Below are positions 1 through 64,000 of a stretch of DNA of 64,000 nucleotides, in pieces. The stretch covers positions 1 through 64,000 of the forward strand of contig JAUXGN010000006.1 of the NCBI GenBank assembly GCA_030622115.1. Direction: 5' to 3'. Position 1 is the stretch's first letter; each line of letters begins with the position of its first letter. Both the position numbers and the translations under genes were made by a program. Origin of the DNA: Candidatus Eiseniibacteriota bacterium. Its GTDB lineage: Bacteria > Joyebacterota > Joyebacteria > Joyebacterales > Joyebacteraceae. The notes under the pieces are model-generated. The model was not told where the DNA came from. It saw nothing but the letters and a program-made list of their open reading frames with translations, and ran no database searches.

Positions 1-596
1 ACTCGTTCGCATCCCAGGCAAGCGCGATCCTCAAGGACGAGCCCAAGGCGAACGCGATAACTCTGAGGGGAATCGCAACGCGCGAGGCTATCCCAACGTT
101 TGAAGACCGATACAATCTGAGAGCGGCCGCTATCGCCCAGTACCCGATGTACCGAGGCGTTGCCGGCCTGGTCGGGATGACCGTCCTGCCTGCACCGGGC
201 TCGGTTGACGAAATGACGACACTCTTGAGGGAACACTACGAGGAGTATGATTTCTTTTTCATGCACTTCAAGTACACGGACTCGACCGGAGAGGACGGAG
301 ATTTCTCAGGCAAGGTTGCGGCCACTGAGGACTTTGATACGCTCGTCCCAGGCGTCGCTGACATGGCCAAGGACGTGCTCCTCGTGACGGGTGACCATTC
401 AACACCATCTCTGCTCGCGTCGCACAGCTGGCACCCGGTTCCTGTGCTGCTCAAGTCCCGGTACTCCCGTCGTGACGCATGTGAGAGCTTCGGGGAGACG
501 AGCTGTCTTGGAGGGGCTCTGGGCGTCATTCGCGGCGTTGATCTCATGCCTCTCATGCTCGCACATGCGGGACGTCTCGCGAAGCTCGGGGCTTGA
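1..596 (+). CDS. apgM: 2,3-bisphosphoglycerate-independent phosphoglycerate mutase, archaeal type (3' part)
   Basis: The reading frame is already open at base 3 and runs to the stop at 594-596, so only the C-terminal ~197 residues are present. The product interconverts 3- and 2-phosphoglycerate in glycolysis and gluconeogenesis. Support comes from the alkaline-phosphatase-superfamily C-terminal signature: a YDFFFMHFKYTDSTGEDGD segment, then a VLLVTGDHSTPS metal-ligand segment with Asp-His, and a WHPVPVLLKS segment near the end, as in ApgM rather than the GpmI or cofactor-dependent enzymes. The stop overlaps the start of lnt. The N-terminal part lies outside the window. Confidence 0.9.
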   Translation, partial: SFASQASAILKDEPKANAITLRGIATREAIPTFEDRYNLRAAAIAQYPMYRGVAGLVGMTVLPAPGSVDEMTTLLREHYEEYDFFFMHFKYTDSTGEDGDFSGKVAATEDFDTLVPGVADMAKDVLLVTGDHSTPSLLASHSWHPVPVLLKSRYSRRDACESFGETSCLGGALGVIRGVDLMPLMLAHAGRLAKLGA

Positions 597-2212
597 TGAT
601 GAACGCTGCGAAGGGAAGAGATCTGGTTCTTCTCATTATCGGGGGGGCGGTGCTTGCGCTTGCGTTCGCCCCGGCGAGTCTCTTCCCGCTCGCGTTCGTC
701 GGGCTTGTTCCGCTCTTTGTCGTCATGGGACGGGAGAAGCCGGGCGGGTTCTGGCGGACCTTTCGCCCGGGATTCATCTTCGGCCTGGCCTTCTTTCTTC
801 CTCTTCTCTACTGGCTGGTCTTCCTTTCGTCGAACGAGGTGGACAACCCCGTTCTCATGGTGGGACCGCTGCTCCTTCTGATATCGTTGCAAGCCTTCTA
901 TTGGGGGCTCTTCTCAGCGGGGGCAGGGTTCATCACGCAGCGGACTTCATTGCCGCGCGTTGTAGTCTACCCACTCGTCTGGACGGCCTGCGAGTACTTG
1001 CGTTCGATCTTCGTGCTCGGATTCACCTGGGGCAATCTGGGATACGCAGCCGTCGCGATTCCTGAGGCCATTCAGTTCGCATCAGTGACCGGACTCTTTG
1101 GAGTGACGCTGTGGATAGCGCTTGTGAACGTCATGGTAGCCGAGGGGCTGGCGCTCGGTCTGAGGTTGCGGGATCAATCGCTGAAGCGTCTTTACGTACT
1201 CGAGGCGGCACTGGCGCTGGTCATTCTGATTCCGGTCGCGCACGGGGCGCTCGTCCTGCGCATGGCCGGACCCGTGGGGCCGGTTGATCGCAAAGCGAGT
1301 TCAGCTGAGCCGGTGGGGAGGACGATCCGCGTTGCGGTCATCCAGCCGAACATCGAAGGCAAGCGAAAATGGGATCCCGCGTATCGTGAGGTCAGTTTCG
1401 ATGTCCTCTACGCTCTAACCCGCGAGGCTGCAGAGGAGAAACCGGACCTCGTTATCTGGCCGGAGACTGCTGCCCCGAGCTATCTCCTGAAGGATCCTGC
1501 CCATCTGGTGGCCATTATGGCTCTCGCAGATGAGACCGGTGCAGCCATTCTTACGGGCTTCCCCGACCGCGTGGGGGACGGCTCGGAGGAGTACATCTAC
1601 TTCAACTCCGTGCTTTTCATTGAGCCGATGGATGCCGTCGGTGTGAACGCCGGTAGCGGATTCCCGAAGTACGACAAGATCCATCTCGTTCCGTTCGGCG
1701 AGGTGCTTCCGTTCGAGAGCGTTCTCCCGTTTCTGAAACGCGTCGACGTAGGACAGGCCGGCTTCACACCGGGCGGGAAGCGTGTCGTCTTCGCCGCTCC
1801 GCGCGCTCGGTTCTCCACGCTGATCTGCTACGAGTCGATCTTTCCGGGACTTGTGCGCGGATTCGTCGACGACGGAGCAGAGCTTCTCATCAACGTCACC
1901 AACGACGTGTGGTACGGTCGTTCATCGATGCCGTTCCAGCACGCTTCGATGGCCGTGATGCGGTGCATCGAGAACCGGAGGAGCCTGGCAAGGAGCGCGG
2001 ACACCGGAGTGTCGCTCTTCGCAGATCCATACGGACGGGTCACTGCCAAGACCGAGATCTTCACACGCGGCTTCCTCGTGGCCGACGTGCCGGTTGTTGG
2101 TGAGACGACTTTCTACACGCGTCACGGCGACCTGATCGCGTGGCTGGCGCTCGCCGCGAGCGCAGTGGGTATCGTACTAGCGTTCGGAGAACGGCTTCGA
2201 GCGCGCGCGTAG
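596..2212 (+). CDS. lnt: Apolipoprotein N-acyltransferase
   Basis: Integral inner-membrane enzyme that adds the third acyl chain to the N-terminal cysteine of lipoproteins, a step needed for Lol export in diderms. It is 538 aa, normal for the family. The first ~220 residues are hydrophobic segments (for example LALAFAPASLFPLAFVGL), followed by a nitrilase-fold domain. The expected catalytic triad is visible: Glu about 290 in WPETAAPS, Lys about 361 in DKIHLVPFGE and Cys about 411 in LICYESIFPG. ATG 596 overlaps the apgM stop by one base; TTG 593 and ATG 599 are alternative starts. A last hydrophobic segment closes the protein. Confidence 0.93.
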   Translation: MMNAAKGRDLVLLIIGGAVLALAFAPASLFPLAFVGLVPLFVVMGREKPGGFWRTFRPGFIFGLAFFLPLLYWLVFLSSNEVDNPVLMVGPLLLLISLQAFYWGLFSAGAGFITQRTSLPRVVVYPLVWTACEYLRSIFVLGFTWGNLGYAAVAIPEAIQFASVTGLFGVTLWIALVNVMVAEGLALGLRLRDQSLKRLYVLEAALALVILIPVAHGALVLRMAGPVGPVDRKASSAEPVGRTIRVAVIQPNIEGKRKWDPAYREVSFDVLYALTREAAEEKPDLVIWPETAAPSYLLKDPAHLVAIMALADETGAAILTGFPDRVGDGSEEYIYFNSVLFIEPMDAVGVNAGSGFPKYDKIHLVPFGEVLPFESVLPFLKRVDVGQAGFTPGGKRVVFAAPRARFSTLICYESIFPGLVRGFVDDGAELLINVTNDVWYGRSSMPFQHASMAVMRCIENRRSLARSADTGVSLFADPYGRVTAKTEIFTRGFLVADVPVVGETTFYTRHGDLIAWLALAASAVGIVLAFGERLRARA

Positions 2213-2287
2213 GTTCTCCGTCCCAGTGCTGAACCATCCCTCTCTCACATTCCCGAGCCAAATTCACTCCAAACCTCCCACGCACAA

Positions 2288-2377
2288 CGCAATCGTTGCG
2301 ATGCGGCCTCGTCTCTTGTCCAGGACACTCATCCGGGAGGACGCCAATGCATGGCAGCAAGGCAGATTCGGCGAATC
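2288..2377 (+). promoter_or_regulatory. Two dyads upstream of the sigma-54 promoter (candidate activator sites)
   Basis: The dyads are CGCAA-TCG-TTGCG at 2288-2300 and GATTCG-G-CGAATC at 2365-2377. They lie roughly 120-130 and 45-55 bp upstream of the predicted sigma-54 start. The distal one is at the distance usual for enhancer-binding activators such as PilR; the proximal one could bind a second regulator. The dyad symmetry is visible; the binding protein is inference, and no sigma-54 activator gene is in the window. Confidence 0.35.
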
Positions 2378-2394
2378 GCCCATCTGATTCGCTG

Positions 2395-2410
2395 TGGCAT
2401 GAGACTTGCT
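2395..2410 (+). promoter_or_regulatory. Sigma-54 promoter of the type IV pilus operon
   Basis: TGGCAT-GAGAC-TTGCT matches the -24/-12 consensus TGGCAY-N5-TTGCW, with exactly ten bases between the GG and GC dinucleotides. Transcription would begin near 2421, about 60 bases before the first pilus gene at 2482. Sigma-54 control of pilin genes through PilS/PilR is known in Pseudomonas, Myxococcus and Geobacter, so sequence and context agree. A start at 2421 rules out the earlier in-frame ATG at 2347. Confidence 0.65.
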
Positions 2411-2481
2411 TGGTATCGCAGCGGGGAGAGCCGTGCGTGGGGGCACGGTGGCCCGGGATTGGGTGCATGGAGGGCAGAGTA

Positions 2482-3858
2482 ATGAGGAACCACTTCATCG
2501 GGGCGTTGCTGGGTTTCAAGCAGGACGGACCCGGGCGTCTTCGCAGGATCGGAAAGGGAGAGCGAGGGGCATCGCTCATCGCCGTCATGGCTCTGACGAC
2601 GGCGGTGCTGCTGATTGGAACCGCGCTATTCATCTTCGGCATAGCGGAACACGATCTCGTGACGTACCAGGCTGAGGAAGCGAAGGCTTTCTACCTGGCC
2701 GAAGCCGGAATTCAGCGTACGAAGGCATACCTCAGCGCGAAGATGAACCTGCATCCACCGCAGTACCCCGCGAGCGGGAGCTTCACAGGTGAGGCTCTGG
2801 GTACTGGTGAGTACACGACCACATTTGTGAGCGCCGGAGGCATGGGCTCGACGTTGACGGAGTATGACGTTGTGTCGGTAGGTGAGGTAAACGGCGTCAA
2901 GAGCGAGATCCATGTGACGATCGGCAAGGAGACGTTTGCGAAGTACCTGTGGTTGACGAACCAGTCGAACGCCTTCAGGTGGTTCACAACCAATGACCGT
3001 CTTGATGGGCAGGTGCACAGCAACAGCTGGATACGCATCAACGGAGATCCATGGTTCGGAGACAAGGTCACGACGACCAAGGACGGGATCCTGATGTTCC
3101 CTTGGAGCGAACCGACCTTCGAGAAGGCGTACGAGGTCGGTGTCGACAAAATTGCCATCCCGAACCGCAACAAGCTCCGCACGGATCTTCGCAGTGCTGC
3201 GCAGTCGGGTGGACTTTTGTTGGGGAACCTGAGTGGTTCGCACGCTCGATACGAGATCATCCTGGCACGCAATGGAGCAGACGGGTTCTTGAGCTACCGC
3301 TCGTACACAAAGCATGGCCATCACTATGTCTACAGCGGTTGGAGCGACGTTAATCTGGCGACTCTGAACGGTCTCGTCTGGGCTGAGGAGACCGTTTGGA
3401 TTGAAGGCACGCTCGATGGTCGACTGACGATCGGAAGCGAAGGGGATATCTGCATCCGGGACGACATTCTCTACCTGGATTCTACCCCCGGAAGTGGTCC
3501 AAACCCGAGTTGTGACGACATGCTGGGGCTCATCTCTAGAGGGAACATCATCGTCGCAAGGACGGCTGCGAACAACAATGACTGCGAGATTCATGCGGCA
3601 ATGATCGCACTGCAGAGCTCCTTCGAGGCTGAGGACCCCTCCGTGGGCAGCCCGAGAGGTGATCTCATCGTATACGGGTCGATCACTCAGCGCAGTTGGG
3701 GGCGGGTCTGCATGTTTGAGGTAGCCGGGTGGATCATTCACGGGTACAGCAAAGAGTATCACTACGACACACGCATGACGAGTGAGGCGCCACCCTTCTA
3801 CCCACAGACGGGTTCCTATCTCATAACCCGTTGGGTCGAGGTTCCTCCGTCCGCCTAG
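2482..3858 (+). CDS. PilX-like pilus assembly protein (type IV pilus locus)
   Basis: A 458-aa protein with a short basic leader, then GASLIAVMALTTAVLLIGTALFIFG and QAEEAKAFYLAEAGIQ. This is the N-terminal signature of PilX-type pilus proteins: a hydrophobic helix lacking Glu5, followed by the A(F/Y)YLAEAGI segment. The remaining ~380 residues (a DGQVHSN segment, then WIEGTLDGRLTIGSEGDI) resemble the DUF4900/polymer-forming architecture and may form an exported beta-rich domain. ATG 2482 was chosen for the GGAGGG seven bases upstream and because it lies downstream of the predicted sigma-54 start. ATG 2347 has a good GGGAGG but would be upstream of that start. It is the first gene of the pilus operon. 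PilX-like is sound by motif; the C-terminal role is unknown. Confidence 0.75.
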   Translation: MRNHFIGALLGFKQDGPGRLRRIGKGERGASLIAVMALTTAVLLIGTALFIFGIAEHDLVTYQAEEAKAFYLAEAGIQRTKAYLSAKMNLHPPQYPASGSFTGEALGTGEYTTTFVSAGGMGSTLTEYDVVSVGEVNGVKSEIHVTIGKETFAKYLWLTNQSNAFRWFTTNDRLDGQVHSNSWIRINGDPWFGDKVTTTKDGILMFPWSEPTFEKAYEVGVDKIAIPNRNKLRTDLRSAAQSGGLLLGNLSGSHARYEIILARNGADGFLSYRSYTKHGHHYVYSGWSDVNLATLNGLVWAEETVWIEGTLDGRLTIGSEGDICIRDDILYLDSTPGSGPNPSCDDMLGLISRGNIIVARTAANNNDCEIHAAMIALQSSFEAEDPSVGSPRGDLIVYGSITQRSWGRVCMFEVAGWIIHGYSKEYHYDTRMTSEAPPFYPQTGSYLITRWVEVPPSA

Positions 3859-3874
3859 GAGTGCGAAGACCAAG

Positions 3875-5635
3875 ATGGAAGAAGAAAGACACATGAAGAG
3901 TGAAGCGACGCAGGCAGAGAGCACAAGAGATCTCTTCTTCGGCAAGATGCGGCTTGGTGACGTGCTCATATCAGCCGGCGTCCTGGACGAGAAGAGCCTC
4001 ATCGAGGCGCTGGATCGCCAGAAGACAACAGGAGAGCGACTCGGCGAGGCACTCATCAACTCGGGGCGCGTGTCGGAGGTCGACATAGTCAGTGCTCTTG
4101 CTTCACAGCTTGATCTCCGGGTCTTCTATGCGCCTGACGCAATATCCGCTGAGCCGGAAACGACGCTGCTGATTCCTGATAAGATGGCGAGGAGATACCA
4201 TGCCCTCGCTGTGAGCCGTGACGAGATGACTCTCACGGTTGCAATAGCGGATCCTCTGGACATGGTGGCCATCGACGATATCCGGGTTGCCACGGGTCTG
4301 AACATCGTTCTCCAGGTAGGTAGAGCGGCCGACATAGACGCGGCCCGCGCCACGGCATACACGTCCGCCACTGCAGGGCGGGACATAGCGAATGCGGTTG
4401 AGGGCGCCAGAGTGGAGCTTGGCGTCGAGGAGATCGCGGGGAAGGATCTCAGTGAACTGGAGCTGATAAACAAGGCTGAAGACGCGCCCATTATCCGCCT
4501 GGTTGACCTGATCCTCGGGCAGGCGATCGCCGAACGCGCTACAGACATACATATCGAGCCGGCCGAGGACAGAGTGGTTGTCCGCTATCGGGTGGACGGA
4601 ATGCTCTACGATGCTCTGACTCCGCCGAAACAGTTCAGCGATGCGATCGTTGTCAGGATCAAGATCCTGTCCGATATGAACGTGGCGGAGCGGCGAGTCC
4701 CATTGGATGGTCGCTTCACAGTTCGCATCGAGAATCGGAATGTCGATATCAGGGTCTCATCTCTTCCAACGGTGTACGGCGAAAAGGTGGCGATGAGGCT
4801 TCTGGACCGAGCGGGGGTCTCAGCCGAGCTCGGTCAGCTGGGTTTTGAGGACGACACTCTGGCACTCTTCCGGAAGGGGCTTGCACGACCTTTCGGAATG
4901 GTGCTGATAAGCGGTCCCACAGGTTCCGGGAAAACGACGACGTTGTACGGTGGTCTGAGTGAACTCGACCGCAAGGGTAAGAACATCACAACTCTTGAGG
5001 ATCCGGTTGAATATCGCCTGGACCGCATCAATCAGGTCTCCATCAACAACAAAGCTGGAATGACCTTTGCAAGTGGACTGAGAGCGCTGCTCCGGCAGGA
5101 TCCGGACATCGTCATGGTAGGTGAGATCAGGGATCTGGAAACGGCTGAACTCGCAGTGAGGGCAGCGTTGACCGGACATCTTGTCCTGAGCACGGTGCAT
5201 GCGAATGACGCGCCTTCCACGTTGACTAGGATGATCGATATCGGGATAGAGCCATATCTCGTGACAAGTTCAGTCCACATGGTAATGGCGCAGCGGTTGA
5301 TTCGCAGGGTGTGCGAGAGCTGCAGGGAGCCATACGAACCGGATGCGGCCATGATGGCATCGCTCAAAGACGGTGAACTCAATGATACCACGTTCTACCG
5401 CGGCACGGGTTGTAAGCACTGCGGGGGGCGCGGCTACAGAGGAAGAATCGGAGTCTACGAGTTCATGCGGAACACACCAGAGATCACACAGTTGGTGCTC
5501 AATCACGAATCCGCGGACGTGATCCGAGCTCTGGCGATCGAACAGGGAATGAGATCGCTGAGGGAGAGCGCCTTTGCGAAGGTGAGAGATGGTGTGACGA
5601 CGCTCGAGGAAGCGCTGAGCACAGTGACCGAGTAG
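3875..5635 (+). CDS. pilB: Type IV pilus assembly ATPase PilB/GspE
   Basis: Cytoplasmic hexameric ATPase that powers pilus extension. It is 586 aa, normal for PilB. An N-terminal MshEN-type domain (MRLGDVLISAGVLDEKSL, about residues 25-150) is followed by the ATPase core: Walker A GPTGSGKTTTLYG near residue 347, an Asp box, Walker B around MVGEIRDLETAE, a His box LSTVHANDAPSTLTR, and the tetracysteine zinc motif CESC...CKHC typical of PilB/GspE and absent from PilT. ATG 3875 lies downstream of AGGAG; ATG 3893 is an alternative. pilC follows after 12 bases. No pilT or pilD is present in the window. Confidence 0.93.
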   Translation: MEEERHMKSEATQAESTRDLFFGKMRLGDVLISAGVLDEKSLIEALDRQKTTGERLGEALINSGRVSEVDIVSALASQLDLRVFYAPDAISAEPETTLLIPDKMARRYHALAVSRDEMTLTVAIADPLDMVAIDDIRVATGLNIVLQVGRAADIDAARATAYTSATAGRDIANAVEGARVELGVEEIAGKDLSELELINKAEDAPIIRLVDLILGQAIAERATDIHIEPAEDRVVVRYRVDGMLYDALTPPKQFSDAIVVRIKILSDMNVAERRVPLDGRFTVRIENRNVDIRVSSLPTVYGEKVAMRLLDRAGVSAELGQLGFEDDTLALFRKGLARPFGMVLISGPTGSGKTTTLYGGLSELDRKGKNITTLEDPVEYRLDRINQVSINNKAGMTFASGLRALLRQDPDIVMVGEIRDLETAELAVRAALTGHLVLSTVHANDAPSTLTRMIDIGIEPYLVTSSVHMVMAQRLIRRVCESCREPYEPDAAMMASLKDGELNDTTFYRGTGCKHCGGRGYRGRIGVYEFMRNTPEITQLVLNHESADVIRALAIEQGMRSLRESAFAKVRDGVTTLEEALSTVTE

Positions 5636-5647
5636 AGGAGAAGAATC

Positions 5648-6880
5648 GTGGCTGATTTTGAGTATGTCGCCAGAAGTACTGGAGGCGGGAGGATGTCGAG
5701 TGTTCTGAGTGCTGAGTCTGCTCAGGCAGCCGCGGACATTCTCCATGCTCGGGGCCTCGTGGTCCTTTCCATCAGACGTGCCAGCGAAAGAATAGGAAGC
5801 AAACTGCTCGATGGCAGTTCGCTCTTCACGAAAAAGGCGAAGGCGGCCAACGTGTCGCTCGTGACTCGCCAGCTTGCGACGATGCTTCGAGCGGGGCTTC
5901 CGCTCGTGCGCGCTCTGCACGCACTCGCCAAGGAAGGCACGGACTCCGTGCTTTCCTCTTCGCTGACGCTTGTAGCAAACCAGGTATCCGCAGGCGAGAC
6001 GTTCTCAGGCGCCCTGGCACAGCATCCGGGGACGTTCTCGGAGCTCTACGTCAACCTGGTCCGGGCCGGAGAGGAGAGCGGCAACCTCGATTCCATCATG
6101 CGGCAGCTGGCCGAGTACCTCGATCGCGTGGAGGATGTCAAACGCAGGGTGAAGTCGGCGATGGCGTATCCGATCTTCATGATCGTGTTCGTGATACTGA
6201 CATCCGCCCTCATCTTCCTCAAGATCATCCCGATGATGTCCGAGATCTACTCGAAACTCGGCGTGGATCTCCCGATGCTGACCCAGACGGTGGTCGACAT
6301 CAGCGATTTCGCTGTTTCGAAGTTCTGGCTTGTCGCGTCGATGGCGATCGGACTGGTCGTAGCATGGAAGGTGCTCATGCGCAGGAAGTCCGGGCGATTG
6401 TTCCTGGACACCATGATGATGCGCCTGCCGGCAGTTGGTGCGATCATCACGAAGGTCGTGCTGGCGAAGTTCCTGCGGACGCTTGGTGTTCTCGTGGACA
6501 GTGGGCTTCCCATTATCGAGGCTCTCAGGCTCGCCGGTGGAACGGCGGGAAGCAGTGTGGTTACGGACGCGACAGATCAGATGATCGAGATGATATCACG
6601 TGGATCCAGCCTGTCAGCCGCGTTCAAGACACCTGGTGTCTTCCCGGAGATAGTCATCCAGATGGTGGCGACAGGTGAGGAGACAGGGTCATTGAGTGAG
6701 ATGCTGACAGAGATCGCGGGCTACTACGACGAGCAGAGTGCATCAGCGATCGATACGATCGCATCTATGATCGAGCCTACCATGATCGTGATAGTAGGGG
6801 GGATGGTAGCGTTGGTCGTGGTCGCGACATTCATGCCGATCTTCACCATGGGCCAGGCGCTGAGGCGAGGCAACAGATAA
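5648..6880 (+). CDS. pilC: Type IV pilus inner-membrane platform protein PilC
   Basis: Platform protein of the pilus motor, 410 aa. The sequence shows two repeated T2SSF domains (FTKKAKAANVSLVTRQLATMLRAGLPLVRAL and a second copy from about residue 270 with LAKFLRTLGVLVDSGLPIIEALRLAGG), each followed by long hydrophobic helices, and ends with IIVGGMVALVVVATFMPIF. The start is GTG 5648, eight bases after GAGGAG. It is co-transcribed with pilB upstream and followed by a 145-base gap before the major pilin. Confidence 0.93.
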   Translation: MADFEYVARSTGGGRMSSVLSAESAQAAADILHARGLVVLSIRRASERIGSKLLDGSSLFTKKAKAANVSLVTRQLATMLRAGLPLVRALHALAKEGTDSVLSSSLTLVANQVSAGETFSGALAQHPGTFSELYVNLVRAGEESGNLDSIMRQLAEYLDRVEDVKRRVKSAMAYPIFMIVFVILTSALIFLKIIPMMSEIYSKLGVDLPMLTQTVVDISDFAVSKFWLVASMAIGLVVAWKVLMRRKSGRLFLDTMMMRLPAVGAIITKVVLAKFLRTLGVLVDSGLPIIEALRLAGGTAGSSVVTDATDQMIEMISRGSSLSAAFKTPGVFPEIVIQMVATGEETGSLSEMLTEIAGYYDEQSASAIDTIASMIEPTMIVIVGGMVALVVVATFMPIFTMGQALRRGNR

Positions 6881-7028
6881 TGATTCACCCAAACTGAGAA
6901 TAACCAATAGGGACAATCGAACGAAGGAGGAAGGCTGAGAGAGAACCAGGAGGTCAGCCGCGGGCATAGGCGTGGCTGGAGAGCAGTAGTGGAAGAGCAG
7001 ACAGAAACACGATCTTTGGAGGCAGATG

Positions 7029-7448
7029 ATGTTCAAGTTCAAGAACCAGAAGGGTTTTACCCTGATGGAGCTCATGGTAGTCGTAATCATCGTCATGGTG
7101 CTCGCCGGTATCGGCGTGCCCGTCTACATGAACTACATTAAGGAAAGCAAGAAGTCGGAGGCATACGCGATCATTGACGCGATCAACTCCGGCGCGAAAG
7201 TCTTCTTCCAGAAGAACGGAACGTATGCAGGTGGAACTATGGACAACTTCCTTGCGACTGAAGATGTCGATAACGCGCAGTACTTCAGGTACGCGCTGTC
7301 GAATCAGGCGAGCGGTGGATACCGGGTCAGGGCCACGGAGAGCGGTTCATGGGCTCCGGCCGGCGCCGTGATCGACTGGACGCAGGACGGCGCCAACGGC
7401 TCCGAAGGCGATGCCGGAACTGGCTCCTTCGATGAGGATGGTTGGTAG
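7029..7448 (+). CDS. Major type IV pilin-like protein
   Basis: A 139-aa prepilin with a perfect class-III signal: short basic leader MFKFKNQKG ending in Gly(-1), then FTLMELMVVVIIVMVLAGIGVPVYMNYI with Phe+1 and Glu+5. A globular domain of about 110 residues follows, including a VFFQKNGTYAGG segment resembling PilA/GspG pseudopilins. It ends in an acidic GSEGDAGTGSFDEDGW tail. ATG 7029 is six bases from GGAGG; ATG 7026 is too close. It sits between pilC and two minor prepilins. A strong hairpin right after the stop suggests it is the most abundant product of the operon. Confidence 0.9.
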   Translation: MFKFKNQKGFTLMELMVVVIIVMVLAGIGVPVYMNYIKESKKSEAYAIIDAINSGAKVFFQKNGTYAGGTMDNFLATEDVDNAQYFRYALSNQASGGYRVRATESGSWAPAGAVIDWTQDGANGSEGDAGTGSFDEDGW

Positions 7449-7458
7449 TAGTCGGGCT

Positions 7459-7486
7459 GCCTGGGCCGTCACGCGGCGGCCCAGGC
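7459..7486 (+). terminator. Hairpin after the major pilin gene (attenuator or mRNA stabiliser)
   Basis: Perfect 10-bp GC-rich stem GCCTGGGCCG / CGGCCCAGGC with an 8-base loop, followed by GCTTTCCC with only a weak T run. Placed between the major pilin and the next prepilin gene, it would partly terminate transcription or protect the 3' end of the pilin message. Either would raise pilin output over the minor pilins. Confidence 0.65.
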
Positions 7487-7539
7487 GCTTTCCCGATCGA
7501 GGCAACGGGAGAGATGGGAGAAGACGGAGGTAAGGGAAC

Positions 7540-8004
7540 GTGCTCGGAGTGATTCGGAATGAGCGAGGCTTCAGCATCATGGAGAATATGGTCGCGCTGG
7601 TCATCTTCTCCATAGTCATCATCTTCCTCTACCAGATGCTCTTTAGCGGGCGAATGCTTGTTGAGACCGGTGGAGAGAGGCGGATGGCTCTGAAGCTGGC
7701 CGAGTTCAAGATGGAGGAGCTCAAGCACGCCGGCTACGATTCACAGGGGCTGGATGATGATTGGACGAGTCTCAATATGGCGACGGGCAATCACCCGACC
7801 AACGATCCGTCCGTGCTGATGGACAACAGGGGAACACCGGGTACGCAGGACGATCTCATTGGGAACATGACCTGGACCGTCGTGGACACGACCTGGTCGG
7901 GTGGAGGGGTGACCACGAGGTGCAAGATCGTGCGTGTGTCGGTCGAGTGGCCGAGGATCGGACCGAGAGACCTCGTGTGGCTCGCAACACTTGTCTCCCA
8001 ATAG
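7540..8004 (+). CDS. Minor prepilin, PilV/PulI-like
   Basis: A 154-aa prepilin-type protein: leader MLGVIRNERG with Gly(-1), then FSIMENMVALVIFSIVIIFLYQMLF with Phe+1 and Glu+5. The remaining ~120 residues contain a KLAEFKMEELK segment and a WTVVDTTW segment typical of PilV/GspI-type minor pilins. The start is GTG 7540, about ten bases after GGAGG. It would need the prepilin peptidase PilD, which is not encoded here. The exact minor-pilin class is uncertain. Confidence 0.8.
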   Translation: MLGVIRNERGFSIMENMVALVIFSIVIIFLYQMLFSGRMLVETGGERRMALKLAEFKMEELKHAGYDSQGLDDDWTSLNMATGNHPTNDPSVLMDNRGTPGTQDDLIGNMTWTVVDTTWSGGGVTTRCKIVRVSVEWPRIGPRDLVWLATLVSQ

Positions 8005-8033
8005 CAGGGGACTGGATCTACGGGAGTCGACCA

Positions 8034-8075
8034 ATGACGTTCACCAAGGCTGGATCCACGGGAGTCGACCAATGA
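8034..8075 (+). CDS. Minigene 1: 13-codon upstream ORF
   Basis: Encodes MTFTKAGSTGVDQ and stops. It has its own GGGAG seven bases before the ATG, and its TGA overlaps the next ATG as ATGA (8072-8075). It arises from the 38-bp repeat. The translation signals are as good as those of the following gene, but expression is inferred. Confidence 0.35.
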   Translation: MTFTKAGSTGVDQ

Positions 8076-8113
8076 CGTTCACGAAGGCTGGATCCACGGG
8101 AGTCGACCAATGA
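8072..8113 (+). CDS. Minigene 2: identical 13-codon upstream ORF
   Basis: Encodes the same MTFTKAGSTGVDQ from a slightly different DNA copy and ends in an ATGA overlap (8110-8113) with the prepilin start. The peptide is identical because the 38-bp repeat reuses the same frame relative to each ATG. It would feed ribosomes to the prepilin gene by termination-reinitiation. Confidence 0.35.
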   Translation: MTFTKAGSTGVDQ

Positions 8114-8562
8114 CGCTCGCAGAAGTGATGGTAGGTTCTCTCTTGGCCGGGTTCGTCATCCTGGCAGCGGTGGGTATGTATGTGAACTCGATCGAGACTT
8201 GGGATAGCACCGCAGCCAGGCTGAACCTGCAGCGCGAAGCGAGCATAGTTGTAGAGGGAATGATGGATGAGATTCGCGAGGGCAGCAGTGTCGTCGTCGA
8301 CAGTCCGGGGACGAGCGTAAGTGTCTACCGGCGTGTCGCAGGAGCGGACAGCCTCACGAACGTCTACTCGTTTGCCGGGACAACGCTCACGAATCAGTCG
8401 GGAGTTGTGTTGCTTGACGGCGTCACGGCGCTGAGTTTCGCCTCCCCGGATCAGAAGAAGCTGATCATCGTGGTGAGGCTTGAGGATGACATGGGAACCA
8501 GTGGGCTCGCTGAGGACGACCAGGGCATTCGCATCGAATCGGTTGCCGTCTGCCGCAACTAG
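8110..8562 (+). CDS. Minor prepilin, PilW-like, without a leader peptide
   Basis: A 150-aa protein that starts directly at the mature prepilin boundary: MTLAEVMVGSLLAGFVILAAVGMYV, with Met at +1 and Glu at +5 but no preceding Gly(-1) or basic leader. The rest resembles PilW/GspJ-type pilins (LQREASIVVEGMMDEIREG, then ALSFASPDQKKLIIVVRLE). The frame upstream is open only back to 8038, reads GSRP just before the Met, and offers no standard start. Translation from ATG 8110 uses GGGAG seven bases upstream. Without the Gly it should not be a normal PilD substrate; the 38-bp repeat may have replaced the original leader. Confidence 0.75.
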   Translation: MTLAEVMVGSLLAGFVILAAVGMYVNSIETWDSTAARLNLQREASIVVEGMMDEIREGSSVVVDSPGTSVSVYRRVAGADSLTNVYSFAGTTLTNQSGVVLLDGVTALSFASPDQKKLIIVVRLEDDMGTSGLAEDDQGIRIESVAVCRN

Positions 8563-8589
8563 GGCTGACATCAAGCACGAGGAGGAAAC

Positions 8590-9531
8590 ATGTTCACCGG
8601 CTCGAGACGTGTTGTCACGGGCGTTGATGTAGGGAGCTCCAGCGTGAAGGTTGTTCGCCTCGCGCACGGGCGAGGTGGGAGCGAACTCCTTGGCGTGGCC
8701 ATTGCCAGGATCGAGGGTGTCGGGAAACCCGATCTATTGGAGAACGATACGAGGTTGGCCACTATAGACGCGATCGCCAGAGCTTTTGCGGGGTTGGGGG
8801 TTGAGCCGCAGAAGGCGGGGACGATAGTGAGTTCTGTCGGTGGCACGAGCGTCAGTGTGAAGCACGTGGAGTTTCCAAGGATGAGTGACAGGGAGCTTTC
8901 CGAATCGGCCATGTGGGAGTCGAAGAAGCACATTCCGTTTGAGGCAGCCGGGGCGGACATCACATGTGCGCGCCTGAAACGCGACGAAGTGAGGAGCGAG
9001 AACAGCATGCACGTTCTACTCACCGCCGCGTATGAGGGGACGGTCGATGACCACGTAGCGCTTCTTATCGAAGTGGGTGTGGAGCCGGCGATCGTCGACC
9101 TCACAACTCTGGCGCTTCTCAATGAAGTCGATGCTGAGGGACTCCTGAACGATGGGGCGGTGGGCGTGCTGGAGTTGGGGAGATCGTTCGCTCATCTCTC
9201 GGTGTATGCATCGAAGGGACTACTCCTCTCCAGGTCGATTCCGATAGCCGACAGAGACGATTCATGGCTGGAACACGTCGTAACGGAGGTTCGCTTCTCT
9301 CTGGCGTTCTACAACAACGAGACCGGGAAGAAGGGGATTGCCGCCGTTTACCTCTCGGGAGGCCGGGCACTCGATGAGACCGTTCGGGAATGCTTCGAGC
9401 GGGAGCTTGGAGTCGACGTGGGATTGCTGGATCCGCTGGGATCCGTCACGTGCAGTGGCATTGATGTCGATGAGCTAAGACCGCAGAGCGCGAGGTTCGC
9501 ATTGGCCACGGGATTGGCAAGGAGGAGGTAG
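8590..9531 (+). CDS. pilM: Type IV pilus assembly protein PilM
   Basis: Actin-like cytoplasmic protein that links the inner-membrane PilN/O complex to the motor. It is 313 aa. The phosphate-1 motif VVTGVDVGSSSVKVVRL opens the protein, followed by SVGGTSVSVKHVEFPRMSDREL and WESKKHIPFE, all hallmarks of PilM. The later VGVLELGRSFAHLSVY and YLSGGRALDE segments form the second actin-like half. ATG 8590 has GGAGGAA immediately upstream. It begins the pilMNOPQ block. Confidence 0.9.
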   Translation: MFTGSRRVVTGVDVGSSSVKVVRLAHGRGGSELLGVAIARIEGVGKPDLLENDTRLATIDAIARAFAGLGVEPQKAGTIVSSVGGTSVSVKHVEFPRMSDRELSESAMWESKKHIPFEAAGADITCARLKRDEVRSENSMHVLLTAAYEGTVDDHVALLIEVGVEPAIVDLTTLALLNEVDAEGLLNDGAVGVLELGRSFAHLSVYASKGLLLSRSIPIADRDDSWLEHVVTEVRFSLAFYNNETGKKGIAAVYLSGGRALDETVRECFERELGVDVGLLDPLGSVTCSGIDVDELRPQSARFALATGLARRR

Positions 9532-9534
9532 AGC

Positions 9535-10164
9535 ATGCTGTTCGAACTCAATATCTACCGTCTCGGCAGGGAGCGACGTCGCGAAGCGGCCGCCCGTGCC
9601 CGTTCCCTCGGCGCAATCGTTCTTGTGGCAGGCGTGAGTTTCGCAATGCTCCTGATCTACTCGCAGGCGCTTTGGTCTACCGGGAAGGGGCTTGATGTCG
9701 CGCAAGCGCGTTTGAAAGGCGTCGAGCGAGCCTTCGTGACGGCAACCGAGGAAGGCGCCGGCATCACGGCGGACGAGCTGTTGCTTCTCAAAGATCGGGC
9801 TGCGCAGGTCCCGTGGAGCAGTGTGCTTCGCCGGGTGGGGGAACTCGTACCGTCCGACACGTGGTACATGCGGCTCTCGCTGGTCAAGAAATCAGCGTTT
9901 GATGAGGCCGGGTCCGCGGGGGCATTCCACATATACGGCATCGTCAAGGCGAAGGGACGCGATGAGAGCGTCATCGAACTCATGGGATTCGTGGACGCGT
10001 TGCGAGCTGATGCGGAGTTGAGCCAGTACTTCGGGAATGCCAAGCTTGCGACGATGCGGTGGGAAGATGATGTCGATGACACATTCATGGAAGGGCTGTC
10101 CTTCGAGGCGATCCTACTTATCCAGGGCCCGATAGCATCAGAGGTGGACTATGTCGACGCGTGA
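9535..10164 (+). CDS. pilN: Type IV pilus assembly protein PilN
   Basis: Inner-membrane alignment protein, 209 aa. The N-terminus MLFELNIYR resembles the conserved PilN segment (usually INLLP) that binds PilM. One membrane helix follows (AIVLVAGVSFAMLLIYSQAL, about residues 24-45), then a coiled-coil and ferredoxin-like periplasmic domain with WSSVLRRVGELVPSDTWYM. It overlaps pilO by 14 bases, which supports translational coupling and complex formation. Confidence 0.85.
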   Translation: MLFELNIYRLGRERRREAAARARSLGAIVLVAGVSFAMLLIYSQALWSTGKGLDVAQARLKGVERAFVTATEEGAGITADELLLLKDRAAQVPWSSVLRRVGELVPSDTWYMRLSLVKKSAFDEAGSAGAFHIYGIVKAKGRDESVIELMGFVDALRADAELSQYFGNAKLATMRWEDDVDDTFMEGLSFEAILLIQGPIASEVDYVDA

Positions 10165-10660
10165 CAGAGTAGGCATCGCGATTCCACTCATCGTACTTGC
10201 ACTCATCATCGTGCTGAATCTCGCGGTTCAGAGGCCACGATGGATGGAGATGATCTCGCTCACCGGCGACATCGCCAGAGCAGAGATGGCTCTCTCGGAG
10301 ATTCTTGAAACCGAGGTGGACCTTGAAGAAGCGCGGATCTATCTGCCGGAGAGGGTTAGTGGGGACATGCCGGCCGATCAGCGCTTTCTCTCGGATATCA
10401 GCGCCGAGATGGCCGAGCTAGGTCTGCTGCTCATCCAGCTTGAACCGGAGAGCGATGTGCCGGCTGTGGGTGGGTACCGCGAGAGAGCGTATCTGGTGGA
10501 ATTCGAAGGACGGTACGATGCGGTTGCGCAGCTCCTTGAGTACCTGGAGAGTGTGCCGGAGATGGTTGCCATTACTTCTCTGGACGTGAGATCGAATCGA
10601 GTGATCGCGGCAGGCAGTGGACACCGCACACTGGTGACGTTCAAGGTCACGGGCTACTGA
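10151..10660 (+). CDS. pilO: Type IV pilus assembly protein PilO
   Basis: Inner-membrane partner of PilN, 169 aa, with an N-terminal membrane helix (IAIPLIVLALIIVLNLAV, about residues 9-26), a short helical stretch, and a ferredoxin-like C-terminal domain (YLVEFEGRYDAVAQLLEYLESVPEMVAI). Length and position after pilN fit PilO. It starts at ATG 10151 inside the end of pilN. Confidence 0.85.
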   Translation: MSTRDRVGIAIPLIVLALIIVLNLAVQRPRWMEMISLTGDIARAEMALSEILETEVDLEEARIYLPERVSGDMPADQRFLSDISAEMAELGLLLIQLEPESDVPAVGGYRERAYLVEFEGRYDAVAQLLEYLESVPEMVAITSLDVRSNRVIAAGSGHRTLVTFKVTGY

Positions 10661-10695
10661 ATCGCGGCCGAGTCTGACCGGAGGATGGAATCGCA

Positions 10696-11190
10696 ATGAA
10701 GACCCATCACATAGTAATCATGATCTTGGCCACCGTGAGCACCATCTACCTAGGTGCGGGGGTTGCCGCCAAGAGCCTCGGCGTCTCGGGCAAGATAGGC
10801 AAGCTCGTGAGCGAGGAACGGACGGGGATGGAGGTCGAGGGGGAGAACCTGTCGGAGCTTCTGGAGGATCTCAGGAGAGCCCAGGTAGATGTTGAGGTGA
10901 CGGAGGAGACGGTCACGGCACGCGATCCGATGGTTCCGAAGGAGAAACAGAAGAGCGCGCCGAGGTCCGGATCATCAGCTCCGTCCAAGCCGAGTCGTCC
11001 ATCAGTTGTGGTGACGGCTCTAGTGATCGACAGCAATCCGATGGCAATCGTCGAAGCCGGAGGCCGCAGCATCAGCGTGAGAGTAGGAGACACCGTGAAC
11101 GGCGGCAAGGTGACGGAGATCGCGAGGGGCGGCGTGGTCATTGACTACGATGGGACCACCCGCACGTACTCGTACCCAGCGGGCAAGTGA
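10696..11190 (+). CDS. pilP: PilP-like pilus assembly protein
   Basis: A 164-aa exported protein with an N-terminal hydrophobic segment (IVIMILATVSTIYLGAGVAA), an unstructured middle rich in Pro, Ser and Lys (RDPMVPKEKQK...PSKPSRPS), and a small beta domain (VVVTALVIDSNPMAIVEAGG, then VRVGDTVNGGKVTEI). This HR/PilP fold normally bridges PilN/O to the secretin. There is no lipobox cysteine, so unlike many PilP proteins it appears to be membrane-anchored rather than a lipoprotein. Confidence 0.75.
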   Translation: MKTHHIVIMILATVSTIYLGAGVAAKSLGVSGKIGKLVSEERTGMEVEGENLSELLEDLRRAQVDVEVTEETVTARDPMVPKEKQKSAPRSGSSAPSKPSRPSVVVTALVIDSNPMAIVEAGGRSISVRVGDTVNGGKVTEIARGGVVIDYDGTTRTYSYPAGK

Positions 11191-11209
11191 AACAGGGGGA
11201 ACGCAGAAG

Positions 11210-12430
11210 ATGAGGTTTCACGCGATAATCATCACAGGGCTCCTGCTGGTCTTCACGCTTGCGCCGGCGGCGTCAGCGCAACATGAAGGAGCCACGGTGT
11301 CGGTGAGTGCAAGGGAGACCGCACTCACGGATGTCCTCACCATTCTTGCCGAGAAAAGCGGCCTCAATATCGTGACGAGCCCTGCTGTTGAGGGGAAGGT
11401 CGTCTCGGTACACATCAGGAACACTCCGATCGACGAGGCGCTTGATCTCGTTGTCAGGGCCGCCGGTCTCGCCTACGAGAGAGTGGGCAATTCGATTCTC
11501 GTTGGAAATGCCGAGGCTCTCGCGGAGGAGACGGGTCTGGACACGTATGTGCTCGACATCATGTTCGCAGACGCACACGAACTCGAGCCGCTCATTGCAG
11601 AGATAGCGGAGAGCGCGTCGACCGATCCCGGTGGGAACCGTCTGGTCGTAGTGGCGTCACCCGGCAAGATCGAGCAGATTCGCCGCGTTGTAAGGAAGCT
11701 GGACATTCCACCGGTTCAAATCAAGCTGGTGACCGAGGTGATAGAGGTGACGACGGACGACCTGATGGAATACGGCATCGATTGGGCCAAGCTGATGAGC
11801 CAGACTGTGCTCTTTGCCGAGGGGGAGCCTGAACCGTCCGCGCCTGACGGGCTTCCAGAAATAATGCCGTGGGGTGCGCTTCCGTTCGACGGCGACGATA
11901 TCGTGCGGCAGGCCCAGACTCTGGAAATGGCCATCGACTTCCTGGAGGGAGAAGGGCAAGCGCGAATCCTGAGCCGGTCGCAGCTCGCAACGCTGAATAA
12001 CCGTGAGGCTGAGATCCACATCGGCGACGTCATTCCTTACACGGTCTCGGGCGTGTCATCGGCTGGGGCGGTCGAAGTGACGGTCGAGCGAGAGAAGGTG
12101 GGTGTCACGGTTACCGTTACCCCGAGAGCGACGGGCGACGGTCACATAACAGTTCTCGTGGAACCGAACGTCAGCAGCATCGTGGGTTGGAAGGGCCCGA
12201 ACGAGGAGATCCCGTGGACCAAGGAGCGCCGTGCATCTACGCAGGTTCGCGTGAGAGACGGGCAGACGTTCATCATTGCGGGGCTTCTGAATGAGGACAC
12301 GAGCACCGAGGAAATCAAGGTGCCGTTCCTGGGCGACATTCCGATCATTGGCTATCTCTTCAAGCACATGAGAGACTCGAAGAAGACATCGGACCTGATC
12401 ATCAAGATCACGCCGACGATCATCTCGTAG
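11210..12430 (+). CDS. pilQ: Type IV pilus secretin PilQ (compact form)
   Basis: Outer-membrane secretin through which the pilus leaves the cell. It has a signal peptide (AIIITGLLLVFTLAPAASA), an STN domain (TALTDVLTILAEKSGLNIVTSP), one NolW/secretin_N domain (NRLVVVASPGKIEQIRRVV), and the secretin core ending in the conserved VPFLGDIPIIGYLFK and DLIIKITPTII segments. At 406 aa it is much shorter than proteobacterial PilQ (about 700) and lacks AMIN domains. ATG 11210 was chosen for the signal peptide and the AGGGGGA upstream; the frame is open further 5' inside pilP. Confidence 0.9.
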   Translation: MRFHAIIITGLLLVFTLAPAASAQHEGATVSVSARETALTDVLTILAEKSGLNIVTSPAVEGKVVSVHIRNTPIDEALDLVVRAAGLAYERVGNSILVGNAEALAEETGLDTYVLDIMFADAHELEPLIAEIAESASTDPGGNRLVVVASPGKIEQIRRVVRKLDIPPVQIKLVTEVIEVTTDDLMEYGIDWAKLMSQTVLFAEGEPEPSAPDGLPEIMPWGALPFDGDDIVRQAQTLEMAIDFLEGEGQARILSRSQLATLNNREAEIHIGDVIPYTVSGVSSAGAVEVTVEREKVGVTVTVTPRATGDGHITVLVEPNVSSIVGWKGPNEEIPWTKERRASTQVRVRDGQTFIIAGLLNEDTSTEEIKVPFLGDIPIIGYLFKHMRDSKKTSDLIIKITPTIIS

Positions 12431-12549
12431 CCTCGACGGTGCGGTCATTGCAGACGCGATCCGTGTCGCGGTCGGCGTGCAGATAGATCGCAAGAGCATC
12501 GCAAGTACAGAAATCGTACGGGACACAGCATGAGCAGAGTCCCTATGAA

Positions 12550-12576
12550 GAGAGGGGCCCCACCGGGGCCCCTCTC
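12550..12576. terminator. Bidirectional terminator hairpin 1
   Basis: Perfect 12-bp stem GAGAGGGGCCCC / GGGGCCCCTCTC with an ACC loop, located between the convergent pilQ and beta-helix genes. No long T run follows on either strand, so termination efficiency is inferred from the very stable stem and position. Confidence 0.7.
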
Positions 12577-12585
12577 GTACTGCAT

Positions 12586-12620
12586 GCTCAGGGTATAGCG
12601 CGTAGCGCCATACCCTGAGC
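12586..12620. terminator. Bidirectional terminator hairpin 2
   Basis: Stem GCTCAGGGTAT / ATACCCTGAGC (11 bp), extended past one A-C mismatch by GCGC/GCGC around a GTA loop. It lies ten bases from hairpin 1, giving a tandem structure that would isolate the pilus operon from the minus-strand gene. Confidence 0.65.
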
Positions 12621-12662
12621 CGCCAACCGGATTCACCGCAATGGAGCGCCGGCTCCAGCGCG

Positions 12663-13772
12663 CTATCTGTACATTGCCTTGATCGCACCCCAGCTGATCG
12701 CTTCGACGGGTGAGTCACATCCCTCTCCGTAGCGGCCGATCAACACACCGGAGTCGTTGTTCTCCGGCAGGTGAAGTGAGGCCGCGTCGACCCAGGCGTG
12801 GCAGTATATGCTTTCGCAGTAGAGCGGGTCCGCATTGATGTTGTAGTCCGAACCCGTCTGATTGGGGATCGTTCCGCTGTACAAGGGCGGCGAATTGAAG
12901 CCCCAGACATTGCAGTTCGAGAACGTGGGCGCTATAGTGCCGTCGGCGCCGTGCACCAGGCTGTACCCCGAGATGATGCCACTGCTCGTGAAACAGCAGT
13001 TCAGGAACGTCGGGGCGGCGGAGTTCTCAAGGTAGACGCACTGGCCGTCATTCCATGTTTGGCACTCCATGAACGTGACATTGGTGAGCGTCGGAGCGGC
13101 GCCGTTCGTGCAGAAGATGCCATCGCCGAGGCCTGTCGCACTACCGGCACACACACTGGTCTCGGTGACTGTGGGGGATGAGGCACTGCAGAATACGGAG
13201 GCGCCGTTGTAGCCCGCCGCGCCGTGCATCAAGGTGCACGCGACGATATCGGGGTCCGACCCATTGCAGCAGGCCAGGTTGCCACCATTGTCGAAGGCCA
13301 GGTTCTCGTCAAGAAGGCAGTTCGTGAGTGTTGGAGATGAAGACGCGAGGTAGATGCCCGCGCCGTGGTCCGCCATGCAGCCGTAGACGCGCACGTTCTC
13401 GATCACGGGAGACGAGTTACTCATCGAGATCCCGCCGCCGTCGACTCCGAATCCGGAGGACAAAGTGAAGCCACTGAGATGGGTTGTGTCGCCGCAGTCC
13501 ACAATGTAGAGGATGCAGTCGAACTCCGAGATGGCGTCGATGACGACGGACGATGTGTCTCCGCCGACACTCGTGAGAGTGACGCCGGGCTTCATCTGGA
13601 TTCCGGCCTCAGGGTAGCGCCCGTTTGCCATGAGGACCGTGTCTCTCGGCGAGGCAGACGTGATTGCTGCCTGAATGGATTCGCCGGGACTGACGTTGAT
13701 GATCGTCGCGCCGCACGTCACCGCGAGAGCGAGAACCGATACCACTGTGAGCATGATTGTAGCCAACCTCAT
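12663..13772 (-). CDS. Secreted right-handed beta-helix protein with SWGAIKAMYR C-terminus
   Basis: A 369-aa exported protein. The signal peptide MRLATIMLTVVSVLALAVTC is followed by TIINVSPGESIQAAI, the usual lead-in to a parallel beta-helix. Repeated rungs of ~22-25 residues fill the middle (SSPVIENVRVYGC, SSPTLTNCLLDE, SSPTVTETSVC, AAPTLTNVTFMEC, AAPTFLNCCF). Cysteines recur at rung corners. The protein ends PVEAISWGAIKAMYR, nearly identical to the end of the FG-GAP protein at 57336-58289. The start ATG 13772 has GGGAGAGG just upstream; an earlier in-frame ATG lacks this and precedes no signal peptide. It has its own promoter. Function unknown; probably surface-exposed or secreted. Confidence 0.85.
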   Translation of the reverse strand: MRLATIMLTVVSVLALAVTCGATIINVSPGESIQAAITSASPRDTVLMANGRYPEAGIQMKPGVTLTSVGGDTSSVVIDAISEFDCILYIVDCGDTTHLSGFTLSSGFGVDGGGISMSNSSPVIENVRVYGCMADHGAGIYLASSSPTLTNCLLDENLAFDNGGNLACCNGSDPDIVACTLMHGAAGYNGASVFCSASSPTVTETSVCAGSATGLGDGIFCTNGAAPTLTNVTFMECQTWNDGQCVYLENSAAPTFLNCCFTSSGIISGYSLVHGADGTIAPTFSNCNVWGFNSPPLYSGTIPNQTGSDYNINADPLYCESIYCHAWVDAASLHLPENNDSGVLIGRYGEGCDSPVEAISWGAIKAMYR

Positions 13773-13801
13773 TTGCCTCTCCCTTGTACTGAGACCAAAC
13801 G

Positions 13802-13813
13802 TTGCGTACGCAA
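13802..13813. promoter_or_regulatory. 12-bp perfect palindrome in the 5' leader
   Basis: TTGCGTACGCAA reads the same on both strands. It lies about 30 bases upstream of the beta-helix gene start and just downstream of that gene's predicted transcription start, a position suited to a repressor operator. No regulator is encoded nearby. Confidence 0.3.
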
Positions 13814-13835
13814 GTATACGATGAAACCATAGTAC

Positions 13836-13865
13836 AGAATACATGATGCATGTCTCATTGTACAA
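13836..13865 (-). promoter_or_regulatory. Sigma-70-type promoter of the beta-helix gene
   Basis: On the minus strand TTGTAC (13865-13860) and TATTCT (13841-13836) are separated by 18 bases, giving a leader of about 55 bases before ATG 13772. A second TATACT-like box lies closer to the gene. Confidence 0.4.
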
Positions 13866-13964
13866 GCAGGATCCTTGTATCTTGCGACGGCTCGCACGTT
13901 TTGCGGGAGCGGGCTCCTACAGGCCTCTGCTCTTGGGAATGGGTAGCGTGGCTCCAGAAAGGAT

Positions 13965-13994
13965 CTGGCAGGGCAGTGCACGGCACGCTATACT
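13965..13994 (+). promoter_or_regulatory. Candidate sigma-70 promoter of trxB and the downstream run
   Basis: CTGGCA at 13965-13970 and TATACT at 13989-13994 with an 18-base spacer, about 45 bases before the trxB ATG. The -10 box is good; the -35 is partial. Confidence 0.4.
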
Positions 13995-14040
13995 CTCGGT
14001 TCAGCGTGTTCTTCCTGGATGACTGCGTGGGAGGTCATAC

Positions 14041-14964
14041 ATGGGCAGGTACGATCTTGTGGTGATCGGTGCGGGACCGGCCGGGCTCACCGCCGGCATC
14101 TACGCCGGACGGTTCAATCTCAAGACGGTGGTGCTGGAAGAAGCCATGCCTGGTGGACAGGTGGCCATGACCCATCTCATCGAGAACTACCCCGGAGTCG
14201 CCGCAGAGAGTGGCGCCGCACTCACCGGAAGAATGCAGAAGCAGATGGTGGAATTCGGGGCCGAGCTGGCTACGGACTCAGTGAGCGCGATCGAGACTGG
14301 GGAGAATGGGCTTGCCGTGGTCGGCCGCTCCGACAGATACGAGGCGGGGGCCATCATCGTGGCTACCGGCACGGGCTATCGGAAGCTGGGTGTGCCTGGT
14401 GAGGATGAGTTCGTGGGTCGCGGTGTTTCGTACTGTGCGACCTGTGACGGCCCGTTCTATAGGGACCAGGAGGTGGCCGTTGTCGGCGGCGGCGACAGCG
14501 CCCTCCAGGAGGCGCTCTATCTTTCGGACATCGCCGGCAGGGTCTACATCATCCATCGTCGGGACGAGTTTCGGGCAGTGCCTGTGCTGGCCGAGCGCGT
14601 GATGAATCATGATAAGATAGAGTGCATCTGCAGTCACGTTGTGGAGAGCATAGAGGGCAGCTTCAAGGGCGTGGAAAGATTGAATCTCAAACCGGTCGGC
14701 GATGGGGAACCAAGGGTTCTGGAAGTGCCCGGTGTTTTCCTCTTCGTTGGGCTCAAGCCGAAGACCGAGTTTCTTGGTGATCTCCTCGAGAAGGACGATC
14801 GAGGATTCCTCGTGACCAACGATCAGATGAAGACCGGAGTGCGCGGCGTGTTCGCGGCCGGTGATTGCCGCGCGAAGCCGCTGCGCCAGGTTTCTACGGC
14901 CATTGGTGATGGAGCGACCGCGGCGTTCGAGACGGAGCGATTTCTTGATAGCAACAAGTGGTAG
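14041..14964 (+). CDS. trxB: Thioredoxin reductase
   Basis: FAD/NADPH flavoprotein that keeps thioredoxin reduced in the cytoplasm. It is 307 aa, normal. The FAD motif is VVIGAGPAGLTAGIYAGRF. The redox-active pair is Cys132-Cys135 in YCATCDGPFYRDQEV, the NADPH-binding motif is VVGGGDSALQEALYL, and the C-terminal FAD segment is GVFAAGDCRAKPLRQVSTA. ATG 14041 follows GGGAGG. Fifteen bases separate it from tldD. Confidence 0.95.
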   Translation: MGRYDLVVIGAGPAGLTAGIYAGRFNLKTVVLEEAMPGGQVAMTHLIENYPGVAAESGAALTGRMQKQMVEFGAELATDSVSAIETGENGLAVVGRSDRYEAGAIIVATGTGYRKLGVPGEDEFVGRGVSYCATCDGPFYRDQEVAVVGGGDSALQEALYLSDIAGRVYIIHRRDEFRAVPVLAERVMNHDKIECICSHVVESIEGSFKGVERLNLKPVGDGEPRVLEVPGVFLFVGLKPKTEFLGDLLEKDDRGFLVTNDQMKTGVRGVFAAGDCRAKPLRQVSTAIGDGATAAFETERFLDSNKW

Positions 14965-14979
14965 GAGAGGGGTGCAGGC

Positions 14980-16425
14980 GTGAAGGATCTCTTGAAGCAG
15001 GCCATGGATGACCTCAGGCAGAGGGGCGTCGACTACGCTGACGCGAGGCGGGTTCGGGGACTGAGTGAGATTCTCGTGATGAAGAACGGGACGCTCGAAA
15101 CGGCTTCGACGATAGAATCGGAAGGCTTCGGAATCCGCATCCTCAAGGGAGGAGCATGGGGGTTCGCATCGAGCTCCGAGCTGACCCGAGAGAAGGTCTC
15201 GGAGATCGCGGAGCAGGCTTTGGGGATCGCGGAGGCCAGCGGGACGGTCGGTAACCCTGGAATCACACTGGACAAGAGACCCCCGGCGGTCGACACGTAC
15301 ACGAGTGAGTACCGCGAAGACCCATTCGAGGTCCCGCTTGCCGAGAAGCTCGAGATGCTGACAGCGGCATGTGAGGGAATGAGGCGGACCGAGGGCGTCA
15401 AGCTGGTCACGGCATCGACAATGAACTTCAGGACCGAGAAGCTGTTTGTGGACACCGAGGGAAGTGCCATAGACCAGACGATTACCGAAGCGGGCGGTGG
15501 GATCTCCGCCACGGCCGTTGATGATGCCGGCAAGAGGCAGACGCGCTCCTACCCGGCGAGCTTCCGTGGGGACTACGCCACGCGCGGGTTCGAGTTCACG
15601 CGTTCGCTTCGCCTCGTCGAGAATGCCGAGCGTATTGGAGCGGAGGCCCTGGAACTCCTGAATGCGGATGAGTGTCCGGCCGTGAATACTACTCTCATCA
15701 TAGGCGGCACTCAGCTTGCTCTCCAAGTGCACGAGTCGTGCGGCCACCCGATTGAGCTGGACCGAGTGTTCGGCACGGAGGCCTCATACGCTGGGACCAG
15801 CTTCCTGACAACGGACAAACTGGGCTCGTTCAGGTACGGCTCGAAGGTGGTGAACCTGGTCGCGGATGCGACATGCGAAGGTGGGCTGGGATCGTTCGCG
15901 TATGACGATGAGGGAGTCGCGGCACAGCGGACGGACATCGTGCGAGACGGCATCTTCGTCGGCTATCTGACGAGCCGCGAGACCGCTCCCCGTATCGGAC
16001 TCAGCAGCAACGGCACGATGAGGGCGAGCGGTTGGAACAGGATCCCGCTCGTGAGGATGACGAACATCAATCTCATGCCGGGTGAAGGCTCTCTGGAGGA
16101 TCTTATCGCAGACACTGAGGACGGCATCTTCATAGACTCGAACAAGAGCTGGAGTATCGATCAGAGGCGAGTGAATTTCCAGTTTGGTTGTGAGATCGCC
16201 TGGGAGATCAAGCGCGGCAAGCGGGTGCGCATGCTGAAGAACCCCGTCTACACGGGTATCACGCCTGAGTTCTGGGGAGGATGTGACGCCGTGGCTGGTC
16301 CTGAGGAATGGCATGTCTGGGGTATCCCCAGTTGCGGCAAGGGTGAGCCGGGGCAGACCGCGCACGTCGGACATGGCGTGTCGCCGGCGCGTTTCCGGAA
16401 CGTAGAAGTGGGAGGCAAGCGATGA
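14980..16425 (+). CDS. tldD: TldD-family metalloprotease subunit
   Basis: Catalytic half of the TldD/TldE heterodimer, a zinc protease that trims unfolded or modified peptides. It is 481 aa. The HExxxH motif is visible as VHESCGHPIELDR (about residues 250-256), and the conserved C-terminal CGKGEPGQTAHVGHGVSPARF is present. The start is GTG 14980 after GGAGAGGGG. Its last codon overlaps the ATG of tldE (ATGA), as expected for two subunits made in equal amounts. Confidence 0.92.
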   Translation: MKDLLKQAMDDLRQRGVDYADARRVRGLSEILVMKNGTLETASTIESEGFGIRILKGGAWGFASSSELTREKVSEIAEQALGIAEASGTVGNPGITLDKRPPAVDTYTSEYREDPFEVPLAEKLEMLTAACEGMRRTEGVKLVTASTMNFRTEKLFVDTEGSAIDQTITEAGGGISATAVDDAGKRQTRSYPASFRGDYATRGFEFTRSLRLVENAERIGAEALELLNADECPAVNTTLIIGGTQLALQVHESCGHPIELDRVFGTEASYAGTSFLTTDKLGSFRYGSKVVNLVADATCEGGLGSFAYDDEGVAAQRTDIVRDGIFVGYLTSRETAPRIGLSSNGTMRASGWNRIPLVRMTNINLMPGEGSLEDLIADTEDGIFIDSNKSWSIDQRRVNFQFGCEIAWEIKRGKRVRMLKNPVYTGITPEFWGGCDAVAGPEEWHVWGIPSCGKGEPGQTAHVGHGVSPARFRNVEVGGKR

Positions 16426-17774
16426 TCGACACGAAACGACTGGACGTACTCCTGAAAGAGACGCTCGCGAATTCTCCCGGAGACGAGACGGAGCTGGTTG
16501 CACGCTGCGGCACGAACAGGCTGACGCGATTCGCCGAGTCCGTGATACATCAGAACGTAAGCGAAGAGGACTGCACCGTGACGGTGCGCGTGGCCGTGGG
16601 TAAGCGCACTGGTGTTGCGAGTACGAATCGGCTGGAGGCGGGGGTGCTCGCGGAGGCCGTGAAGCAGGCGACAGAGGTCGCTCAGGCCAGTCCTGAGGAT
16701 CCTGGCTTTCCCGGCTTCCAGAAGTCTGAGAGAGCGCCCGAGGCAGACACCTACTCCGAAGCCACAGCCTTGATGCCACCGTCCGCGAGGGCCGAGGCCA
16801 TAGGGAGGGCCGTAGCGATCGCTGCGGAGAAGGGCGCCACGCTGTCGGGCGCCTACCGGGTCAGTGATTTCCGCTTCGCGGTGATGAACACATCGGGGAC
16901 GGAACAGGAGTACTACGGAACTGATGCGTTTCTCTCGACGTATGCTACGGATGATGACGGTGTGGCCGGCGCCGCGGTAGCCTACGCGAAAGGGATCGAC
17001 GGAATCGACGTCGAGGCGACGACCAGGCGGGCTGTCGACAAGTGCGTGGCTGGAGCCGACCCGGTTGCTATCGACTACGAGCCCTTAGATGTCATCATCG
17101 AACCCAAGGCCGTGGCAGAGCTTATGAGCTGGCTCAATTTCACGGCGTTCGGCGCGAAGCAGGTTCAGGAAGGCTTCTCCTTCATGACCGGACGCTTCGG
17201 TGAGAAGGTAATGGGTGACAACATCACGATCCGTGACGATGGTTTTGACACAGCCGGTGTCCCGGTGCCTTTCGACTACGAGGGAGTTCCGAAGAAGCCG
17301 GTGACGATCATTGAGCAGGGTGTTGCCCGGTCACCCGTGTATGACACTCTCACCGCGGCCAGGGACGGCGCTGAATCGACGGGACACGCAGGGACGGCAG
17401 CTTTCCGGGGTGGTCCCGGACCAAGCAATCTCTTTATCGAACCGGGTGACAAGACGAACGATGAACTCATCTCCATGGTCGATCGTGGACTTCTCGTCAC
17501 GAGCTTCCATTATGTCAATGGGCTCCTTGATACGAGAAAGGCACTCTTCACCGGCATGACGCGTGCCGGCACGTTTCTCATAGAGGGTGGGAAGATAGTG
17601 CGAGCAGTGAAGAACCTCCGATGGACTGACAGCATGATGCGGGTCTTCTCGAACGTCGACGCGATGACGCGCGAGCGGGAGGTGATCGGTGCATCGTGGG
17701 GCGCCGTTGGCTCCGTGACAAGTCCGACGATGCTCATACGGGGTTTCAAGTTCACGGGCGCCACGGAGTTCTAG
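16422..17774 (+). CDS. tldE: TldE/PmbA-family protein
   Basis: Partner of TldD in the heterodimeric peptidase, 450 aa. The family pattern is present (RFAESVIHQNVSEEDCTVTV, then LPEPK-like region DVIIEPKAVAELMSWLNF and FTGMTRAGTFLIEGGKI), but the HExxxH metal site of TldD is absent, as normal for TldE. ATG 16422 overlaps the tldD stop. Confidence 0.9.
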   Translation: MIDTKRLDVLLKETLANSPGDETELVARCGTNRLTRFAESVIHQNVSEEDCTVTVRVAVGKRTGVASTNRLEAGVLAEAVKQATEVAQASPEDPGFPGFQKSERAPEADTYSEATALMPPSARAEAIGRAVAIAAEKGATLSGAYRVSDFRFAVMNTSGTEQEYYGTDAFLSTYATDDDGVAGAAVAYAKGIDGIDVEATTRRAVDKCVAGADPVAIDYEPLDVIIEPKAVAELMSWLNFTAFGAKQVQEGFSFMTGRFGEKVMGDNITIRDDGFDTAGVPVPFDYEGVPKKPVTIIEQGVARSPVYDTLTAARDGAESTGHAGTAAFRGGPGPSNLFIEPGDKTNDELISMVDRGLLVTSFHYVNGLLDTRKALFTGMTRAGTFLIEGGKIVRAVKNLRWTDSMMRVFSNVDAMTREREVIGASWGAVGSVTSPTMLIRGFKFTGATEF

Positions 17775-17788
17775 AGGAGGGATCCAGG

Positions 17789-18775
17789 TTGTACGCCGAC
17801 ATCAAAGCTATCGGGGAGCGAATCGAGCTGGAGAGCGGGTTCGTGAGCACGCTCCTGAGCGAGATAGACAAAGTTATCGTTGGGCAATCGTACATGGTGG
17901 AGCGTCTCCTGATCGGGCTATTGGCCGACGGACACGTGCTCATTGAGGGAGTTCCGGGGCTTGCCAAGACGCTGGCCGTGAGAACCCTTTCTCGCGCCAT
18001 CGACACGGACTTCCAGAGGATCCAGTTCACACCGGATCTTCTACCTGCGGATCTGATCGGTACGCTCGTCTACTCGGCCGAGAGCGGTGAATTCACCACC
18101 AAGAAGGGCCCGATCTTCTCCAATCTGATTCTTGCGGATGAGATCAACAGGGCGCCGGCCAAGGTCCAGAGCGCCCTTCTGGAAGCCATGCAGGAGCGGC
18201 AGGTGACGATAGGCAGCGAGACATTCCCGCTCGATGACCCGTTCCTCGTGCTGGCCACACAGAACCCGATCGAGCAGGAGGGAACCTATCCGCTTCCGGA
18301 AGCGCAGGTAGACCGCTTCATGCTCAAGCTCAGAGTCGGGTATCCATCGAGGGACGAAGAACTCGAGATCATGGAGCGGATGTCGACGGGGAAGGAACCG
18401 GTGGCTTCGCCCGTCGTCTCGCCGGAGACGATCCTCAAGGCCCGCGAGCTTGTGAGAGAGATCTACGTCGACGACAAGATCAAGCAGTACATTCTCGACA
18501 TCGTGTTTGCGACACGTGAGCCGTCCGCGCACGGACTGGATATGGACGATCTCATTGCGTACGGAGCGTCGCCAAGGGCTTCCATTCACTTGATCGCGGC
18601 AGCGCGCGCGCATGCTTTTCTTCAGAGGCGAGCGTATGTGACTCCGGAGGACATCAAGGCCGTGGCCATGGATGTTCTCAGGCACAGAGTCATTATCACG
18701 TATGAGGCCGAGGCCGAGGAACTCACGTCCGAGGACATAGTCCAGAGGATTCTCGACAACATCGAGGTGCCGTAG
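17789..18775 (+). CDS. MoxR-family AAA+ ATPase
   Basis: A 328-aa AAA+ chaperone-like ATPase: Walker A GVPGLAKTLAVRTL, Walker B NLILADEINRAPAKVQSALLEAMQE, sensor-1 VLATQNPIEQEGTYPLPEAQ and the C-terminal lid with AYGASPRASIHLIAAARAHAF. The start is TTG 17789, eight bases after GAGGAGG, because upstream in-frame codons lie inside tldE. It heads a MoxR-DUF58-VWA gene set (Bat locus), where MoxR proteins help mature VWA-domain partners. Named by family only. Confidence 0.92.
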   Translation: MYADIKAIGERIELESGFVSTLLSEIDKVIVGQSYMVERLLIGLLADGHVLIEGVPGLAKTLAVRTLSRAIDTDFQRIQFTPDLLPADLIGTLVYSAESGEFTTKKGPIFSNLILADEINRAPAKVQSALLEAMQERQVTIGSETFPLDDPFLVLATQNPIEQEGTYPLPEAQVDRFMLKLRVGYPSRDEELEIMERMSTGKEPVASPVVSPETILKARELVREIYVDDKIKQYILDIVFATREPSAHGLDMDDLIAYGASPRASIHLIAAARAHAFLQRRAYVTPEDIKAVAMDVLRHRVIITYEAEAEELTSEDIVQRILDNIEVP

Positions 18776-18836
18776 AGGCGCCCCAGCAGAGAGCTCCCGG
18801 GCGGTGCAGAGGCGGCTCGGTGCTCTCCATGAGATT

Positions 18837-19736
18837 ATGATCCCACGAGAGATACTGAAGAAGATCCGCCGGATCGAGATCCGGACGAAGCGTCTCGTGG
18901 ACGACGTCTTCTCCGGCGAATACCACAGCGTCTTCAAGGGAAGGGGCATGGAATTCGCCGAAGTGCGCGAGTACCTGCCCGGCGACGACATCCGCTCGAT
19001 AGACTGGAACGTGACCGCGCGCATGGGTCACCCGTATGTGAAAAAGTTCGATGAGGAACGGGAACTGACTGTCATCTTCGTAGTGGATGCGAGTGCATCC
19101 GGGCGGTTTGGTTCAGTCTCCCGCTTCAAATCGGAGCTGGCCGCTGAGCTTTGCGCCGTCCTCGCGTTCTCGGCGGTCAGGAACAACGACCGCGTCGGTC
19201 TCATCATCTTCTCCGATCGGATCGAGAAGTTCGTGCCGCCGCAGAAGGGGCGGCGACATGCTCTCAGGGTCATTCGTGAGCTTCTCTACTTCAAGCCGGA
19301 AGGCCGCGGCACGGACATTCCTCAGGCTGTGGATTATCTGTCGAGAACCGTGCGTCGTCACGCGGTTGTCTTCCTTGTGAGTGATTTGCTGACCACGGGG
19401 GCCGAGCGGGCGCTTGCGGTGGCGGCGCGACGGTACGATCTCATAGCAGTGCGAGTGAGTGATCCACTTGAACGGGAGCTTCCGAGTGTCGGCACGATCG
19501 CACTCGTCGACCCCGAGACAGATGAACTTTTCGAGGTGGACGCATCGAGCAGGTCCTTCCGTGCTCGCTTCGCCGAGGAGAGAACCCGGCAGCTTGCGGA
19601 AGAGGATGAACTTCTGAGGCGATTGGGAATCGATTCGATCAGCGTCAGCACCGACGCGCCGTATGCGGAACCGCTCGAGCGCTTCTTCAGAGCGCGCGCA
19701 AGAAGGGCGGGGTCGCGAGTGGGCGCCCGGGGCTGA
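18837..19736 (+). CDS. DUF58 domain protein of the Bat/MoxR locus
   Basis: A 299-aa protein beginning MIPREILKKIRRIEIRTKR, followed by VDDVFSGEYHSVFKGRGMEFAEVREY and GDDIRSIDWNVTARMGHPYVK, the classical DUF58 core. A VWA-like DASAS metal site follows near residue 90 (VVDASASGRFG). No membrane segments are apparent. It always follows moxR in such loci and is thought to be a MoxR client. ATG 18837 is preferred on the MIPRE start typical of the family; GTG 18804 is possible. Confidence 0.88.
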   Translation: MIPREILKKIRRIEIRTKRLVDDVFSGEYHSVFKGRGMEFAEVREYLPGDDIRSIDWNVTARMGHPYVKKFDEERELTVIFVVDASASGRFGSVSRFKSELAAELCAVLAFSAVRNNDRVGLIIFSDRIEKFVPPQKGRRHALRVIRELLYFKPEGRGTDIPQAVDYLSRTVRRHAVVFLVSDLLTTGAERALAVAARRYDLIAVRVSDPLERELPSVGTIALVDPETDELFEVDASSRSFRARFAEERTRQLAEEDELLRRLGIDSISVSTDAPYAEPLERFFRARARRAGSRVGARG

Positions 19737-19779
19737 GCGGGACAGGCATCGGACGTCACGTGACGCAGGTCTTCAGTGA

Positions 19780-20859
19780 GTGGAGATGCGCATGCCGGTG
19801 AAGCCGGAACACATCATCGCGAAGGTGATTGCAGTGGCCGTGCTTGTTCTCGCGGTTTCTGCTCCGCTCATCACGCTCGATGAAGCCCTGGCTGATGGGT
19901 CGGGATCGGGCGATGCTGTGCTCACGGTAGAGAGCTTGGTCCACGCGACAGTGGCCGGGGACACCGTTCTTGAGGTAAGAGCGAGCGTCTCTCCGACGCT
20001 TGCTACTGTGGGTGACCGACTCATCCTCACGCTGACGGTTCTGCGCGGCTTTGATGGAGCGCTGGCTTTTCCCAGGGTTGTGGGCGAGGTCGCGCCGTTT
20101 GAGGTGCTTGACGTCATTATCCACGCCACAGATGAGCATGTCGGTTCAGCCAGTGAGCGGCGGCAGTATGTGCTGACGGCGTTCGAGACGGGCGATCTCA
20201 GCATTCCGTCCCTGGCCTTTCACTACGTGTCGCCGGAAGGTGACACCGCGGTTGTGCATACCGATGCACTGGTCGTTACCATAGAGAGTGTTATCCCTCC
20301 CGAAGAGCAGGAGCTGCGGCCGTCACCCAGGGATATCAAGCCACCGCTTGAGCTCAGGCGTCGAGTCTGGCCTGCCATCGTGATCGCTGCGCTCATAGCT
20401 GCGGCCCTTGCAGGACTGTTCTATCTGAGACGCTGGCTTGGATCGAGAAGGAGAGAGGATCTTGAGCCCGAGGCAGAGCCGGAGACGAGGAGAGAGGCCG
20501 CGCACATTGCTGCTCTTTCGCGTCTTCGCGAACTCGAGCGCGGCGGCCTTGTCGGACAGGGCGAGCTGCCTCGATTCTACCTCATTCTTACCGACGTGCT
20601 GAGGCGCTACATGCTGGATCGGTTCTCAGTGGATGCCGTGGACATGACGACGAAGGAGCTGGCCTCGGTGATGCACGGTGCGGATCTCGCTCCGGGTGAT
20701 GAGGCGTGGACGCTGGATCTTCTAGCCTACGCCGATCTGTCGAAGTTCGCGCGTCACGTGCCCTCAAGCGAGCGCGCCCACGGCGATCTTGTCGCGGTCA
20801 GGGCATTCGTCGAACGAACGCGGTTTCGGGAACTGAGCGAGTCCAAGGGGGAGGAGTAG
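19780..20859 (+). CDS. BatD-like/DUF4381-like membrane protein
   Basis: A 359-aa protein with an N-terminal signal or anchor (IIAKVIAVAVLVLAVSAPLITL), a periplasmic immunoglobulin-like domain resembling BatD (VRASVSPTLATVGDRLILTLTV), one membrane helix (AIVIAALIAAALAGLFYL, about residue 195) and a cytoplasmic helical tail (LRELERGGLVGQGELPRFY, LTDVLRRYMLDRF) like that of BatD C-termini and DUF4381. It lies between the DUF58 and VWA genes. It is probably a second, shorter BatD-type subunit. The start is GTG 19780; ATG 19786 and 19792 are close alternatives. Confidence 0.7.
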   Translation: MEMRMPVKPEHIIAKVIAVAVLVLAVSAPLITLDEALADGSGSGDAVLTVESLVHATVAGDTVLEVRASVSPTLATVGDRLILTLTVLRGFDGALAFPRVVGEVAPFEVLDVIIHATDEHVGSASERRQYVLTAFETGDLSIPSLAFHYVSPEGDTAVVHTDALVVTIESVIPPEEQELRPSPRDIKPPLELRRRVWPAIVIAALIAAALAGLFYLRRWLGSRRREDLEPEAEPETRREAAHIAALSRLRELERGGLVGQGELPRFYLILTDVLRRYMLDRFSVDAVDMTTKELASVMHGADLAPGDEAWTLDLLAYADLSKFARHVPSSERAHGDLVAVRAFVERTRFRELSESKGEE

Positions 20860-20863
20860 GCGC

Positions 20864-21859
20864 GTGTTCCGATTCGCGAATCCTGAGCTTCTGTGGCTTC
20901 TGCTGCTCGTCGCCCTCTACCTCGTCGTGTCACTGCGGTTCGGTCGACGGATGAGTGCGGCGATAAGCTATCCGCTGGTCGATCTGGTGAGAAGCGTGGG
21001 AGGGCGTGGAGCGTCTTGGAAGCGGTACGCAAGAACGGCCTCCAGGGCGGGGGTGTTGATTGTCCTGCTTCTGGCGCTGGCGCGTCCACAGGCGGGGAGT
21101 GGTACCGAGTCGGTGCTGACCGAGGGCATCGACATAATGCTTGCGGTGGATGTTTCCGGGAGCATGAGAGCCGAGGACTTCAAGCCCTTGAATCGTCTCG
21201 CTGTGGCGAAGGAAGTGGTGGCGGGTTTTGTCGAGGGCCGCATTTCCGACAGAGTAGGTATGGTCGTGTTCGCGAGCCAGAGCTTCACTCAGTGTCCTCT
21301 GACGCTGGATCACCGCGTTCTCCTCGAGCTTCTGGAGTCCGTCGAGATCGGGATGATCGATGAGGAGAGCACGGCGATAGGGCTTGGCGTTGCGACGGCG
21401 ACGAACAGGCTTCGGAAGAGCGACGCCGAAAGCAGGATCATTATCCTTCTGACGGACGGGAGAAACAACGCCGGTGAGATCGACCCGATCACCGCTGCAC
21501 AGGCGGCAAGGGCGCTCGGTATCAAGATATACACGGTTGCCGTGGGGACTCCCGAGGGAGGCCCGATCCCGGTGCATGACCCGGTCTGGGGAACGCGCTA
21601 CGTGAACGCGCCCACAGACATCGACGAGGAAACGCTGGCTGAGATCGCGGACATCACCGGGGGCGTGTATTTCAGGGCCAAGACCGAGGGCATGCTCGCG
21701 CAAGTCTACCTGACCATAGATGAACTCGAGAAAACAAAGATAGAGGTCAAGCACTTCACAACGTACACTGAGCTTGGGCCGCGTCTGATAGTGCTGGGGT
21801 TGGCGCTGCTGCTTCTGGACATGCTCCTGTCGGCCACGGTTCTGAGACGATTGCCGTAG
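20864..21859 (+). CDS. batA: VWA-domain membrane protein BatA
   Basis: A 331-aa protein with two N-terminal membrane segments, a von Willebrand A domain with MIDAS motif DVSGSMRAEDF, the middle SQSFTQCPLTLDH and ILLTDGRNNAGEIDP segments, and a C-terminal anchor (IVLGLALLLLDMLLSATVL). Bat proteins were linked to aerotolerance in Bacteroides; their biochemical role is unsettled. The start is GTG 20864, four bases after the previous stop. Confidence 0.88.
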   Translation: MFRFANPELLWLLLLVALYLVVSLRFGRRMSAAISYPLVDLVRSVGGRGASWKRYARTASRAGVLIVLLLALARPQAGSGTESVLTEGIDIMLAVDVSGSMRAEDFKPLNRLAVAKEVVAGFVEGRISDRVGMVVFASQSFTQCPLTLDHRVLLELLESVEIGMIDEESTAIGLGVATATNRLRKSDAESRIIILLTDGRNNAGEIDPITAAQAARALGIKIYTVAVGTPEGGPIPVHDPVWGTRYVNAPTDIDEETLAEIADITGGVYFRAKTEGMLAQVYLTIDELEKTKIEVKHFTTYTELGPRLIVLGLALLLLDMLLSATVLRRLP

Positions 21860-21872
21860 AGAGGGAAGAACT

Positions 21873-22889
21873 GTGCGGTTTGCTGTTTCGACAGAGACGC
21901 TGCTCATCTGGTTCCTTCTTGTGCCGACCCTCGGCGCCGCTATCATTGCGTGGGTGGCACAGCGGAGACGCGCTCGTGGTGAACGTGCATTCGCGGAAAG
22001 CGCGCTCTTTGCGAGGCTCGCTCCTGCCGCTTCGCGCACGCTTGTCGGAGTAGGGTTCGCTCTCCTCGTGCTCGCGGTGTTGGCTCTGGGCGTAGCCGCA
22101 GGGAGGCCGCAGATCGGAACTCGCGTAGGCGTTGCCAAGAGACGCGGGGTCGACCTCATGCTGGCCCTCGACGTGTCTTCATCCATGTGGGCAAGGGATC
22201 TCTATCCAAATCGTCTTGAGAAGGCAAGGCGTGAGGCGCTCTCGCTCGTCGGGCTTCTGAGCGGAGATCGGGTGGGCGTCATCATCTTCGCAGGTTCCGC
22301 GTTCACGCAGTGCCCGTTGACTCTGGACTACGGTGCTGCCTCAATGCTGCTTTCGGCCGTGGAGCCCGGCGTGATCTCGACCCCGGGGACGGATCTTGCC
22401 GAAGCCATTCGTGAGGCGACCAGAGCGCTTTCGAGCAGACCTGATCGCTCGAAGGTCCTCGTTGTGTTCACAGATGGGGAGAACCACGACACCGATCCCG
22501 TGGCGGCAGCGAGGGAGGCAGCGGCGGCTGGCGTGCGCGTCTACGCGATAGGGCTTGGCTCGATATCCGGAGAGCCCATCCCGGTGCCGCCCGATGAGGG
22601 CGGGGGCTACAAGCGTGACCGGTCCGGGCAGATAGTGATGTCACGCCTGGACGAGGCGACCCTGATGGATGTCGCATCGGCCGGAGGAGGAAGGTACTTC
22701 AGGGCCACGGACGGAGAGCGCGAGCTCGCTGCCATCGCCGAGGATCTCTCGAAGATGGAGCAGGGAGATCTCGAATCGACCATGCTTGCGTACTACGAAG
22801 AGAGATTTCAGATTCCACTCGCGATCGCCATCGTATTCGTTTCTCTGGCCTCATTTCTTCCCGCGCGGAGGAAAGCTCGTGGTGAGTAG
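21873..22889 (+). CDS. batB: VWA-domain membrane protein BatB
   Basis: A 338-aa paralogue of the preceding gene with the same layout: N-terminal membrane helices, MIDAS motif DVSSSMWARDLYPNRL, FAGSAFTQCPLTLDY, VFTDGENHDTDPVAAAREA and a C-terminal helix (LAIAIVFVSLASFLPA). Two adjacent VWA genes are the usual BatA/BatB arrangement. The start is GTG 21873. The last codons overlap the GTG of the TPR gene. Confidence 0.87.
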   Translation: MRFAVSTETLLIWFLLVPTLGAAIIAWVAQRRRARGERAFAESALFARLAPAASRTLVGVGFALLVLAVLALGVAAGRPQIGTRVGVAKRRGVDLMLALDVSSSMWARDLYPNRLEKARREALSLVGLLSGDRVGVIIFAGSAFTQCPLTLDYGAASMLLSAVEPGVISTPGTDLAEAIREATRALSSRPDRSKVLVVFTDGENHDTDPVAAAREAAAAGVRVYAIGLGSISGEPIPVPPDEGGGYKRDRSGQIVMSRLDEATLMDVASAGGGRYFRATDGERELAAIAEDLSKMEQGDLESTMLAYYEERFQIPLAIAIVFVSLASFLPARRKARGE

Positions 22890-23757
22890 CAGGAATGGAA
22901 AGGGGAAGCGGCTTCGGGGGCTCTCGCTCAGGCGAGTGGCCATTGTGTCTCTCATGCTGCTGATTTTTCCCTTCCTGACAGGCTTTGGCGATACGCCGGG
23001 CGCGCGGAACAGAAGAGGCAACGCGCACTATCGCGCCAGTGAGTTTAATGAGGCGCTGGCGGAGTACCGCAGCGGCCAGGTCATGGCCCCGGAGCTTGAG
23101 GAACTGGCTTTCAACTCCGGGAACGCTCTTTTCCGGATGGAAGAGTTTGATTCCGCGCTCAGAGAATATCTGAATGCCGCGGCATCGTTCGACGATGAAC
23201 TGAGCGCCGTGTCGTACTACAACGCCGGCAATGCGCAGCTGAGTGCGGGCGACCCGGAAGCCGCGATGGAATCGTTCAAACAATCGCTCAGAACGAACCC
23301 CGGGGATCTCGACGCGAAGTACAATCTTGAGGTCGCGCGTGCGCTTCTCGACGAACGCGAGAAGCAGCAGCAGAGTGACCAGAAGCAGGGAGACGATCAG
23401 GGCGAGGAGAGGAACGACGAGCAGGAGGAGGAACAGGGGGAGGAAAAGAGCGACGAGCAGCAGGACGATCAGCAGGGGGAGCACGACGATCAGGGCGAGG
23501 AGAAGAGCGACGGCCGACAGGACGATCAGCAGGGGGAGAATCAGGAAGAACAGGACCGCGACGATCAACCCGGTGAGGAAGAACAGGAGCAATCATCCGA
23601 TCCGTCGCAGGGTGACGGTGAGCAGGATGAGATGTCGATGTCCAGGGAAGATGCTGAACGGCTGCTGGATGCGATAGACAGGGGAGAACGCGAACTTCTG
23701 GCGGAGCTGAGAGCGGCCAGAGCGAGGAAGAGAGAGAAGGTTGACAAGGATTGGTAG
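22879..23757 (+). CDS. batC: TPR protein with long acidic Gln/Glu/Asp tract (BatC-like)
   Basis: A 292-aa protein: hydrophobic N-terminus (VAIVSLMLLIFPFLTGFG), about three tetratricopeptide repeats (HYRASEFNEALAEYRSGQ, FNSGNALFRMEEFDSALREY, YYNAGNAQLSAGDPEAAMESF), then about 90 residues of low complexity made of Glu, Asp, Gln, Gly and Lys (GEEKSDEQQDDQQGE-type units), and a basic-acidic C-terminal helix. This is the BatC pattern. The start is GTG 22879, eight bases after GGAGG. The acidic tract is built of near-repeats at DNA level. Confidence 0.8.
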   Translation: MVSSRNGKGKRLRGLSLRRVAIVSLMLLIFPFLTGFGDTPGARNRRGNAHYRASEFNEALAEYRSGQVMAPELEELAFNSGNALFRMEEFDSALREYLNAAASFDDELSAVSYYNAGNAQLSAGDPEAAMESFKQSLRTNPGDLDAKYNLEVARALLDEREKQQQSDQKQGDDQGEERNDEQEEEQGEEKSDEQQDDQQGEHDDQGEEKSDGRQDDQQGENQEEQDRDDQPGEEEQEQSSDPSQGDGEQDEMSMSREDAERLLDAIDRGERELLAELRAARARKREKVDKDW

Positions 23758-25570
23758 AAGGCGCAGTGCTTCATGGTGGCGATCAGGGTCGCGACGAATC
23801 GCGCTCCTGATCGGCGTCATGGTCTTCATCGCGCAGGCCCCGGTCACGGCGGCCGCGGCGGATGTCACAGTAACTGCGCGCGTGAGCAGCCCCGTCGTCT
23901 CTCTCAACGAGACCTTCACATTGAGCGTCTTGGTGGAGGGTGCTATGAGCGCCCCGGCGCCGGAACTCGGTCGGATAGGGGAGCAGTTCACGGTCTACTC
24001 ATCGGGCACTTCGAGCAGCATGAGCATAGTGAACGGTCGAAGAACGACCTCGAAGCGATGGAACTACAGCCTGCTTCCCCGAGAGCCCGGGACCTTTGTT
24101 CTCGGTCCCGTGGAGGTAGAAGTCGGCGGCGCGATCTACAGCTCCGAGTCGATCGAGATAGAGGTCGTCGAAGGGCAGCGCGGCCGGGCGAACGGCGAGA
24201 TGGAGGTGCGGGAAGGCACAGCGAACCATACGGCCGCATCAGGGGACATCTTCGTCACCATGACGGTGGACAGGACCAAGGCGTACGTGGACGAGCAGAT
24301 CACGCTTTCGTTCAAGTACTACAGAAGGGTAGAGCCGCGCGGTCCGCGGTACGAGAGCCCGGATATGACTGGATTCTGGACCGAGGATCTGCCGCCACCA
24401 GAAGAGTACTTCGAGATGGTCGACGGCAAGCGCTACCGCGTGACCGAGATACGAACTGCGCTCTTCGGCGCCGCAACCGGGACCGCTACCATCGGGGAGG
24501 CGCGCCTGACCTACCACGCGGAGGGGCGCCCGTTCACGTTTTTCAGAACACAGGGCGAGAAGAGGATCCTGAGCACGAAGCCGGTCACGATCGAGATTCT
24601 GCCACTTCCGTCAGCGGGGCGTGCCCAGGGGTACGGTGGTGCTGTCGGACGGTACGGAGCGGAATCCTGGGTGGATGTTCGGGAGGTGGAAGAGTTGAAG
24701 CCCGTGACGTTTCGGGTGACTGTGACCGGGACCGGGAATGCGCGGACGGTTCCATCGCCTGTTCCTGACGACGTTCCCGGATTCAAGGTGTACGAATCGG
24801 GAAGCTCGACCAACATTTCGAAGAAGAAGGGCGTCGTTGGCGGCGTCAGAACATTCGAGTACGTATTCGTGCCGCAGCGGGCGGGGGACCTGATGATCCC
24901 TGGTATCGAACTCCAGTATTTCGATCCAGTCCGTGGCCGATACGACGTCGCACGAACGGATGAGATAGTGCTCAAGGTCGCGCCGCGGACCACGATCGAT
25001 GAACAGGTGACCGGGTCAGTGGGGACGATGATATCGAGAGTCGGCGCGGATATCCGCTATATCAGAGAGCCGGTCAGGTCCTTGAGCAGGACATCCCGGC
25101 CTCTGTACTTCCGCCCCGCTTTCCTGCTCTTGCAGCTTCTTCCTCTTCTGTGCCTGGCTACGGTCTGGGTGTGGAAGGACAGGAAGACACGCCTTTCTCG
25201 GGACCGCGGACTCGAGCGCTTCCTGAAGGCTCCTGCACGGGCGCGCCGAGAGCTCAAGGCCGCAGCGGTGGCATCCGCCGCGGGGGATCATGCGGGAACC
25301 TGCTCCGCCGTCGCGCGACTCACGGTGGACTTCATCGGAGATCGTCTGGGCGTCGCCGCAAGAGGAATGAGACTGGCGGAGCTTGGAGCGGCTCTCAAGG
25401 AAGCCGGCGGGGATGCTGCGGCAGCTGACCGCGTGGTCTCTCTTCTTTCGGTCTGTGATCTAGGCAGATTTGCGGGCGCCGACAGTTCGCTCACAACGGA
25501 CGAGATCCTCGATGAGGCCGAGTGTTGCATCAGGAGTATTGAGAAGCTTCGGGCAAGGAGGCGCAGATGA
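23741..25570 (+). CDS. batD: BatD-family aerotolerance protein
   Basis: A 609-aa exported protein with a signal peptide (IALLIGVMVFIAQAPVTAAAA), a long periplasmic region of Ig-like beta domains (VTARVSSPVVSLNETFTLSV; MTVDRTKAYVDEQITLSFKYY; VTFRVTVTGTGNARTVPSP), a membrane helix (LLLQLLPLLCLATVWVW, about residue 465) and a cytoplasmic tail. The start appears to be TTG 23741, 17 bases inside the preceding gene; ATG 23819 would cut the signal peptide. It ends in an ATGA overlap with the next gene. Confidence 0.85.
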   Translation: MTRIGRRRSASWWRSGSRRIALLIGVMVFIAQAPVTAAAADVTVTARVSSPVVSLNETFTLSVLVEGAMSAPAPELGRIGEQFTVYSSGTSSSMSIVNGRRTTSKRWNYSLLPREPGTFVLGPVEVEVGGAIYSSESIEIEVVEGQRGRANGEMEVREGTANHTAASGDIFVTMTVDRTKAYVDEQITLSFKYYRRVEPRGPRYESPDMTGFWTEDLPPPEEYFEMVDGKRYRVTEIRTALFGAATGTATIGEARLTYHAEGRPFTFFRTQGEKRILSTKPVTIEILPLPSAGRAQGYGGAVGRYGAESWVDVREVEELKPVTFRVTVTGTGNARTVPSPVPDDVPGFKVYESGSSTNISKKKGVVGGVRTFEYVFVPQRAGDLMIPGIELQYFDPVRGRYDVARTDEIVLKVAPRTTIDEQVTGSVGTMISRVGADIRYIREPVRSLSRTSRPLYFRPAFLLLQLLPLLCLATVWVWKDRKTRLSRDRGLERFLKAPARARRELKAAAVASAAGDHAGTCSAVARLTVDFIGDRLGVAARGMRLAELGAALKEAGGDAAAADRVVSLLSVCDLGRFAGADSSLTTDEILDEAECCIRSIEKLRARRRR

Positions 25571-26397
25571 GCCGTGCCGTCCGATCGGCATCATGGAGGC
25601 GCTTGCCTTTGCTTGCACTCTTCGGGTTCGTGCTCGCAGTGATCGCTCTCATGCCCCTCAAGGGGGGACAGCAGGTTTACGCAGCGGAGGTTTCGGACGG
25701 TTCAGACATCCAAGAGGCCTTTCGCGCTGCAAATGCGCTCTATGCGGAAGGTGAGTTTGCCGAGGCCGGGGCGATCTATCAGGGCATCACCGAGGGCGGG
25801 TTCGGAGACGCCGATGTCCTCTACAATCTGGGCAATGCCTGGTACAAATCGGGGAGCGTGGGGCGTGCCGTCCTCAGCTATGAGCGTGCGCTGAAGGTAG
25901 CGCCCGGGCACACGGACGCGCGAGCCAATCTCGAGTTCGTTCGGGCAGGGCTCGCCGATCGCCCGGGACGAGTGGCGACGATAGGTATCGTCGGCGTTCT
26001 CGAACGAACCTGGTCGGAACTCGATCCCGTGATGCTGGTCGTGTTTGTGAGTCTTATCTATGCGCTCCTGATCGCCGTGGTTGTCATCGGGATCGTGCGC
26101 GGCGGGATGGCCGGGTGGCCTCTCGGACTGTCGCTCGCTCTTCTCGCACTGCTCGTCCTCGTGGGAACGGCGGCGGGCACGAAGATCTACCGTCTGCACG
26201 GCGTGCATGAGGGTGTTGTGATCGTGCGTGAGACAGGAGTGAGGACGGGTCCGGGCGAGGAGTTCGTTCTTGAGTTCCGTCTGCACGAGGGCACGAAGGT
26301 GAGGCTTTCGGAGCAGAGGGGAGGCTGGACTCGGGTCTCGGTCTTGGGGACAGATCTTGAAGGATGGCTGCCCGTCGGAGCGCTGGAAGCGATCTGA
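25567..26397 (+). CDS. batE: BatE-like TPR and SH3-domain membrane protein
   Basis: A 276-aa protein: signal or anchor (LPLLALFGFVLAVIALMPL), two TPRs (ALYAEGEFAEAGAIYQGI; VLYNLGNAWYKSGSVGRAVLSYERAL), two membrane helices (LVVFVSLIYALLIAVVVIGI; LGLSLALLALLVLVGTAAG) and a C-terminal bacterial SH3 domain (VRTGPGEEFVLEFRLHEGTKV, then WTRVSVLGTDLEGWLPV). This order is characteristic of BatE. It is the last gene of the Bat locus, ATGA-coupled to batD. Confidence 0.85.
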   Translation: MSRAVRSASWRRLPLLALFGFVLAVIALMPLKGGQQVYAAEVSDGSDIQEAFRAANALYAEGEFAEAGAIYQGITEGGFGDADVLYNLGNAWYKSGSVGRAVLSYERALKVAPGHTDARANLEFVRAGLADRPGRVATIGIVGVLERTWSELDPVMLVVFVSLIYALLIAVVVIGIVRGGMAGWPLGLSLALLALLVLVGTAAGTKIYRLHGVHEGVVIVRETGVRTGPGEEFVLEFRLHEGTKVRLSEQRGGWTRVSVLGTDLEGWLPVGALEAI

Positions 26398-26434
26398 CGT
26401 GGAGAGCTACACACCAGTGGTGGGAAGGGAACAA

Positions 26435-27451
26435 GTGAAGCAGCCAGTGAGGGTTGGTGTAGCGGGCGCCACCGGCGCCGTCGGTCTGAAGGTGCTGTCG
26501 GTGCTCCGCGAACGCGCATTCCCCGCAGAATCGGTGAGGGCGATGGCCTCCGGTCGCGGGGGCGCTCGCACGGTTCCGTTCGGTGGGCAGGATCTCCCGG
26601 TGGAGGAACTCCGGGCTGATGCTCTCTCAGGGCTGGACATAGTCCTCTTTGCGACGGGGGCTTCCGTCTCGCGCGAATTCGTGCCGCTCGCAGTGGCGCA
26701 CGGCGCCATAGCGATAGACAACAGCCGGGCGTTCCGAATGGATGACGATGTTCCTCTGGTGGTTCCCGAGGTCAACGCGGGGGCCGTGAACGGGCATACC
26801 GGCATCATCGCCAATCCAAACTGTTCGACGATCCAGATGGTGCTCGTCCTCAAACCGCTCCAGGACGCGGTGGGAATCAGACGAGTCGTTGTCTCCACAT
26901 ACCAATCGGTCTCAGGCACTGGGACCGCAGCCATCCAGGAGCTTGAGGATCAGTCACGATGTGTGCTGGCGGGTGCGCCGACCATCGCGCGGGTCTATCC
27001 TCATCCGATCGCATTCAACTGCATACCTCACATCGATACGATCGATGACGACGGAAACACGCGTGAGGAGACCAAGATGGTACTCGAGACGCGTAAGATC
27101 CTCGATCTGCCCGGACTGCCGGTCACGGCGACGTGCGTGCGTGTTCCGGTCTTTCACTCTCATGCGCTGGCGCTCTGTGTTGAGCTTGAAGACGGACTCT
27201 CTCCTGAGGAAGCCCGACTGGTTCTAGGGCGTTCCCCCGGGATCAGGATCCTGGACGACGCACCAGACGCGGTCTACCCGACACAGTTGTCGTCATCCGG
27301 AACCGACGAGACATGGATAGGTCGAATCCGACGCGACAGCTCCGTCGCCAATGGCCTGTGGATGTGGGTGGTCTCCGACAATCTCAGGAAGGGGGCGGCT
27401 CTCAATGCCGTCCAGATTGCCGAGCTTCTCATCGATAGGCCGGCCAGCTGA
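26435..27451 (+). CDS. asd: Aspartate-semialdehyde dehydrogenase
   Basis: Reduces aspartyl phosphate to aspartate semialdehyde for lysine/diaminopimelate, threonine and methionine synthesis. It is 338 aa. The NADP motif VGVAGATGAVGLKVL is followed by the active-site Cys130 in NPNCSTIQM, the substrate region EETKMVLETRKIL, and VTATCVRVPVFHSHALAL with its catalytic His. The start is GTG 26435 after GGGAAGGGA; the frame is open further upstream into batE but lacks a better site. Confidence 0.93.
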   Translation: MKQPVRVGVAGATGAVGLKVLSVLRERAFPAESVRAMASGRGGARTVPFGGQDLPVEELRADALSGLDIVLFATGASVSREFVPLAVAHGAIAIDNSRAFRMDDDVPLVVPEVNAGAVNGHTGIIANPNCSTIQMVLVLKPLQDAVGIRRVVVSTYQSVSGTGTAAIQELEDQSRCVLAGAPTIARVYPHPIAFNCIPHIDTIDDDGNTREETKMVLETRKILDLPGLPVTATCVRVPVFHSHALALCVELEDGLSPEEARLVLGRSPGIRILDDAPDAVYPTQLSSSGTDETWIGRIRRDSSVANGLWMWVVSDNLRKGAALNAVQIAELLIDRPAS

Positions 27452-27475
27452 TTTCTCTTGCGGGGCTCTTCTGAA

Positions 27476-28276
27476 ATGGGACTACTGAACGATCTCACGT
27501 TGGGCCGGTTCGTGTCTCTGGAATCGCCCGTTCACGACCTCGATCCGAGAGTGAAGATGACAGCTGCCCTTGCGCTCCTTGTCATGGTCATCGCGGTAGA
27601 GGGGTGGAGCGAGTATCTCGTTCTAACGGTGGGTTTGCTCATGGTGGCGGCGACATCGCGTCTGCCGGCGGGTTTCTTCCTGCGGAATCTCCGATCGCTC
27701 AAGTGGCTTCTGATCGTGATCTTCGTAATGCACACTCTCCTGACCGACGGCGTGCCGCTCGTGTCATCGATCCCGTGGTTGACTCATGAGGGCTTGGCGA
27801 TGGGGGGGATCTTCGCGTGGCGCGTGGCGCTCATGGTGACGATCGCGACGCTTCTGACCGCGACAACGTCACCGGTGGATCTCGGCGACGGGCTGGAGAG
27901 GCTTCTGAAACCGTTCGGGGTCATCGGTCTCCCGGTCCACGAACTCGCCATGATCTCGGTGATCGCGTTGAGGTTCGTTCCTACCCTCCTCGACGAGGCG
28001 GGGAGGATAATGAAGGCGCAGATAGGGCGTGGCGCGAGCTTTGAAGGCGGAGCCGTGGCGAGAGCCAAGAGCGCGATTCCGATTCTCGTACCGCTCTTCG
28101 CAAGCGCATTCAGAAGAGCCGACGACCTGGCGCTTGCCATGGACGCGCGGTGCTACCGCGGCGCGCTGGGAAGGACGAAGTATGTTGAACTCAGGCTCAA
28201 GCGGCGTGACGGGCTGGCCGTTGTTCTTCTGGTGGTGGTGATGGCGGCGACGTTTGTCGCCCCGAGGTGGTTCTGA
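27476..28276 (+). CDS. Energy-coupling factor transporter transmembrane protein EcfT
   Basis: A 266-aa membrane protein of the ECF vitamin/metal importer family: N-terminal GRFVSLESPVHDLDPRVKM typical of EcfT/CbiQ, several membrane helices, and the cytoplasmic coupling helices with the A-R-G signatures (ALRFVPTLLDEAGRIMKAQIGRG and MDARCYRG). The ATPase and substrate-binding subunits are not in the window, so the transported vitamin cannot be named. ATG 27476 is preferred to TTG 27458. Confidence 0.88.
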   Translation: MGLLNDLTLGRFVSLESPVHDLDPRVKMTAALALLVMVIAVEGWSEYLVLTVGLLMVAATSRLPAGFFLRNLRSLKWLLIVIFVMHTLLTDGVPLVSSIPWLTHEGLAMGGIFAWRVALMVTIATLLTATTSPVDLGDGLERLLKPFGVIGLPVHELAMISVIALRFVPTLLDEAGRIMKAQIGRGASFEGGAVARAKSAIPILVPLFASAFRRADDLALAMDARCYRGALGRTKYVELRLKRRDGLAVVLLVVVMAATFVAPRWF

Positions 28277-28280
28277 CGAG

Positions 28281-29042
28281 ATGAGTGTCCGCAAAGTCAA
28301 ACTCACGATCGAATACGACGGCACTGACTTCTCGGGCTGGCAGGTGCAGCCCGGTGCGCGGACCGTTCAGGGTGAGCTGGAGGCCGCATTCTCTGGGCTC
28401 GCGGGAGTTGATGTGCGCGTGCACGGCGCCGGTCGAACGGACGCCGGGGTTCATGCCATGGGCCAGGTCGCCCATGCGGAGACGGATCTGGTCCTTCCCA
28501 TCGAGGAGCTCAAGGCGGCGCTGAACGCCAGGCTCGATAAGGATGTTTTCATAATTTCCGCCGCCGATGTCGGCGTCGACTTCAATGCCCGCTTCGATGC
28601 GGTGTCGAGAGCCTACGTCTATCTCATGGGATTCAGGGAGAGCCCTCTATGGCGCCGGCGACGCCTGCTCGTGAGAGGGACTCTGGACAGGAATGCCATG
28701 CAGGCCGCGCTCAAGCCGCTGAACGGGGAGATTGACTGCTCATCTTTCTGTCTCACGGGGAGCGAACCCAAGCATCACCGTTGCCGTATCGACGGGATTT
28801 CGCTAGAATGGCTATCCGCACATGGAGGTATGCTGGTACTCAGGGTTGAAGCCGACAGGTTTCTGCGCGGTATGGTCCGTTCAATCGCAGGTACCCTGAT
28901 TGAAGTGGGAAGAGGCAGGATTCAGCCGGAGAGCATGAGGAAGATCCTCGATGCTCGTGACCGCGGCCGTGCGGGTCCCACGGTTCCACCGTGGGGACTC
29001 TACCTGGAGCGAATCAGATACAAAGGGGAGGTTAAGACATGA
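28281..29042 (+). CDS. truA: tRNA pseudouridine(38-40) synthase TruA
   Basis: Modifies uridines 38-40 in the anticodon arm. It is 253 aa, with the N-terminal [18 protein letters not shown], the catalytic Asp54 in [17 protein letters not shown], and the later SFCLTGSE and [19 protein letters not shown] motifs. The ATG 28281 start gives the standard [14 protein letters not shown] beginning; the frame is open a little further upstream into ecfT. It ends in an ATGA overlap with the transaldolase gene. Confidence 0.95.
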
Positions 29043-29695
29043 AGATATTCCTGGACACCGCGAACATTGAGGATATCCGAGACGCAGCCGCATCCGGCCT
29101 GGTCGACGGCGTTACGACGAATCCAACTCTGATCTCACGCGTCGAGGGGAAGTTCGAAGACATCGTGCGCGGGATCTGCGAAGTTGTCGACGGTCCGGTG
29201 AGCGCCGAAGTGGTGAGTCTCGACAGCGCCGGCATGATCGCGGAGGCCACGAAACTCGCCAAGATTCACGACAATGTCGTCGTGAAGATCCCAATGACCA
29301 AGGAGGGCTCAAAGGCGATACGTGAGCTGGCCGGCATGGGGATCCGCACGAACTGCACGCTCGTTTTCTCAGCCAATCAGGCATTCATCGCGGCGAAGGC
29401 CGGGGCTTCATTCGTCAGTCCATTCATCGGACGGTTGGACGATGCCGGGCAGGTTGGAATGGACCTCGTTCGCGAGATTCTCACCATCTACGACAACTAC
29501 TGCTTCAACACTGAGGTGATTGTCGCGAGCGTGAGGCATCCGCTTCACGTCGTAGAATCCCTCATTGCGGGCGCGCACATAGCGACGATCCCGCACTCGA
29601 TCTTCGAGAAGATGTTCAAGCATCCGCTCACCGACAAGGGAATCGATGCTTTCCTGGCTGACTGGGAGAAGGTCAAGGAGCGTCAAGGAGGTTGA
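29039..29695 (+). CDS. Transaldolase / fructose-6-phosphate aldolase family (short form)
   Basis: A 218-aa single-domain TIM-barrel aldolase beginning [20 protein letters not shown] with [12 protein letters not shown], Schiff-base Lys83 in [11 protein letters not shown], and the SPFIGRLDD and ASVRHPLHV segments. It is of TalC/FSA type (about 215-220 aa) rather than the long TalB form, so it may act as a transaldolase in the pentose phosphate pathway or as a fructose-6-phosphate aldolase. These cannot be separated here. Confidence 0.92.
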
Positions 29696-29708
29696 GCTGG
29701 ACTCGAGA

Positions 29709-30848
29709 ATGACAAGAACGTTCATTCTTATCCTTGTGTTTCTCCTTGCCGGAGTGACGACGGGACTGGTTCTGTCCGTCAGGTCATTGCGGTCGAGCCT
29801 CGACTTCGAACAGGATCCAGCTGAATCGAGATGCACGGCCATCGTAGCAGCCGTCGAGCAGGTCGCGCCTGCCACAGTCTCCATAGGTGCAGTGAAAACG
29901 TACGTCGTGCCGGGCGATCCTTTTCCGGACGACGGGCTCATTGAGCGGTTCTTCCGAGGCTACTATCCTGACAGGGTGTATGAGGGAAGATGCGATGTCG
30001 GGTCGGGATTCATTATCGACCCGGACGGCTATGTTCTCACGAACGATCATGTTGTGCGCGGGAGCAGCGGAGTCAAGGTCGTTCTGCGGGACGGCCGGGA
30101 GTTCGATGGGACCGTTGTGGGGTCCGATGAGCGGTATGATCTTGCCGTCATCAAGATCGATGGTCCTGATCTTCCTGCGGCGCTGCTGGGAGACTCGGAC
30201 GCCGTGCTGATCGGCGAGTGGGTGGTGGCCATAGGCAATCCGTTCGGGTATCTCCTGAACGACCCGGAGCCGACGGTGACCGCCGGAGTCGTGAGCGCCC
30301 TTCACAGAGACATACAACCGTCGGACGCTGCCGCTTTGTACAAGGACATGATCCAGACCGACGCCGCCATCAACCGCGGCAACTCGGGAGGCCCCTTGGT
30401 GAACAGCAGGGGCGAAGTCATCGGGATCAGCACATTCACGCTGTCTGCGGAGAACGGCGCGTACCTGGGGATGAGCTTCGCAATCCCGATCAACACGGCT
30501 CGTCTGCTCGTGGATGAGCTTGTTCGCTACGGCAGGGTCAGAGATATCTGGATCGGAATAGGGCTCACGAACGTCACGCCGGCCATTGCAGGAGCTCTCA
30601 ATTTCCTGAACGCCGACGGAGCGCTCGTGACCACGGTTGAGCCTGAGAGTCCGGCGGACCGTGCGGGTCTGAGACCGGGTGATGTGATCATTGCCGTGGA
30701 CGGCGTTGCGGTGACGAACGCGGGTGATGTCAGGAGAGTGACATTCGGCGCGAAGGTCGGCGATTCGATTGTGGTTGCGATGATACGCGGTGGCCGGAGC
30801 CGGGAGCTCCACATCAAGCTGGAGGAGGTCCCCGGTTGGACGCAGTAG
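29709..30848 (+). CDS. DegP/HtrA-type periplasmic serine protease with one PDZ domain
   Basis: A 379-aa envelope protease for misfolded proteins. N-terminal signal anchor (TFILILVFLLAGVTTGLVL), then a trypsin-like domain with triad His114 (LTNDHVV), Asp144 (RYDLAVIKID) and Ser226 (RGNSGGPLVNS), and one PDZ domain (ESPADRAGLRPGDVIIAVDG). A single PDZ and an uncleaved anchor resemble DegS/HtrA rather than DegP. ATG 29709 is 16 bases from AGGAGG; CTG 29697 would be better spaced but is a rare start. Confidence 0.9.
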   Translation: MTRTFILILVFLLAGVTTGLVLSVRSLRSSLDFEQDPAESRCTAIVAAVEQVAPATVSIGAVKTYVVPGDPFPDDGLIERFFRGYYPDRVYEGRCDVGSGFIIDPDGYVLTNDHVVRGSSGVKVVLRDGREFDGTVVGSDERYDLAVIKIDGPDLPAALLGDSDAVLIGEWVVAIGNPFGYLLNDPEPTVTAGVVSALHRDIQPSDAAALYKDMIQTDAAINRGNSGGPLVNSRGEVIGISTFTLSAENGAYLGMSFAIPINTARLLVDELVRYGRVRDIWIGIGLTNVTPAIAGALNFLNADGALVTTVEPESPADRAGLRPGDVIIAVDGVAVTNAGDVRRVTFGAKVGDSIVVAMIRGGRSRELHIKLEEVPGWTQ

Positions 30849-33223
30849 TGCCGTCTTTCGTTTCAATCGTCAGAGTGCTCGGTATTGGTGACGGCGAGCT
30901 TCTGCACACGCTGGTGCAGGCGGGACTGAGTTTCACACCCGATGAGGCGCGACGTGTTGCGGGCCTGCTGGGCCGTGACCCCACGGTCGTGGAAGCCAAC
31001 ATCTTCAACACGATGTGGAGTGAGCACTGCTCGTACAAGAGCAGCCGCAAAGTGCTGGGCGAGCACCTTCCCACTGAGGGAGCGGGTGTCGTCCTGGGAC
31101 CGGGTGAGGACGCCGGGATCGTTCGCCTCGCCACGGTGAACGGGAAGAGCTACTGCATCGCGATCGCCCACGAGAGTCATAACCACCCCTCCCAAGTAGT
31201 TCCGAATGAGGGCGCCGCCACCGGTATCGGCGGCATTGTGAGAGACGTCTACTGTATGGGAGCGGACGTTGTGGGCGTGCTGGACCCGCTGCGTTTTGGC
31301 GATCCCACGGGGAAGAACGCTGAGCGGACGAGGGAGATCGTGCACGGTGTCGTGGAGGGCATCTGGCAGTACTCCAACGCGCTTGGCGTTCCGAATCTCG
31401 GCGGTGACGTCTATTTCGATTCCTCGTTTGACGAGAACTGCCTCGTCAATGTCGTGGCACTGGGTCTGGTCGTCGAGGAGGAGGTCATCCGAAGTCGCAT
31501 TCCGCTGGAAGCGACGGACTCGGACTACGACGTAATCCTCGTTGGCAAGCCCACGGATCCCTCAGGTTTCGGAGGAGCCACATTCGCTTCGAGAGTGATC
31601 GATGAAGAGCGGGCGTTGGACGACAAGTACGCAGTCCAGGTGCCGGATCCGTTCCTCAAGCGAATGCTGACCGTGGCCACGAGGGATGTCTTCAAGCTTG
31701 CCCGGGATTCGGGAGCCGTGATCGGGTTCAAGGATCTTGGGGCGGGGGGGATCGCGTGCGCGACATCCGAACTCGGCGCCGCAGCAGGCTTGGGCGTCAG
31801 GATCGATCTCTCCAAGGTCATCGTGGCTGAGACTAATCTCAAGCCCGAGGTCATAGCGTGTTCTGAGACGCAGGAGCGGTACTGCTTTGTGGTTCCGAAG
31901 GGACTCTCTCCTCTAGTGCTCAGGATCTACAACGAGGTGTTCGAGCTGCCGGAGATCTGCCATGGATCCGGGGCCTCTGTCATCGGAGAGGTGATACAGG
32001 AGGCCCGGTTCATCCTCGAACACGAAGGTGCAGTCGTGTGTGACGCTTCGACCGAGGCGATCACAGCGGGCATCTGCTACATGCGCGAGTCCCGACCTCG
32101 CGAGTCCGTGGAGAGGGAGTATGTCCTTCCAGACGGGCTCGATGTCCGTGCCGTACTTCTGGATGTCCTCGGGGCGGTCAATGTGGCTTCGAGAGAGCAT
32201 ATCTACCGCCACTACGACTGCGAGGTCAGGGGATGCACGGTCGTTCGCCCGGGAGAGGCGGACGCGGGCGTGATCGCGCCGATACCGAGCGCCGGTGTGG
32301 GCGTAGCCGTGGCATGTGACGGGAACCCGTTCTACGGCGCCGTGGATTCATATCAGGCGGGCGCAGTGGCCGTCGCCGAGTCGGTAAGAAACGTGGCCGC
32401 CGTGGGCGCTCACCCGATAGCCTTGACCGATTGTCTGAATTTCGGCAACCCGGAGGTTCCCGAGGTCTTCCACGATTTCGTGGAGGCCGTGCGAGGGATT
32501 GGAGATGCGGCACGAGGCATAGGCCTCAAGGACAGCGGCGAGCCGATTCCTGTGGTCTCGGGGAATGTCAGCTTTTACAACCAGTCTTCAGGAGGAAGCG
32601 CCGTACTGCCATCACCCATCGTCTGCTGCGTCGGTCGACTGGTTGATGTGTCACGTCATCTGACAACGGGATTCAAGAGGGGGGGCGACTCCGTCTACCT
32701 TCTGGGAAGGCGAGGCACAAAGCTCGGAGCGTCCGCCTTCCTGCGGACCGTGGCAGGCGATCTCAAGGCGCCCGTGCCGGAGGTGGATTTCGACGATGAG
32801 AGGCGCATGATGGTGGCCGTGACAGACATCGCGGAGAGCGGTCTGGCCGCATCGTGCCACGACGTCTCAGACGGCGGAGTCGCTGTGGCCCTGGCGGAGA
32901 TGGTCTTGCTGTCGCCCGAGGATGATCCTATCGGCGCCCGGATATCCGTACGGAGGTTGTGTGGATCAGCACCCGGGGGTTCCGGACACGACCTCGAACT
33001 GATGTTCTCTGAGGCCGGAGGGTATCTGCTGGAGGTGGCGCCCGGTGAGGAGGATCGCCTGCTGAACATCTTGGAGGATCGTGGTGTCTGGTACAGTCGG
33101 ATCGGCACGACCGAGGCGGGCGTTGGGCTTTGGTTCACCGGGACCGCGGACGGTGATTTCGCACTGACCGCGGAGGAGCTTGCCCGCCCGTGGACCGACG
33201 GGGCGACGGGAGCGATGCGATGA
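30836..33223 (+). CDS. purL: Phosphoribosylformylglycinamidine synthase subunit PurL
   Basis: ATP-dependent FGAM synthase subunit of de novo purine synthesis. It is 795 aa, the small-PurL size that works with PurQ (glutaminase) and PurS. Signatures: TMWSEHCSYKSSRK, HESHNHPSQVVPNEGAATGIGG, SGFGGATFASR, GAGGIACATSELGAAAGLGVRI and, in the second half, ALTDCLNFGNPE and SGNVSFYNQS. TTG 30836 is eight bases after GGAGGAGG; GTG 30848 is an alternative. It ends in an ATGA overlap with purQ. Confidence 0.94.
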   Translation: MDAVVPSFVSIVRVLGIGDGELLHTLVQAGLSFTPDEARRVAGLLGRDPTVVEANIFNTMWSEHCSYKSSRKVLGEHLPTEGAGVVLGPGEDAGIVRLATVNGKSYCIAIAHESHNHPSQVVPNEGAATGIGGIVRDVYCMGADVVGVLDPLRFGDPTGKNAERTREIVHGVVEGIWQYSNALGVPNLGGDVYFDSSFDENCLVNVVALGLVVEEEVIRSRIPLEATDSDYDVILVGKPTDPSGFGGATFASRVIDEERALDDKYAVQVPDPFLKRMLTVATRDVFKLARDSGAVIGFKDLGAGGIACATSELGAAAGLGVRIDLSKVIVAETNLKPEVIACSETQERYCFVVPKGLSPLVLRIYNEVFELPEICHGSGASVIGEVIQEARFILEHEGAVVCDASTEAITAGICYMRESRPRESVEREYVLPDGLDVRAVLLDVLGAVNVASREHIYRHYDCEVRGCTVVRPGEADAGVIAPIPSAGVGVAVACDGNPFYGAVDSYQAGAVAVAESVRNVAAVGAHPIALTDCLNFGNPEVPEVFHDFVEAVRGIGDAARGIGLKDSGEPIPVVSGNVSFYNQSSGGSAVLPSPIVCCVGRLVDVSRHLTTGFKRGGDSVYLLGRRGTKLGASAFLRTVAGDLKAPVPEVDFDDERRMMVAVTDIAESGLAASCHDVSDGGVAVALAEMVLLSPEDDPIGARISVRRLCGSAPGGSGHDLELMFSEAGGYLLEVAPGEEDRLLNILEDRGVWYSRIGTTEAGVGLWFTGTADGDFALTAEELARPWTDGATGAMR

Positions 33224-34071
33224 TGGAGTCAAGGGTGAGGATCGCAGTCATCCGCTTTCCCGGAGTCAACTGCGAGGACGAGACCAAGAGGGCCGTGGAG
33301 AGTCAGGGGATGGATTGCGACATCCTGATGTGGAACGGACCGCGCGAGCGTCTGGCGGAATACGACGGGTACATACTGCCGGGCGGATTCACCTATCAGG
33401 ATCGCGTCCGAGCCGGAGCGATCGCTGCGAAGGACCGAATAGTAGACTGTCTCTTTGAGGAAGCGCAGGCCGGGAAGCCCGTCATCGGGATCTGCAATGG
33501 CGCACAGATCCTCATCGAGTCGGGGATGGTCCCAGGGATGACGCCGGGAAAGGTCGAGATGGGGCTCGCGCGCAACATCATGCCCGACAGAGACGGCTAC
33601 TATACCCGGTGGACCCACCTCAGAGTCGAATCGGACGCGTCATGTGTGACGTGGGCGATGAGCAGCCTCGACGTTACGTCCATCCCGACCGCGCATGCGG
33701 AGGGGAGGTTCGTGACGATCGACGAGGGATTGATCGACCGGCTGTTCGAGAACGGCCAGGTTGTGATGACGTATTCCGGAGCGAAGGGGGAGGCGGAACC
33801 CGCATTCCCGTACAATCCGAACGGGTCGACGCGCGGAATCGCGGCCGTGTCGAACTCATCCGGGAATGTTGTCGCGATGATGCCGCATCCCGAACGGGCT
33901 GCGTGGCTGTCTCAGGTCCCGGAATCTCTGTCTGGGCATTGGGGCGCCGAGAGACGCGGCGCCGCAGGCAGTCGCCGGATTCTGGCCGAGCCAGGCCCCG
34001 GAGGAGAGGTCTTCACGTCACTTCGGACATTCATAGTTGAACGACTGCGCGGGAGGGGTGGGGAAGCATGA
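33220..34071 (+). CDS. purQ: Phosphoribosylformylglycinamidine synthase glutaminase subunit PurQ
   Basis: Class I glutamine amidotransferase that supplies ammonia to PurL. It is 283 aa, longer than the usual ~230. Nucleophile Cys92 is in GICNGAQILIESG; the His-Glu pair is in MMPHPERA; the N-terminal RIAVIRFPGVNCEDET and LPGGFTYQDRVRAGA are typical. The extra length is mostly near the C-terminus (SQVPESLSGHWGAERRG). It overlaps both neighbours by ATGA. Confidence 0.93.
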   Translation: MMESRVRIAVIRFPGVNCEDETKRAVESQGMDCDILMWNGPRERLAEYDGYILPGGFTYQDRVRAGAIAAKDRIVDCLFEEAQAGKPVIGICNGAQILIESGMVPGMTPGKVEMGLARNIMPDRDGYYTRWTHLRVESDASCVTWAMSSLDVTSIPTAHAEGRFVTIDEGLIDRLFENGQVVMTYSGAKGEAEPAFPYNPNGSTRGIAAVSNSSGNVVAMMPHPERAAWLSQVPESLSGHWGAERRGAAGSRRILAEPGPGGEVFTSLRTFIVERLRGRGGEA

Positions 34072-34628
34072 TAGAGCGAGTCGTCCTGACGGTCGCCCTC
34101 AAGGTGACGGACAATGAGACCCTCTCAGCGCTCGAGGCGCTCCGGACGAAGATGGGCATGGCGGATTCCATTGTCGGTCTGGCCCGCGAGGTGCAGTGGG
34201 AACTCGATGTGGAGGCGGACTCACCGGAGTCCGCCCGCTGTGTCATTGCGGAGATCGTGGAGCGCACGAACGTGTTTCTGAATCCAAACAAACACCGGAG
34301 TACTCTGGCAAGCACGGCTCATGGCTACGACGGTCTGGATGACGACGAGGTTGCCATCCTCGTGACCGACCGCGATGGCGCCGAATCAGCGGCCGCTGTC
34401 GCTGCTGCCTCACGCATAGGTGTCATGGGACTCAGGAAGGCAAGTCGACGAATTCGGTGGCGCGTGCGACTGGCTGAGGCGCCGTCACCCGGAGATCCGG
34501 GACTTCTGCCGCTTCTGCGGAGAATCGGTGTTTCATCGGACCGCGGAACAGGCCTGTTCTCGAACCCTCACTCTCAGACCGCGCTCGTGGCGTTCCCTTG
34601 GGGCGACGAAAAGCCCTTGGACGCGTGA
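34068..34628 (+). CDS. Probable PurS-like FGAM synthase subunit with C-terminal extension
   Basis: A 186-aa protein not securely recognised by sequence. The first ~80 residues (VVLTVALKVTDNETLSALEAL..., EVQWELDVEADSPESARCVIAEIVERT, FLNPNKHR) have the size and alternating beta/alpha pattern of PurS, the small subunit a short-form PurL needs. The remaining ~100 residues (DEVAILVTDRDGAESAAAVAAA, then SDRGTGLFSNPHSQ) match no PurS known to me. It is ATGA-coupled to purQ, and no other purS is visible. The PurS role is inferred from position and size. Confidence 0.5.
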   Translation: MIERVVLTVALKVTDNETLSALEALRTKMGMADSIVGLAREVQWELDVEADSPESARCVIAEIVERTNVFLNPNKHRSTLASTAHGYDGLDDDEVAILVTDRDGAESAAAVAAASRIGVMGLRKASRRIRWRVRLAEAPSPGDPGLLPLLRRIGVSSDRGTGLFSNPHSQTALVAFPWGDEKPLDA

Positions 34629-34645
34629 CGGCAGCGTGGTATCTT
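34617..34645 (+). promoter_or_regulatory. Candidate promoter of the ferredoxin oxidoreductase operon
   Basis: TTGGAC (34617-34622) and TATCTT (34640-34645) with a 17-base spacer, at the very end of the PurS-like gene and about 60 bases before the ferredoxin start. Confidence 0.45.
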
Positions 34646-34703
34646 CACAAGGCTATGGTAATCTCAGGAGTCACATCTAACCCGTGAGTCAAGGAGGTTA
34701 GGA

Positions 34704-34907
34704 GTGCCAAGAATAGAGTTCGACGTCGACCGGTGCAAGGGTTGCGGTTTCTGCATAGAGGCCTGCCCGCAGAAGATCCTCAGATTGAGGGAGGGCTTCA
34801 ACAAGATGGGGGTCCGCCCCGCCGAGATCTTCGAGCCCGACAAGTGCACCGGGTGCACCTTCTGCGCGATCATGTGTCCGGATCTTGTCATCGAGGTATT
34901 CAAGTAG
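34704..34907 (+). CDS. korD: 4Fe-4S ferredoxin subunit of 2-oxoacid:ferredoxin oxidoreductase
   Basis: A 67-aa dicluster ferredoxin with two CxxCxxCxxxC sets (CKGCGFCIEACPQK and CTGCTFCAIMCPDL). It is the delta subunit that carries electrons from the TPP enzyme. The start is GTG 34704 after two GGAG motifs. It precedes the alpha, beta and gamma genes in the order typical of KorDABC/VorDABC complexes. Confidence 0.92.
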   Translation: MPRIEFDVDRCKGCGFCIEACPQKILRLREGFNKMGVRPAEIFEPDKCTGCTFCAIMCPDLVIEVFK

Positions 34908-34963
34908 ACGGTCTTGAAGGAGACGTTTTTCCGTAGAGACCACGCGTTCGGGAGGGGCTTGGC

Positions 34964-36052
34964 ATGAGTGAAAGGGTATTGATGAAGGGCAACGAGGCCA
35001 TTGGTGAGGCCGCCGTTCAGGCGGGTTGCCAGTGCTACTTCGGTTACCCCATCACGCCGCAGAACGAACTCACGGCCTACATGTCGAAGAGAATGCTCGA
35101 AGAGGGCAGGGTCTTCATTCAGAGCGAGAGTGAGATCGCGGCTATCAACATGTGTTTTGGTGCTGCTGCCGTCGGTGTCAGAACGATGACGTCGTCGTCA
35201 GGACCAGGTATCAGTCTCAAGCAGGAAGGTATCTCGTACGTCGCCGGCGCCGAGCTGCCGCTCTTTTTTGTGAACGTGATGAGGGGTGGTCCCGGTCTCG
35301 GCAACATCGCGCCGTCACAGGCCGACTACTTCCAATGCACGAAGGGCGGCGGACACGGTGACTACAGGGTCATAGTCTATGCACCGAGCGACGTGCAGGA
35401 ACAATACGACTACACGATGCTCGGCTTTGACCTCGCCGACAGGTATCGTATTCCGGTGCTGCTGGCGACGGACGGTATCCTCGGGCAGATGATGGAGCCG
35501 CTGGTTCTCAAGAAGTACAAGGATCCCGGCGATCTGCCATCAAAGGAGGCCTGGAGACTTGGCGATCCAGCCACCAAGGAGCCGATCTGGATAACATCAG
35601 TTCGTCTCGGTGAGGGGGAGCTTGAGGAGCACAACTTCAAGCTTCAGAAGAAGTACGAGGAGATAGCCGAGAAGGAGGTGCGATTCGAGGAGATCTCCCT
35701 GGACGATGCCGACATCGTCATGGTCGCCTACGGGACATCGGCAAGAGTTGCTAGATCGGCCATGGAGATGGCCCGGGCTGAGGGCATCAAGGCTGGGCTC
35801 CTTCGTCCGATCACGCTCTGGCCTTTCCCCGAGAAACGCCTTCGCGAGATCGCCGACAAGGTCGACAACATGCTGGCGGTCGAGATGAGCCTCGGGCAGA
35901 TGTGGGAGGATGTCCGATTGGCGGTTTGCGGCGCGTGCCGCGTTCACCTGCACGGCAGAACGGCGGGCGGTGTCCCAGAGGAGACCGCGATTGTCGATCA
36001 GATCAGGAAGATCATGAACTCGAAAGGTGACGAGATCATCAGGAACTTCTAG
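34964..36052 (+). CDS. korA: 2-oxoacid:ferredoxin oxidoreductase, alpha subunit
   Basis: A 362-aa alpha subunit, with VLMKGNEAIGEAAVQAGCQC, YFGYPITPQNELTAYM, RTMTSSSGPGISLKQEGISY and a C-terminal transketolase-like domain (VMVAYGTSARVARSAMEMAR). It oxidatively decarboxylates a 2-oxoacid, making acyl-CoA and reduced ferredoxin. The architecture fits 2-oxoglutarate (Kor) or branched-chain (Vor) enzymes; the substrate cannot be fixed from sequence alone. Confidence 0.9.
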   Translation: MSERVLMKGNEAIGEAAVQAGCQCYFGYPITPQNELTAYMSKRMLEEGRVFIQSESEIAAINMCFGAAAVGVRTMTSSSGPGISLKQEGISYVAGAELPLFFVNVMRGGPGLGNIAPSQADYFQCTKGGGHGDYRVIVYAPSDVQEQYDYTMLGFDLADRYRIPVLLATDGILGQMMEPLVLKKYKDPGDLPSKEAWRLGDPATKEPIWITSVRLGEGELEEHNFKLQKKYEEIAEKEVRFEEISLDDADIVMVAYGTSARVARSAMEMARAEGIKAGLLRPITLWPFPEKRLREIADKVDNMLAVEMSLGQMWEDVRLAVCGACRVHLHGRTAGGVPEETAIVDQIRKIMNSKGDEIIRNF

Positions 36053-36063
36053 GAGGAACGTCT

Positions 36064-36810
36064 GTGGAACGCATATTCACTATGCCGGAGGCGATGAAGC
36101 CCGAACAGACGCTCTATTGTCCGGGTTGCGGGCACGGCATCATTCATCGGTTGGTCGCCGAACTCGTTGACGAGTTTGGCATCAGGGACCGCACCATCGG
36201 GATAGCTCCGGTGGGATGTTCGGTCTTTGCCGACAAGTATTGGAACTTCGATGTCATTTCGGCAGCACATGGCCGCGCGCCTGCGGTGGCCACTGGGATG
36301 AAGCGGGGAAGGCCCGACAGCTTCGTGATCTGCTATCAGGGTGACGGTGATCTCGCAGCGATCGGTACCGCTGAGACGATTCACGCGGCGAATCGCGGGG
36401 AGCACTTCGTAACCGTGTTTGTCAACAACGCCATCTACGGCATGACGGGTGGCCAGATGGCGCCGACGACGCTTGTGGGACAGAGGTCGATGACGTGTCA
36501 GCTCGGACGGGACCCGGCGATCATGGGATATCCGATCCGCGTCTGCGAACTCCTGAAGGATCTGCCGGGCGTCGCTTTCATGGCTCGCGGCTCTGTTGAC
36601 TCACCAAAGAACGTCCTGAAGACGAAGAAGTACCTCAAGAAGGCGTACAGTAATGTGCTCGAAGGCAAGGGCTACAGCTTCGTCGAGATAGTGTCGACCT
36701 GCCCGACCAACTGGGGCATGACGCCGGTGAAGGCACTCGAGTGGCTTCGTGAAAACATGCTTGAGCACTACGAACTCGGCGTGTTCCGTGACTGCGACGC
36801 TGAGGCGTAG
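36064..36810 (+). CDS. korB: 2-oxoacid:ferredoxin oxidoreductase, beta (TPP-binding) subunit
   Basis: A 248-aa TPP-binding subunit. The pyrophosphate-binding pattern QGDGDLAAIGTAE...NNAIYGMTGGQMAPTT is clear, and the N-terminal LYCPGCGHGIIHRL carries conserved cysteines. The start is GTG 36064 after GGAGGAACG. It is between the alpha and gamma genes. Confidence 0.92.
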   Translation: MERIFTMPEAMKPEQTLYCPGCGHGIIHRLVAELVDEFGIRDRTIGIAPVGCSVFADKYWNFDVISAAHGRAPAVATGMKRGRPDSFVICYQGDGDLAAIGTAETIHAANRGEHFVTVFVNNAIYGMTGGQMAPTTLVGQRSMTCQLGRDPAIMGYPIRVCELLKDLPGVAFMARGSVDSPKNVLKTKKYLKKAYSNVLEGKGYSFVEIVSTCPTNWGMTPVKALEWLRENMLEHYELGVFRDCDAEA

Positions 36811-36874
36811 AGCCGGGCGGTCCGAGCGCGCGAGTATCTGAAGCGGCGGACACGGCCGACAGGGGAGACTTCGA

Positions 36875-37411
36875 ATGGTAAGCAAGATCAGATGTGCCGG
36901 TTTCGGAGGTCAGGGCATCGTCCTCATGGGGAAGCTCCTGGCTCAGGCCGGCATGATGGAAGACAAGCACACGACGTTTTTCCCGCAGTACGGGGCGGCC
37001 ATGCGTGGGGGAACGGCCAACTGCTCGGTGGTCGTGTCGGATGATGCAATTGCTTCACCGATGGCGCAGGAGCCTGATGTCGTTCTCATCATGAACGGTC
37101 CTTCTCTGGACAAGTTCGAGCCCGCCGTTCGTCCCGGAGGCTGGATCTTCTACAATACGTCCCTGATCGACCGCGAGGTCGAGCGCGACGATGTGGAGGT
37201 CTTCAAGGTTGCGGCGAACGAGTTGGCCGATGAGGTCGGAAGCACTCGTTCCGCCAACATGGTGATGCTTGGGGCCTTTGCCGGGAAGCTTGGCACCGTG
37301 AGCGTTGAGGCGCTTCTCGGCTCGCTCGACGTGATGCTCACGGGCAAGGGTGACAAGATCATGAACTTGAATAGGGAGGCGATGAAGCGCGGCGCCGCTC
37401 TTGCCGAGTAA
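36875..37411 (+). CDS. korC: 2-oxoacid:ferredoxin oxidoreductase, gamma subunit
   Basis: A 178-aa gamma subunit with the conserved RCAGFGGQGIVLMGKLLAQAG start, FPQYGAAMRGGTANCSVVVS and SANMVMLGAFAGK. It completes the delta-alpha-beta-gamma operon. A 64-base gap separates it from the beta gene. Confidence 0.93.
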   Translation: MVSKIRCAGFGGQGIVLMGKLLAQAGMMEDKHTTFFPQYGAAMRGGTANCSVVVSDDAIASPMAQEPDVVLIMNGPSLDKFEPAVRPGGWIFYNTSLIDREVERDDVEVFKVAANELADEVGSTRSANMVMLGAFAGKLGTVSVEALLGSLDVMLTGKGDKIMNLNREAMKRGAALAE

Positions 37412-37489
37412 CAGCGTGTGTTCGGTGGCGATTCTGTTCTCTCGATCTCCCGGCAGCGTCTCCTCGGCGCGCCAGGCAGGTTCTGACGC

Positions 37490-40087
37490 ATGAGCGAACT
37501 CTACGAGAAGCTCGAGCGCGAGGTTCTGCCGCTGGTCATGAGGCCCAGCCGCTACATCGGGGGCGAGAGGAATGTCCCCGCGCGTGAGATCGGGGATGTC
37601 GAACTCGAGTTCCTGTTCGCGTTCCCTGATGTGTACGAGATCGGGATGTCGCACCTTGGGATCAAGGTGCTGTACGACATTCTCAATCGAAGGCGAGACA
37701 CAGCGGCCGAGCGCTCTTTTGCGCCGTGGATGGACATGGAGAAGCTGATGCGGGAGAGGGATATCCCGCTCTACTCCATGGAGAGCCATAGACCGGCGCG
37801 TGACTTCGACGTCATCGGCTTCACTCTCCAGTACGAACTTCACTACACGACGATTCTCGCAATGATCGATCTCGCCGGGATCCCCGTGCGGTCGGCCGAC
37901 CGAGGCGAGGGTGACCCCCTCATTCTTGCCGGAGGCCCCTGCGCGTTCAATCCTGAGCCGATGGCTGCGTTTCTTGATCTCGTGCTTGTCGGTGACGGCG
38001 AGAGCGCGGTTCTGGATCTGGCCGACCTCCTGATCTCGTGTCGCAGGGACGGGCTTTCGAGAGACGAGACGCTTGTGCGAGCGGCCGGGATCCCGGGGAT
38101 CTACGTTCCTTCACTCTACGAGGCTTCCTACGAAAACGGCCGCTACGTGGCGACGCGTCCGGTGAATCCCAAGGCTCCCGAGCGTGTGGCGAGACGCGTG
38201 GAGGAATCTCTCAATGGGGCGGGCCACCCGGCCTGCCCGGTGGTTCCTATTACTGAGATCGCTCACGACCGCCTCACACTCGAGATCATGCGGGGGTGCA
38301 CACGCGGCTGTCGCTTCTGCCAGGCGGGCATGGTGACCCGTCCCGTGCGCGAGCGTCCGGTGAACGATCTCGTTGCGCTGGCCATGGAGGGCCTGGCGTC
38401 GACGGGCTACGATGAGATTTCACTCATGTCCCTTTCCACGTCGGACTATTCCGGACTCGGCGAACTCGTTGCGACTCTCAACGAGAAGCTCTTCGATCGT
38501 CGCGTCAGCATCGCTCTTCCCTCACTGAGAGCGGACCGTTTCGGGCTCGACATCGCCTCAGGAATAGGGAAGGTGCGCCGGGCCGGTCTCACGTTCGCTC
38601 CGGAGGCAGGCAGCGCGCGGCTGAGGGACGTCATCAACAAGAACGAGAGCGAGGAGAGCATCCTGAAGACCGTGGATGTCGCGTTCTCCGCGGGCTGGAA
38701 TCGCATCAAGCTCTATTTCATGATAGGGCTTCCCACCGAGACGGAGGAGGACGTCCGCGCGATAGCCTCACTTGTTCGACGCGTTCGCTCTGTGGCCAGA
38801 GCCGTCAACAAGGGAGCGAAGCTCAATGTGTCGATCTCTCCATTTGTGCCCAAGGTGGGGACGCCGTTTCAGTGGGAATCCCAGGATGGCAGGGCCGACA
38901 TCCTCGCCAAGGAGGAGCTTCTTCGGCAGCTTCTCAGAATCAAGGGCGTGAAGTACTCCCTGAGGGACCCCGACGTCTCGGTTCTGGAAGGAGTCTTCGC
39001 GCGCGGGGACAGGCGACTGGGTTCCGTTGTGGAAGCCGCGTTCAGATTGGGAGCGAGGCTCGAAGGATGGACGGAGGGATTCGACAACAGCATATGGGAG
39101 CGCGCGTTCGAAGAGACGGGCATAGATCCGCTCTCGTACGCAGGCTCGATCGACAACGAAGCGCCCCTCTACTGGGATCATATCTCGAACGGGCCGTCGA
39201 AGGAGTTCCTCTTGTCGGAGCGCGGAAAGGCGCGCAATGCGATCGTTACACCCGATTGTCGGGATTCGGGGTGCTTTGATTGCGGCGCCTGTGGCGAGGA
39301 AGGACGTTCGTCGCGGGAGATGCCTGCCAGACCCGAGCCTGCCGAGCAGAAGCACAGTGCTACGCTCTTCGGCCGGCGGACGAGGAAGCCGCGGGGGACG
39401 AACGGAAGTGGAGAGAAGTGGCGCATCCGGTACGCGAAGGAGAGCGAACTCAGATTCATCTCGCATCTCGATATCGTCCGGGCAGTCAACAGGGCGGTGA
39501 CCGCTTCAGGGCTTGCCATCGCCTTCTCTCATGGATTCAATCCGCATCCGAAGATCTCGTTTGGGCCGTCGCTTCCAGTGGGCACAACGGGCGAGGCCGA
39601 GGTCTTCGATATCGAGCTTGTGCGGGCTCAGAGCGCGGAGGAGGTGCGGGAACGGCTGTCGGCGGGCCTCCCAGTGGGACTCCGCATCGTCGCGATCTCA
39701 CCGCTTCAGTCGCGAGCTTCCGCATCATCGGACGCAGTTGCTGCGCGCTACGCACTGAGCGACGTGGCATGCCTCAAGGGCCTCGCGATCTCAGAGATAG
39801 AGACCCGGATCGCGGCGCTTCGCGGTATGAGGAACGTTGAAGTTGAACGGCGTGGCAAGAAGAAGGTCGTCACACCGAGTGAGCAGATTATGGAATTGCG
39901 CCTGATCGAGGAAGATCCAGTGGTTCTGGGGCTCGTGCTTGCCATGGGAAAGAAGGGCGCGATGCAGCCTGCAGACGTGCTGTTTCTCCTGTGTGACGGA
40001 GGAGAGAATGTGGCGCTGGCCCGCATACATAGAATGGAGCTTCTGAGGAGCCGCATTGTGAATGGTCCTGGTCTCGAGAGGCTCTGA
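37490..40087 (+). CDS. B12-binding-type radical SAM protein fused to DUF2344
   Basis: An 865-aa fusion. Residues 1-~600 match the TIGR03960-type radical SAM family: a cobalamin-binding-like N-terminal part (EIGMSHLGIKVLYDIL; ILAGGPCAFNPEPMAAF) and the radical SAM core with Cys270, Cys274 and Cys277 in CTRGCRFCQAG, then FAPEAGSARLRDVINK. Residues from ~640 are a DUF2344/TIGR03936 domain (WRIRYAKESELRFISHLD, FSHGFNPHPKISFGP). Function is unknown but it is repeatedly found beside rng, rplU and rpmA, hinting at ribosome or RNA modification. rng follows here. Confidence 0.88.
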   Translation: MSELYEKLEREVLPLVMRPSRYIGGERNVPAREIGDVELEFLFAFPDVYEIGMSHLGIKVLYDILNRRRDTAAERSFAPWMDMEKLMRERDIPLYSMESHRPARDFDVIGFTLQYELHYTTILAMIDLAGIPVRSADRGEGDPLILAGGPCAFNPEPMAAFLDLVLVGDGESAVLDLADLLISCRRDGLSRDETLVRAAGIPGIYVPSLYEASYENGRYVATRPVNPKAPERVARRVEESLNGAGHPACPVVPITEIAHDRLTLEIMRGCTRGCRFCQAGMVTRPVRERPVNDLVALAMEGLASTGYDEISLMSLSTSDYSGLGELVATLNEKLFDRRVSIALPSLRADRFGLDIASGIGKVRRAGLTFAPEAGSARLRDVINKNESEESILKTVDVAFSAGWNRIKLYFMIGLPTETEEDVRAIASLVRRVRSVARAVNKGAKLNVSISPFVPKVGTPFQWESQDGRADILAKEELLRQLLRIKGVKYSLRDPDVSVLEGVFARGDRRLGSVVEAAFRLGARLEGWTEGFDNSIWERAFEETGIDPLSYAGSIDNEAPLYWDHISNGPSKEFLLSERGKARNAIVTPDCRDSGCFDCGACGEEGRSSREMPARPEPAEQKHSATLFGRRTRKPRGTNGSGEKWRIRYAKESELRFISHLDIVRAVNRAVTASGLAIAFSHGFNPHPKISFGPSLPVGTTGEAEVFDIELVRAQSAEEVRERLSAGLPVGLRIVAISPLQSRASASSDAVAARYALSDVACLKGLAISEIETRIAALRGMRNVEVERRGKKKVVTPSEQIMELRLIEEDPVVLGLVLAMGKKGAMQPADVLFLLCDGGENVALARIHRMELLRSRIVNGPGLERL

Positions 40088-40097
40088 GTTCGCACGC

Positions 40098-40126
40098 TTG
40101 AAGGCCGGGGCTTGACCGACTATAAT
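40098..40126 (+). promoter_or_regulatory. Sigma-70 promoter of rng
   Basis: TTGAAG (40098-40103), 17-base spacer, consensus TATAAT (40121-40126). Transcription would start near 40133, past the ATG at 40125, which supports GTG 40206 as the true rng start and implies a leader of about 70 bases. Confidence 0.6.
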
Positions 40127-40205
40127 GAAGATGTTGACAGAGAAGGAAATCGCAAGCTCGGTCGACCAACTCAGGCCGAGATCAAGCACCAATGACAGGA
40201 GACAT

Positions 40206-41738
40206 GTGCACAAGGAAATCGTAGTCAACGACACGCCTGCCGAGACCAGGATAGCGATCCTGGAGGATCACAAGCTTGTCGAAGTTATGGCGGAGGCCGG
40301 AGAGGGCGGGCGGATCGTAGGCGACATCTACAAGGGTCGCGTGGGCGCTGTTCTCCCCGGGATGCAGGCGGCATTCATCGATATCGGGATGGAGAAGAGC
40401 GCCTTCCTGCACGTCTCGGACATGCGTGATATGGTTGGAGTCCTCGTCGGTGCGGATGGACTCGAGGTCGAGGACGGGAAGCGTCCGGACGCACCAAGCG
40501 CGCCGATCCAGGATCTCCTCAAGAAGGGCCAGGAGATCGTCGTACAGGTGACCAAGGAGCCGATCAGCACCAAGGGACCGCGCGTTACATCGCAGATATC
40601 GATTCCGGGGAGATTCATGGTGCTCGTGCCCTATTCGGGAACCGTCGGCGTTTCGAGGAAGATCGAGTCCCCTGAGGAGCGGGATCGCCTGAAGGAGATC
40701 GCGCGCGAAGTCCGACCTCCGTGGGGGGGCTTCATCGTTCGCACCGTCGCGGAGGGGGCCAGCAAGCGTCAGATCAAGCGCGATGCCAAGTACCTCACGA
40801 AGCTGTGGCGTCGCGTTCACTCGGATGCTGAAAAGGCCGTGGCGCCATCGCTCGTACACAGGGAGATGGGTCTGACTGCCGGTCTCGTTCGGGACATCTT
40901 CTCATCAGATGTTGATCGACTGATAATCGACTCGAGGAAGGGTTACAAGGAGATCGCAGCCTACATCCGGATGGTTGCGCCGGAGCTCAAGTCCCGGCTG
41001 GAACTCCACAAGGACAGCGTGCCCATCTTCGATGCTCTCGGCATCGAGGTGGAGATCGAGAAGACCTTCCGCCGCAAGGTCTTCTTCAAGAAGGGTGGCT
41101 ACATAGTCATCGACCATACGGAAGCTCTTATCTCGGTCGATGTCAACACCGGGCGCTACACAGGGAAGAAGAACCAGGAGGAGACCATCCTCCGGACGAA
41201 CCTGGAGGCGGCCCGTGAGATCGGCAGGCAGCTCAGGCTCAGGGACATCGGTGGGATAATCGTCATCGATTTCATCGATATGCAGTCGGAATCCAACCGG
41301 AACAAGGTTGTTCAGGAGCTGAAGAGAATCCTGTCCAGGGACCGTGCCCGGAGCAAGGTCTTTCCGATAGGGGAACTTGGCCTCGTGCGCATGACGCGAC
41401 AGCGGGTCCGCCCGACCCTCCTGCACCTGTACAGTGATCCCTGCCCCTGCTGCGACGGCACGGGGAAGGTTCCGTCGCTGGACGCAACCATGCTGGCGAT
41501 TGAGAGAGCGGTGCGGAGGATCGTGACATCGAGGAGGGACAGGAAGCTTAACCTGGAGGTCTCTCCGGAGATCGCAGTGCACATTCTCACCGACAAAGAC
41601 AGTCGCCTCCGCCAGCTGGAGCGTGAGACGGGGCACCCGATCGAGATCAGAGACAACGATGACTTCGATCGAGAGGAGTTCAAGATCCTCTCCACGAGAA
41701 CCGGCAAGGAACTCGTGTCCGAGGTGAGGGATGACTAG
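40206..41738 (+). CDS. rng: Ribonuclease G/E
   Basis: Endoribonuclease that matures 16S rRNA and degrades mRNA. It is 510 aa, of RNase G size, lacking the long RNase E tail. An S1 domain (GDIYKGRVGAVLPGMQAAFIDIG) is followed by catalytic metal-site segments VDVNTGRYTGKKN and IVIDFIDMQSESNRNKV (about residue 357), and the zinc-link CPCCDGTGK. GTG 40206 follows AGGAGA and gives the usual HKEIVVNDTPAETRIAIL beginning; the ATG at 40125 lies inside the promoter. Confidence 0.92.
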   Translation: MHKEIVVNDTPAETRIAILEDHKLVEVMAEAGEGGRIVGDIYKGRVGAVLPGMQAAFIDIGMEKSAFLHVSDMRDMVGVLVGADGLEVEDGKRPDAPSAPIQDLLKKGQEIVVQVTKEPISTKGPRVTSQISIPGRFMVLVPYSGTVGVSRKIESPEERDRLKEIAREVRPPWGGFIVRTVAEGASKRQIKRDAKYLTKLWRRVHSDAEKAVAPSLVHREMGLTAGLVRDIFSSDVDRLIIDSRKGYKEIAAYIRMVAPELKSRLELHKDSVPIFDALGIEVEIEKTFRRKVFFKKGGYIVIDHTEALISVDVNTGRYTGKKNQEETILRTNLEAAREIGRQLRLRDIGGIIVIDFIDMQSESNRNKVVQELKRILSRDRARSKVFPIGELGLVRMTRQRVRPTLLHLYSDPCPCCDGTGKVPSLDATMLAIERAVRRIVTSRRDRKLNLEVSPEIAVHILTDKDSRLRQLERETGHPIEIRDNDDFDREEFKILSTRTGKELVSEVRDD

Positions 41739-43151
41739 ATGAGACGGACGCGGGTAGTTTGCACCATCGGACCGGCGACCGATTCGCGAGAGGGCATCGA
41801 GAGATTGATCGATGCAGGTATGGACATTGCCCGCCTCAACTTCTCGCACGGGACCAAGGACGAACACGGCGCCGTCATCGATCTTATCCGTGAGGCGTCC
41901 CGTGATCTCGACCACCCCGTAGCTATCCTTCAAGACCTGGCTGGTCCCAAGGTCCGAACCGGACCGCTGGCCGGTGGCCCTGTCATGCTCGTTCAGGGGC
42001 GACCCTTCACTCTGACCACTTCTGACGTTCCAGGCGATGCCGAGAAGGTCTCCGTCACATACGCGGGGCTGCCGGCAGACGTGGTGTCGGGAGACAGGGT
42101 CCTTCTCAGCGACGGAGCCATAGAACTCGTTGTCGAGCGCGTCAGCGGGACGGAGATCGACTGCACGGTCGTGGTTGGCGGCGCGCTTGGGGCGCGCAAG
42201 GGCATCAATCTTCCGGAATGTTCCATATCTGCGTCGGCCTTTTCAGAGAAGGACCGCGAGGATCTGGCCTTCGGACTCGCCGCGGGCGTGGATCTTGTGG
42301 CGGTCTCATTCGTACGGAGCGCAGGTGACATACGCGTCGTGCGGGAAGCCATGGGAGATGCGGGCGGGCGCATTCCCGTCATCGCAAAGATCGAGAGACG
42401 GGAGGCCCTTGCCGAGCTCGACGGGATTCTCGCAGAGGTGGATGGTGTAATGGTAGCAAGGGGAGACTTGGGTGTAGAGGTGCCTATCGAACGGGTTCCG
42501 GGCATCCAGAAAATGATCATCGAGAAGGCCAACAGGGCGGCGAAGCCGGTGATCACGGCGACACAGATGCTCATGTCGATGCAGAGCAATCCACGGCCGA
42601 CGAGAGCTGAGGTTACGGATGTCGCGAACGCAATCCTCGACGGGAGTGATGCCGTCATGCTGTCCGAGGAGACGGCGATCGGGAGCTATCCGGCTGAGGC
42701 TGTCGAGATGATGGACAGGATCGCCACAAGCGCTGAAGAGGATATCCCTCACACACGATGGCTATCGATGTATGACGCGGAGAGCAACCTTAGGCCGGAG
42801 GAATCAGTGGCCCGGGCGGCTTGCAGGATGGCGATGGAGCTCGATGCCGCAGCGATCGTCACCTTCACATACACTGGAAGCACGGCACGCCTCGTGGCAC
42901 GACACAGACCGGCGCAGCCGGTGATTGCGCCGACACCCCGGTCGGAGACCTACAGGCAGCTGGCGATGGTCTGGGGCACGGTTCCAGTCATGGCGGATCC
43001 CGCAGACAGCGACGCAGCAATAGAGAAGCGTGTGGTTCATCTGGCGATGGAGACCGGGCTTGTCAGAAAGGGCGAGCGGCTCGTCATCACAGCCGGACTC
43101 CCTCTGTATGTTGCTGGGACGACGAATCTCATCAAGGTTGTAACCGCGTAG
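41739..43151 (+). CDS. pyk: Pyruvate kinase
   Basis: Last step of glycolysis, PEP to pyruvate with ATP formation. It is 470 aa, normal. MRRTRVVCTIGPATDS opens the protein; later come DIARLNFSHGTKDEH, ILQDLAGPKVRTGPL, the metal/active-site segment IPVIAKIERREALAELD, ARGDLGVEVPIERVPGIQK, and PVITATQMLMSM. The ATG follows the rng stop with no gap, so the two are co-translated. Confidence 0.95.
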   Translation: MRRTRVVCTIGPATDSREGIERLIDAGMDIARLNFSHGTKDEHGAVIDLIREASRDLDHPVAILQDLAGPKVRTGPLAGGPVMLVQGRPFTLTTSDVPGDAEKVSVTYAGLPADVVSGDRVLLSDGAIELVVERVSGTEIDCTVVVGGALGARKGINLPECSISASAFSEKDREDLAFGLAAGVDLVAVSFVRSAGDIRVVREAMGDAGGRIPVIAKIERREALAELDGILAEVDGVMVARGDLGVEVPIERVPGIQKMIIEKANRAAKPVITATQMLMSMQSNPRPTRAEVTDVANAILDGSDAVMLSEETAIGSYPAEAVEMMDRIATSAEEDIPHTRWLSMYDAESNLRPEESVARAACRMAMELDAAAIVTFTYTGSTARLVARHRPAQPVIAPTPRSETYRQLAMVWGTVPVMADPADSDAAIEKRVVHLAMETGLVRKGERLVITAGLPLYVAGTTNLIKVVTA

Positions 43152-43175
43152 GCCGGGACGGCAGAGCGTGGTGGG

Positions 43176-43208
43176 GTGTTGAGAGTCTTACTCTCGTTCA
43201 ACCTTTTT
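43176..43208 (+). terminator. Rho-independent terminator after pyk
   Basis: Stem GAGAGT-CTT-ACTCTC (43181-43195), with outer GGT/ACC pairing across an internal loop, followed by TTTTT at 43204-43208. It ends the rng-pyk transcript. Confidence 0.65.
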
Positions 43209-43210
43209 GC

Positions 43211-43240
43211 TTGACGCGTACTCCAACAGAACGATATACT
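43211..43240 (+). promoter_or_regulatory. Strong sigma-70 promoter of the GNAT array
   Basis: TTGACG (43211-43216), 18-base spacer, TATACT (43235-43240), immediately after the pyk terminator. It would transcribe the 19-codon ORF at 43301 and the three acetyltransferase genes. Confidence 0.6.
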
Positions 43241-43300
43241 TCAAATTCAAGGTGCAAGTTCTTCAATCGTCAATGGTCAAGAGCGTAGAGGAGGTGCTTG

Positions 43301-43360
43301 ATGTCCGACATTAGCTTGGCGAGCCGTGTGATATCGTGCCTCGAGAGACCAGTCCTCTAG
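43301..43360 (+). CDS. Possible 19-codon leader peptide
   Basis: Encodes MSDISLASRVISCLERPVL from ATG 43301, six bases after GAGGAGG and about 55 bases downstream of the predicted transcription start. About 220 bases of apparently non-coding leader, with a CTGTCC/GGACAG inverted pair, separate it from the first acetyltransferase. Either a regulatory leader peptide or the stub of a decayed gene; no homologue recognised. Confidence 0.35.
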   Translation: MSDISLASRVISCLERPVL

Positions 43361-43578
43361 CTGTCCAGATCCCGACGATGCCTTGGGGTTCCCGGACAGA
43401 CGCTGGGGGCCACCTCTCGGAAGACAGTAGATCCAGCGACATCAGGATATCACGGTTTTCGGCGGAGCCTATGACTCTGCCTGCGCCCACACCTGCTTGG
43501 GACGGGTTGTTGGATTCAGGCGCTGACTGCCAATCAATAACAGATGCGGCGCCTCACTGCCGCGACGAGGAGCACAGG
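43361..43578 (+). other. Untranslated leader of the GNAT operon
   Basis: About 218 bases between the leader ORF and the first acetyltransferase. The acetyltransferase frame is open through it from 43336 but has no ribosome-binding site upstream, and the translation looks unlike the family. A CTGTCC...GGACAG pair (about 43361-43398) could fold. I recognise no known riboswitch here. Confidence 0.4.
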
Positions 43579-44655
43579 ATGCTGAGGATACGAGAATTCG
43601 ACTATTCGGACGGGGACTACGAGGCCATGATCTTACTGGTGAATACCATCTGGCCCGACGAACCTTCGTCTATTGAAGGCACGAGATACTGGGACGACAC
43701 GCGGGACAGGAGCTACATGTTCGAGCGATTCGTGGCGGAGCAGAACGGGTCGATTGTAGGCTACGTGACATATGGCGAGTCGTCGTGGAGTCATGTGCCT
43801 GGCAAATACTTCATTCAGGTGAGGGTTCTGCCGGACCGGCAGAGACAGGGAATCGGATCGAGTCTTTATGATCATGCCGTTGGAGTTGTGAGCGGACGTG
43901 AGCTCAGACCGATCGCATTCACATCGCACGCGCGAGAGGATCAGCCTCAAGGATTCCGGTTCCTGACGTCACGCGGTTATGAGCAGACCATGCGGGGTGA
44001 GGTTTCCTGGCTCACGCTTGCTGATTTCGACGAGGAGCGTTTCCGCGGAGTCGAGGAGAAGGTGCTTGAGCAGGGTATCGAGATCAGGACATTCACCGAG
44101 CTTGACGGTATCGATCCCAAGCTTCGCGAGAGGATGTGGGAGCTCGATCACGAGCTCATGAAAGACGTACCGTCGCCGGATCCGGTTACGAAGCAACCGT
44201 TCGAGCAGTTCCTGAAGTGGCTCGAGAGTCCCTCGTTCTTGCCGGATGCCTGGCTCATCGCTGTGGACAAGGAGGCGTACGTCGGTATGACCGAGTTCTG
44301 GAAGAGGCTGGCCTCTCCCGACAGATTGGGAACCGGTCTGACGGGCGTGGTGAGAAGTCACCGGCGCCGAGGTATCGCGACGGCGCTGAAGGTCAGAGCG
44401 ATCCACTTCGCAAAGGACTACGGCGCCCATGTGATCGAGACCGACAACGAGGAGAAGAACCCAATGTACAGCCTGAACGTGGATCTGGGGTTCAAGGCTC
44501 GTCCGGGGTGGTTGAGCTTCAAGAAGACGCTGGCGACGGCGACTGAGGCAGTCGGAGCAGCTGGAGCTGGGACCGCGAAAGCAGCCGGTGCGGTTGGAGC
44601 TGGGACCGCGGAAGCGGCCGGTGCGGTTGAATCCGATGCTGACACAGACAACTGA
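43579..44655 (+). CDS. Two-domain GNAT acetyltransferase, paralogue 1, with Ala/Gly-rich tail
   Basis: A 358-aa protein with two GNAT folds. The first has motif A in YFIQVRVLPDRQRQGIGSSLYDH; the second in VVRSHRRRGIATALKVRAIHFAK with IETDNEEKNPMYSLNVDLGF. The substrate is unknown. It ends in a low-complexity tail (AGAGTAKAAGAVGAGTAEAA) encoded by a 33-base direct repeat that its two paralogues lack. ATG 43579 follows GAGGAGCACAGG. It overlaps the next gene by one base, suggesting a co-translated series. Mycothiol-synthase-like two-domain GNATs are a possible relative, but this is not shown. Confidence 0.85.
   Translation: MLRIREFDYSDGDYEAMILLVNTIWPDEPSSIEGTRYWDDTRDRSYMFERFVAEQNGSIVGYVTYGESSWSHVPGKYFIQVRVLPDRQRQGIGSSLYDHAVGVVSGRELRPIAFTSHAREDQPQGFRFLTSRGYEQTMRGEVSWLTLADFDEERFRGVEEKVLEQGIEIRTFTELDGIDPKLRERMWELDHELMKDVPSPDPVTKQPFEQFLKWLESPSFLPDAWLIAVDKEAYVGMTEFWKRLASPDRLGTGLTGVVRSHRRRGIATALKVRAIHFAKDYGAHVIETDNEEKNPMYSLNVDLGFKARPGWLSFKKTLATATEAVGAAGAGTAKAAGAVGAGTAEAAGAVESDADTDN
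44563..44628 (+). repeat. 33-bp direct repeat, two copies, in the GNAT 1 C-terminal coding region
   Basis: Copies at 44563-44595 and 44596-44628 begin GGAGCTGGGACCGCG and differ at two bases. In frame they encode GAGTAKAAGAV and GAGTAEAAGAV. A length divisible by three allows copy-number change without frameshift. Confidence 0.8.
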
Positions 44656-45662
44656 TGATGGATACGGAGAATGACATGACACAGCTGATACGAGAATTCA
44701 GCAGCACGGACGCGGACTGCGAAGCGGTCGTGGAGATTCACAACATGCTCTGGCCCGAGTATCTTGGGAGCACCAAGGGGATGAGGGCGAACGATGCCAA
44801 CCGGGATCCTGCGTTCTACTTCCAGCGCCTGATGTGGGAAGAGGATGGGAAGGTCGTGGCTTACGCATCGTTCGGCGAGTCGGCATGGAGCCACAAGCCG
44901 GGAAAGTACTTCATCTACATTCAGGTGCCGCCCGATCACCAGCGGCGGGGCATTGGCTCAGCCTTTTACGATCACATCATGGAGGTGCTGGCCAAGCGCG
45001 AGAATCATCCGCAGAAACTGGTGTCGGATACACGTGAGGACATGGAAGAGTACATCAGGTTCTTGACCAAGCGCGGCTTCAAACAGACCCAGAGGCAAGA
45101 GGTGTCGCGGCTGGACGTAGCGGGCTTCGATTGGGAGGCCTTTGCCGGGTACCGGGGACGGGCTCAATCCCACGGTCTCGCCATCGCTACGGTGGTTGAA
45201 CTCTCGAAGACGGATCCGGAGTATAAGCGAAAGCTCTACGATCTGGTCTGGGAGATCCTTAAGGATGTGCCGATGCCGGACCCGCTTACTCGGCGTCCAT
45301 ATGATTTGTGGATCAAGCAGTTCGATCACCCCGCGTTCTTTCCGGAGTCGTGGTTCATCGCTACGGACGGGGACGATTACGTAGGCATGTCGAGTCTCTG
45401 GTTGGCCCTCGCTGACCAGAACAGGCTTGATGTGGGGTTGACCGGTATGCTTAGACCCTACAGGCGGAAGGGAATCGCGACGGAGCTCAAGGTTCACACA
45501 ATAGAACTTGCTAGAGACAGGAACGTCCGGTACCTCACTACCGACAATGAGGAGAACAACCCGATGTACGATCTGAATGTCAAGCTGGGGTTTGCGCGGA
45601 TGCCGGGCTGGCTCAACTTCGCGAATGAACTGAATAGGGAGAAGGCGGAGACAGGCACATGA
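44655..45662 (+). CDS. Two-domain GNAT acetyltransferase, paralogue 2
   Basis: A 335-aa paralogue of the flanking genes: LIREFSSTDADCEAVVEIHN start, first GNAT motif YFIYIQVPPDHQRRGIGSAFYDH, second MLRPYRRKGIATELKVHTIELAR with TTDNEENNPMYDLNVKLGF. ATG 44655 or 44658 can start it; it overlaps the ends of both neighbours. It lacks the Ala-rich tail of paralogue 1. Confidence 0.87.
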   Translation: MMDTENDMTQLIREFSSTDADCEAVVEIHNMLWPEYLGSTKGMRANDANRDPAFYFQRLMWEEDGKVVAYASFGESAWSHKPGKYFIYIQVPPDHQRRGIGSAFYDHIMEVLAKRENHPQKLVSDTREDMEEYIRFLTKRGFKQTQRQEVSRLDVAGFDWEAFAGYRGRAQSHGLAIATVVELSKTDPEYKRKLYDLVWEILKDVPMPDPLTRRPYDLWIKQFDHPAFFPESWFIATDGDDYVGMSSLWLALADQNRLDVGLTGMLRPYRRKGIATELKVHTIELARDRNVRYLTTDNEENNPMYDLNVKLGFARMPGWLNFANELNREKAETGT

Positions 45663-46684
45663 CAGTCTCAGATGCAACAATGACAATCCGGCCATTCGAG
45701 CCGAATGATGGCGACTACGAGGCAGTGGTCGGAATCAGCAACGCGCTCTGGCCGGATGAGCGCACATCGGTTCGTCAGTTCCGGTACAGGGACGAAAACA
45801 GAGATCGTAGATTTGTGCTGGAGCGCTTTATGGGGGAGGTGGACGGGGAAGTCGTGGCGATCGGCACCTACGGCGAGATGTCGTGGTGCCACAAGCCGGG
45901 CAAGTACTACATCGAGGTCGAGGTTCACCCCGGTTTTCAGAGACGGGGATACGGGAGCCGGTTTCACGATTTCCTGGTGGCCGAGCTTGAGCCTCGGAAC
46001 CCCATTTGGCTGACGGCGTGGACGCGTGAGGACAAACCGGAGTATGTGCGATTCATCACGAGTCGGGGGTATGAATCCGTGATGCGCTACGCCGTGTCGC
46101 GCCTCAGTATTGCGGAGTTCGACTTCGAGCGATTCGCCGGTCTCTCCACACGCATGGATGAGCAGAAGATCAAGATACTGTGCCTTTCCGACCTTCCTCA
46201 GGTTGACAAGGACTGGAAACGCTCGTACTACGAGCTCGAGTGGGAGCTCTCCCAGGATGTGCCGTTCACGGATCCTCCAACGAAGGAGACGTTCGAGCAC
46301 TTCTGCACGCGGTTCGAAAGCCCTGCGTTTGACGCAGATGCGCACTGGTTCGCACGGGACGGTGAGCGCTACGTGGGGCATAGCGGCGTCTGGCTTTCCG
46401 AGGCCGATCCCAAGAAGCTCTACACGGGGCTCACCGGCGTCGTCAGAACGCATCGCCGTCGCGGCATAGCGACAGCGCTCAAAGTGCAGGGTGTCGAGTT
46501 CGCTCGTGTCCGGGGGGTGGACGTGATCGAGACCGACAACGAAGAGAACAACCCGATGTTTGGACTCAATCTCGAGCTCGGTTTCAGGGCTGTCCCAGCG
46601 TGGATCGAGTACAGGAGAACGGTGCGGGAGGTGTGCTTGGATGAGTGCGAAGATGAAGAAGAGCGACGAGGAATGGCGACGTGA
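45659..46684 (+). CDS. Two-domain GNAT acetyltransferase, paralogue 3
   Basis: A 341-aa third paralogue: MTIRPFEPNDGDYEAVVGISN start, YYIEVEVHPGFQRRGYGSRFHDF and VVRTHRRRGIATALKVQGVEFAR with IETDNEENNPMFGLNLELGF. It is coupled to paralogue 2 by ATGA. Its last 44 bases overlap the start of msrB in another frame. Confidence 0.87.
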   Translation: MTVSDATMTIRPFEPNDGDYEAVVGISNALWPDERTSVRQFRYRDENRDRRFVLERFMGEVDGEVVAIGTYGEMSWCHKPGKYYIEVEVHPGFQRRGYGSRFHDFLVAELEPRNPIWLTAWTREDKPEYVRFITSRGYESVMRYAVSRLSIAEFDFERFAGLSTRMDEQKIKILCLSDLPQVDKDWKRSYYELEWELSQDVPFTDPPTKETFEHFCTRFESPAFDADAHWFARDGERYVGHSGVWLSEADPKKLYTGLTGVVRTHRRRGIATALKVQGVEFARVRGVDVIETDNEENNPMFGLNLELGFRAVPAWIEYRRTVREVCLDECEDEEERRGMAT

Positions 46685-47060
46685 ACTGGACGCGGACGTC
46701 TACCGCGTCACGCGGGTGGGAGGGACCGAGGCTCCATTCAGTGGAGAGTACGATGGCTACAAGGGTGACGGGGTATTCAAGTGCGCCTGTTGCGGCGAAG
46801 TGCTCTTTCTCGGTGAGGACAAGTTTGATTCGGGTACCGGGTGGCCGAGTTTCTGGAGGCCGGCCAAGGAGAGCAGCGTGACGACTGAGGGAGATGAGGG
46901 CAGAGCTCGTTTCAGGGTCGAGGTGCTCTGCCGAAGCTGCGGTGCACATCTGGGGCACGTCTTCCAGGACGGCCCGCAGCCGACCGGACTCCGATACTGC
47001 ATCAATTCGCTGGCGGTCGACCTTGATGAGGGAGATGACGCCGCGGGGGAGGACCGATGA
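46641..47060 (+). CDS. msrB: Peptide-methionine (R)-S-oxide reductase MsrB
   Basis: Repairs oxidised methionine (R-sulfoxide) in proteins. It is 139 aa. Zinc-binding pairs CACCGE and CRSCGAHLGH, the family box KFDSGTGWPSFWRP, and the catalytic Cys near residue 119 in LRYCINSLAVDL. ATG 46641 follows GGGAGG by eight bases; ATG 46653 is possible. It ends in an ATGA overlap with the AI-2E-type gene. Confidence 0.94.
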   Translation: MSAKMKKSDEEWRRELDADVYRVTRVGGTEAPFSGEYDGYKGDGVFKCACCGEVLFLGEDKFDSGTGWPSFWRPAKESSVTTEGDEGRARFRVEVLCRSCGAHLGHVFQDGPQPTGLRYCINSLAVDLDEGDDAAGEDR

Positions 47061-48121
47061 CCGGAATGTCCGCACATGGTGATTTCGTCCGGCGTGTACT
47101 CATCGTGATAGTCCTTGTCGCGATTGCAGGACTCACCCTGCTTGTTCTCAGTAGCGCCGCTAGCCTATTCCTCATGATCTTCGCAGGCCTTCTGCTGGCA
47201 GTTCTTCTGGACGGCGTCGCATCGTTCGTGTCCGAGAGAACTCCATTTCCACGGGGATTGGTGTTGGGGGCGACCGTTCTGGGGTTTCTCATTTTCGGGG
47301 TGGCGTCGTTCTGGGGGGTGGGGCCGCGTGTCGGAGCCCAGCTTTCCGAGTTTGTGGATCTCATTCCGAGCGCGATCTCAAAGGCGGAGGCGGCGTTTCG
47401 GGAGTACGAATGGAGTCGGAAGCTCCTGTCGCTGACCATCGAGCCCAAGGAGCTACTGGCTCTTGGAGGTGGCGTGCTTCGTCCGATAACGGGTCTCTTC
47501 TCAGGGGTCTTCGCGGGCGTTGTCAATGTACTGATCATCCTTGTGGTGGGGATATATGTGGCGGCGTCGCCCAGAACGCACGTGAGTGGAGCACTGCGGC
47601 TTCTTCCCGTTTCGCGGCGTCCGAGAGCAGTCGAGGTGGTGGCGGCGCTGACGCATGTGATCAGACGCTGGATTGCGGGGCGACTGGCTTCAATGCTGGT
47701 CGTTGGAGTTCTCACAATAGTGGGGCTCCTCATCGCAGGCGTCCCGCTGGCTCTGACGCTCGGTCTCTTCGCGGCGTTGGCTGCGTTTGTTCCGTACGTG
47801 GGACCAGCAATAGGTGCGATACCCGCGATACTCGTAGCACTCACTGATGAACCGGTGAAGGCGCTCTATGTGGTGCTCGTGTTCACGCTCGTCCAGGTTC
47901 TCGATAACTACATCATCACACCACTCATAGATCAGAAGACCGTGTCGCTGCCCCCCGCATTGCTCATCAGCGCCCAGATACTGATGGGCATACTGCTTGG
48001 AGCGGCGGGAGTGCTTCTGGCGACCCCGCTCGTGGTCGTCATCGTCGTGCTGGTCCAGATGCTCTACGTCCAGGACGTGCTCGGGGATCATATTCGCGTT
48101 CTCGGATCGGGGGATGCGTGA
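47057..48121 (+). CDS. AI-2E family transporter (PerM/YdiK-like)
   Basis: A 354-aa membrane protein with about seven to eight hydrophobic segments (VLIVIVLVAIAGLTLLVLSS at the N-terminus; LASMLVVGVLTIVGLLIAGV; LGLFAALAAFVPYVGPAIGAI) and the family motif VPYVGPAIGAIPAILVAL. Members export AI-2 or ions; substrate not determined here. It is coupled to msrB and to the YihY gene by ATGA overlaps. Confidence 0.88.
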   Translation: MTGMSAHGDFVRRVLIVIVLVAIAGLTLLVLSSAASLFLMIFAGLLLAVLLDGVASFVSERTPFPRGLVLGATVLGFLIFGVASFWGVGPRVGAQLSEFVDLIPSAISKAEAAFREYEWSRKLLSLTIEPKELLALGGGVLRPITGLFSGVFAGVVNVLIILVVGIYVAASPRTHVSGALRLLPVSRRPRAVEVVAALTHVIRRWIAGRLASMLVVGVLTIVGLLIAGVPLALTLGLFAALAAFVPYVGPAIGAIPAILVALTDEPVKALYVVLVFTLVQVLDNYIITPLIDQKTVSLPPALLISAQILMGILLGAAGVLLATPLVVVIVVLVQMLYVQDVLGDHIRVLGSGDA

Positions 48122-49020
48122 TGTTTCGCATCCTTCTCTCCGTGGCCAGGAGATCGATAGAGCGGTTTGTGGAGGAGCGTGGCCCCGAAGCCGCCGCGGG
48201 CATGGGATTCTACGCGGTGTTCTCGCTCTTCCCCTTCCTCATGCTTCTTGTCGCCGCGGCAAGCGCCGCCCTCAGGGACCCCGACATCCAGAACAGGATT
48301 CTCGATGCCGCCCTCGGGCTGATGCCCGTATCAGGGGAGTTCGTGGGCCAGAACATCGAGCGCATCATGTCTTCCCGTGTGACGTTCGGTGTCGTTGGGA
48401 CCGTCATGCTGACGTGGGCTGCCACAAGCGCCTTCGCGGTGTTCTCCCTCAATGTAAACAGAGCCTGGACCCATTTCCGTCCCGTGGCTCTTCTGCGAGC
48501 GCGCATAGCCGCCCTGGCCGTTGTGGGCTTCCTGGTCGCGACGAGTTCGCTCGCGATCCTGGGGGGCGGCTCGACAGGCATTCTGTCTCGTCTGGCCACC
48601 GACTGGGGCCTGGACAGGGCGGCGCTGCCGGCGGTTCCTCTTGGACTTGTTGTACCTGCAGCAGGCTTCGTTGCTCTAGTGTTCTTCTACCGTCTGATTC
48701 CGGCGGTGAGAGTCCTGTGGCGGGAGGCCGTGGTAGGATCGCTTGCTGCCGTCGTTCTCCTGTGGACAGGAACGAGGTTCTTCGCATTGTTCCTGCAGAG
48801 CGGTGTCGTTCGCTACAACGTGATCTACGGATCGCTCGGCGCCCTCATCGCTTTCATGACCTGGGTGTACATGGCAAGCCTCATCACGATCTTCGGGGCG
48901 CATGTCGCCTCAGCAGTTGCGCGATCCACACGTATCTCGTCTGATGCAGCCGTGAACGGCGCCGAGAACGAGGCCGGGGGCGCAGCAACAAAGGCCGCTC
49001 TCGGAAGGGAGGAGTCATGA
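48118..49020 (+). CDS. YihY/BrkB-family membrane protein
   Basis: A 300-aa inner-membrane protein with six predicted membrane helices and the family pattern: AAGMGFYAVFSLFPFLMLLVA, ATSAFAVFSLNVNRAW and YGSLGALIAFMTWVYMASLITIFG. Function of the family is not settled. The start is GTG 48118 or ATG 48121. Its C-terminal tail is Ala/Glu rich. Confidence 0.88.
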   Translation: MMFRILLSVARRSIERFVEERGPEAAAGMGFYAVFSLFPFLMLLVAAASAALRDPDIQNRILDAALGLMPVSGEFVGQNIERIMSSRVTFGVVGTVMLTWAATSAFAVFSLNVNRAWTHFRPVALLRARIAALAVVGFLVATSSLAILGGGSTGILSRLATDWGLDRAALPAVPLGLVVPAAGFVALVFFYRLIPAVRVLWREAVVGSLAAVVLLWTGTRFFALFLQSGVVRYNVIYGSLGALIAFMTWVYMASLITIFGAHVASAVARSTRISSDAAVNGAENEAGGAATKAALGREES

Positions 49021-49856
49021 GAGTACTGCGTGATCGCTTTCTTGCCGCCATGATCGCGGTCAAGCCTCTGCCCGGCTCTCCGGACTACTCGGGTGACGAC
49101 GAGCTGATCATCGAGAGCGCCCTTCGTGACCTCGAGAGCTACAGGAGCGCCGGTGTCGATGCCATACTTCTCGAGAACAGCCACGATCTTCCGTACATCA
49201 AACCGCCGCTCGATCCGCTGGCGGTCGATCTCATGACACGGACCGCCAGCTCGGTGCGTCGGGAGTTCGACGGCCCCATCGGCATCCAGATGCTCGAGGC
49301 GGCCAACGTAACCGCTCTCGAGATCGCGGAGGAATCGGATCTGGATTTCATCCGCGTGGAATCGTACGTCTTCGCGCACGTGGGAGGAGCCGGCATCATT
49401 GAGGCCTGTGCGGGACAACTGCTCAGGCGGAGGAAGGCGCTCGGGTGTGAGCATATCCGGATCCTGGCCGACGTCCACAAGAAGCACTGTTCACACGCCC
49501 TCAAGGGGGACCTGAGCATCATCGACGAGGTCAAACAGGCTGAGTTCTTCAAGGTGGAGGGGGTTGTGGTGACCGGCGCGATGACGACGGAACCGCCCGA
49601 TACCGCCGAACTGGCACGCTTGTCGGAGTCGGCATCGGTCCCGGTCGTGGTCGGCTCCGGAATGACAGCGACGAACATCGCCACCTATCTGCCATTGGCT
49701 ACCGGATTCATCGTGGGTTCCACCTTTCGCCGTGGCGGGCGATTCCTGGAAGAACTTGACCGGTCGCGGTTGGACGAGTTCATGAGGACATTCACAGCGT
49801 TGCGAGAGGCAGCGGCCGGTGGCGGTCCTGCCGGCTTGGAGGGGGAGGGACTGTGA
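49017..49856 (+). CDS. BtpA/SgcQ-family TIM-barrel protein
   Basis: A 279-aa protein of the BtpA family: AMIAVKPLPGSPDYSG, AGVDAILLENSHDLPY, IGIQMLEAANVTALEIA, FIRVESYVFAHVGGAG, LADVHKKHCSHAL, VVVTGAMTTEPPD and VVVGSGMTATNI all fit. Named for photosystem I assembly in cyanobacteria, but family members elsewhere (SgcQ) are probably sugar or nucleoside enzymes. No photosystem is implied here. Confidence 0.88.
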   Translation: MRVLRDRFLAAMIAVKPLPGSPDYSGDDELIIESALRDLESYRSAGVDAILLENSHDLPYIKPPLDPLAVDLMTRTASSVRREFDGPIGIQMLEAANVTALEIAEESDLDFIRVESYVFAHVGGAGIIEACAGQLLRRRKALGCEHIRILADVHKKHCSHALKGDLSIIDEVKQAEFFKVEGVVVTGAMTTEPPDTAELARLSESASVPVVVGSGMTATNIATYLPLATGFIVGSTFRRGGRFLEELDRSRLDEFMRTFTALREAAAGGGPAGLEGEGL

Positions 49857-50272
49857 TCAGGATCAGTGACCGGATCTCCATAGATGAATCTGAGATCGTG
49901 TTCGAGTTCGTGCGAGCGTCCGGCCCCGGCGGCCAGAACGTCAATAAGGTTGCAACCGCCGTCCAGCTCCGCTTCGATATCCGCGCTTGCGCGACTATGC
50001 CCGATGATGTGAAGGAGAAACTCGTCAGTCTCGGGGGAAAGCGTGTCTCGCGGGGTGGCACGCTGATCATTGACGCGAGACGCTTCAGAACACAGGAGAG
50101 AAATCGCCAGGACGCTCTCGACAGGTTTGTGGCTCTTGTCAGGAAAGCAGCCGTTCGAAAGAAGCGGAGAAGGCGGACGGCTCCATCTCGCGCATCGAAG
50201 GAGCGACGACTGGACGAGAAGCGACGGAAGTCGCAAACGAAGCAGCTCAGGAGGGACGTGGGCGTAGATTGA
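49853..50272 (+). CDS. arfB: Alternative ribosome-rescue factor ArfB
   Basis: A 139-aa release-factor-like peptidyl-tRNA hydrolase that frees stalled ribosomes. The GGQ motif lies in VRASGPGGQNVNKVATAVQLRF, and the C-terminal tail is long and basic (RKAAVRKKRRRRTAPSRASK), as required for entry into the empty mRNA channel. The start is GTG 49853, coupled to the BtpA gene. It lacks the codon-recognition domain of PrfA/PrfB. Confidence 0.93.
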   Translation: MIRISDRISIDESEIVFEFVRASGPGGQNVNKVATAVQLRFDIRACATMPDDVKEKLVSLGGKRVSRGGTLIIDARRFRTQERNRQDALDRFVALVRKAAVRKKRRRRTAPSRASKERRLDEKRRKSQTKQLRRDVGVD

Positions 50273-50320
50273 CCGTGCCCGAGAAACTCCGCGCCGTCAG
50301 ATGGATGCTACGACGCCCAC

Positions 50321-51211
50321 TCAGAAGAGCGTCACGAGGGCGACGCCCACGAGAGCGCTCGCGACGGCCGCGAGTTTCTGCTTGGTCACGGGTTCTTTGA
50401 GGAAGACGGCGGCTATGGGAAGCACGAAGACGGCGCTCAAGTGGTTCAGAATGGCGGCGGTCGAGGCCTGGGTGAGCTTCATCCCTGCAAGCCACACGAG
50501 CATCGCGATGTAGGCTCCCATGACGGACGCGGGAATCGTAATCCGCCAGGAGCGCGATGGGCGGAGGGAGTTCCAGAGATAGCGGTGCTTCGGGGAAACG
50601 ATAGCGAGTAGAACGAGCGCGGCGACTCCACCGACGAGCCGAATCGTGGTTGCCCAGAGGATGGGGGAGCGGTCGAGGACCGGTTTCGTGAGCACGACTC
50701 CGAGCGCCATCAGGGCGAACGAGATCGTCGATACGATGATTCCCTTTCGCATGTCTGCCGGGGTGACTTCCCCGTTGGGGCTGCGAGTCGCCGACAGGAC
50801 GATGCCGAGGAGAATAAAGGCCGTTCCCGCGCAATCTCCGAATGACAGACGCTCACCGAGGAAGATGAATGACAGCGCTATGACAAACGGACTGTATGAG
50901 GAACTGACGATCTGAGAGCGGCCGGCTCCCAAGAGATTGAGTCCTTGGAGGAATAGCGTGTCGGCCACCGTGATTCCGATGACGCCCGCGGCGAGGAGCA
51001 TGCAGTAGTCGAGGAGAGGCACTGCTCTGACGAGTTCCTGCCTGAGGACGACCAGGGTCAGGAGAAGCAGCAGAGTGGCTACGATATTCTTGAAGAAGTT
51101 GAGTGCCAGAGGTCCGAGGCTGCGTGCGCTCAGTCGGAACAGCACCACTGAGCCGGCCCATATGACGGCTGCTGCTATGGACAGGAGTTCGCCCAGGTGT
51201 GATGTCTGCAA
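50321..51211 (-). CDS. EamA-family (DMT) transporter
   Basis: A 296-aa membrane protein with ten hydrophobic segments in two EamA repeats: LLSIAAAVIWAGSVVLFRL...NFFKNIVATLLLLLTLVVL and the second from about residue 150 (GIIVSTISFALMALGVVLTKPVL). It ends VASALVGVALVTLF. Substrate unknown. TTG 51211 was chosen because GGAGA lies nine bases upstream and longer in-frame starts add non-membrane sequence. It converges with arfB. Confidence 0.85.
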   Translation of the reverse strand: MQTSHLGELLSIAAAVIWAGSVVLFRLSARSLGPLALNFFKNIVATLLLLLTLVVLRQELVRAVPLLDYCMLLAAGVIGITVADTLFLQGLNLLGAGRSQIVSSSYSPFVIALSFIFLGERLSFGDCAGTAFILLGIVLSATRSPNGEVTPADMRKGIIVSTISFALMALGVVLTKPVLDRSPILWATTIRLVGGVAALVLLAIVSPKHRYLWNSLRPSRSWRITIPASVMGAYIAMLVWLAGMKLTQASTAAILNHLSAVFVLPIAAVFLKEPVTKQKLAAVASALVGVALVTLF

Positions 51212-51490
51212 GTCAGAGGTTCTCCGTCTGGGGCCGCATTGGTCCGAAAACGCCAAGAGCGAAGAATAGCACATTTGGGAGCCGTCCGAGCGATAAGACA
51301 TCGCTTGGGGGTCCGCTGCTGAACTCGCTCCGGCCATGGCGATGAATCTGAAGGAACTCATACGGACCATCCAAGAGCCCGCACGTCCCACCACACCCAT
51401 TGCTCCACCCCATTGCTCCACCGGATCAGGCATGATCCCCGCTCCGACAATCCAGCATTCCCGCATTACCTGATAGTGCAGAATACCCAC
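51212..51490. other. Non-coding spacer between divergent EamA and C25 protease genes
   Basis: About 280 bases with no supported gene. It contains a 13-bp unit (CCCATTGCTCCAC) repeated twice at 51396-51421. No RNA gene recognised. The promoter for the EamA gene probably lies here but no good box pair stands out. Confidence 0.5.
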
Positions 51491-51517
51491 TTGACAGAAT
51501 GGGGGGGGGCATATCGT
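51491..51517 (+). promoter_or_regulatory. Promoter with nine-G spacer tract (candidate phase-variable)
   Basis: Perfect -35 TTGACA (51491-51496), a run of nine Gs at 51501-51509, then a TATCGT -10 (51512-51517) with a 15-base spacer. Gain of two Gs would make the spacer 17. The leader to ATG 51612 would be about 90 bases. Confidence 0.45.
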
Positions 51518-51611
51518 ATGGTGAGTGCATCATGATCATATGCTTGGAGAAGCCGCTGTGGGCTCGATGTGGCTGAGCGAGTCGCGATGCTTGGCCGGGA
51601 GGAGGACTCCT

Positions 51612-54600
51612 ATGGTGCAAGACTGCTATCGTATGAGATGGGGAAGCCTTGCCGTGCTGGCCGCGGCGCTTCTTCTGGCGCCGGCAATGGCGGCAACCGG
51701 CTCGCCGCCTGAGGGATGGTATTCCCTGCTTCCAGGAGAGGATGAGCCGTTGGCTCCATCAGTTGTACTGGTCACAGAAGAAGCTGCGACGACAGTTGTG
51801 ATGATCGATATCCTAGGCATGTCGCTCGAGACCGTGAATGAGGAGGGAACAGACTACTCGCGTATCAGCATTCCTCGCTATGGGTGTTTGTCTGACTCAG
51901 GTCTCCCGGAACTTCCAGTGGTCCCGATCGTGGTGGCCATCCCGGAAAGCGATTCGATCATTGTAACACTTACCGTGCTCGACTCGGTCGAGATCACGGG
52001 CGTGATACCCTTGCCGGCTCCCGGCTACGAGATCGCCTACCTGGAAGGCGGTATTCCCTACCTGCGCAGTGTCTTCGTGGTGGATGAGAGCTTCTACGGT
52101 CGAGCCGAGGGCGGTCCATACTATCCTGGCTCCCCGGTGTACGGAGCGGGTCAGGGGCATCTGAGAGCGCAGGCGTTCAGTCGCGTGGAGATCAGGCCGT
52201 TCCAGTATGAGCCGGCATCACAGGTGCTCAAGGTTCTTACACGCATGCGGGTGACAATCGAGCACGCGCAATCGCGAGGACCTCGGGTCTGTGACGTGGG
52301 CCCGCTCACGGGAGTGGCCGCAGCCGCGCTGCTCGGGTACGACCGGGAGCCGATCCCTGGAGCGCGTGGAGGAGGGGGAAGGTCTGGAAACGTCACTTGG
52401 TGCGATGACGACAACGGGTGCATCGACGCGGCGGCAGACTACCTCATCATCTACGACGATGACGAAGCGATCTGCCCCACGTCAGCGGACACACTGACTC
52501 ACGACGGGAAGAAATGGCTCGGGCGTCTGGCCAACAAGCGTGCGATCTATGATGGTTTCAGTGTGGCCCTGCTTCCGGTCAGCGGGCTGCCAGCCCCCGG
52601 GGATCCGCTCGATGATCGCATCAAGGGGCTGATCACAGATCTCTACGAGAGCCAGACGGCTGCGAACATGGGGGATGGCCGGTTGGGGTTCGTACTGCTC
52701 GTTGGAGACGCGTACGACGACGACCAGAGCGCCGGCATTCCCATGCACAACATCCCGCACTTCTTTGGGCATGCTCACGGCGATCATGTTTCTACGGACC
52801 ACTGGTATGCGTGTGTTGTGGACACCGACGGTGTGGCTGATCTCACCATTGGGCGTCTGGCCCCTGGCGATGCAGATGAACTAGTGACCGACACCAGGAA
52901 GACGGTCCAGTACGAGCCGGTTGATCCGAGCGAATCCTGGCGCTCACGAGCGTATCTCTCGTGTGGGTTCGACTCGGACCAGATCGGCGAGCACTCCGGA
53001 GCTCTCACCGAGATAGACAGTCTGGCGGTCATCCTAGAACGTCACAACTACGTGGCAAGCGAGCAGTACTGCCATCTGTTCCCAATGCCGGAGTCGGCGC
53101 AGAGGAATGCAATGCGGCAGGCAAACGTCGACTCCTTCAATCTCGGACGCTTCCTCGTCGTCTTCCACGACCACGGTTGGGAAGTCGGTCATTGGACGTT
53201 TATGACGCAGGATACAGATAGCCTTCTGAACTACAACATGCCCTCCCTCGTTCTCTCTCAAGCGTGCGAGTCAGGGGCGGTTGACAACACGCTTGAGGAT
53301 GACGACTTCGACAATACCGACAGCTTGGCTGAGCGGCTGATGCACATCGACGGGACAGGTCAAACGGGTGCGATCGCTTTTCTGGGCGCAACCGAGAGCG
53401 CATACAACAAAAGCCTCGCCACATACGTAGTCCGGATGCTGCTCGATAGCAATCGCCCGATGCTAGGTCCGGCGGTAGATGCGGCGAAGGCGGCGCTCTT
53501 CGGGATACTCAGTTGGCGCAAGTACGGGCTCGTGGCGCATGAATTCACCCTCGTGGGTGATCCAGCCCTCGACCTGCTGCTGAGCCTCGATGATGGCTAC
53601 ACGGGCCTGCCTGATCTCGTGGTTCGCACGGATCACGTTGATGTACCACGGTCCGGCAGCTACCAGGATCCCATCGAGCTTCGTTGCGAAGTGACAAACG
53701 AGAGCGCGGTCGATATCCCGACCGGAGCACTGGTGGAGCTGGAGTTCTCGGTATTCGACGCAGAAGGGCAGCTGCACGCGGTGCTTCGCGATACGGTCGA
53801 CGGGTTGGGCAGCTGGTCGTCTTGGACGGCAACGGTCACGTGGGATGTGGGGAGCGAAGATGTTGGGAACTACGACGTTGCCGTCATGGTCGATCCCGAC
53901 ACCACGATCTCGGAGTTTCGGGAAGCCAACAACGCATCCACGCTTATGTCACCGCTGTCGGTGTCGTTCGAGAGGGATGGTTTCCCGAGGGCTCTGCCTG
54001 ACTTCCACCACGCTGCCGCTTTGCTGGTCGCCGAACTCGATCAGGAGAGCGAAGGAGATGAGATCCTGCTCTACCACCATACAGGCGGTTCGCACACGGT
54101 GGAGGCGCGCGACAGTGATGGGATCGCACTCTGGGATTTCCAGCATCCCGGGACAGGAACTGCGATCACACCGGCGGTCGCTGACATGGATGGTGATGGG
54201 ACGCAGGAAGTGGTCGTGCTGCTGCTTGGTAGTGCTGACACGATGACCGATACGTGCTTCGTTCTCGACGGTAGGGAATTCCCAGATCCCGAAGAAGGAC
54301 GCGTTCTCGCAACGGTCGGCGTCGGGACGGGATGTGGGAGTCCGATGCTCGGTGACATCGACCCCCTGGATGGACATCCCGAGATCCTGATCGCCGCAGA
54401 TAACGGCGAAGGCACGTGCCTCTCTGTTTGGGATGTGAGCAGCGATCCACCAGATCGCCGTTGGTGCTACCCTCTGGGCGATTTCCCAGAGAATGCGATG
54501 AGGCGCACCGCAACACTCGCGAACTTCACAGCAGCGGCTGGTGACGTTGTGATGTGGACTGCAAGCATGAACCCGGCACAAGTTATCTGCGTTGGTGCTG

Positions 54601-56696
54601 ACGGCGAAGAGAACTGGACCAGCGACATAACAGGCGGCTACTTCGATGATCCGGGCTATGGCTCCGCCGCTGCAGATCTCAATGGGGACGGGACGCTGGA
54701 CATCGCCTCGGTTACGCTTTCAGTGGCACGCCTTGTGGTCCACAGTGCTTCTGATGATGGGGACTTGCTCGGTCAATCCACTCCAGGTGAGATCGGAGCC
54801 GGCAGCAATGTGGCGATTGGCGATCTGGATGGCGATGGTGAGCTGGATGTCGTGGTTGCGGGACACAATCGCATCGATGTCTTCAACTACTCGTCTGGCG
54901 TCTTCTCGGCGCCGGAGTGGTCGAAGACATTGCCCGCATACATTGTGGAGGGGACGCAGCCCCTTATCGGCGACATCGACGGAGGATCAGACTCAGAGAT
55001 CGTGGTCGCCACGTCGGATGGAGGTGATCACCGTCTATGGATTCTCAAGGCTACAGCTGGTGCTGACACGCTTGAACTTATGACGGAGCCCATCTGGCTG
55101 CCCGGCAAGTATGCAACCGGAGCAATCTGCGATCTGAACGCAGACGGATACGCCGAGATCGTGTTCACAACGGACGACGGCACGCTTCACGATCTCGAGT
55201 ACTGGGATGAGAGCAGCGGTAGGTTCGACTGGCCCATGCACAGGCATGACCCGCAACGGACGGGAGTCCACAGCCATCCCATGGGTGGGCCGCTTGCAGA
55301 GAGTGCGACGTGGGTGGGTGAGATCAATGTGCACGGTGATGTGATAGTCGGGTCTGATGAGTCGCTCCGACTCCAACCGGGAACGGAGGTCCACTTCGCG
55401 CCGAGGTATGATTCAGAAGGGGGAGGAGCCGACCTCGGCCTGAGCGAGATCATTGTGGATGGGTACATTGAGGCGGTTGGTGGGGAGGGTAGCGCCGGGA
55501 TCACGCTCCTGTCGGATGGCAGCGCGGGATCGTGGTACGGACTGAGGTTGCGTTCGGGTAGCGCGTGTTCACTGAACCAGGTGACCTTCCTCGATGCCTA
55601 CAAATCCGTATGGGCGGTTGATGCGGACCCGGTCCGGCTTGAGCGATGCTTCTTCCTGGACCAGCAGATGTTCGGCGTGCAGCTTCTTGACTGTGAGGGA
55701 GAAGCGGTCATCCGGGATTGCGGTATCGTGGACTGCGACATCGGGATCCAGTGCGAGGGAACGCAAGCAGAGCTCCTTTCGAACTCGATCAGCGAGGCCC
55801 ACGGCTACGGTATCAAGCTCATCGCCGATGGGGGATCGATCGCGACAGGCAACTCCGTGGCGGTCCGGTACGAGCCCGGTGTCGGCCTCACCCAACCCGC
55901 GGGAGTGCACGTTGCTTCCGTTACAGCCACAGCGCCTGACCAGCTAGTCTTGGACGGCAACACGATTTCGATCGTTGATGACTGCGCTATCGGGATGTGG
56001 CTGTGCCAGACCACTAGCCAGCCCGTTATCGTAACCAGCAACATGCTGACTGCCTCCATCCAGGCCAGCAACACGGTCGGGATCAAGATCGCAAGGGCGT
56101 CGGTCGTGGCCCGTGAGAACGAACTCGATGGGTATAGGACGGCGTTCGATGTCGTCATGAAGTTCCCTCGCTTGGTTGATCTTGGGAATAACACTGGCTC
56201 GGACGGCCTCAACTGCACAGACGACCGGTGTGTCTACAATGTCCACGCAGTGGGTTGGGTGCAGCCGTCGCATGTCTACGCTCAGAACAACTGGTGGGGT
56301 ACGGCCGCGCCTTCTCCTACGAGGTTCTATGCTCACAACACCAACGTGCACTGGGAGCCGCACCTGACTGAGGACCCCCGGGAGGGTCGCGGAGGCGACC
56401 GAGAGTTGGAAGGGGTTCGCGAGGTCTACTTGAATCAGAACTCGCCCAATCCCTTCAATCCGACAACGACGATCGCGTTCGGGCTTCCGGAGGCTGGGCC
56501 CGTTACGCTTCGAGTCTACGATCTGGCAGGCAGACTGGTGCGAACTCTGCTGGCTGAGACCGCGGACGCGGGTGACCACCAGGTCGTTTGGGACGGAGCT
56601 GATGATCTCGGGCATCCGGCCGCATCCGGCGTCTATTTCTGCCGTCTCAAGGCAGGAAAGGTTCTCCTCCGGGCGAAACTCGTCCTTCTCAAGTAG
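51612..56696 (+). CDS. Gingipain-like C25 peptidase with FG-GAP, beta-helix and C-terminal sorting domain
   Basis: A 1694-aa exported multidomain protein. Signal peptide (GSLAVLAAALLLAPAMAA) and C25-type propeptide, then a caspase-fold peptidase with His521 in FHDHGWEVGHW and Cys552 in LVLSQACESGAVDN. A CARDB-like domain follows (about 660-780), then FG-GAP calcium-type repeats (about 850-1200: DMDGDGTQEV, DLNGDGTLDI, DLDGDGELDV), a right-handed beta-helix (about 1275-1590) and a C-terminal domain from about 1607 starting NQNSPNPFNPTTTIAFGLP and containing VYDLAGRLVRTL, the FlgD-like/type IX sorting type. ATG 51612 follows GGGAGGAGG by six bases. Likely surface-attached; substrates unknown. 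Confidence 0.9.
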   Translation: MVQDCYRMRWGSLAVLAAALLLAPAMAATGSPPEGWYSLLPGEDEPLAPSVVLVTEEAATTVVMIDILGMSLETVNEEGTDYSRISIPRYGCLSDSGLPELPVVPIVVAIPESDSIIVTLTVLDSVEITGVIPLPAPGYEIAYLEGGIPYLRSVFVVDESFYGRAEGGPYYPGSPVYGAGQGHLRAQAFSRVEIRPFQYEPASQVLKVLTRMRVTIEHAQSRGPRVCDVGPLTGVAAAALLGYDREPIPGARGGGGRSGNVTWCDDDNGCIDAAADYLIIYDDDEAICPTSADTLTHDGKKWLGRLANKRAIYDGFSVALLPVSGLPAPGDPLDDRIKGLITDLYESQTAANMGDGRLGFVLLVGDAYDDDQSAGIPMHNIPHFFGHAHGDHVSTDHWYACVVDTDGVADLTIGRLAPGDADELVTDTRKTVQYEPVDPSESWRSRAYLSCGFDSDQIGEHSGALTEIDSLAVILERHNYVASEQYCHLFPMPESAQRNAMRQANVDSFNLGRFLVVFHDHGWEVGHWTFMTQDTDSLLNYNMPSLVLSQACESGAVDNTLEDDDFDNTDSLAERLMHIDGTGQTGAIAFLGATESAYNKSLATYVVRMLLDSNRPMLGPAVDAAKAALFGILSWRKYGLVAHEFTLVGDPALDLLLSLDDGYTGLPDLVVRTDHVDVPRSGSYQDPIELRCEVTNESAVDIPTGALVELEFSVFDAEGQLHAVLRDTVDGLGSWSSWTATVTWDVGSEDVGNYDVAVMVDPDTTISEFREANNASTLMSPLSVSFERDGFPRALPDFHHAAALLVAELDQESEGDEILLYHHTGGSHTVEARDSDGIALWDFQHPGTGTAITPAVADMDGDGTQEVVVLLLGSADTMTDTCFVLDGREFPDPEEGRVLATVGVGTGCGSPMLGDIDPLDGHPEILIAADNGEGTCLSVWDVSSDPPDRRWCYPLGDFPENAMRRTATLANFTAAAGDVVMWTASMNPAQVICVGADGEENWTSDITGGYFDDPGYGSAAADLNGDGTLDIASVTLSVARLVVHSASDDGDLLGQSTPGEIGAGSNVAIGDLDGDGELDVVVAGHNRIDVFNYSSGVFSAPEWSKTLPAYIVEGTQPLIGDIDGGSDSEIVVATSDGGDHRLWILKATAGADTLELMTEPIWLPGKYATGAICDLNADGYAEIVFTTDDGTLHDLEYWDESSGRFDWPMHRHDPQRTGVHSHPMGGPLAESATWVGEINVHGDVIVGSDESLRLQPGTEVHFAPRYDSEGGGADLGLSEIIVDGYIEAVGGEGSAGITLLSDGSAGSWYGLRLRSGSACSLNQVTFLDAYKSVWAVDADPVRLERCFFLDQQMFGVQLLDCEGEAVIRDCGIVDCDIGIQCEGTQAELLSNSISEAHGYGIKLIADGGSIATGNSVAVRYEPGVGLTQPAGVHVASVTATAPDQLVLDGNTISIVDDCAIGMWLCQTTSQPVIVTSNMLTASIQASNTVGIKIARASVVARENELDGYRTAFDVVMKFPRLVDLGNNTGSDGLNCTDDRCVYNVHAVGWVQPSHVYAQNNWWGTAAPSPTRFYAHNTNVHWEPHLTEDPREGRGGDRELEGVREVYLNQNSPNPFNPTTTIAFGLPEAGPVTLRVYDLAGRLVRTLLAETADAGDHQVVWDGADDLGHPAASGVYFCRLKAGKVLLRAKLVLLK

Positions 56697-56731
56697 GCGC
56701 GTTCTTGTATTTGGCAAGCAGAGGAGGTATG

Positions 56732-57289
56732 ATGAAAACACGAGCAATACGATCCTGCAGGCTTCTTGCTGGTGCAGCTCTTGCCGTGCTCATGTTGGTT
56801 CCTTGCACGGTCGGTGCGATCTCTGCAACTGTCGAGCTGGTTGAGGCCGCGATTATCCATGACCCCGAGTGTGCGGGTCGAGCGAGGCTACTGCTGCGCT
56901 TCGAGATGCCAGACGAGCTTACATCCGGAGTGGTCGATATGGCCGTCGCCACTCTGGATATCCAGACGTCTCAGCAGGGCAACTCAGTCGTTCCTGCCGA
57001 GGCGCACGCGATTACGAGGTCGTGGGACTCGGAGACGGCCGCTTGGGATGAGGGGTGGGCAAGTGGGGATGGGAGCTGGAACGATGCCATGATGTGCTCC
57101 GGAGACGTGCGCTTCGGGCACAGTCCGGCGCTTGTGCTGGACGTGAGCGAACTCCTCGGTGAGCGTTCAAGGGCAAGGGCGATCGACTTCAGCATCGTGA
57201 TTCTTGGTGTCTGTGATGCATTCCTCATGCCTGCTGATGTGACGATTGCTGGTGGCCATGTCTCGTTGGACTACTCAATCGTCGAGTGA
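56732..57289 (+). CDS. Secreted protein with DNRLRE-like domain
   Basis: A 185-aa protein with a signal peptide (LLAGAALAVLMLVPCTVGA) and a single beta domain. The segment AHAITRSWDSETAAWDEGWASG resembles the W-x-E-x-T-x-W core of DNRLRE (disaggregatase-related) domains, and VDMAVATLDIQTSQQ fits its first strands. No sorting domain is seen at the C-terminus. ATG 56732 is four bases after GAGGAGG; ATG 56729 is too close. It lies in the secreted-protein island, 35 bases after the C25 gene. Confidence 0.65.
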   Translation: MKTRAIRSCRLLAGAALAVLMLVPCTVGAISATVELVEAAIIHDPECAGRARLLLRFEMPDELTSGVVDMAVATLDIQTSQQGNSVVPAEAHAITRSWDSETAAWDEGWASGDGSWNDAMMCSGDVRFGHSPALVLDVSELLGERSRARAIDFSIVILGVCDAFLMPADVTIAGGHVSLDYSIVE

Positions 57290-57335
57290 TTGAGGCGGTC
57301 GTGCCGTGCAACCGCGGTTCCTTCTGGGAGGTTCT

Positions 57336-58289
57336 ATGTCATTCCAAATGAGAGTCTTATGCGTGGTTGTGCTTGCGATCTTCGCCGCTGGGGCTGGTTC
57401 CGCCCAGGGTGTGTCGATCGGTTGGACCCTCATGCCTGAGTGGGCCCCGCCCATCGACGGCTCTTGGCCGGGCGGAGCCGATCTGGATGGTGATGGTGAC
57501 ATCGATCTCTTGGTGAGCCAGTCCTACAGTGGCCTGAGAAACGACGGTGGGTGTCTCGTGGGCCCATGGAGCAGCAACCCCGGCTGGTGCGATGGTCTCC
57601 CTGGATCCGGTGAGTGTACTGGTCCCGAGCTCGAACTTGCGGATCTCGATGGAGATGGGGATGCTGACCTTCTTGTCGGCTGTTTCTATGGGAGCATCCT
57701 GTTCTTCGAGAACACCGGTACAGAGGTGGAGCCGGAGTGGACCCGGAACGATGACTACTTCCATACCACCTTCTCGAATTTTCGAGCACCGGCGGCGGCC
57801 GATCTTGACGGGGACGGGGATCTCGACATCGTATCCGGAGTCTCCGCCGGAGCATCGCACCTCATCGTGTACTGGAATGAAGGAACGCCCGACAACCCCG
57901 TCTGGGTTGAGGACCGCGACTTCTTCTCATCGCTCACGCCGGTGGGGACCTCGGTCGAGCCGAACTTTGCGGACATCGACCAGGATGGTGATCTGGATCT
58001 GGTCGCGTTTCCCATTGGCCATGACAATGCGCCGCCCAACGTGTACGAGAACATCGGCAGCGCAATGAGCCCGATGTGGATGGAGAACCCGGGGCTCTTG
58101 TCAGGAGTCGATCCTGTGCACTCGTACTACGGTGCGGTTCTGCACGACCTGGACTGTGATGGCCGTCCGGATCTTCTGATGTTCGTGATCGACGAGGGTG
58201 CGTACGACGTACGGTGCTATCGGAACGATGGTCCTATGACCCCGGTCCAGCCGACGAGCTGGGGTGTGATTAAGGCGATGTACCGCTAG
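57336..58289 (+). CDS. Secreted FG-GAP/VCBS repeat protein with SWGVIKAMYR C-terminus
   Basis: A 317-aa exported protein: signal peptide (VLCVVVLAIFAAGAGSA), then repeated FG-GAP/VCBS units with Asp-rich calcium-binding-like loops (DLDGDGDIDLLVS, DLDGDGDADLLVG, DLDGDGDLDIVSG, DIDQDGDLDLVAF, DLDCDGRPDLLMF). Such repeats form beta-propellers. It ends PVQPTSWGVIKAMYR, matching the beta-helix protein at 12663-13772. ATG 57336 follows GGGAGG. It is probably co-transcribed with the two genes before it, and the terminator at 58357 closes the unit. Confidence 0.87.
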   Translation: MSFQMRVLCVVVLAIFAAGAGSAQGVSIGWTLMPEWAPPIDGSWPGGADLDGDGDIDLLVSQSYSGLRNDGGCLVGPWSSNPGWCDGLPGSGECTGPELELADLDGDGDADLLVGCFYGSILFFENTGTEVEPEWTRNDDYFHTTFSNFRAPAAADLDGDGDLDIVSGVSAGASHLIVYWNEGTPDNPVWVEDRDFFSSLTPVGTSVEPNFADIDQDGDLDLVAFPIGHDNAPPNVYENIGSAMSPMWMENPGLLSGVDPVHSYYGAVLHDLDCDGRPDLLMFVIDEGAYDVRCYRNDGPMTPVQPTSWGVIKAMYR

Positions 58290-58356
58290 CATGGGACAGC
58301 CGGTGTGTGCAGTCCGGCTTGATGTCTGGATTCGCGCTTCTGCATCTGCTTCCCCG

Positions 58357-58387
58357 GCCGTCGGGGGCTTCTGAGGCTCCCGACGGC
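58357..58387 (+). terminator. Terminator after the secreted-protein island
   Basis: Nine-bp stem GCCGTCGGG / CCCGACGGC with inner GGC pairing around TTCTGAG, followed by TTGGTTCTTC. It separates the FG-GAP gene from the ribosomal operon. Confidence 0.6.
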
Positions 58388-58487
58388 TTGGTTCTTCATC
58401 GACTGGCAGTCGGTCCAGGGGCCTTTCTTGCGCGGCTGGGTGGGTCAGCATGTACCCATGCGTTCCCTTAGGGGTATGACTTGTTGC

Positions 58488-58515
58488 TTGACATCTCAGC
58501 CTTCAACCGTATAGT
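58488..58515 (+). promoter_or_regulatory. Sigma-70 promoter of rplU-rpmA
   Basis: Perfect TTGACA (58488-58493), 16-base spacer, TATAGT (58510-58515). It gives a leader of about 50 bases before the L21 start. The next two bases allow a TAGTAT box with an 18-base spacer instead. Confidence 0.65.
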
Positions 58516-58574
58516 ATAAGGGTTTGTACAAATGAGCGTTGAAGCAGCCGGCAGATGAAGAAGCAGGAGGATGC

Positions 58575-58895
58575 GTGGACTACGCAATTGTCAGAACCGG
58601 AGGGATCCAGTTCAAAGTCTCCCAGGGGGACAAGATCCGCGTTCCCAGCCTCCACGGCGAGGTTGGCGAGAACGTCAAGATCGAAGATGTTCTGGCTCTC
58701 AGTATGAGCGGTGAACTGACCGTTGGTGCGCCTACGATCGACGGTGCGAGTGTGTCGGCCGAGATCGCCGGTCATGGTCGTGCCAAGAAGATCATCGTCT
58801 ACAAGAAGAAGCGCAGGAAGGGCTACCAGCGGAAGAACGGACATCGACAGGGCTACACGGAACTGAGTATCACCAGGATCGCGACCAAGAACTAG
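58575..58895 (+). CDS. rplU: 50S ribosomal protein L21
   Basis: 106 aa, beginning VDYAIVRTGGIQFKVSQGDKI (GTG start) with the C-terminal IIVYKKKRRKGYQRKNGHRQ typical of L21. GTG 58575 is four bases after AGGAGG; the longer frame from 58539 lacks a site. rpmA follows after 42 bases. Confidence 0.96.
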   Translation: MDYAIVRTGGIQFKVSQGDKIRVPSLHGEVGENVKIEDVLALSMSGELTVGAPTIDGASVSAEIAGHGRAKKIIVYKKKRRKGYQRKNGHRQGYTELSITRIATKN

Positions 58896-58937
58896 AGCAG
58901 GGCGGGCAAGCGTGCCCGGCGACGGAGGATTCCAGGA

Positions 58938-59186
58938 ATGGCACATAAGAAAGGCGTCGGGAGTTCGCGGAACGGCCGCGATTCCAACGCGAAGCGATTG
59001 GGAATCAAGCGCTCCGGTGGCCAGTTCGTGCGAGCCGGAACGATCATTCTCAAGCAGCGCGGAACGAAGTTTTATCCCGGCGAGAACGTTGGCAAGGGAG
59101 GGGACGACACACTGTTTGCTCTCACGGATGGTCTCGTCACGTTCCAGCGTTGGGGCAAGAACAGGAAGCGCGTGAGCGTGCAGTAG
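58938..59186 (+). CDS. rpmA: 50S ribosomal protein L27
   Basis: 82 aa, starting [20 protein letters not shown] and containing [24 protein letters not shown] split across its central region. It begins with a bare Met-Ala, so there is no cleaved N-terminal extension as in Firmicutes. Second gene of the rplU operon. Confidence 0.97.
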
Positions 59187-59320
59187 TTCCGGAAGTGCTT
59201 AAGCAAGGTGGGCTTCCCGGTGCAACACGAAGATGCCGGCCGCGACGAGGGTGGGCAATCGGTGGAAGACGAGGACGGACGAGCGTCCAGCATTCGTTCG
59301 TGCAAGGTATGTAATTCCGA

Positions 59321-59370
59321 AGAGGTGTTCTCTCGGGCAGTACTGATCCCGTGAAGACACCTCTTTGTTG
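59321..59370 (+). terminator. Terminator of the rplU-rpmA operon
   Basis: Stem AGAGGTGT / ACACCTCT (59321-59328 with 59357-59364), an inner CGGG/CCCG pair, and a TTTGTTG run at 59364-59370. The hydrolase gene starts 18 bases later, so it could also act as an attenuator for it. Confidence 0.5.
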
Positions 59371-59387
59371 TGCAGAGGAGAGAGACG

Positions 59388-60041
59388 ATGAAGATCAAGT
59401 GGTTGGGCCACTCTTCTTTCCTGATCGAGTCGAAGGACGGAACGAAGGTGATGACCGATCCGTTTGAGTCGGGTTCGTACGATGGCGCCGTCGGATATGC
59501 TCCGATCACGGACTCGGCCGATGTTATCACGGTGAGTCACGACCATGCCGATCATAACGCCGTAGACGGAATCGCGGGGAATCCCGAGATAATCCGTGGC
59601 GGTGAGGATACGACGATCAAGGGCGTGGTGGTGCGGGGCGTTGGGACGTTCCATGACGAGTGCAAGGGGCAGGAGCGTGGGCGCAATATCGTCCATATCA
59701 TCGATGTGGATGGCCTCAAGGTGGGTCATCTGGGGGACTTGGGTCACCTTCTCTCGGACGATGAGGCTCGGGCCGTGGGTCAGGTGGATGTGTTGCTGGC
59801 GCCGGTCGGCGGCTACTACACCATAGGTCCCGAGGAAGCAAGGGATGTAGCCGAGAAGCTGGGGGCCAGGATCGTGATACCGATGCACTACAAGACGGAG
59901 GATCTCGGTTTCCCCATTCAGCCTGTCGATGACTTCCTGAAGCTGATGGAACAAGTCGAGCGAGTCGAGGCGACGAGCATTGAGGTGGACAAGGACGATC
60001 TTCCGGAAGAGCGCAAGGTGATCGTTCTGGAGTATCAGTAG
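59388..60041 (+). CDS. Metallo-beta-lactamase-fold metal-dependent hydrolase (UPF0173-like)
   Basis: A 217-aa protein beginning MKIKWLGHSSFLIESKDGTKVMTDPF, with metal ligands in SHDHADHNAV and later histidines in GTFHDECKG, HLGDLGHLL and IPMHYKTEDLG. This is the UPF0173/UlaG-like hydrolase pattern. Substrate unknown. ATG 59388 was chosen for the GAGGAGAGAG upstream. Confidence 0.85.
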   Translation: MKIKWLGHSSFLIESKDGTKVMTDPFESGSYDGAVGYAPITDSADVITVSHDHADHNAVDGIAGNPEIIRGGEDTTIKGVVVRGVGTFHDECKGQERGRNIVHIIDVDGLKVGHLGDLGHLLSDDEARAVGQVDVLLAPVGGYYTIGPEEARDVAEKLGARIVIPMHYKTEDLGFPIQPVDDFLKLMEQVERVEATSIEVDKDDLPEERKVIVLEYQ

Positions 60042-60069
60042 CTTCACTCTTCTGGAACAGAGGGATGCG

Positions 60070-60828
60070 ATGGCGAGTGAGAAGGTGCTGGGAGTCATCC
60101 CGTGTCGACTTGAATCCTCCCGTTTCCCGGGGAAGGCGCTGAGTCCCATAGCCGGCGATCCCCTCATTGTGCACGTTCTAAGAAGGTTCTCGGAAGCTCA
60201 ATCGGTCGATCGTGTTGTAGTCGCGACCGACAGTGACGAAGTTGCACGCATCGTGACATCCGCCGGTGGCAGTGTCGTCATGGTCACAGAGGAGTGTTCC
60301 TGCGGCACGGATCGAGTCGCGGCTGCTGCAGCTTCGAGCACCGCGGAGATCGTCGTAAACCTCCAGGGAGACCAGCCCCTCATTGAACCCGATGACATTG
60401 ACCGCGTCGTTGCTCTCCTCTCAGACGGGTTCGACATCACGACAATGGCATACGGTGAGGACGACATCGACGGCTACAGGAGCCCCGACGTCGTCAAGGT
60501 AGTCAGAAGCGCTGAAGGGCGTGCCCTCTACTTCTCGAGGGCTCCTATTCCATTCCTGAACACCCCCGAAGAGAGCAGTTCGCGAGCCGCTGCAGGCCCC
60601 GGAAAGCGGTTGTATCTCCATCACGTTGGGATATACTGCTTCCGGCGCCAAGCGCTTGAGAGGTTTTCTTCTCTTGCCACCGGACGACTCGAGGCAAGGG
60701 AGAATCTCGAACAACTCCGTGCGCTGGAAGATGGGATGTCGATCGGTGTAGTTGTGAGCGAGCGGAAGACGCCCAGCGTCGATCGACCGTCCGACATCGC
60801 TCTGGTAGAGCGATTGTTCGAAGCCTGA
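60070..60828 (+). CDS. kdsB: 3-deoxy-manno-octulosonate cytidylyltransferase
   Basis: Activates KDO to CMP-KDO for lipopolysaccharide core. It is 252 aa with VLGVIPCRLESSRFPGKAL, VVVATDSDEVARIV, CGTDRVAAAA, VNLQGDQPLIEP and LYFSRAPIPF signatures of CMP-sugar synthetases. It precedes pyrG, which makes the CTP it uses, and kdsA and kdsC. Confidence 0.93.
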   Translation: MASEKVLGVIPCRLESSRFPGKALSPIAGDPLIVHVLRRFSEAQSVDRVVVATDSDEVARIVTSAGGSVVMVTEECSCGTDRVAAAAASSTAEIVVNLQGDQPLIEPDDIDRVVALLSDGFDITTMAYGEDDIDGYRSPDVVKVVRSAEGRALYFSRAPIPFLNTPEESSSRAAAGPGKRLYLHHVGIYCFRRQALERFSSLATGRLEARENLEQLRALEDGMSIGVVVSERKTPSVDRPSDIALVERLFEA

Positions 60829-60831
60829 TGA

Positions 60832-62508
<1,677 letters not shown>

Positions 62509-63336
62509 ATGGCCGACAACCCGGTCGCCATCGGTGGAGTGGAGATAGGTCGTGGGCGCCCTCTGGCTCTGATAGCGGGGCCGTGCGCGCTGGAGAGCGA
62601 GAAGATGGCTCTGCTTGTTGCAGAAGCGCTCGTCGGCATCGGGGAGCGCCTGGGGATTGGTATCATCTTCAAGTCGTCGTATCTCAAGGACAACAGGATG
62701 TCCCACGGTTCGTACGCCGGACCAGGACTCGATGAGGGGTTGGCCATTCTCTCGCGAGTGAAGGAAGAGACTGGTCTTGCCCTGATCACGGATATTCACA
62801 CTGCGGAGGAGGCGCCCAGAGCGGCGGAGGTGGTGGACGCGCTGCAGATCCCGGCGTTCCTGTGCAGGCAGACCAGGCTCCTTGAGGCGGCCGCGCTGGC
62901 AGGCAAGCCCCTGAACATCAAGAAGGGACAGTTCATGGCGCCGGAGGATATGGGGAAGGTGGCCGGGAAGGCGGTGGCGGCGGGAAACCCGAGGGTACTT
63001 CTGACTGAGCGCGGTGTGTCGTTTGGATATCACAATCTCGTTGTTGACATGCGGGCAGTGCCGATAATGCAGAGTCTGGGCTACCCGGTCGTGTTCGACG
63101 CGACGCACAGTGTTCAGCTCCCGGGAGCGGCGGGAGGAGTGTCCGGCGGGCAGCCCGAGTTCGTGCCTGTGTTGGCCAAGGCAGCCTGCGCGGCTGGGTG
63201 CGACGCCCTCTTCATTGAGACCCACCCGGATCCGCCCTCGGCACTTTCCGACGCGCAATCGATGATCTCCCTGGCTGAGTTGCCGGGGATGCTGGAAGGT
63301 GTGCTCGCTGTGGCACGTGCTGTTCGAACCGGCTAG
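62509..63336 (+). CDS. kdsA: 3-deoxy-8-phosphooctulonate synthase
   Basis: Condenses arabinose 5-phosphate and PEP to KDO-8-phosphate. It is 275 aa with LALIAGPCALESEKMA, IIFKSSYLKDNRMSHGSY, LITDIHTAEEAP, IPAFLCRQTRLLEAAA, NIKKGQFMAPEDM and FDATHSVQLPG. It starts at the base after the pyrG stop. Confidence 0.96.
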   Translation: MADNPVAIGGVEIGRGRPLALIAGPCALESEKMALLVAEALVGIGERLGIGIIFKSSYLKDNRMSHGSYAGPGLDEGLAILSRVKEETGLALITDIHTAEEAPRAAEVVDALQIPAFLCRQTRLLEAAALAGKPLNIKKGQFMAPEDMGKVAGKAVAAGNPRVLLTERGVSFGYHNLVVDMRAVPIMQSLGYPVVFDATHSVQLPGAAGGVSGGQPEFVPVLAKAACAAGCDALFIETHPDPPSALSDAQSMISLAELPGMLEGVLAVARAVRTG

Positions 63337-63342
63337 GGGGTA

Positions 63343-63882
63343 GTGTTGATCACGCCTGAGCGTTCCGCTGCAGAGAGAATCCGGGTGCTTGTTCTCGATA
63401 TCGATGGTGTGTTGACGAGACCCGAGCTCGTTCTCGGAAAGGATGGAGAGGAGCTGAAGGTCTTCTCGGTGAGGGACGGTGTGGCGATCAAGTTCGCGCA
63501 GCACGCGGGAATTGATGTAGCTTTCCTGTCCGCGCGAGCGTCATCGATCGTTGAGCACAGGGCGACGATGCTGGGCGTGACTGAAGTGTACCAGGGAGAG
63601 CACGCGAAGCTGTCCCGTGTTCGGAAGATAGCGGAGGAGCACGGGATCGGCCTCGACGCCATAGCCTATATCGGGGACGACATCGTGGACATTGAACCGT
63701 TGAAGGCAGTCGGAGTCGGTGTCGCGGTCGCGGACGCGTGTCCCGATGTCCTCGCGGTCGTGTCCCACGTGACAGAGGCGCTCGGTGGGCGGGGCGCTGT
63801 CAGAGAAACGGTAGAGGCGATTCTCAAGATACGTGGCGATTGGGAGACCATCGTCAAGGACTATATCGCGAACGCCGGTTGA
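63343..63882 (+). CDS. kdsC: 3-deoxy-D-manno-octulosonate 8-phosphate phosphatase
   Basis: HAD-superfamily phosphatase that produces free KDO. It is 179 aa with nucleophile motif VLDIDGVLTRPELVLG, LSARASSIVEHRATML, and YIGDDIVDIEPLKAVGVGVAV. The start is GTG 63343 (TTG 63346 also possible), seven bases after the kdsA stop. It completes the KDO set together with kdsA and kdsB. Confidence 0.94.
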   Translation: MLITPERSAAERIRVLVLDIDGVLTRPELVLGKDGEELKVFSVRDGVAIKFAQHAGIDVAFLSARASSIVEHRATMLGVTEVYQGEHAKLSRVRKIAEEHGIGLDAIAYIGDDIVDIEPLKAVGVGVAVADACPDVLAVVSHVTEALGGRGAVRETVEAILKIRGDWETIVKDYIANAG

Positions 63883-63944
63883 TGGCCCGCGCCGAGCATG
63901 GGGTCCCGGAGGTTCAGGGGGCGCCGTTGCCGGAGGCGTACTGA
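63882..63944 (+). CDS. Small ORF of 20 codons downstream of kdsC
   Basis: Encodes MARAEHGVPEVQGAPLPEAY, with its ATG overlapping the kdsC stop as ATGA. It may be a coupling ORF to the gene starting at 63945, or chance. No homologue recognised. Confidence 0.2.
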   Translation: MARAEHGVPEVQGAPLPEAY

Positions 63945-64000
63945 ATGGGGAGAACAGTGAGCGGCTTGTCGGATGGAGAATGGGACGTTCTTGAGGAACG
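63945..64000 (+). CDS. Start of a further gene (truncated by the window edge)
   Basis: ATG 63945 directly follows the preceding TGA, and the frame MGRTVSGLSDGEWDVLEE is open to the last base. Only 18 codons are visible, too few to identify; in a KDO cluster an arabinose-5-phosphate isomerase or an Lpt protein would be plausible. Confidence 0.35.
   Translation, partial: MGRTVSGLSDGEWDVLEE

Follow-up and report, generated by a model that had tools for sequence, protein, structure and literature searches.

C-terminal tags have repeatedly led to whole sorting systems, as in the cases of LPXTG/sortase, PEP-CTERM/exosortase and the type IX secretion system (T9SS). The T9SS C-terminal domain (CTD) is a seven-stranded beta-sandwich of 70-100 residues (PMC10994853), and in Bacteroidota the type A and type B CTDs use different shuttles (PMC10994853, PMC12618676); PorD, a T9SS component located in the periplasm, binds PorW (PMC8754138). 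The tag described here resembles the type A/B CTDs (TIGR04183/PF18962, FlgD_ig-like PF13860, TIGR04131) as a predicted C-terminal signal on Sec-exported, surface-type proteins, occurs in the same genomes and is interchangeable with the CTD on homologous proteins, but it comprises only about 15 residues predicted to be disordered, has no sequence similarity to the CTD and is never found with it on one protein. Models of the CTD (TIGR04183/PF18962/FlgD_ig, TIGR04131) were not among the matches of 52 tagged representatives. Like the PEP-CTERM/exosortase, GlyGly-CTERM/rhombosortase and MYXO-CTERM tags, it is a short sequence that recurs on unrelated secreted proteins, dozens of them in a genome, and on the same choice-of-anchor families; it differs from all three in having neither a transmembrane stretch (0/231 tails) nor a tripartite structure, and from PEP-CTERM in that the cognate exosortase is not present in every tagged genome. 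With LPXTG/sortase it shares a C-terminal position on Sec substrates, but the tag has no LPXTG or hydrophobic stretch, and the lineages are Gram-negative and showed no sortase. PorD and the PorV/PorQ-family shuttles, whose genes flank a single-copy tagged orthologue in two lineages, are machinery and not tag carriers, and their part in reading the tag is one that we infer. No model of the tail itself was found in NCBIfam (to E=1) or Pfam (to E=0.01), CTERM and T9SS-tail models included; full-text literature searches, which covered few subscription journals, gave nothing relevant on the motif or on how these phyla secrete or sort proteins, and no mention of T9SS or sorting was found in the description of Effluviviacota genomes (PMC11323493).

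The window (the whole stretch of 64,000 nucleotides that was analysed) encodes two tagged proteins (Table 1). Translation of the open reading frame at 57336-58289 (+) gives a protein ending in PVQPTSWGVIKAMYR and that of 12663-13772 (-) a protein ending in PVEAISWGAIKAMYR, both up to the stop. The two tails are identical at 11 of 15 positions, with synonymous codons differing between the genes, and in a BLASTP comparison of the FG-GAP and beta-helix proteins the tail was the sole similarity of meaningful score (12/20 identical, E=4e-5). A DNA pattern for the motif core, lacking the stop, matched the window exactly twice, at the two tails, whereas 100 shuffles gave 0.00 matches; both matches (2/2) are terminal even when the stop is left out of the pattern. 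Each protein begins with a signal-peptide-like N-terminus, which is hydrophobic in the FG-GAP protein (57336..58286, with an alternative start at 57354). The initial annotation, which had proposed from this pair a shared tail on secreted but otherwise unrelated proteins, is borne out: the tail identity and both translations were reproduced, the N-termini agree with its signal peptides, Pfam assigns the remainders to FG-GAP repeats and right-handed beta-helix, respectively, and the free synonymous variation, with 4/4 glycine and 6/6 arginine codons in use, supports its view that protein sequence is maintained and not recently copied as DNA. A short way upstream of the tagged FG-GAP gene lies that of a C25 protease, which has a FlgD_ig T9SS-type end in place of the tag.

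Table 1. Positions of the tagged proteins, their tails and the adjacent CTD-bearing protease in the window.
Feature	Position	Strand	Basis
C-terminal tag PVQPTSWGVIKAMYR + stop, FG-GAP protein	58242..58289	+	translation, pattern scan
Secreted FG-GAP repeat (beta-propeller) protein with tag	57336..58286	+	Pfam FG-GAP_3 1.5e-23
C-terminal tag PVEAISWGAIKAMYR + stop, beta-helix protein	12663..12710	-	translation, pattern scan
Secreted right-handed beta-helix protein with tag	12663..13772	-	Pfam Beta_helix 1.6e-11
C25 (gingipain-like) protease with FG-GAP and beta-helix segments	51525..56696	+	Pfam Peptidase_C25 7e-35
FlgD_ig (T9SS type A-like) C-terminal domain of C25 protease	56457..56654	+	Pfam FlgD_ig 6.9e-11

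The anatomy of the tag was drawn from 237 tails. Its consensus, (T/S)PVExx[ST]WGxIK[A][LM][YF]R, spans about 15 residues at the extreme C-terminus; W-9, G-8 and K-5 are invariant, I-6 and R-1 are present in 97%, Y/F-2 in 99% and S/T-10 in 96%, position -3 is mostly L or M, and P, V and E at -15 to -13 each occur in about 60%. Glycine is encoded by all four and arginine by all six of its codons, and this full variation indicates that selection acts on the protein. A few copies (7/10 of the listed exceptions) have one or two extra residues past the R, so the R need not bear a free carboxylate. Counts of terminal versus internal copies from the fetched loci are biased, most loci having been picked by a pattern that includes the stop. 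The tail is hydrophilic with a mean net charge of about +1.3, and none of 231 tails exceeded a hydropathy of 1.6 (maximum over 17 residues within the last 25 residues; average 0.05). Its hydrophobic moment exceeds that of shuffles for helix and strand alike and thus does not settle the bound form. In AlphaFold2 models of the window FG-GAP protein (pTM 0.78) and a distant tagged orthologue, the tail lies outside a well-formed fold with pLDDT below or near 50; in the window protein the last 16 residues fall below 50 and are predicted to be disordered. Despite this predicted disorder, no part of the FG-GAP family is better conserved than the tail, whose last 16 residues are nearly invariant among seven homologues that are only 34-38% identical to the window protein overall.

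Genome-wide occurrence was assessed with a 30-base DNA pattern for WGxIKxx[YF]R plus stop, with the reversed pattern as control. The genome that contains the window (G000) has 36 exact matches to [ST]WGxIKxx[YF]R-stop and none to the reversed control. All 20 genomes examined of its phylum (Candidatus Effluviviacota) carry the tag in 12-58 copies each, and among 146 relatives about a dozen further lineages have it as well (18 copies in G117), with reversed controls at zero. Among the matches listed for the GTDB genome collection, the tag occurs in Eisenbacteria, Krumholzibacteriota, Aegiribacteria, Latescibacterota, Poribacteria and Gemmatimonadota (labels as deposited). In several uncultured phyla a genome has tens of tagged proteins, and the tag provides a ready list of secreted or surface proteins.

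The carriers have little in common apart from the tag and a secretory start. When signal peptide and tail were removed from 140 tagged proteins with signal peptides, the remainders fell into 52 clusters without detectable mutual homology, although some carriers are paralogues, for example eight FG-GAP proteins. By a crude hydrophobicity rule applied identically to tagged and other ORFs, 96 of 105 complete tagged ORFs (about 91%) have a signal-peptide-like start versus 240 of 792 neighbouring ORFs (30%); a lipobox-like site is present in only 5/140 tagged proteins, and a lipoprotein reading was rejected. Pfam domains of the carriers include FG-GAP, beta-helix, NHL, laminin-G-like, PKD, LTD, cleaved adhesin and pectate lyase, and NCBIfam matches include choice-of-anchor J and V, ScyF PEP-CTERM, MXAN_6652 MYXO-CTERM and ExeM GlyGly-type families. 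Judged by these matches, the families are ones with known anchor swapping, which would fit a sorting role. It is nearly certain that a dedicated C-terminal tag exists as such, being modular, carried by secreted proteins and placed outside their fold.

Tag and CTD exclude each other. With an HMM built from local sequences for CTD detection, the fetched loci contained 145 tagged ORFs, 67 CTD-ended ORFs and none with both. They are also exchangeable on homologues: 41 tagged ORF records (some of them one gene in two loci) have CTD-ended homologues, including the window's beta-helix protein, one homologue of which ends in a T9SS CTD (E=2e-9), and in three loci (L232 of genome G117, L163 and L104) neighbouring paralogues that are 35-42% identical carry the tag on one and the CTD on the other.

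In six lineages (G020, G026, G064, G070, G092 and G099) the sole tagged protein, or nearly so in G070, is one and the same orthologue, a secreted FN3-like protein of about 130 residues that ends in TWGSIKA[ML]FR and whose tail is invariant while the remainder is 30-39% identical. This orthologue may be an ancestral carrier of the tag. In G020 and G070 its gene lies directly downstream of porD with a PorV/PorQ-family gene close by; both porD calls (NCBIfam T9SS_PorD, E=1e-25 and 1e-14) are under the curated cut-off of the model, and in the other four of the six lineages (G026, G064, G092, G099) the gene is not adjacent to porD. A fold search with the orthologue returned generic FN3-like matches only. 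The small secreted FN3-like family that directly follows porD in two lineages (L226:8540-8938, L227:6336-6767) is undescribed and a candidate T9SS-associated component.

Occurrence of the tag is also associated with the T9SS translocon gene SprA (TIGR04189), which is above cut-off on contig C74 of the window's genome, where there are in addition 109 FlgD_ig and 16 PorV/PorQ-family matches. Outside the home phylum SprA is above cut-off in 12 of 13 tagged versus 17 of 113 untagged genomes (Fisher p=3e-8 with related genomes treated as independent; p=2e-7 if G104, whose pattern match is a 14-residue reading frame scored as chance, is scored as tagged). Across the 29 named tagged genomes SprA is convincing in 27, 26 being above cut-off and one, G146, matching clearly over a long stretch; in the tagged MAGs G150 and G156, which are possibly incomplete bins, the match is a short ambiguous stretch that also matches other proteins. 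Tagged G121 has a SprA match of only E=1.4e-4. SprA genomes with and without the tag cannot be told apart by their number of PorV/PorQ-family genes, and a search for a conserved untagged neighbour gene across tagged loci found no dedicated partner.

We consider the tag to be an alternative C-terminal signal that has no folded domain and directs proteins to T9SS-linked export or attachment at the surface, with a probability of roughly 0.55. A tagged protein would be exported through Sec with its signal peptide, its tail would be read by an outer-membrane PorV/PorQ-like shuttle together with SprA, and this reading would lead to export or to attachment at the cell surface, so that about 15 residues would do the job that a folded CTD does on other cargo of the same cell. 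We infer the T9SS parts as readers, the surface as the fate and the identity of the receptor shuttle. Since type A and type B CTDs use different shuttles, it is plausible that a third class of signal has a shuttle of its own. If the T9SS reads the tag, the accepted view that cargo of this system requires a folded domain at its C-terminus would have to be extended, and a peptide of 10-15 residues could serve as a simple export tag. Counting against the T9SS as reader, the tag is unlike any part of the CTD, and the association between SprA and the tag is confounded by common ancestry in the FCB superphylum. Ancestry as a possible cause of the co-occurrence, taken together with the 17 SprA-positive genomes that lack the tag, is the strongest counter-argument; given these genomes, a further reader must exist if the T9SS reading is right.

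The main rival is a separate envelope system (receptor, transpeptidase or adaptor) that reads the tag and is merely confined to the same phyla as the T9SS, a possibility that we take seriously but think somewhat doubtful. The general evidence for a tag (36 matches versus 0, 20/20 genomes, 52 clusters) fits such a reader equally well, the 17 tagless SprA genomes favor it, and the T9SS association could be phylogenetic; what it does not readily explain is the mutual exclusion of tag and CTD with their exchange on paralogues, or the tagged orthologue beside porD in two lineages. Nor do the two enzyme classes examined as such readers fit. Sortase (PF04203) is missing from all 23 tagged genomes examined, while control genomes were positive, and is rejected; exosortase, present in 10/11 Effluviviacota genomes examined, does not track the tag, being missing from the heavily tagged G006 (28 tags) and G117 (18 tags) as well as from G044, G122 and others. 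A membrane-anchored CTERM type is likewise rejected because the tails have no hydrophobic stretch. Short, disordered, cationic C-terminal peptides with aromatics are readable by periplasmic chaperones and tail-specific proteases, and the tail, which has all of these properties, might on such general grounds be a periplasmic retention, chaperone-binding or proteolysis (degron) signal and not one for surface sorting. This is improbable, as the carriers belong to surface-type families (choice-of-anchor, FG-GAP, beta-helix, lectin-like, NHL), the tag alternates with a T9SS export domain on paralogues, and the one or two residues past the R in several copies are ill-suited to strict reading of a terminal carboxylate. 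That some carriers are paralogous, such as the eight FG-GAP proteins, could suggest that the tail belongs to one shared folded domain or spread by recent DNA duplication, yet this explanation is ruled out for practical purposes by the 52 otherwise dissimilar clusters, the position of the tail outside the fold models and the free synonymous variation of its codons.

Several further statements of the initial annotation can be compared with these results. The predicted role of the tail as a short C-terminal sorting signal gains support from the 52 unrelated secreted clusters, the choice-of-anchor families and the co-occurrence with SprA, which is a secretion gene of the kind it had advised looking for. 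Shared signal peptides without shared domains, for which it proposed a test, are seen in 96/105 tagged ORFs and 52 unrelated clusters. It had named two observations that would speak against its proposal: a motif lying within one folded domain family, for which the 52 clusters and a tail pLDDT below 50 show the opposite, and absence from other C-termini in related genomes, where 36 copies in G000 and 20/20 genomes of the phylum were found. The tail differs from PEP-CTERM tags in having no transmembrane stretch (0/231 above hydropathy 1.6) and from the FlgD-like T9SS domain of the C25 protease in resembling no part of a CTD, as had been stated, and NCBIfam, Pfam and the literature searched agree with its remark that no signal of this form was known.

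Some minor observations concern the gene content of these genomes. PorV/PorQ-family matches number 16 in the 2.6 Mb genome G000 and reach 39 in G064, many more than expected for a classical T9SS. An exosortase (PF09721, E=4e-68) is encoded at G000:C48:24029-24787 and found also in most Effluviviacota. Among 2.9 million viral contigs the motif was matched three times. Two tagged ORFs of G000 are split from an upstream half bearing the signal peptide, one by an in-frame TAG (L020, on C55 near locus 1003) and one by an in-frame TGA (L030, on C75 near locus 1351); these may be pseudogenes, assembly errors or cases of readthrough. Within the window, the tagged beta-helix gene is flanked on one side by a type IV pilus/T2SS-type secretin (11141-12430) and has a TldD/PmbA metallopeptidase pair nearby on the other (14980-17774). 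Finally, tagged paralogues frequently occur in tandem pairs or triplets (L061, L021/L022, L010 and L026).
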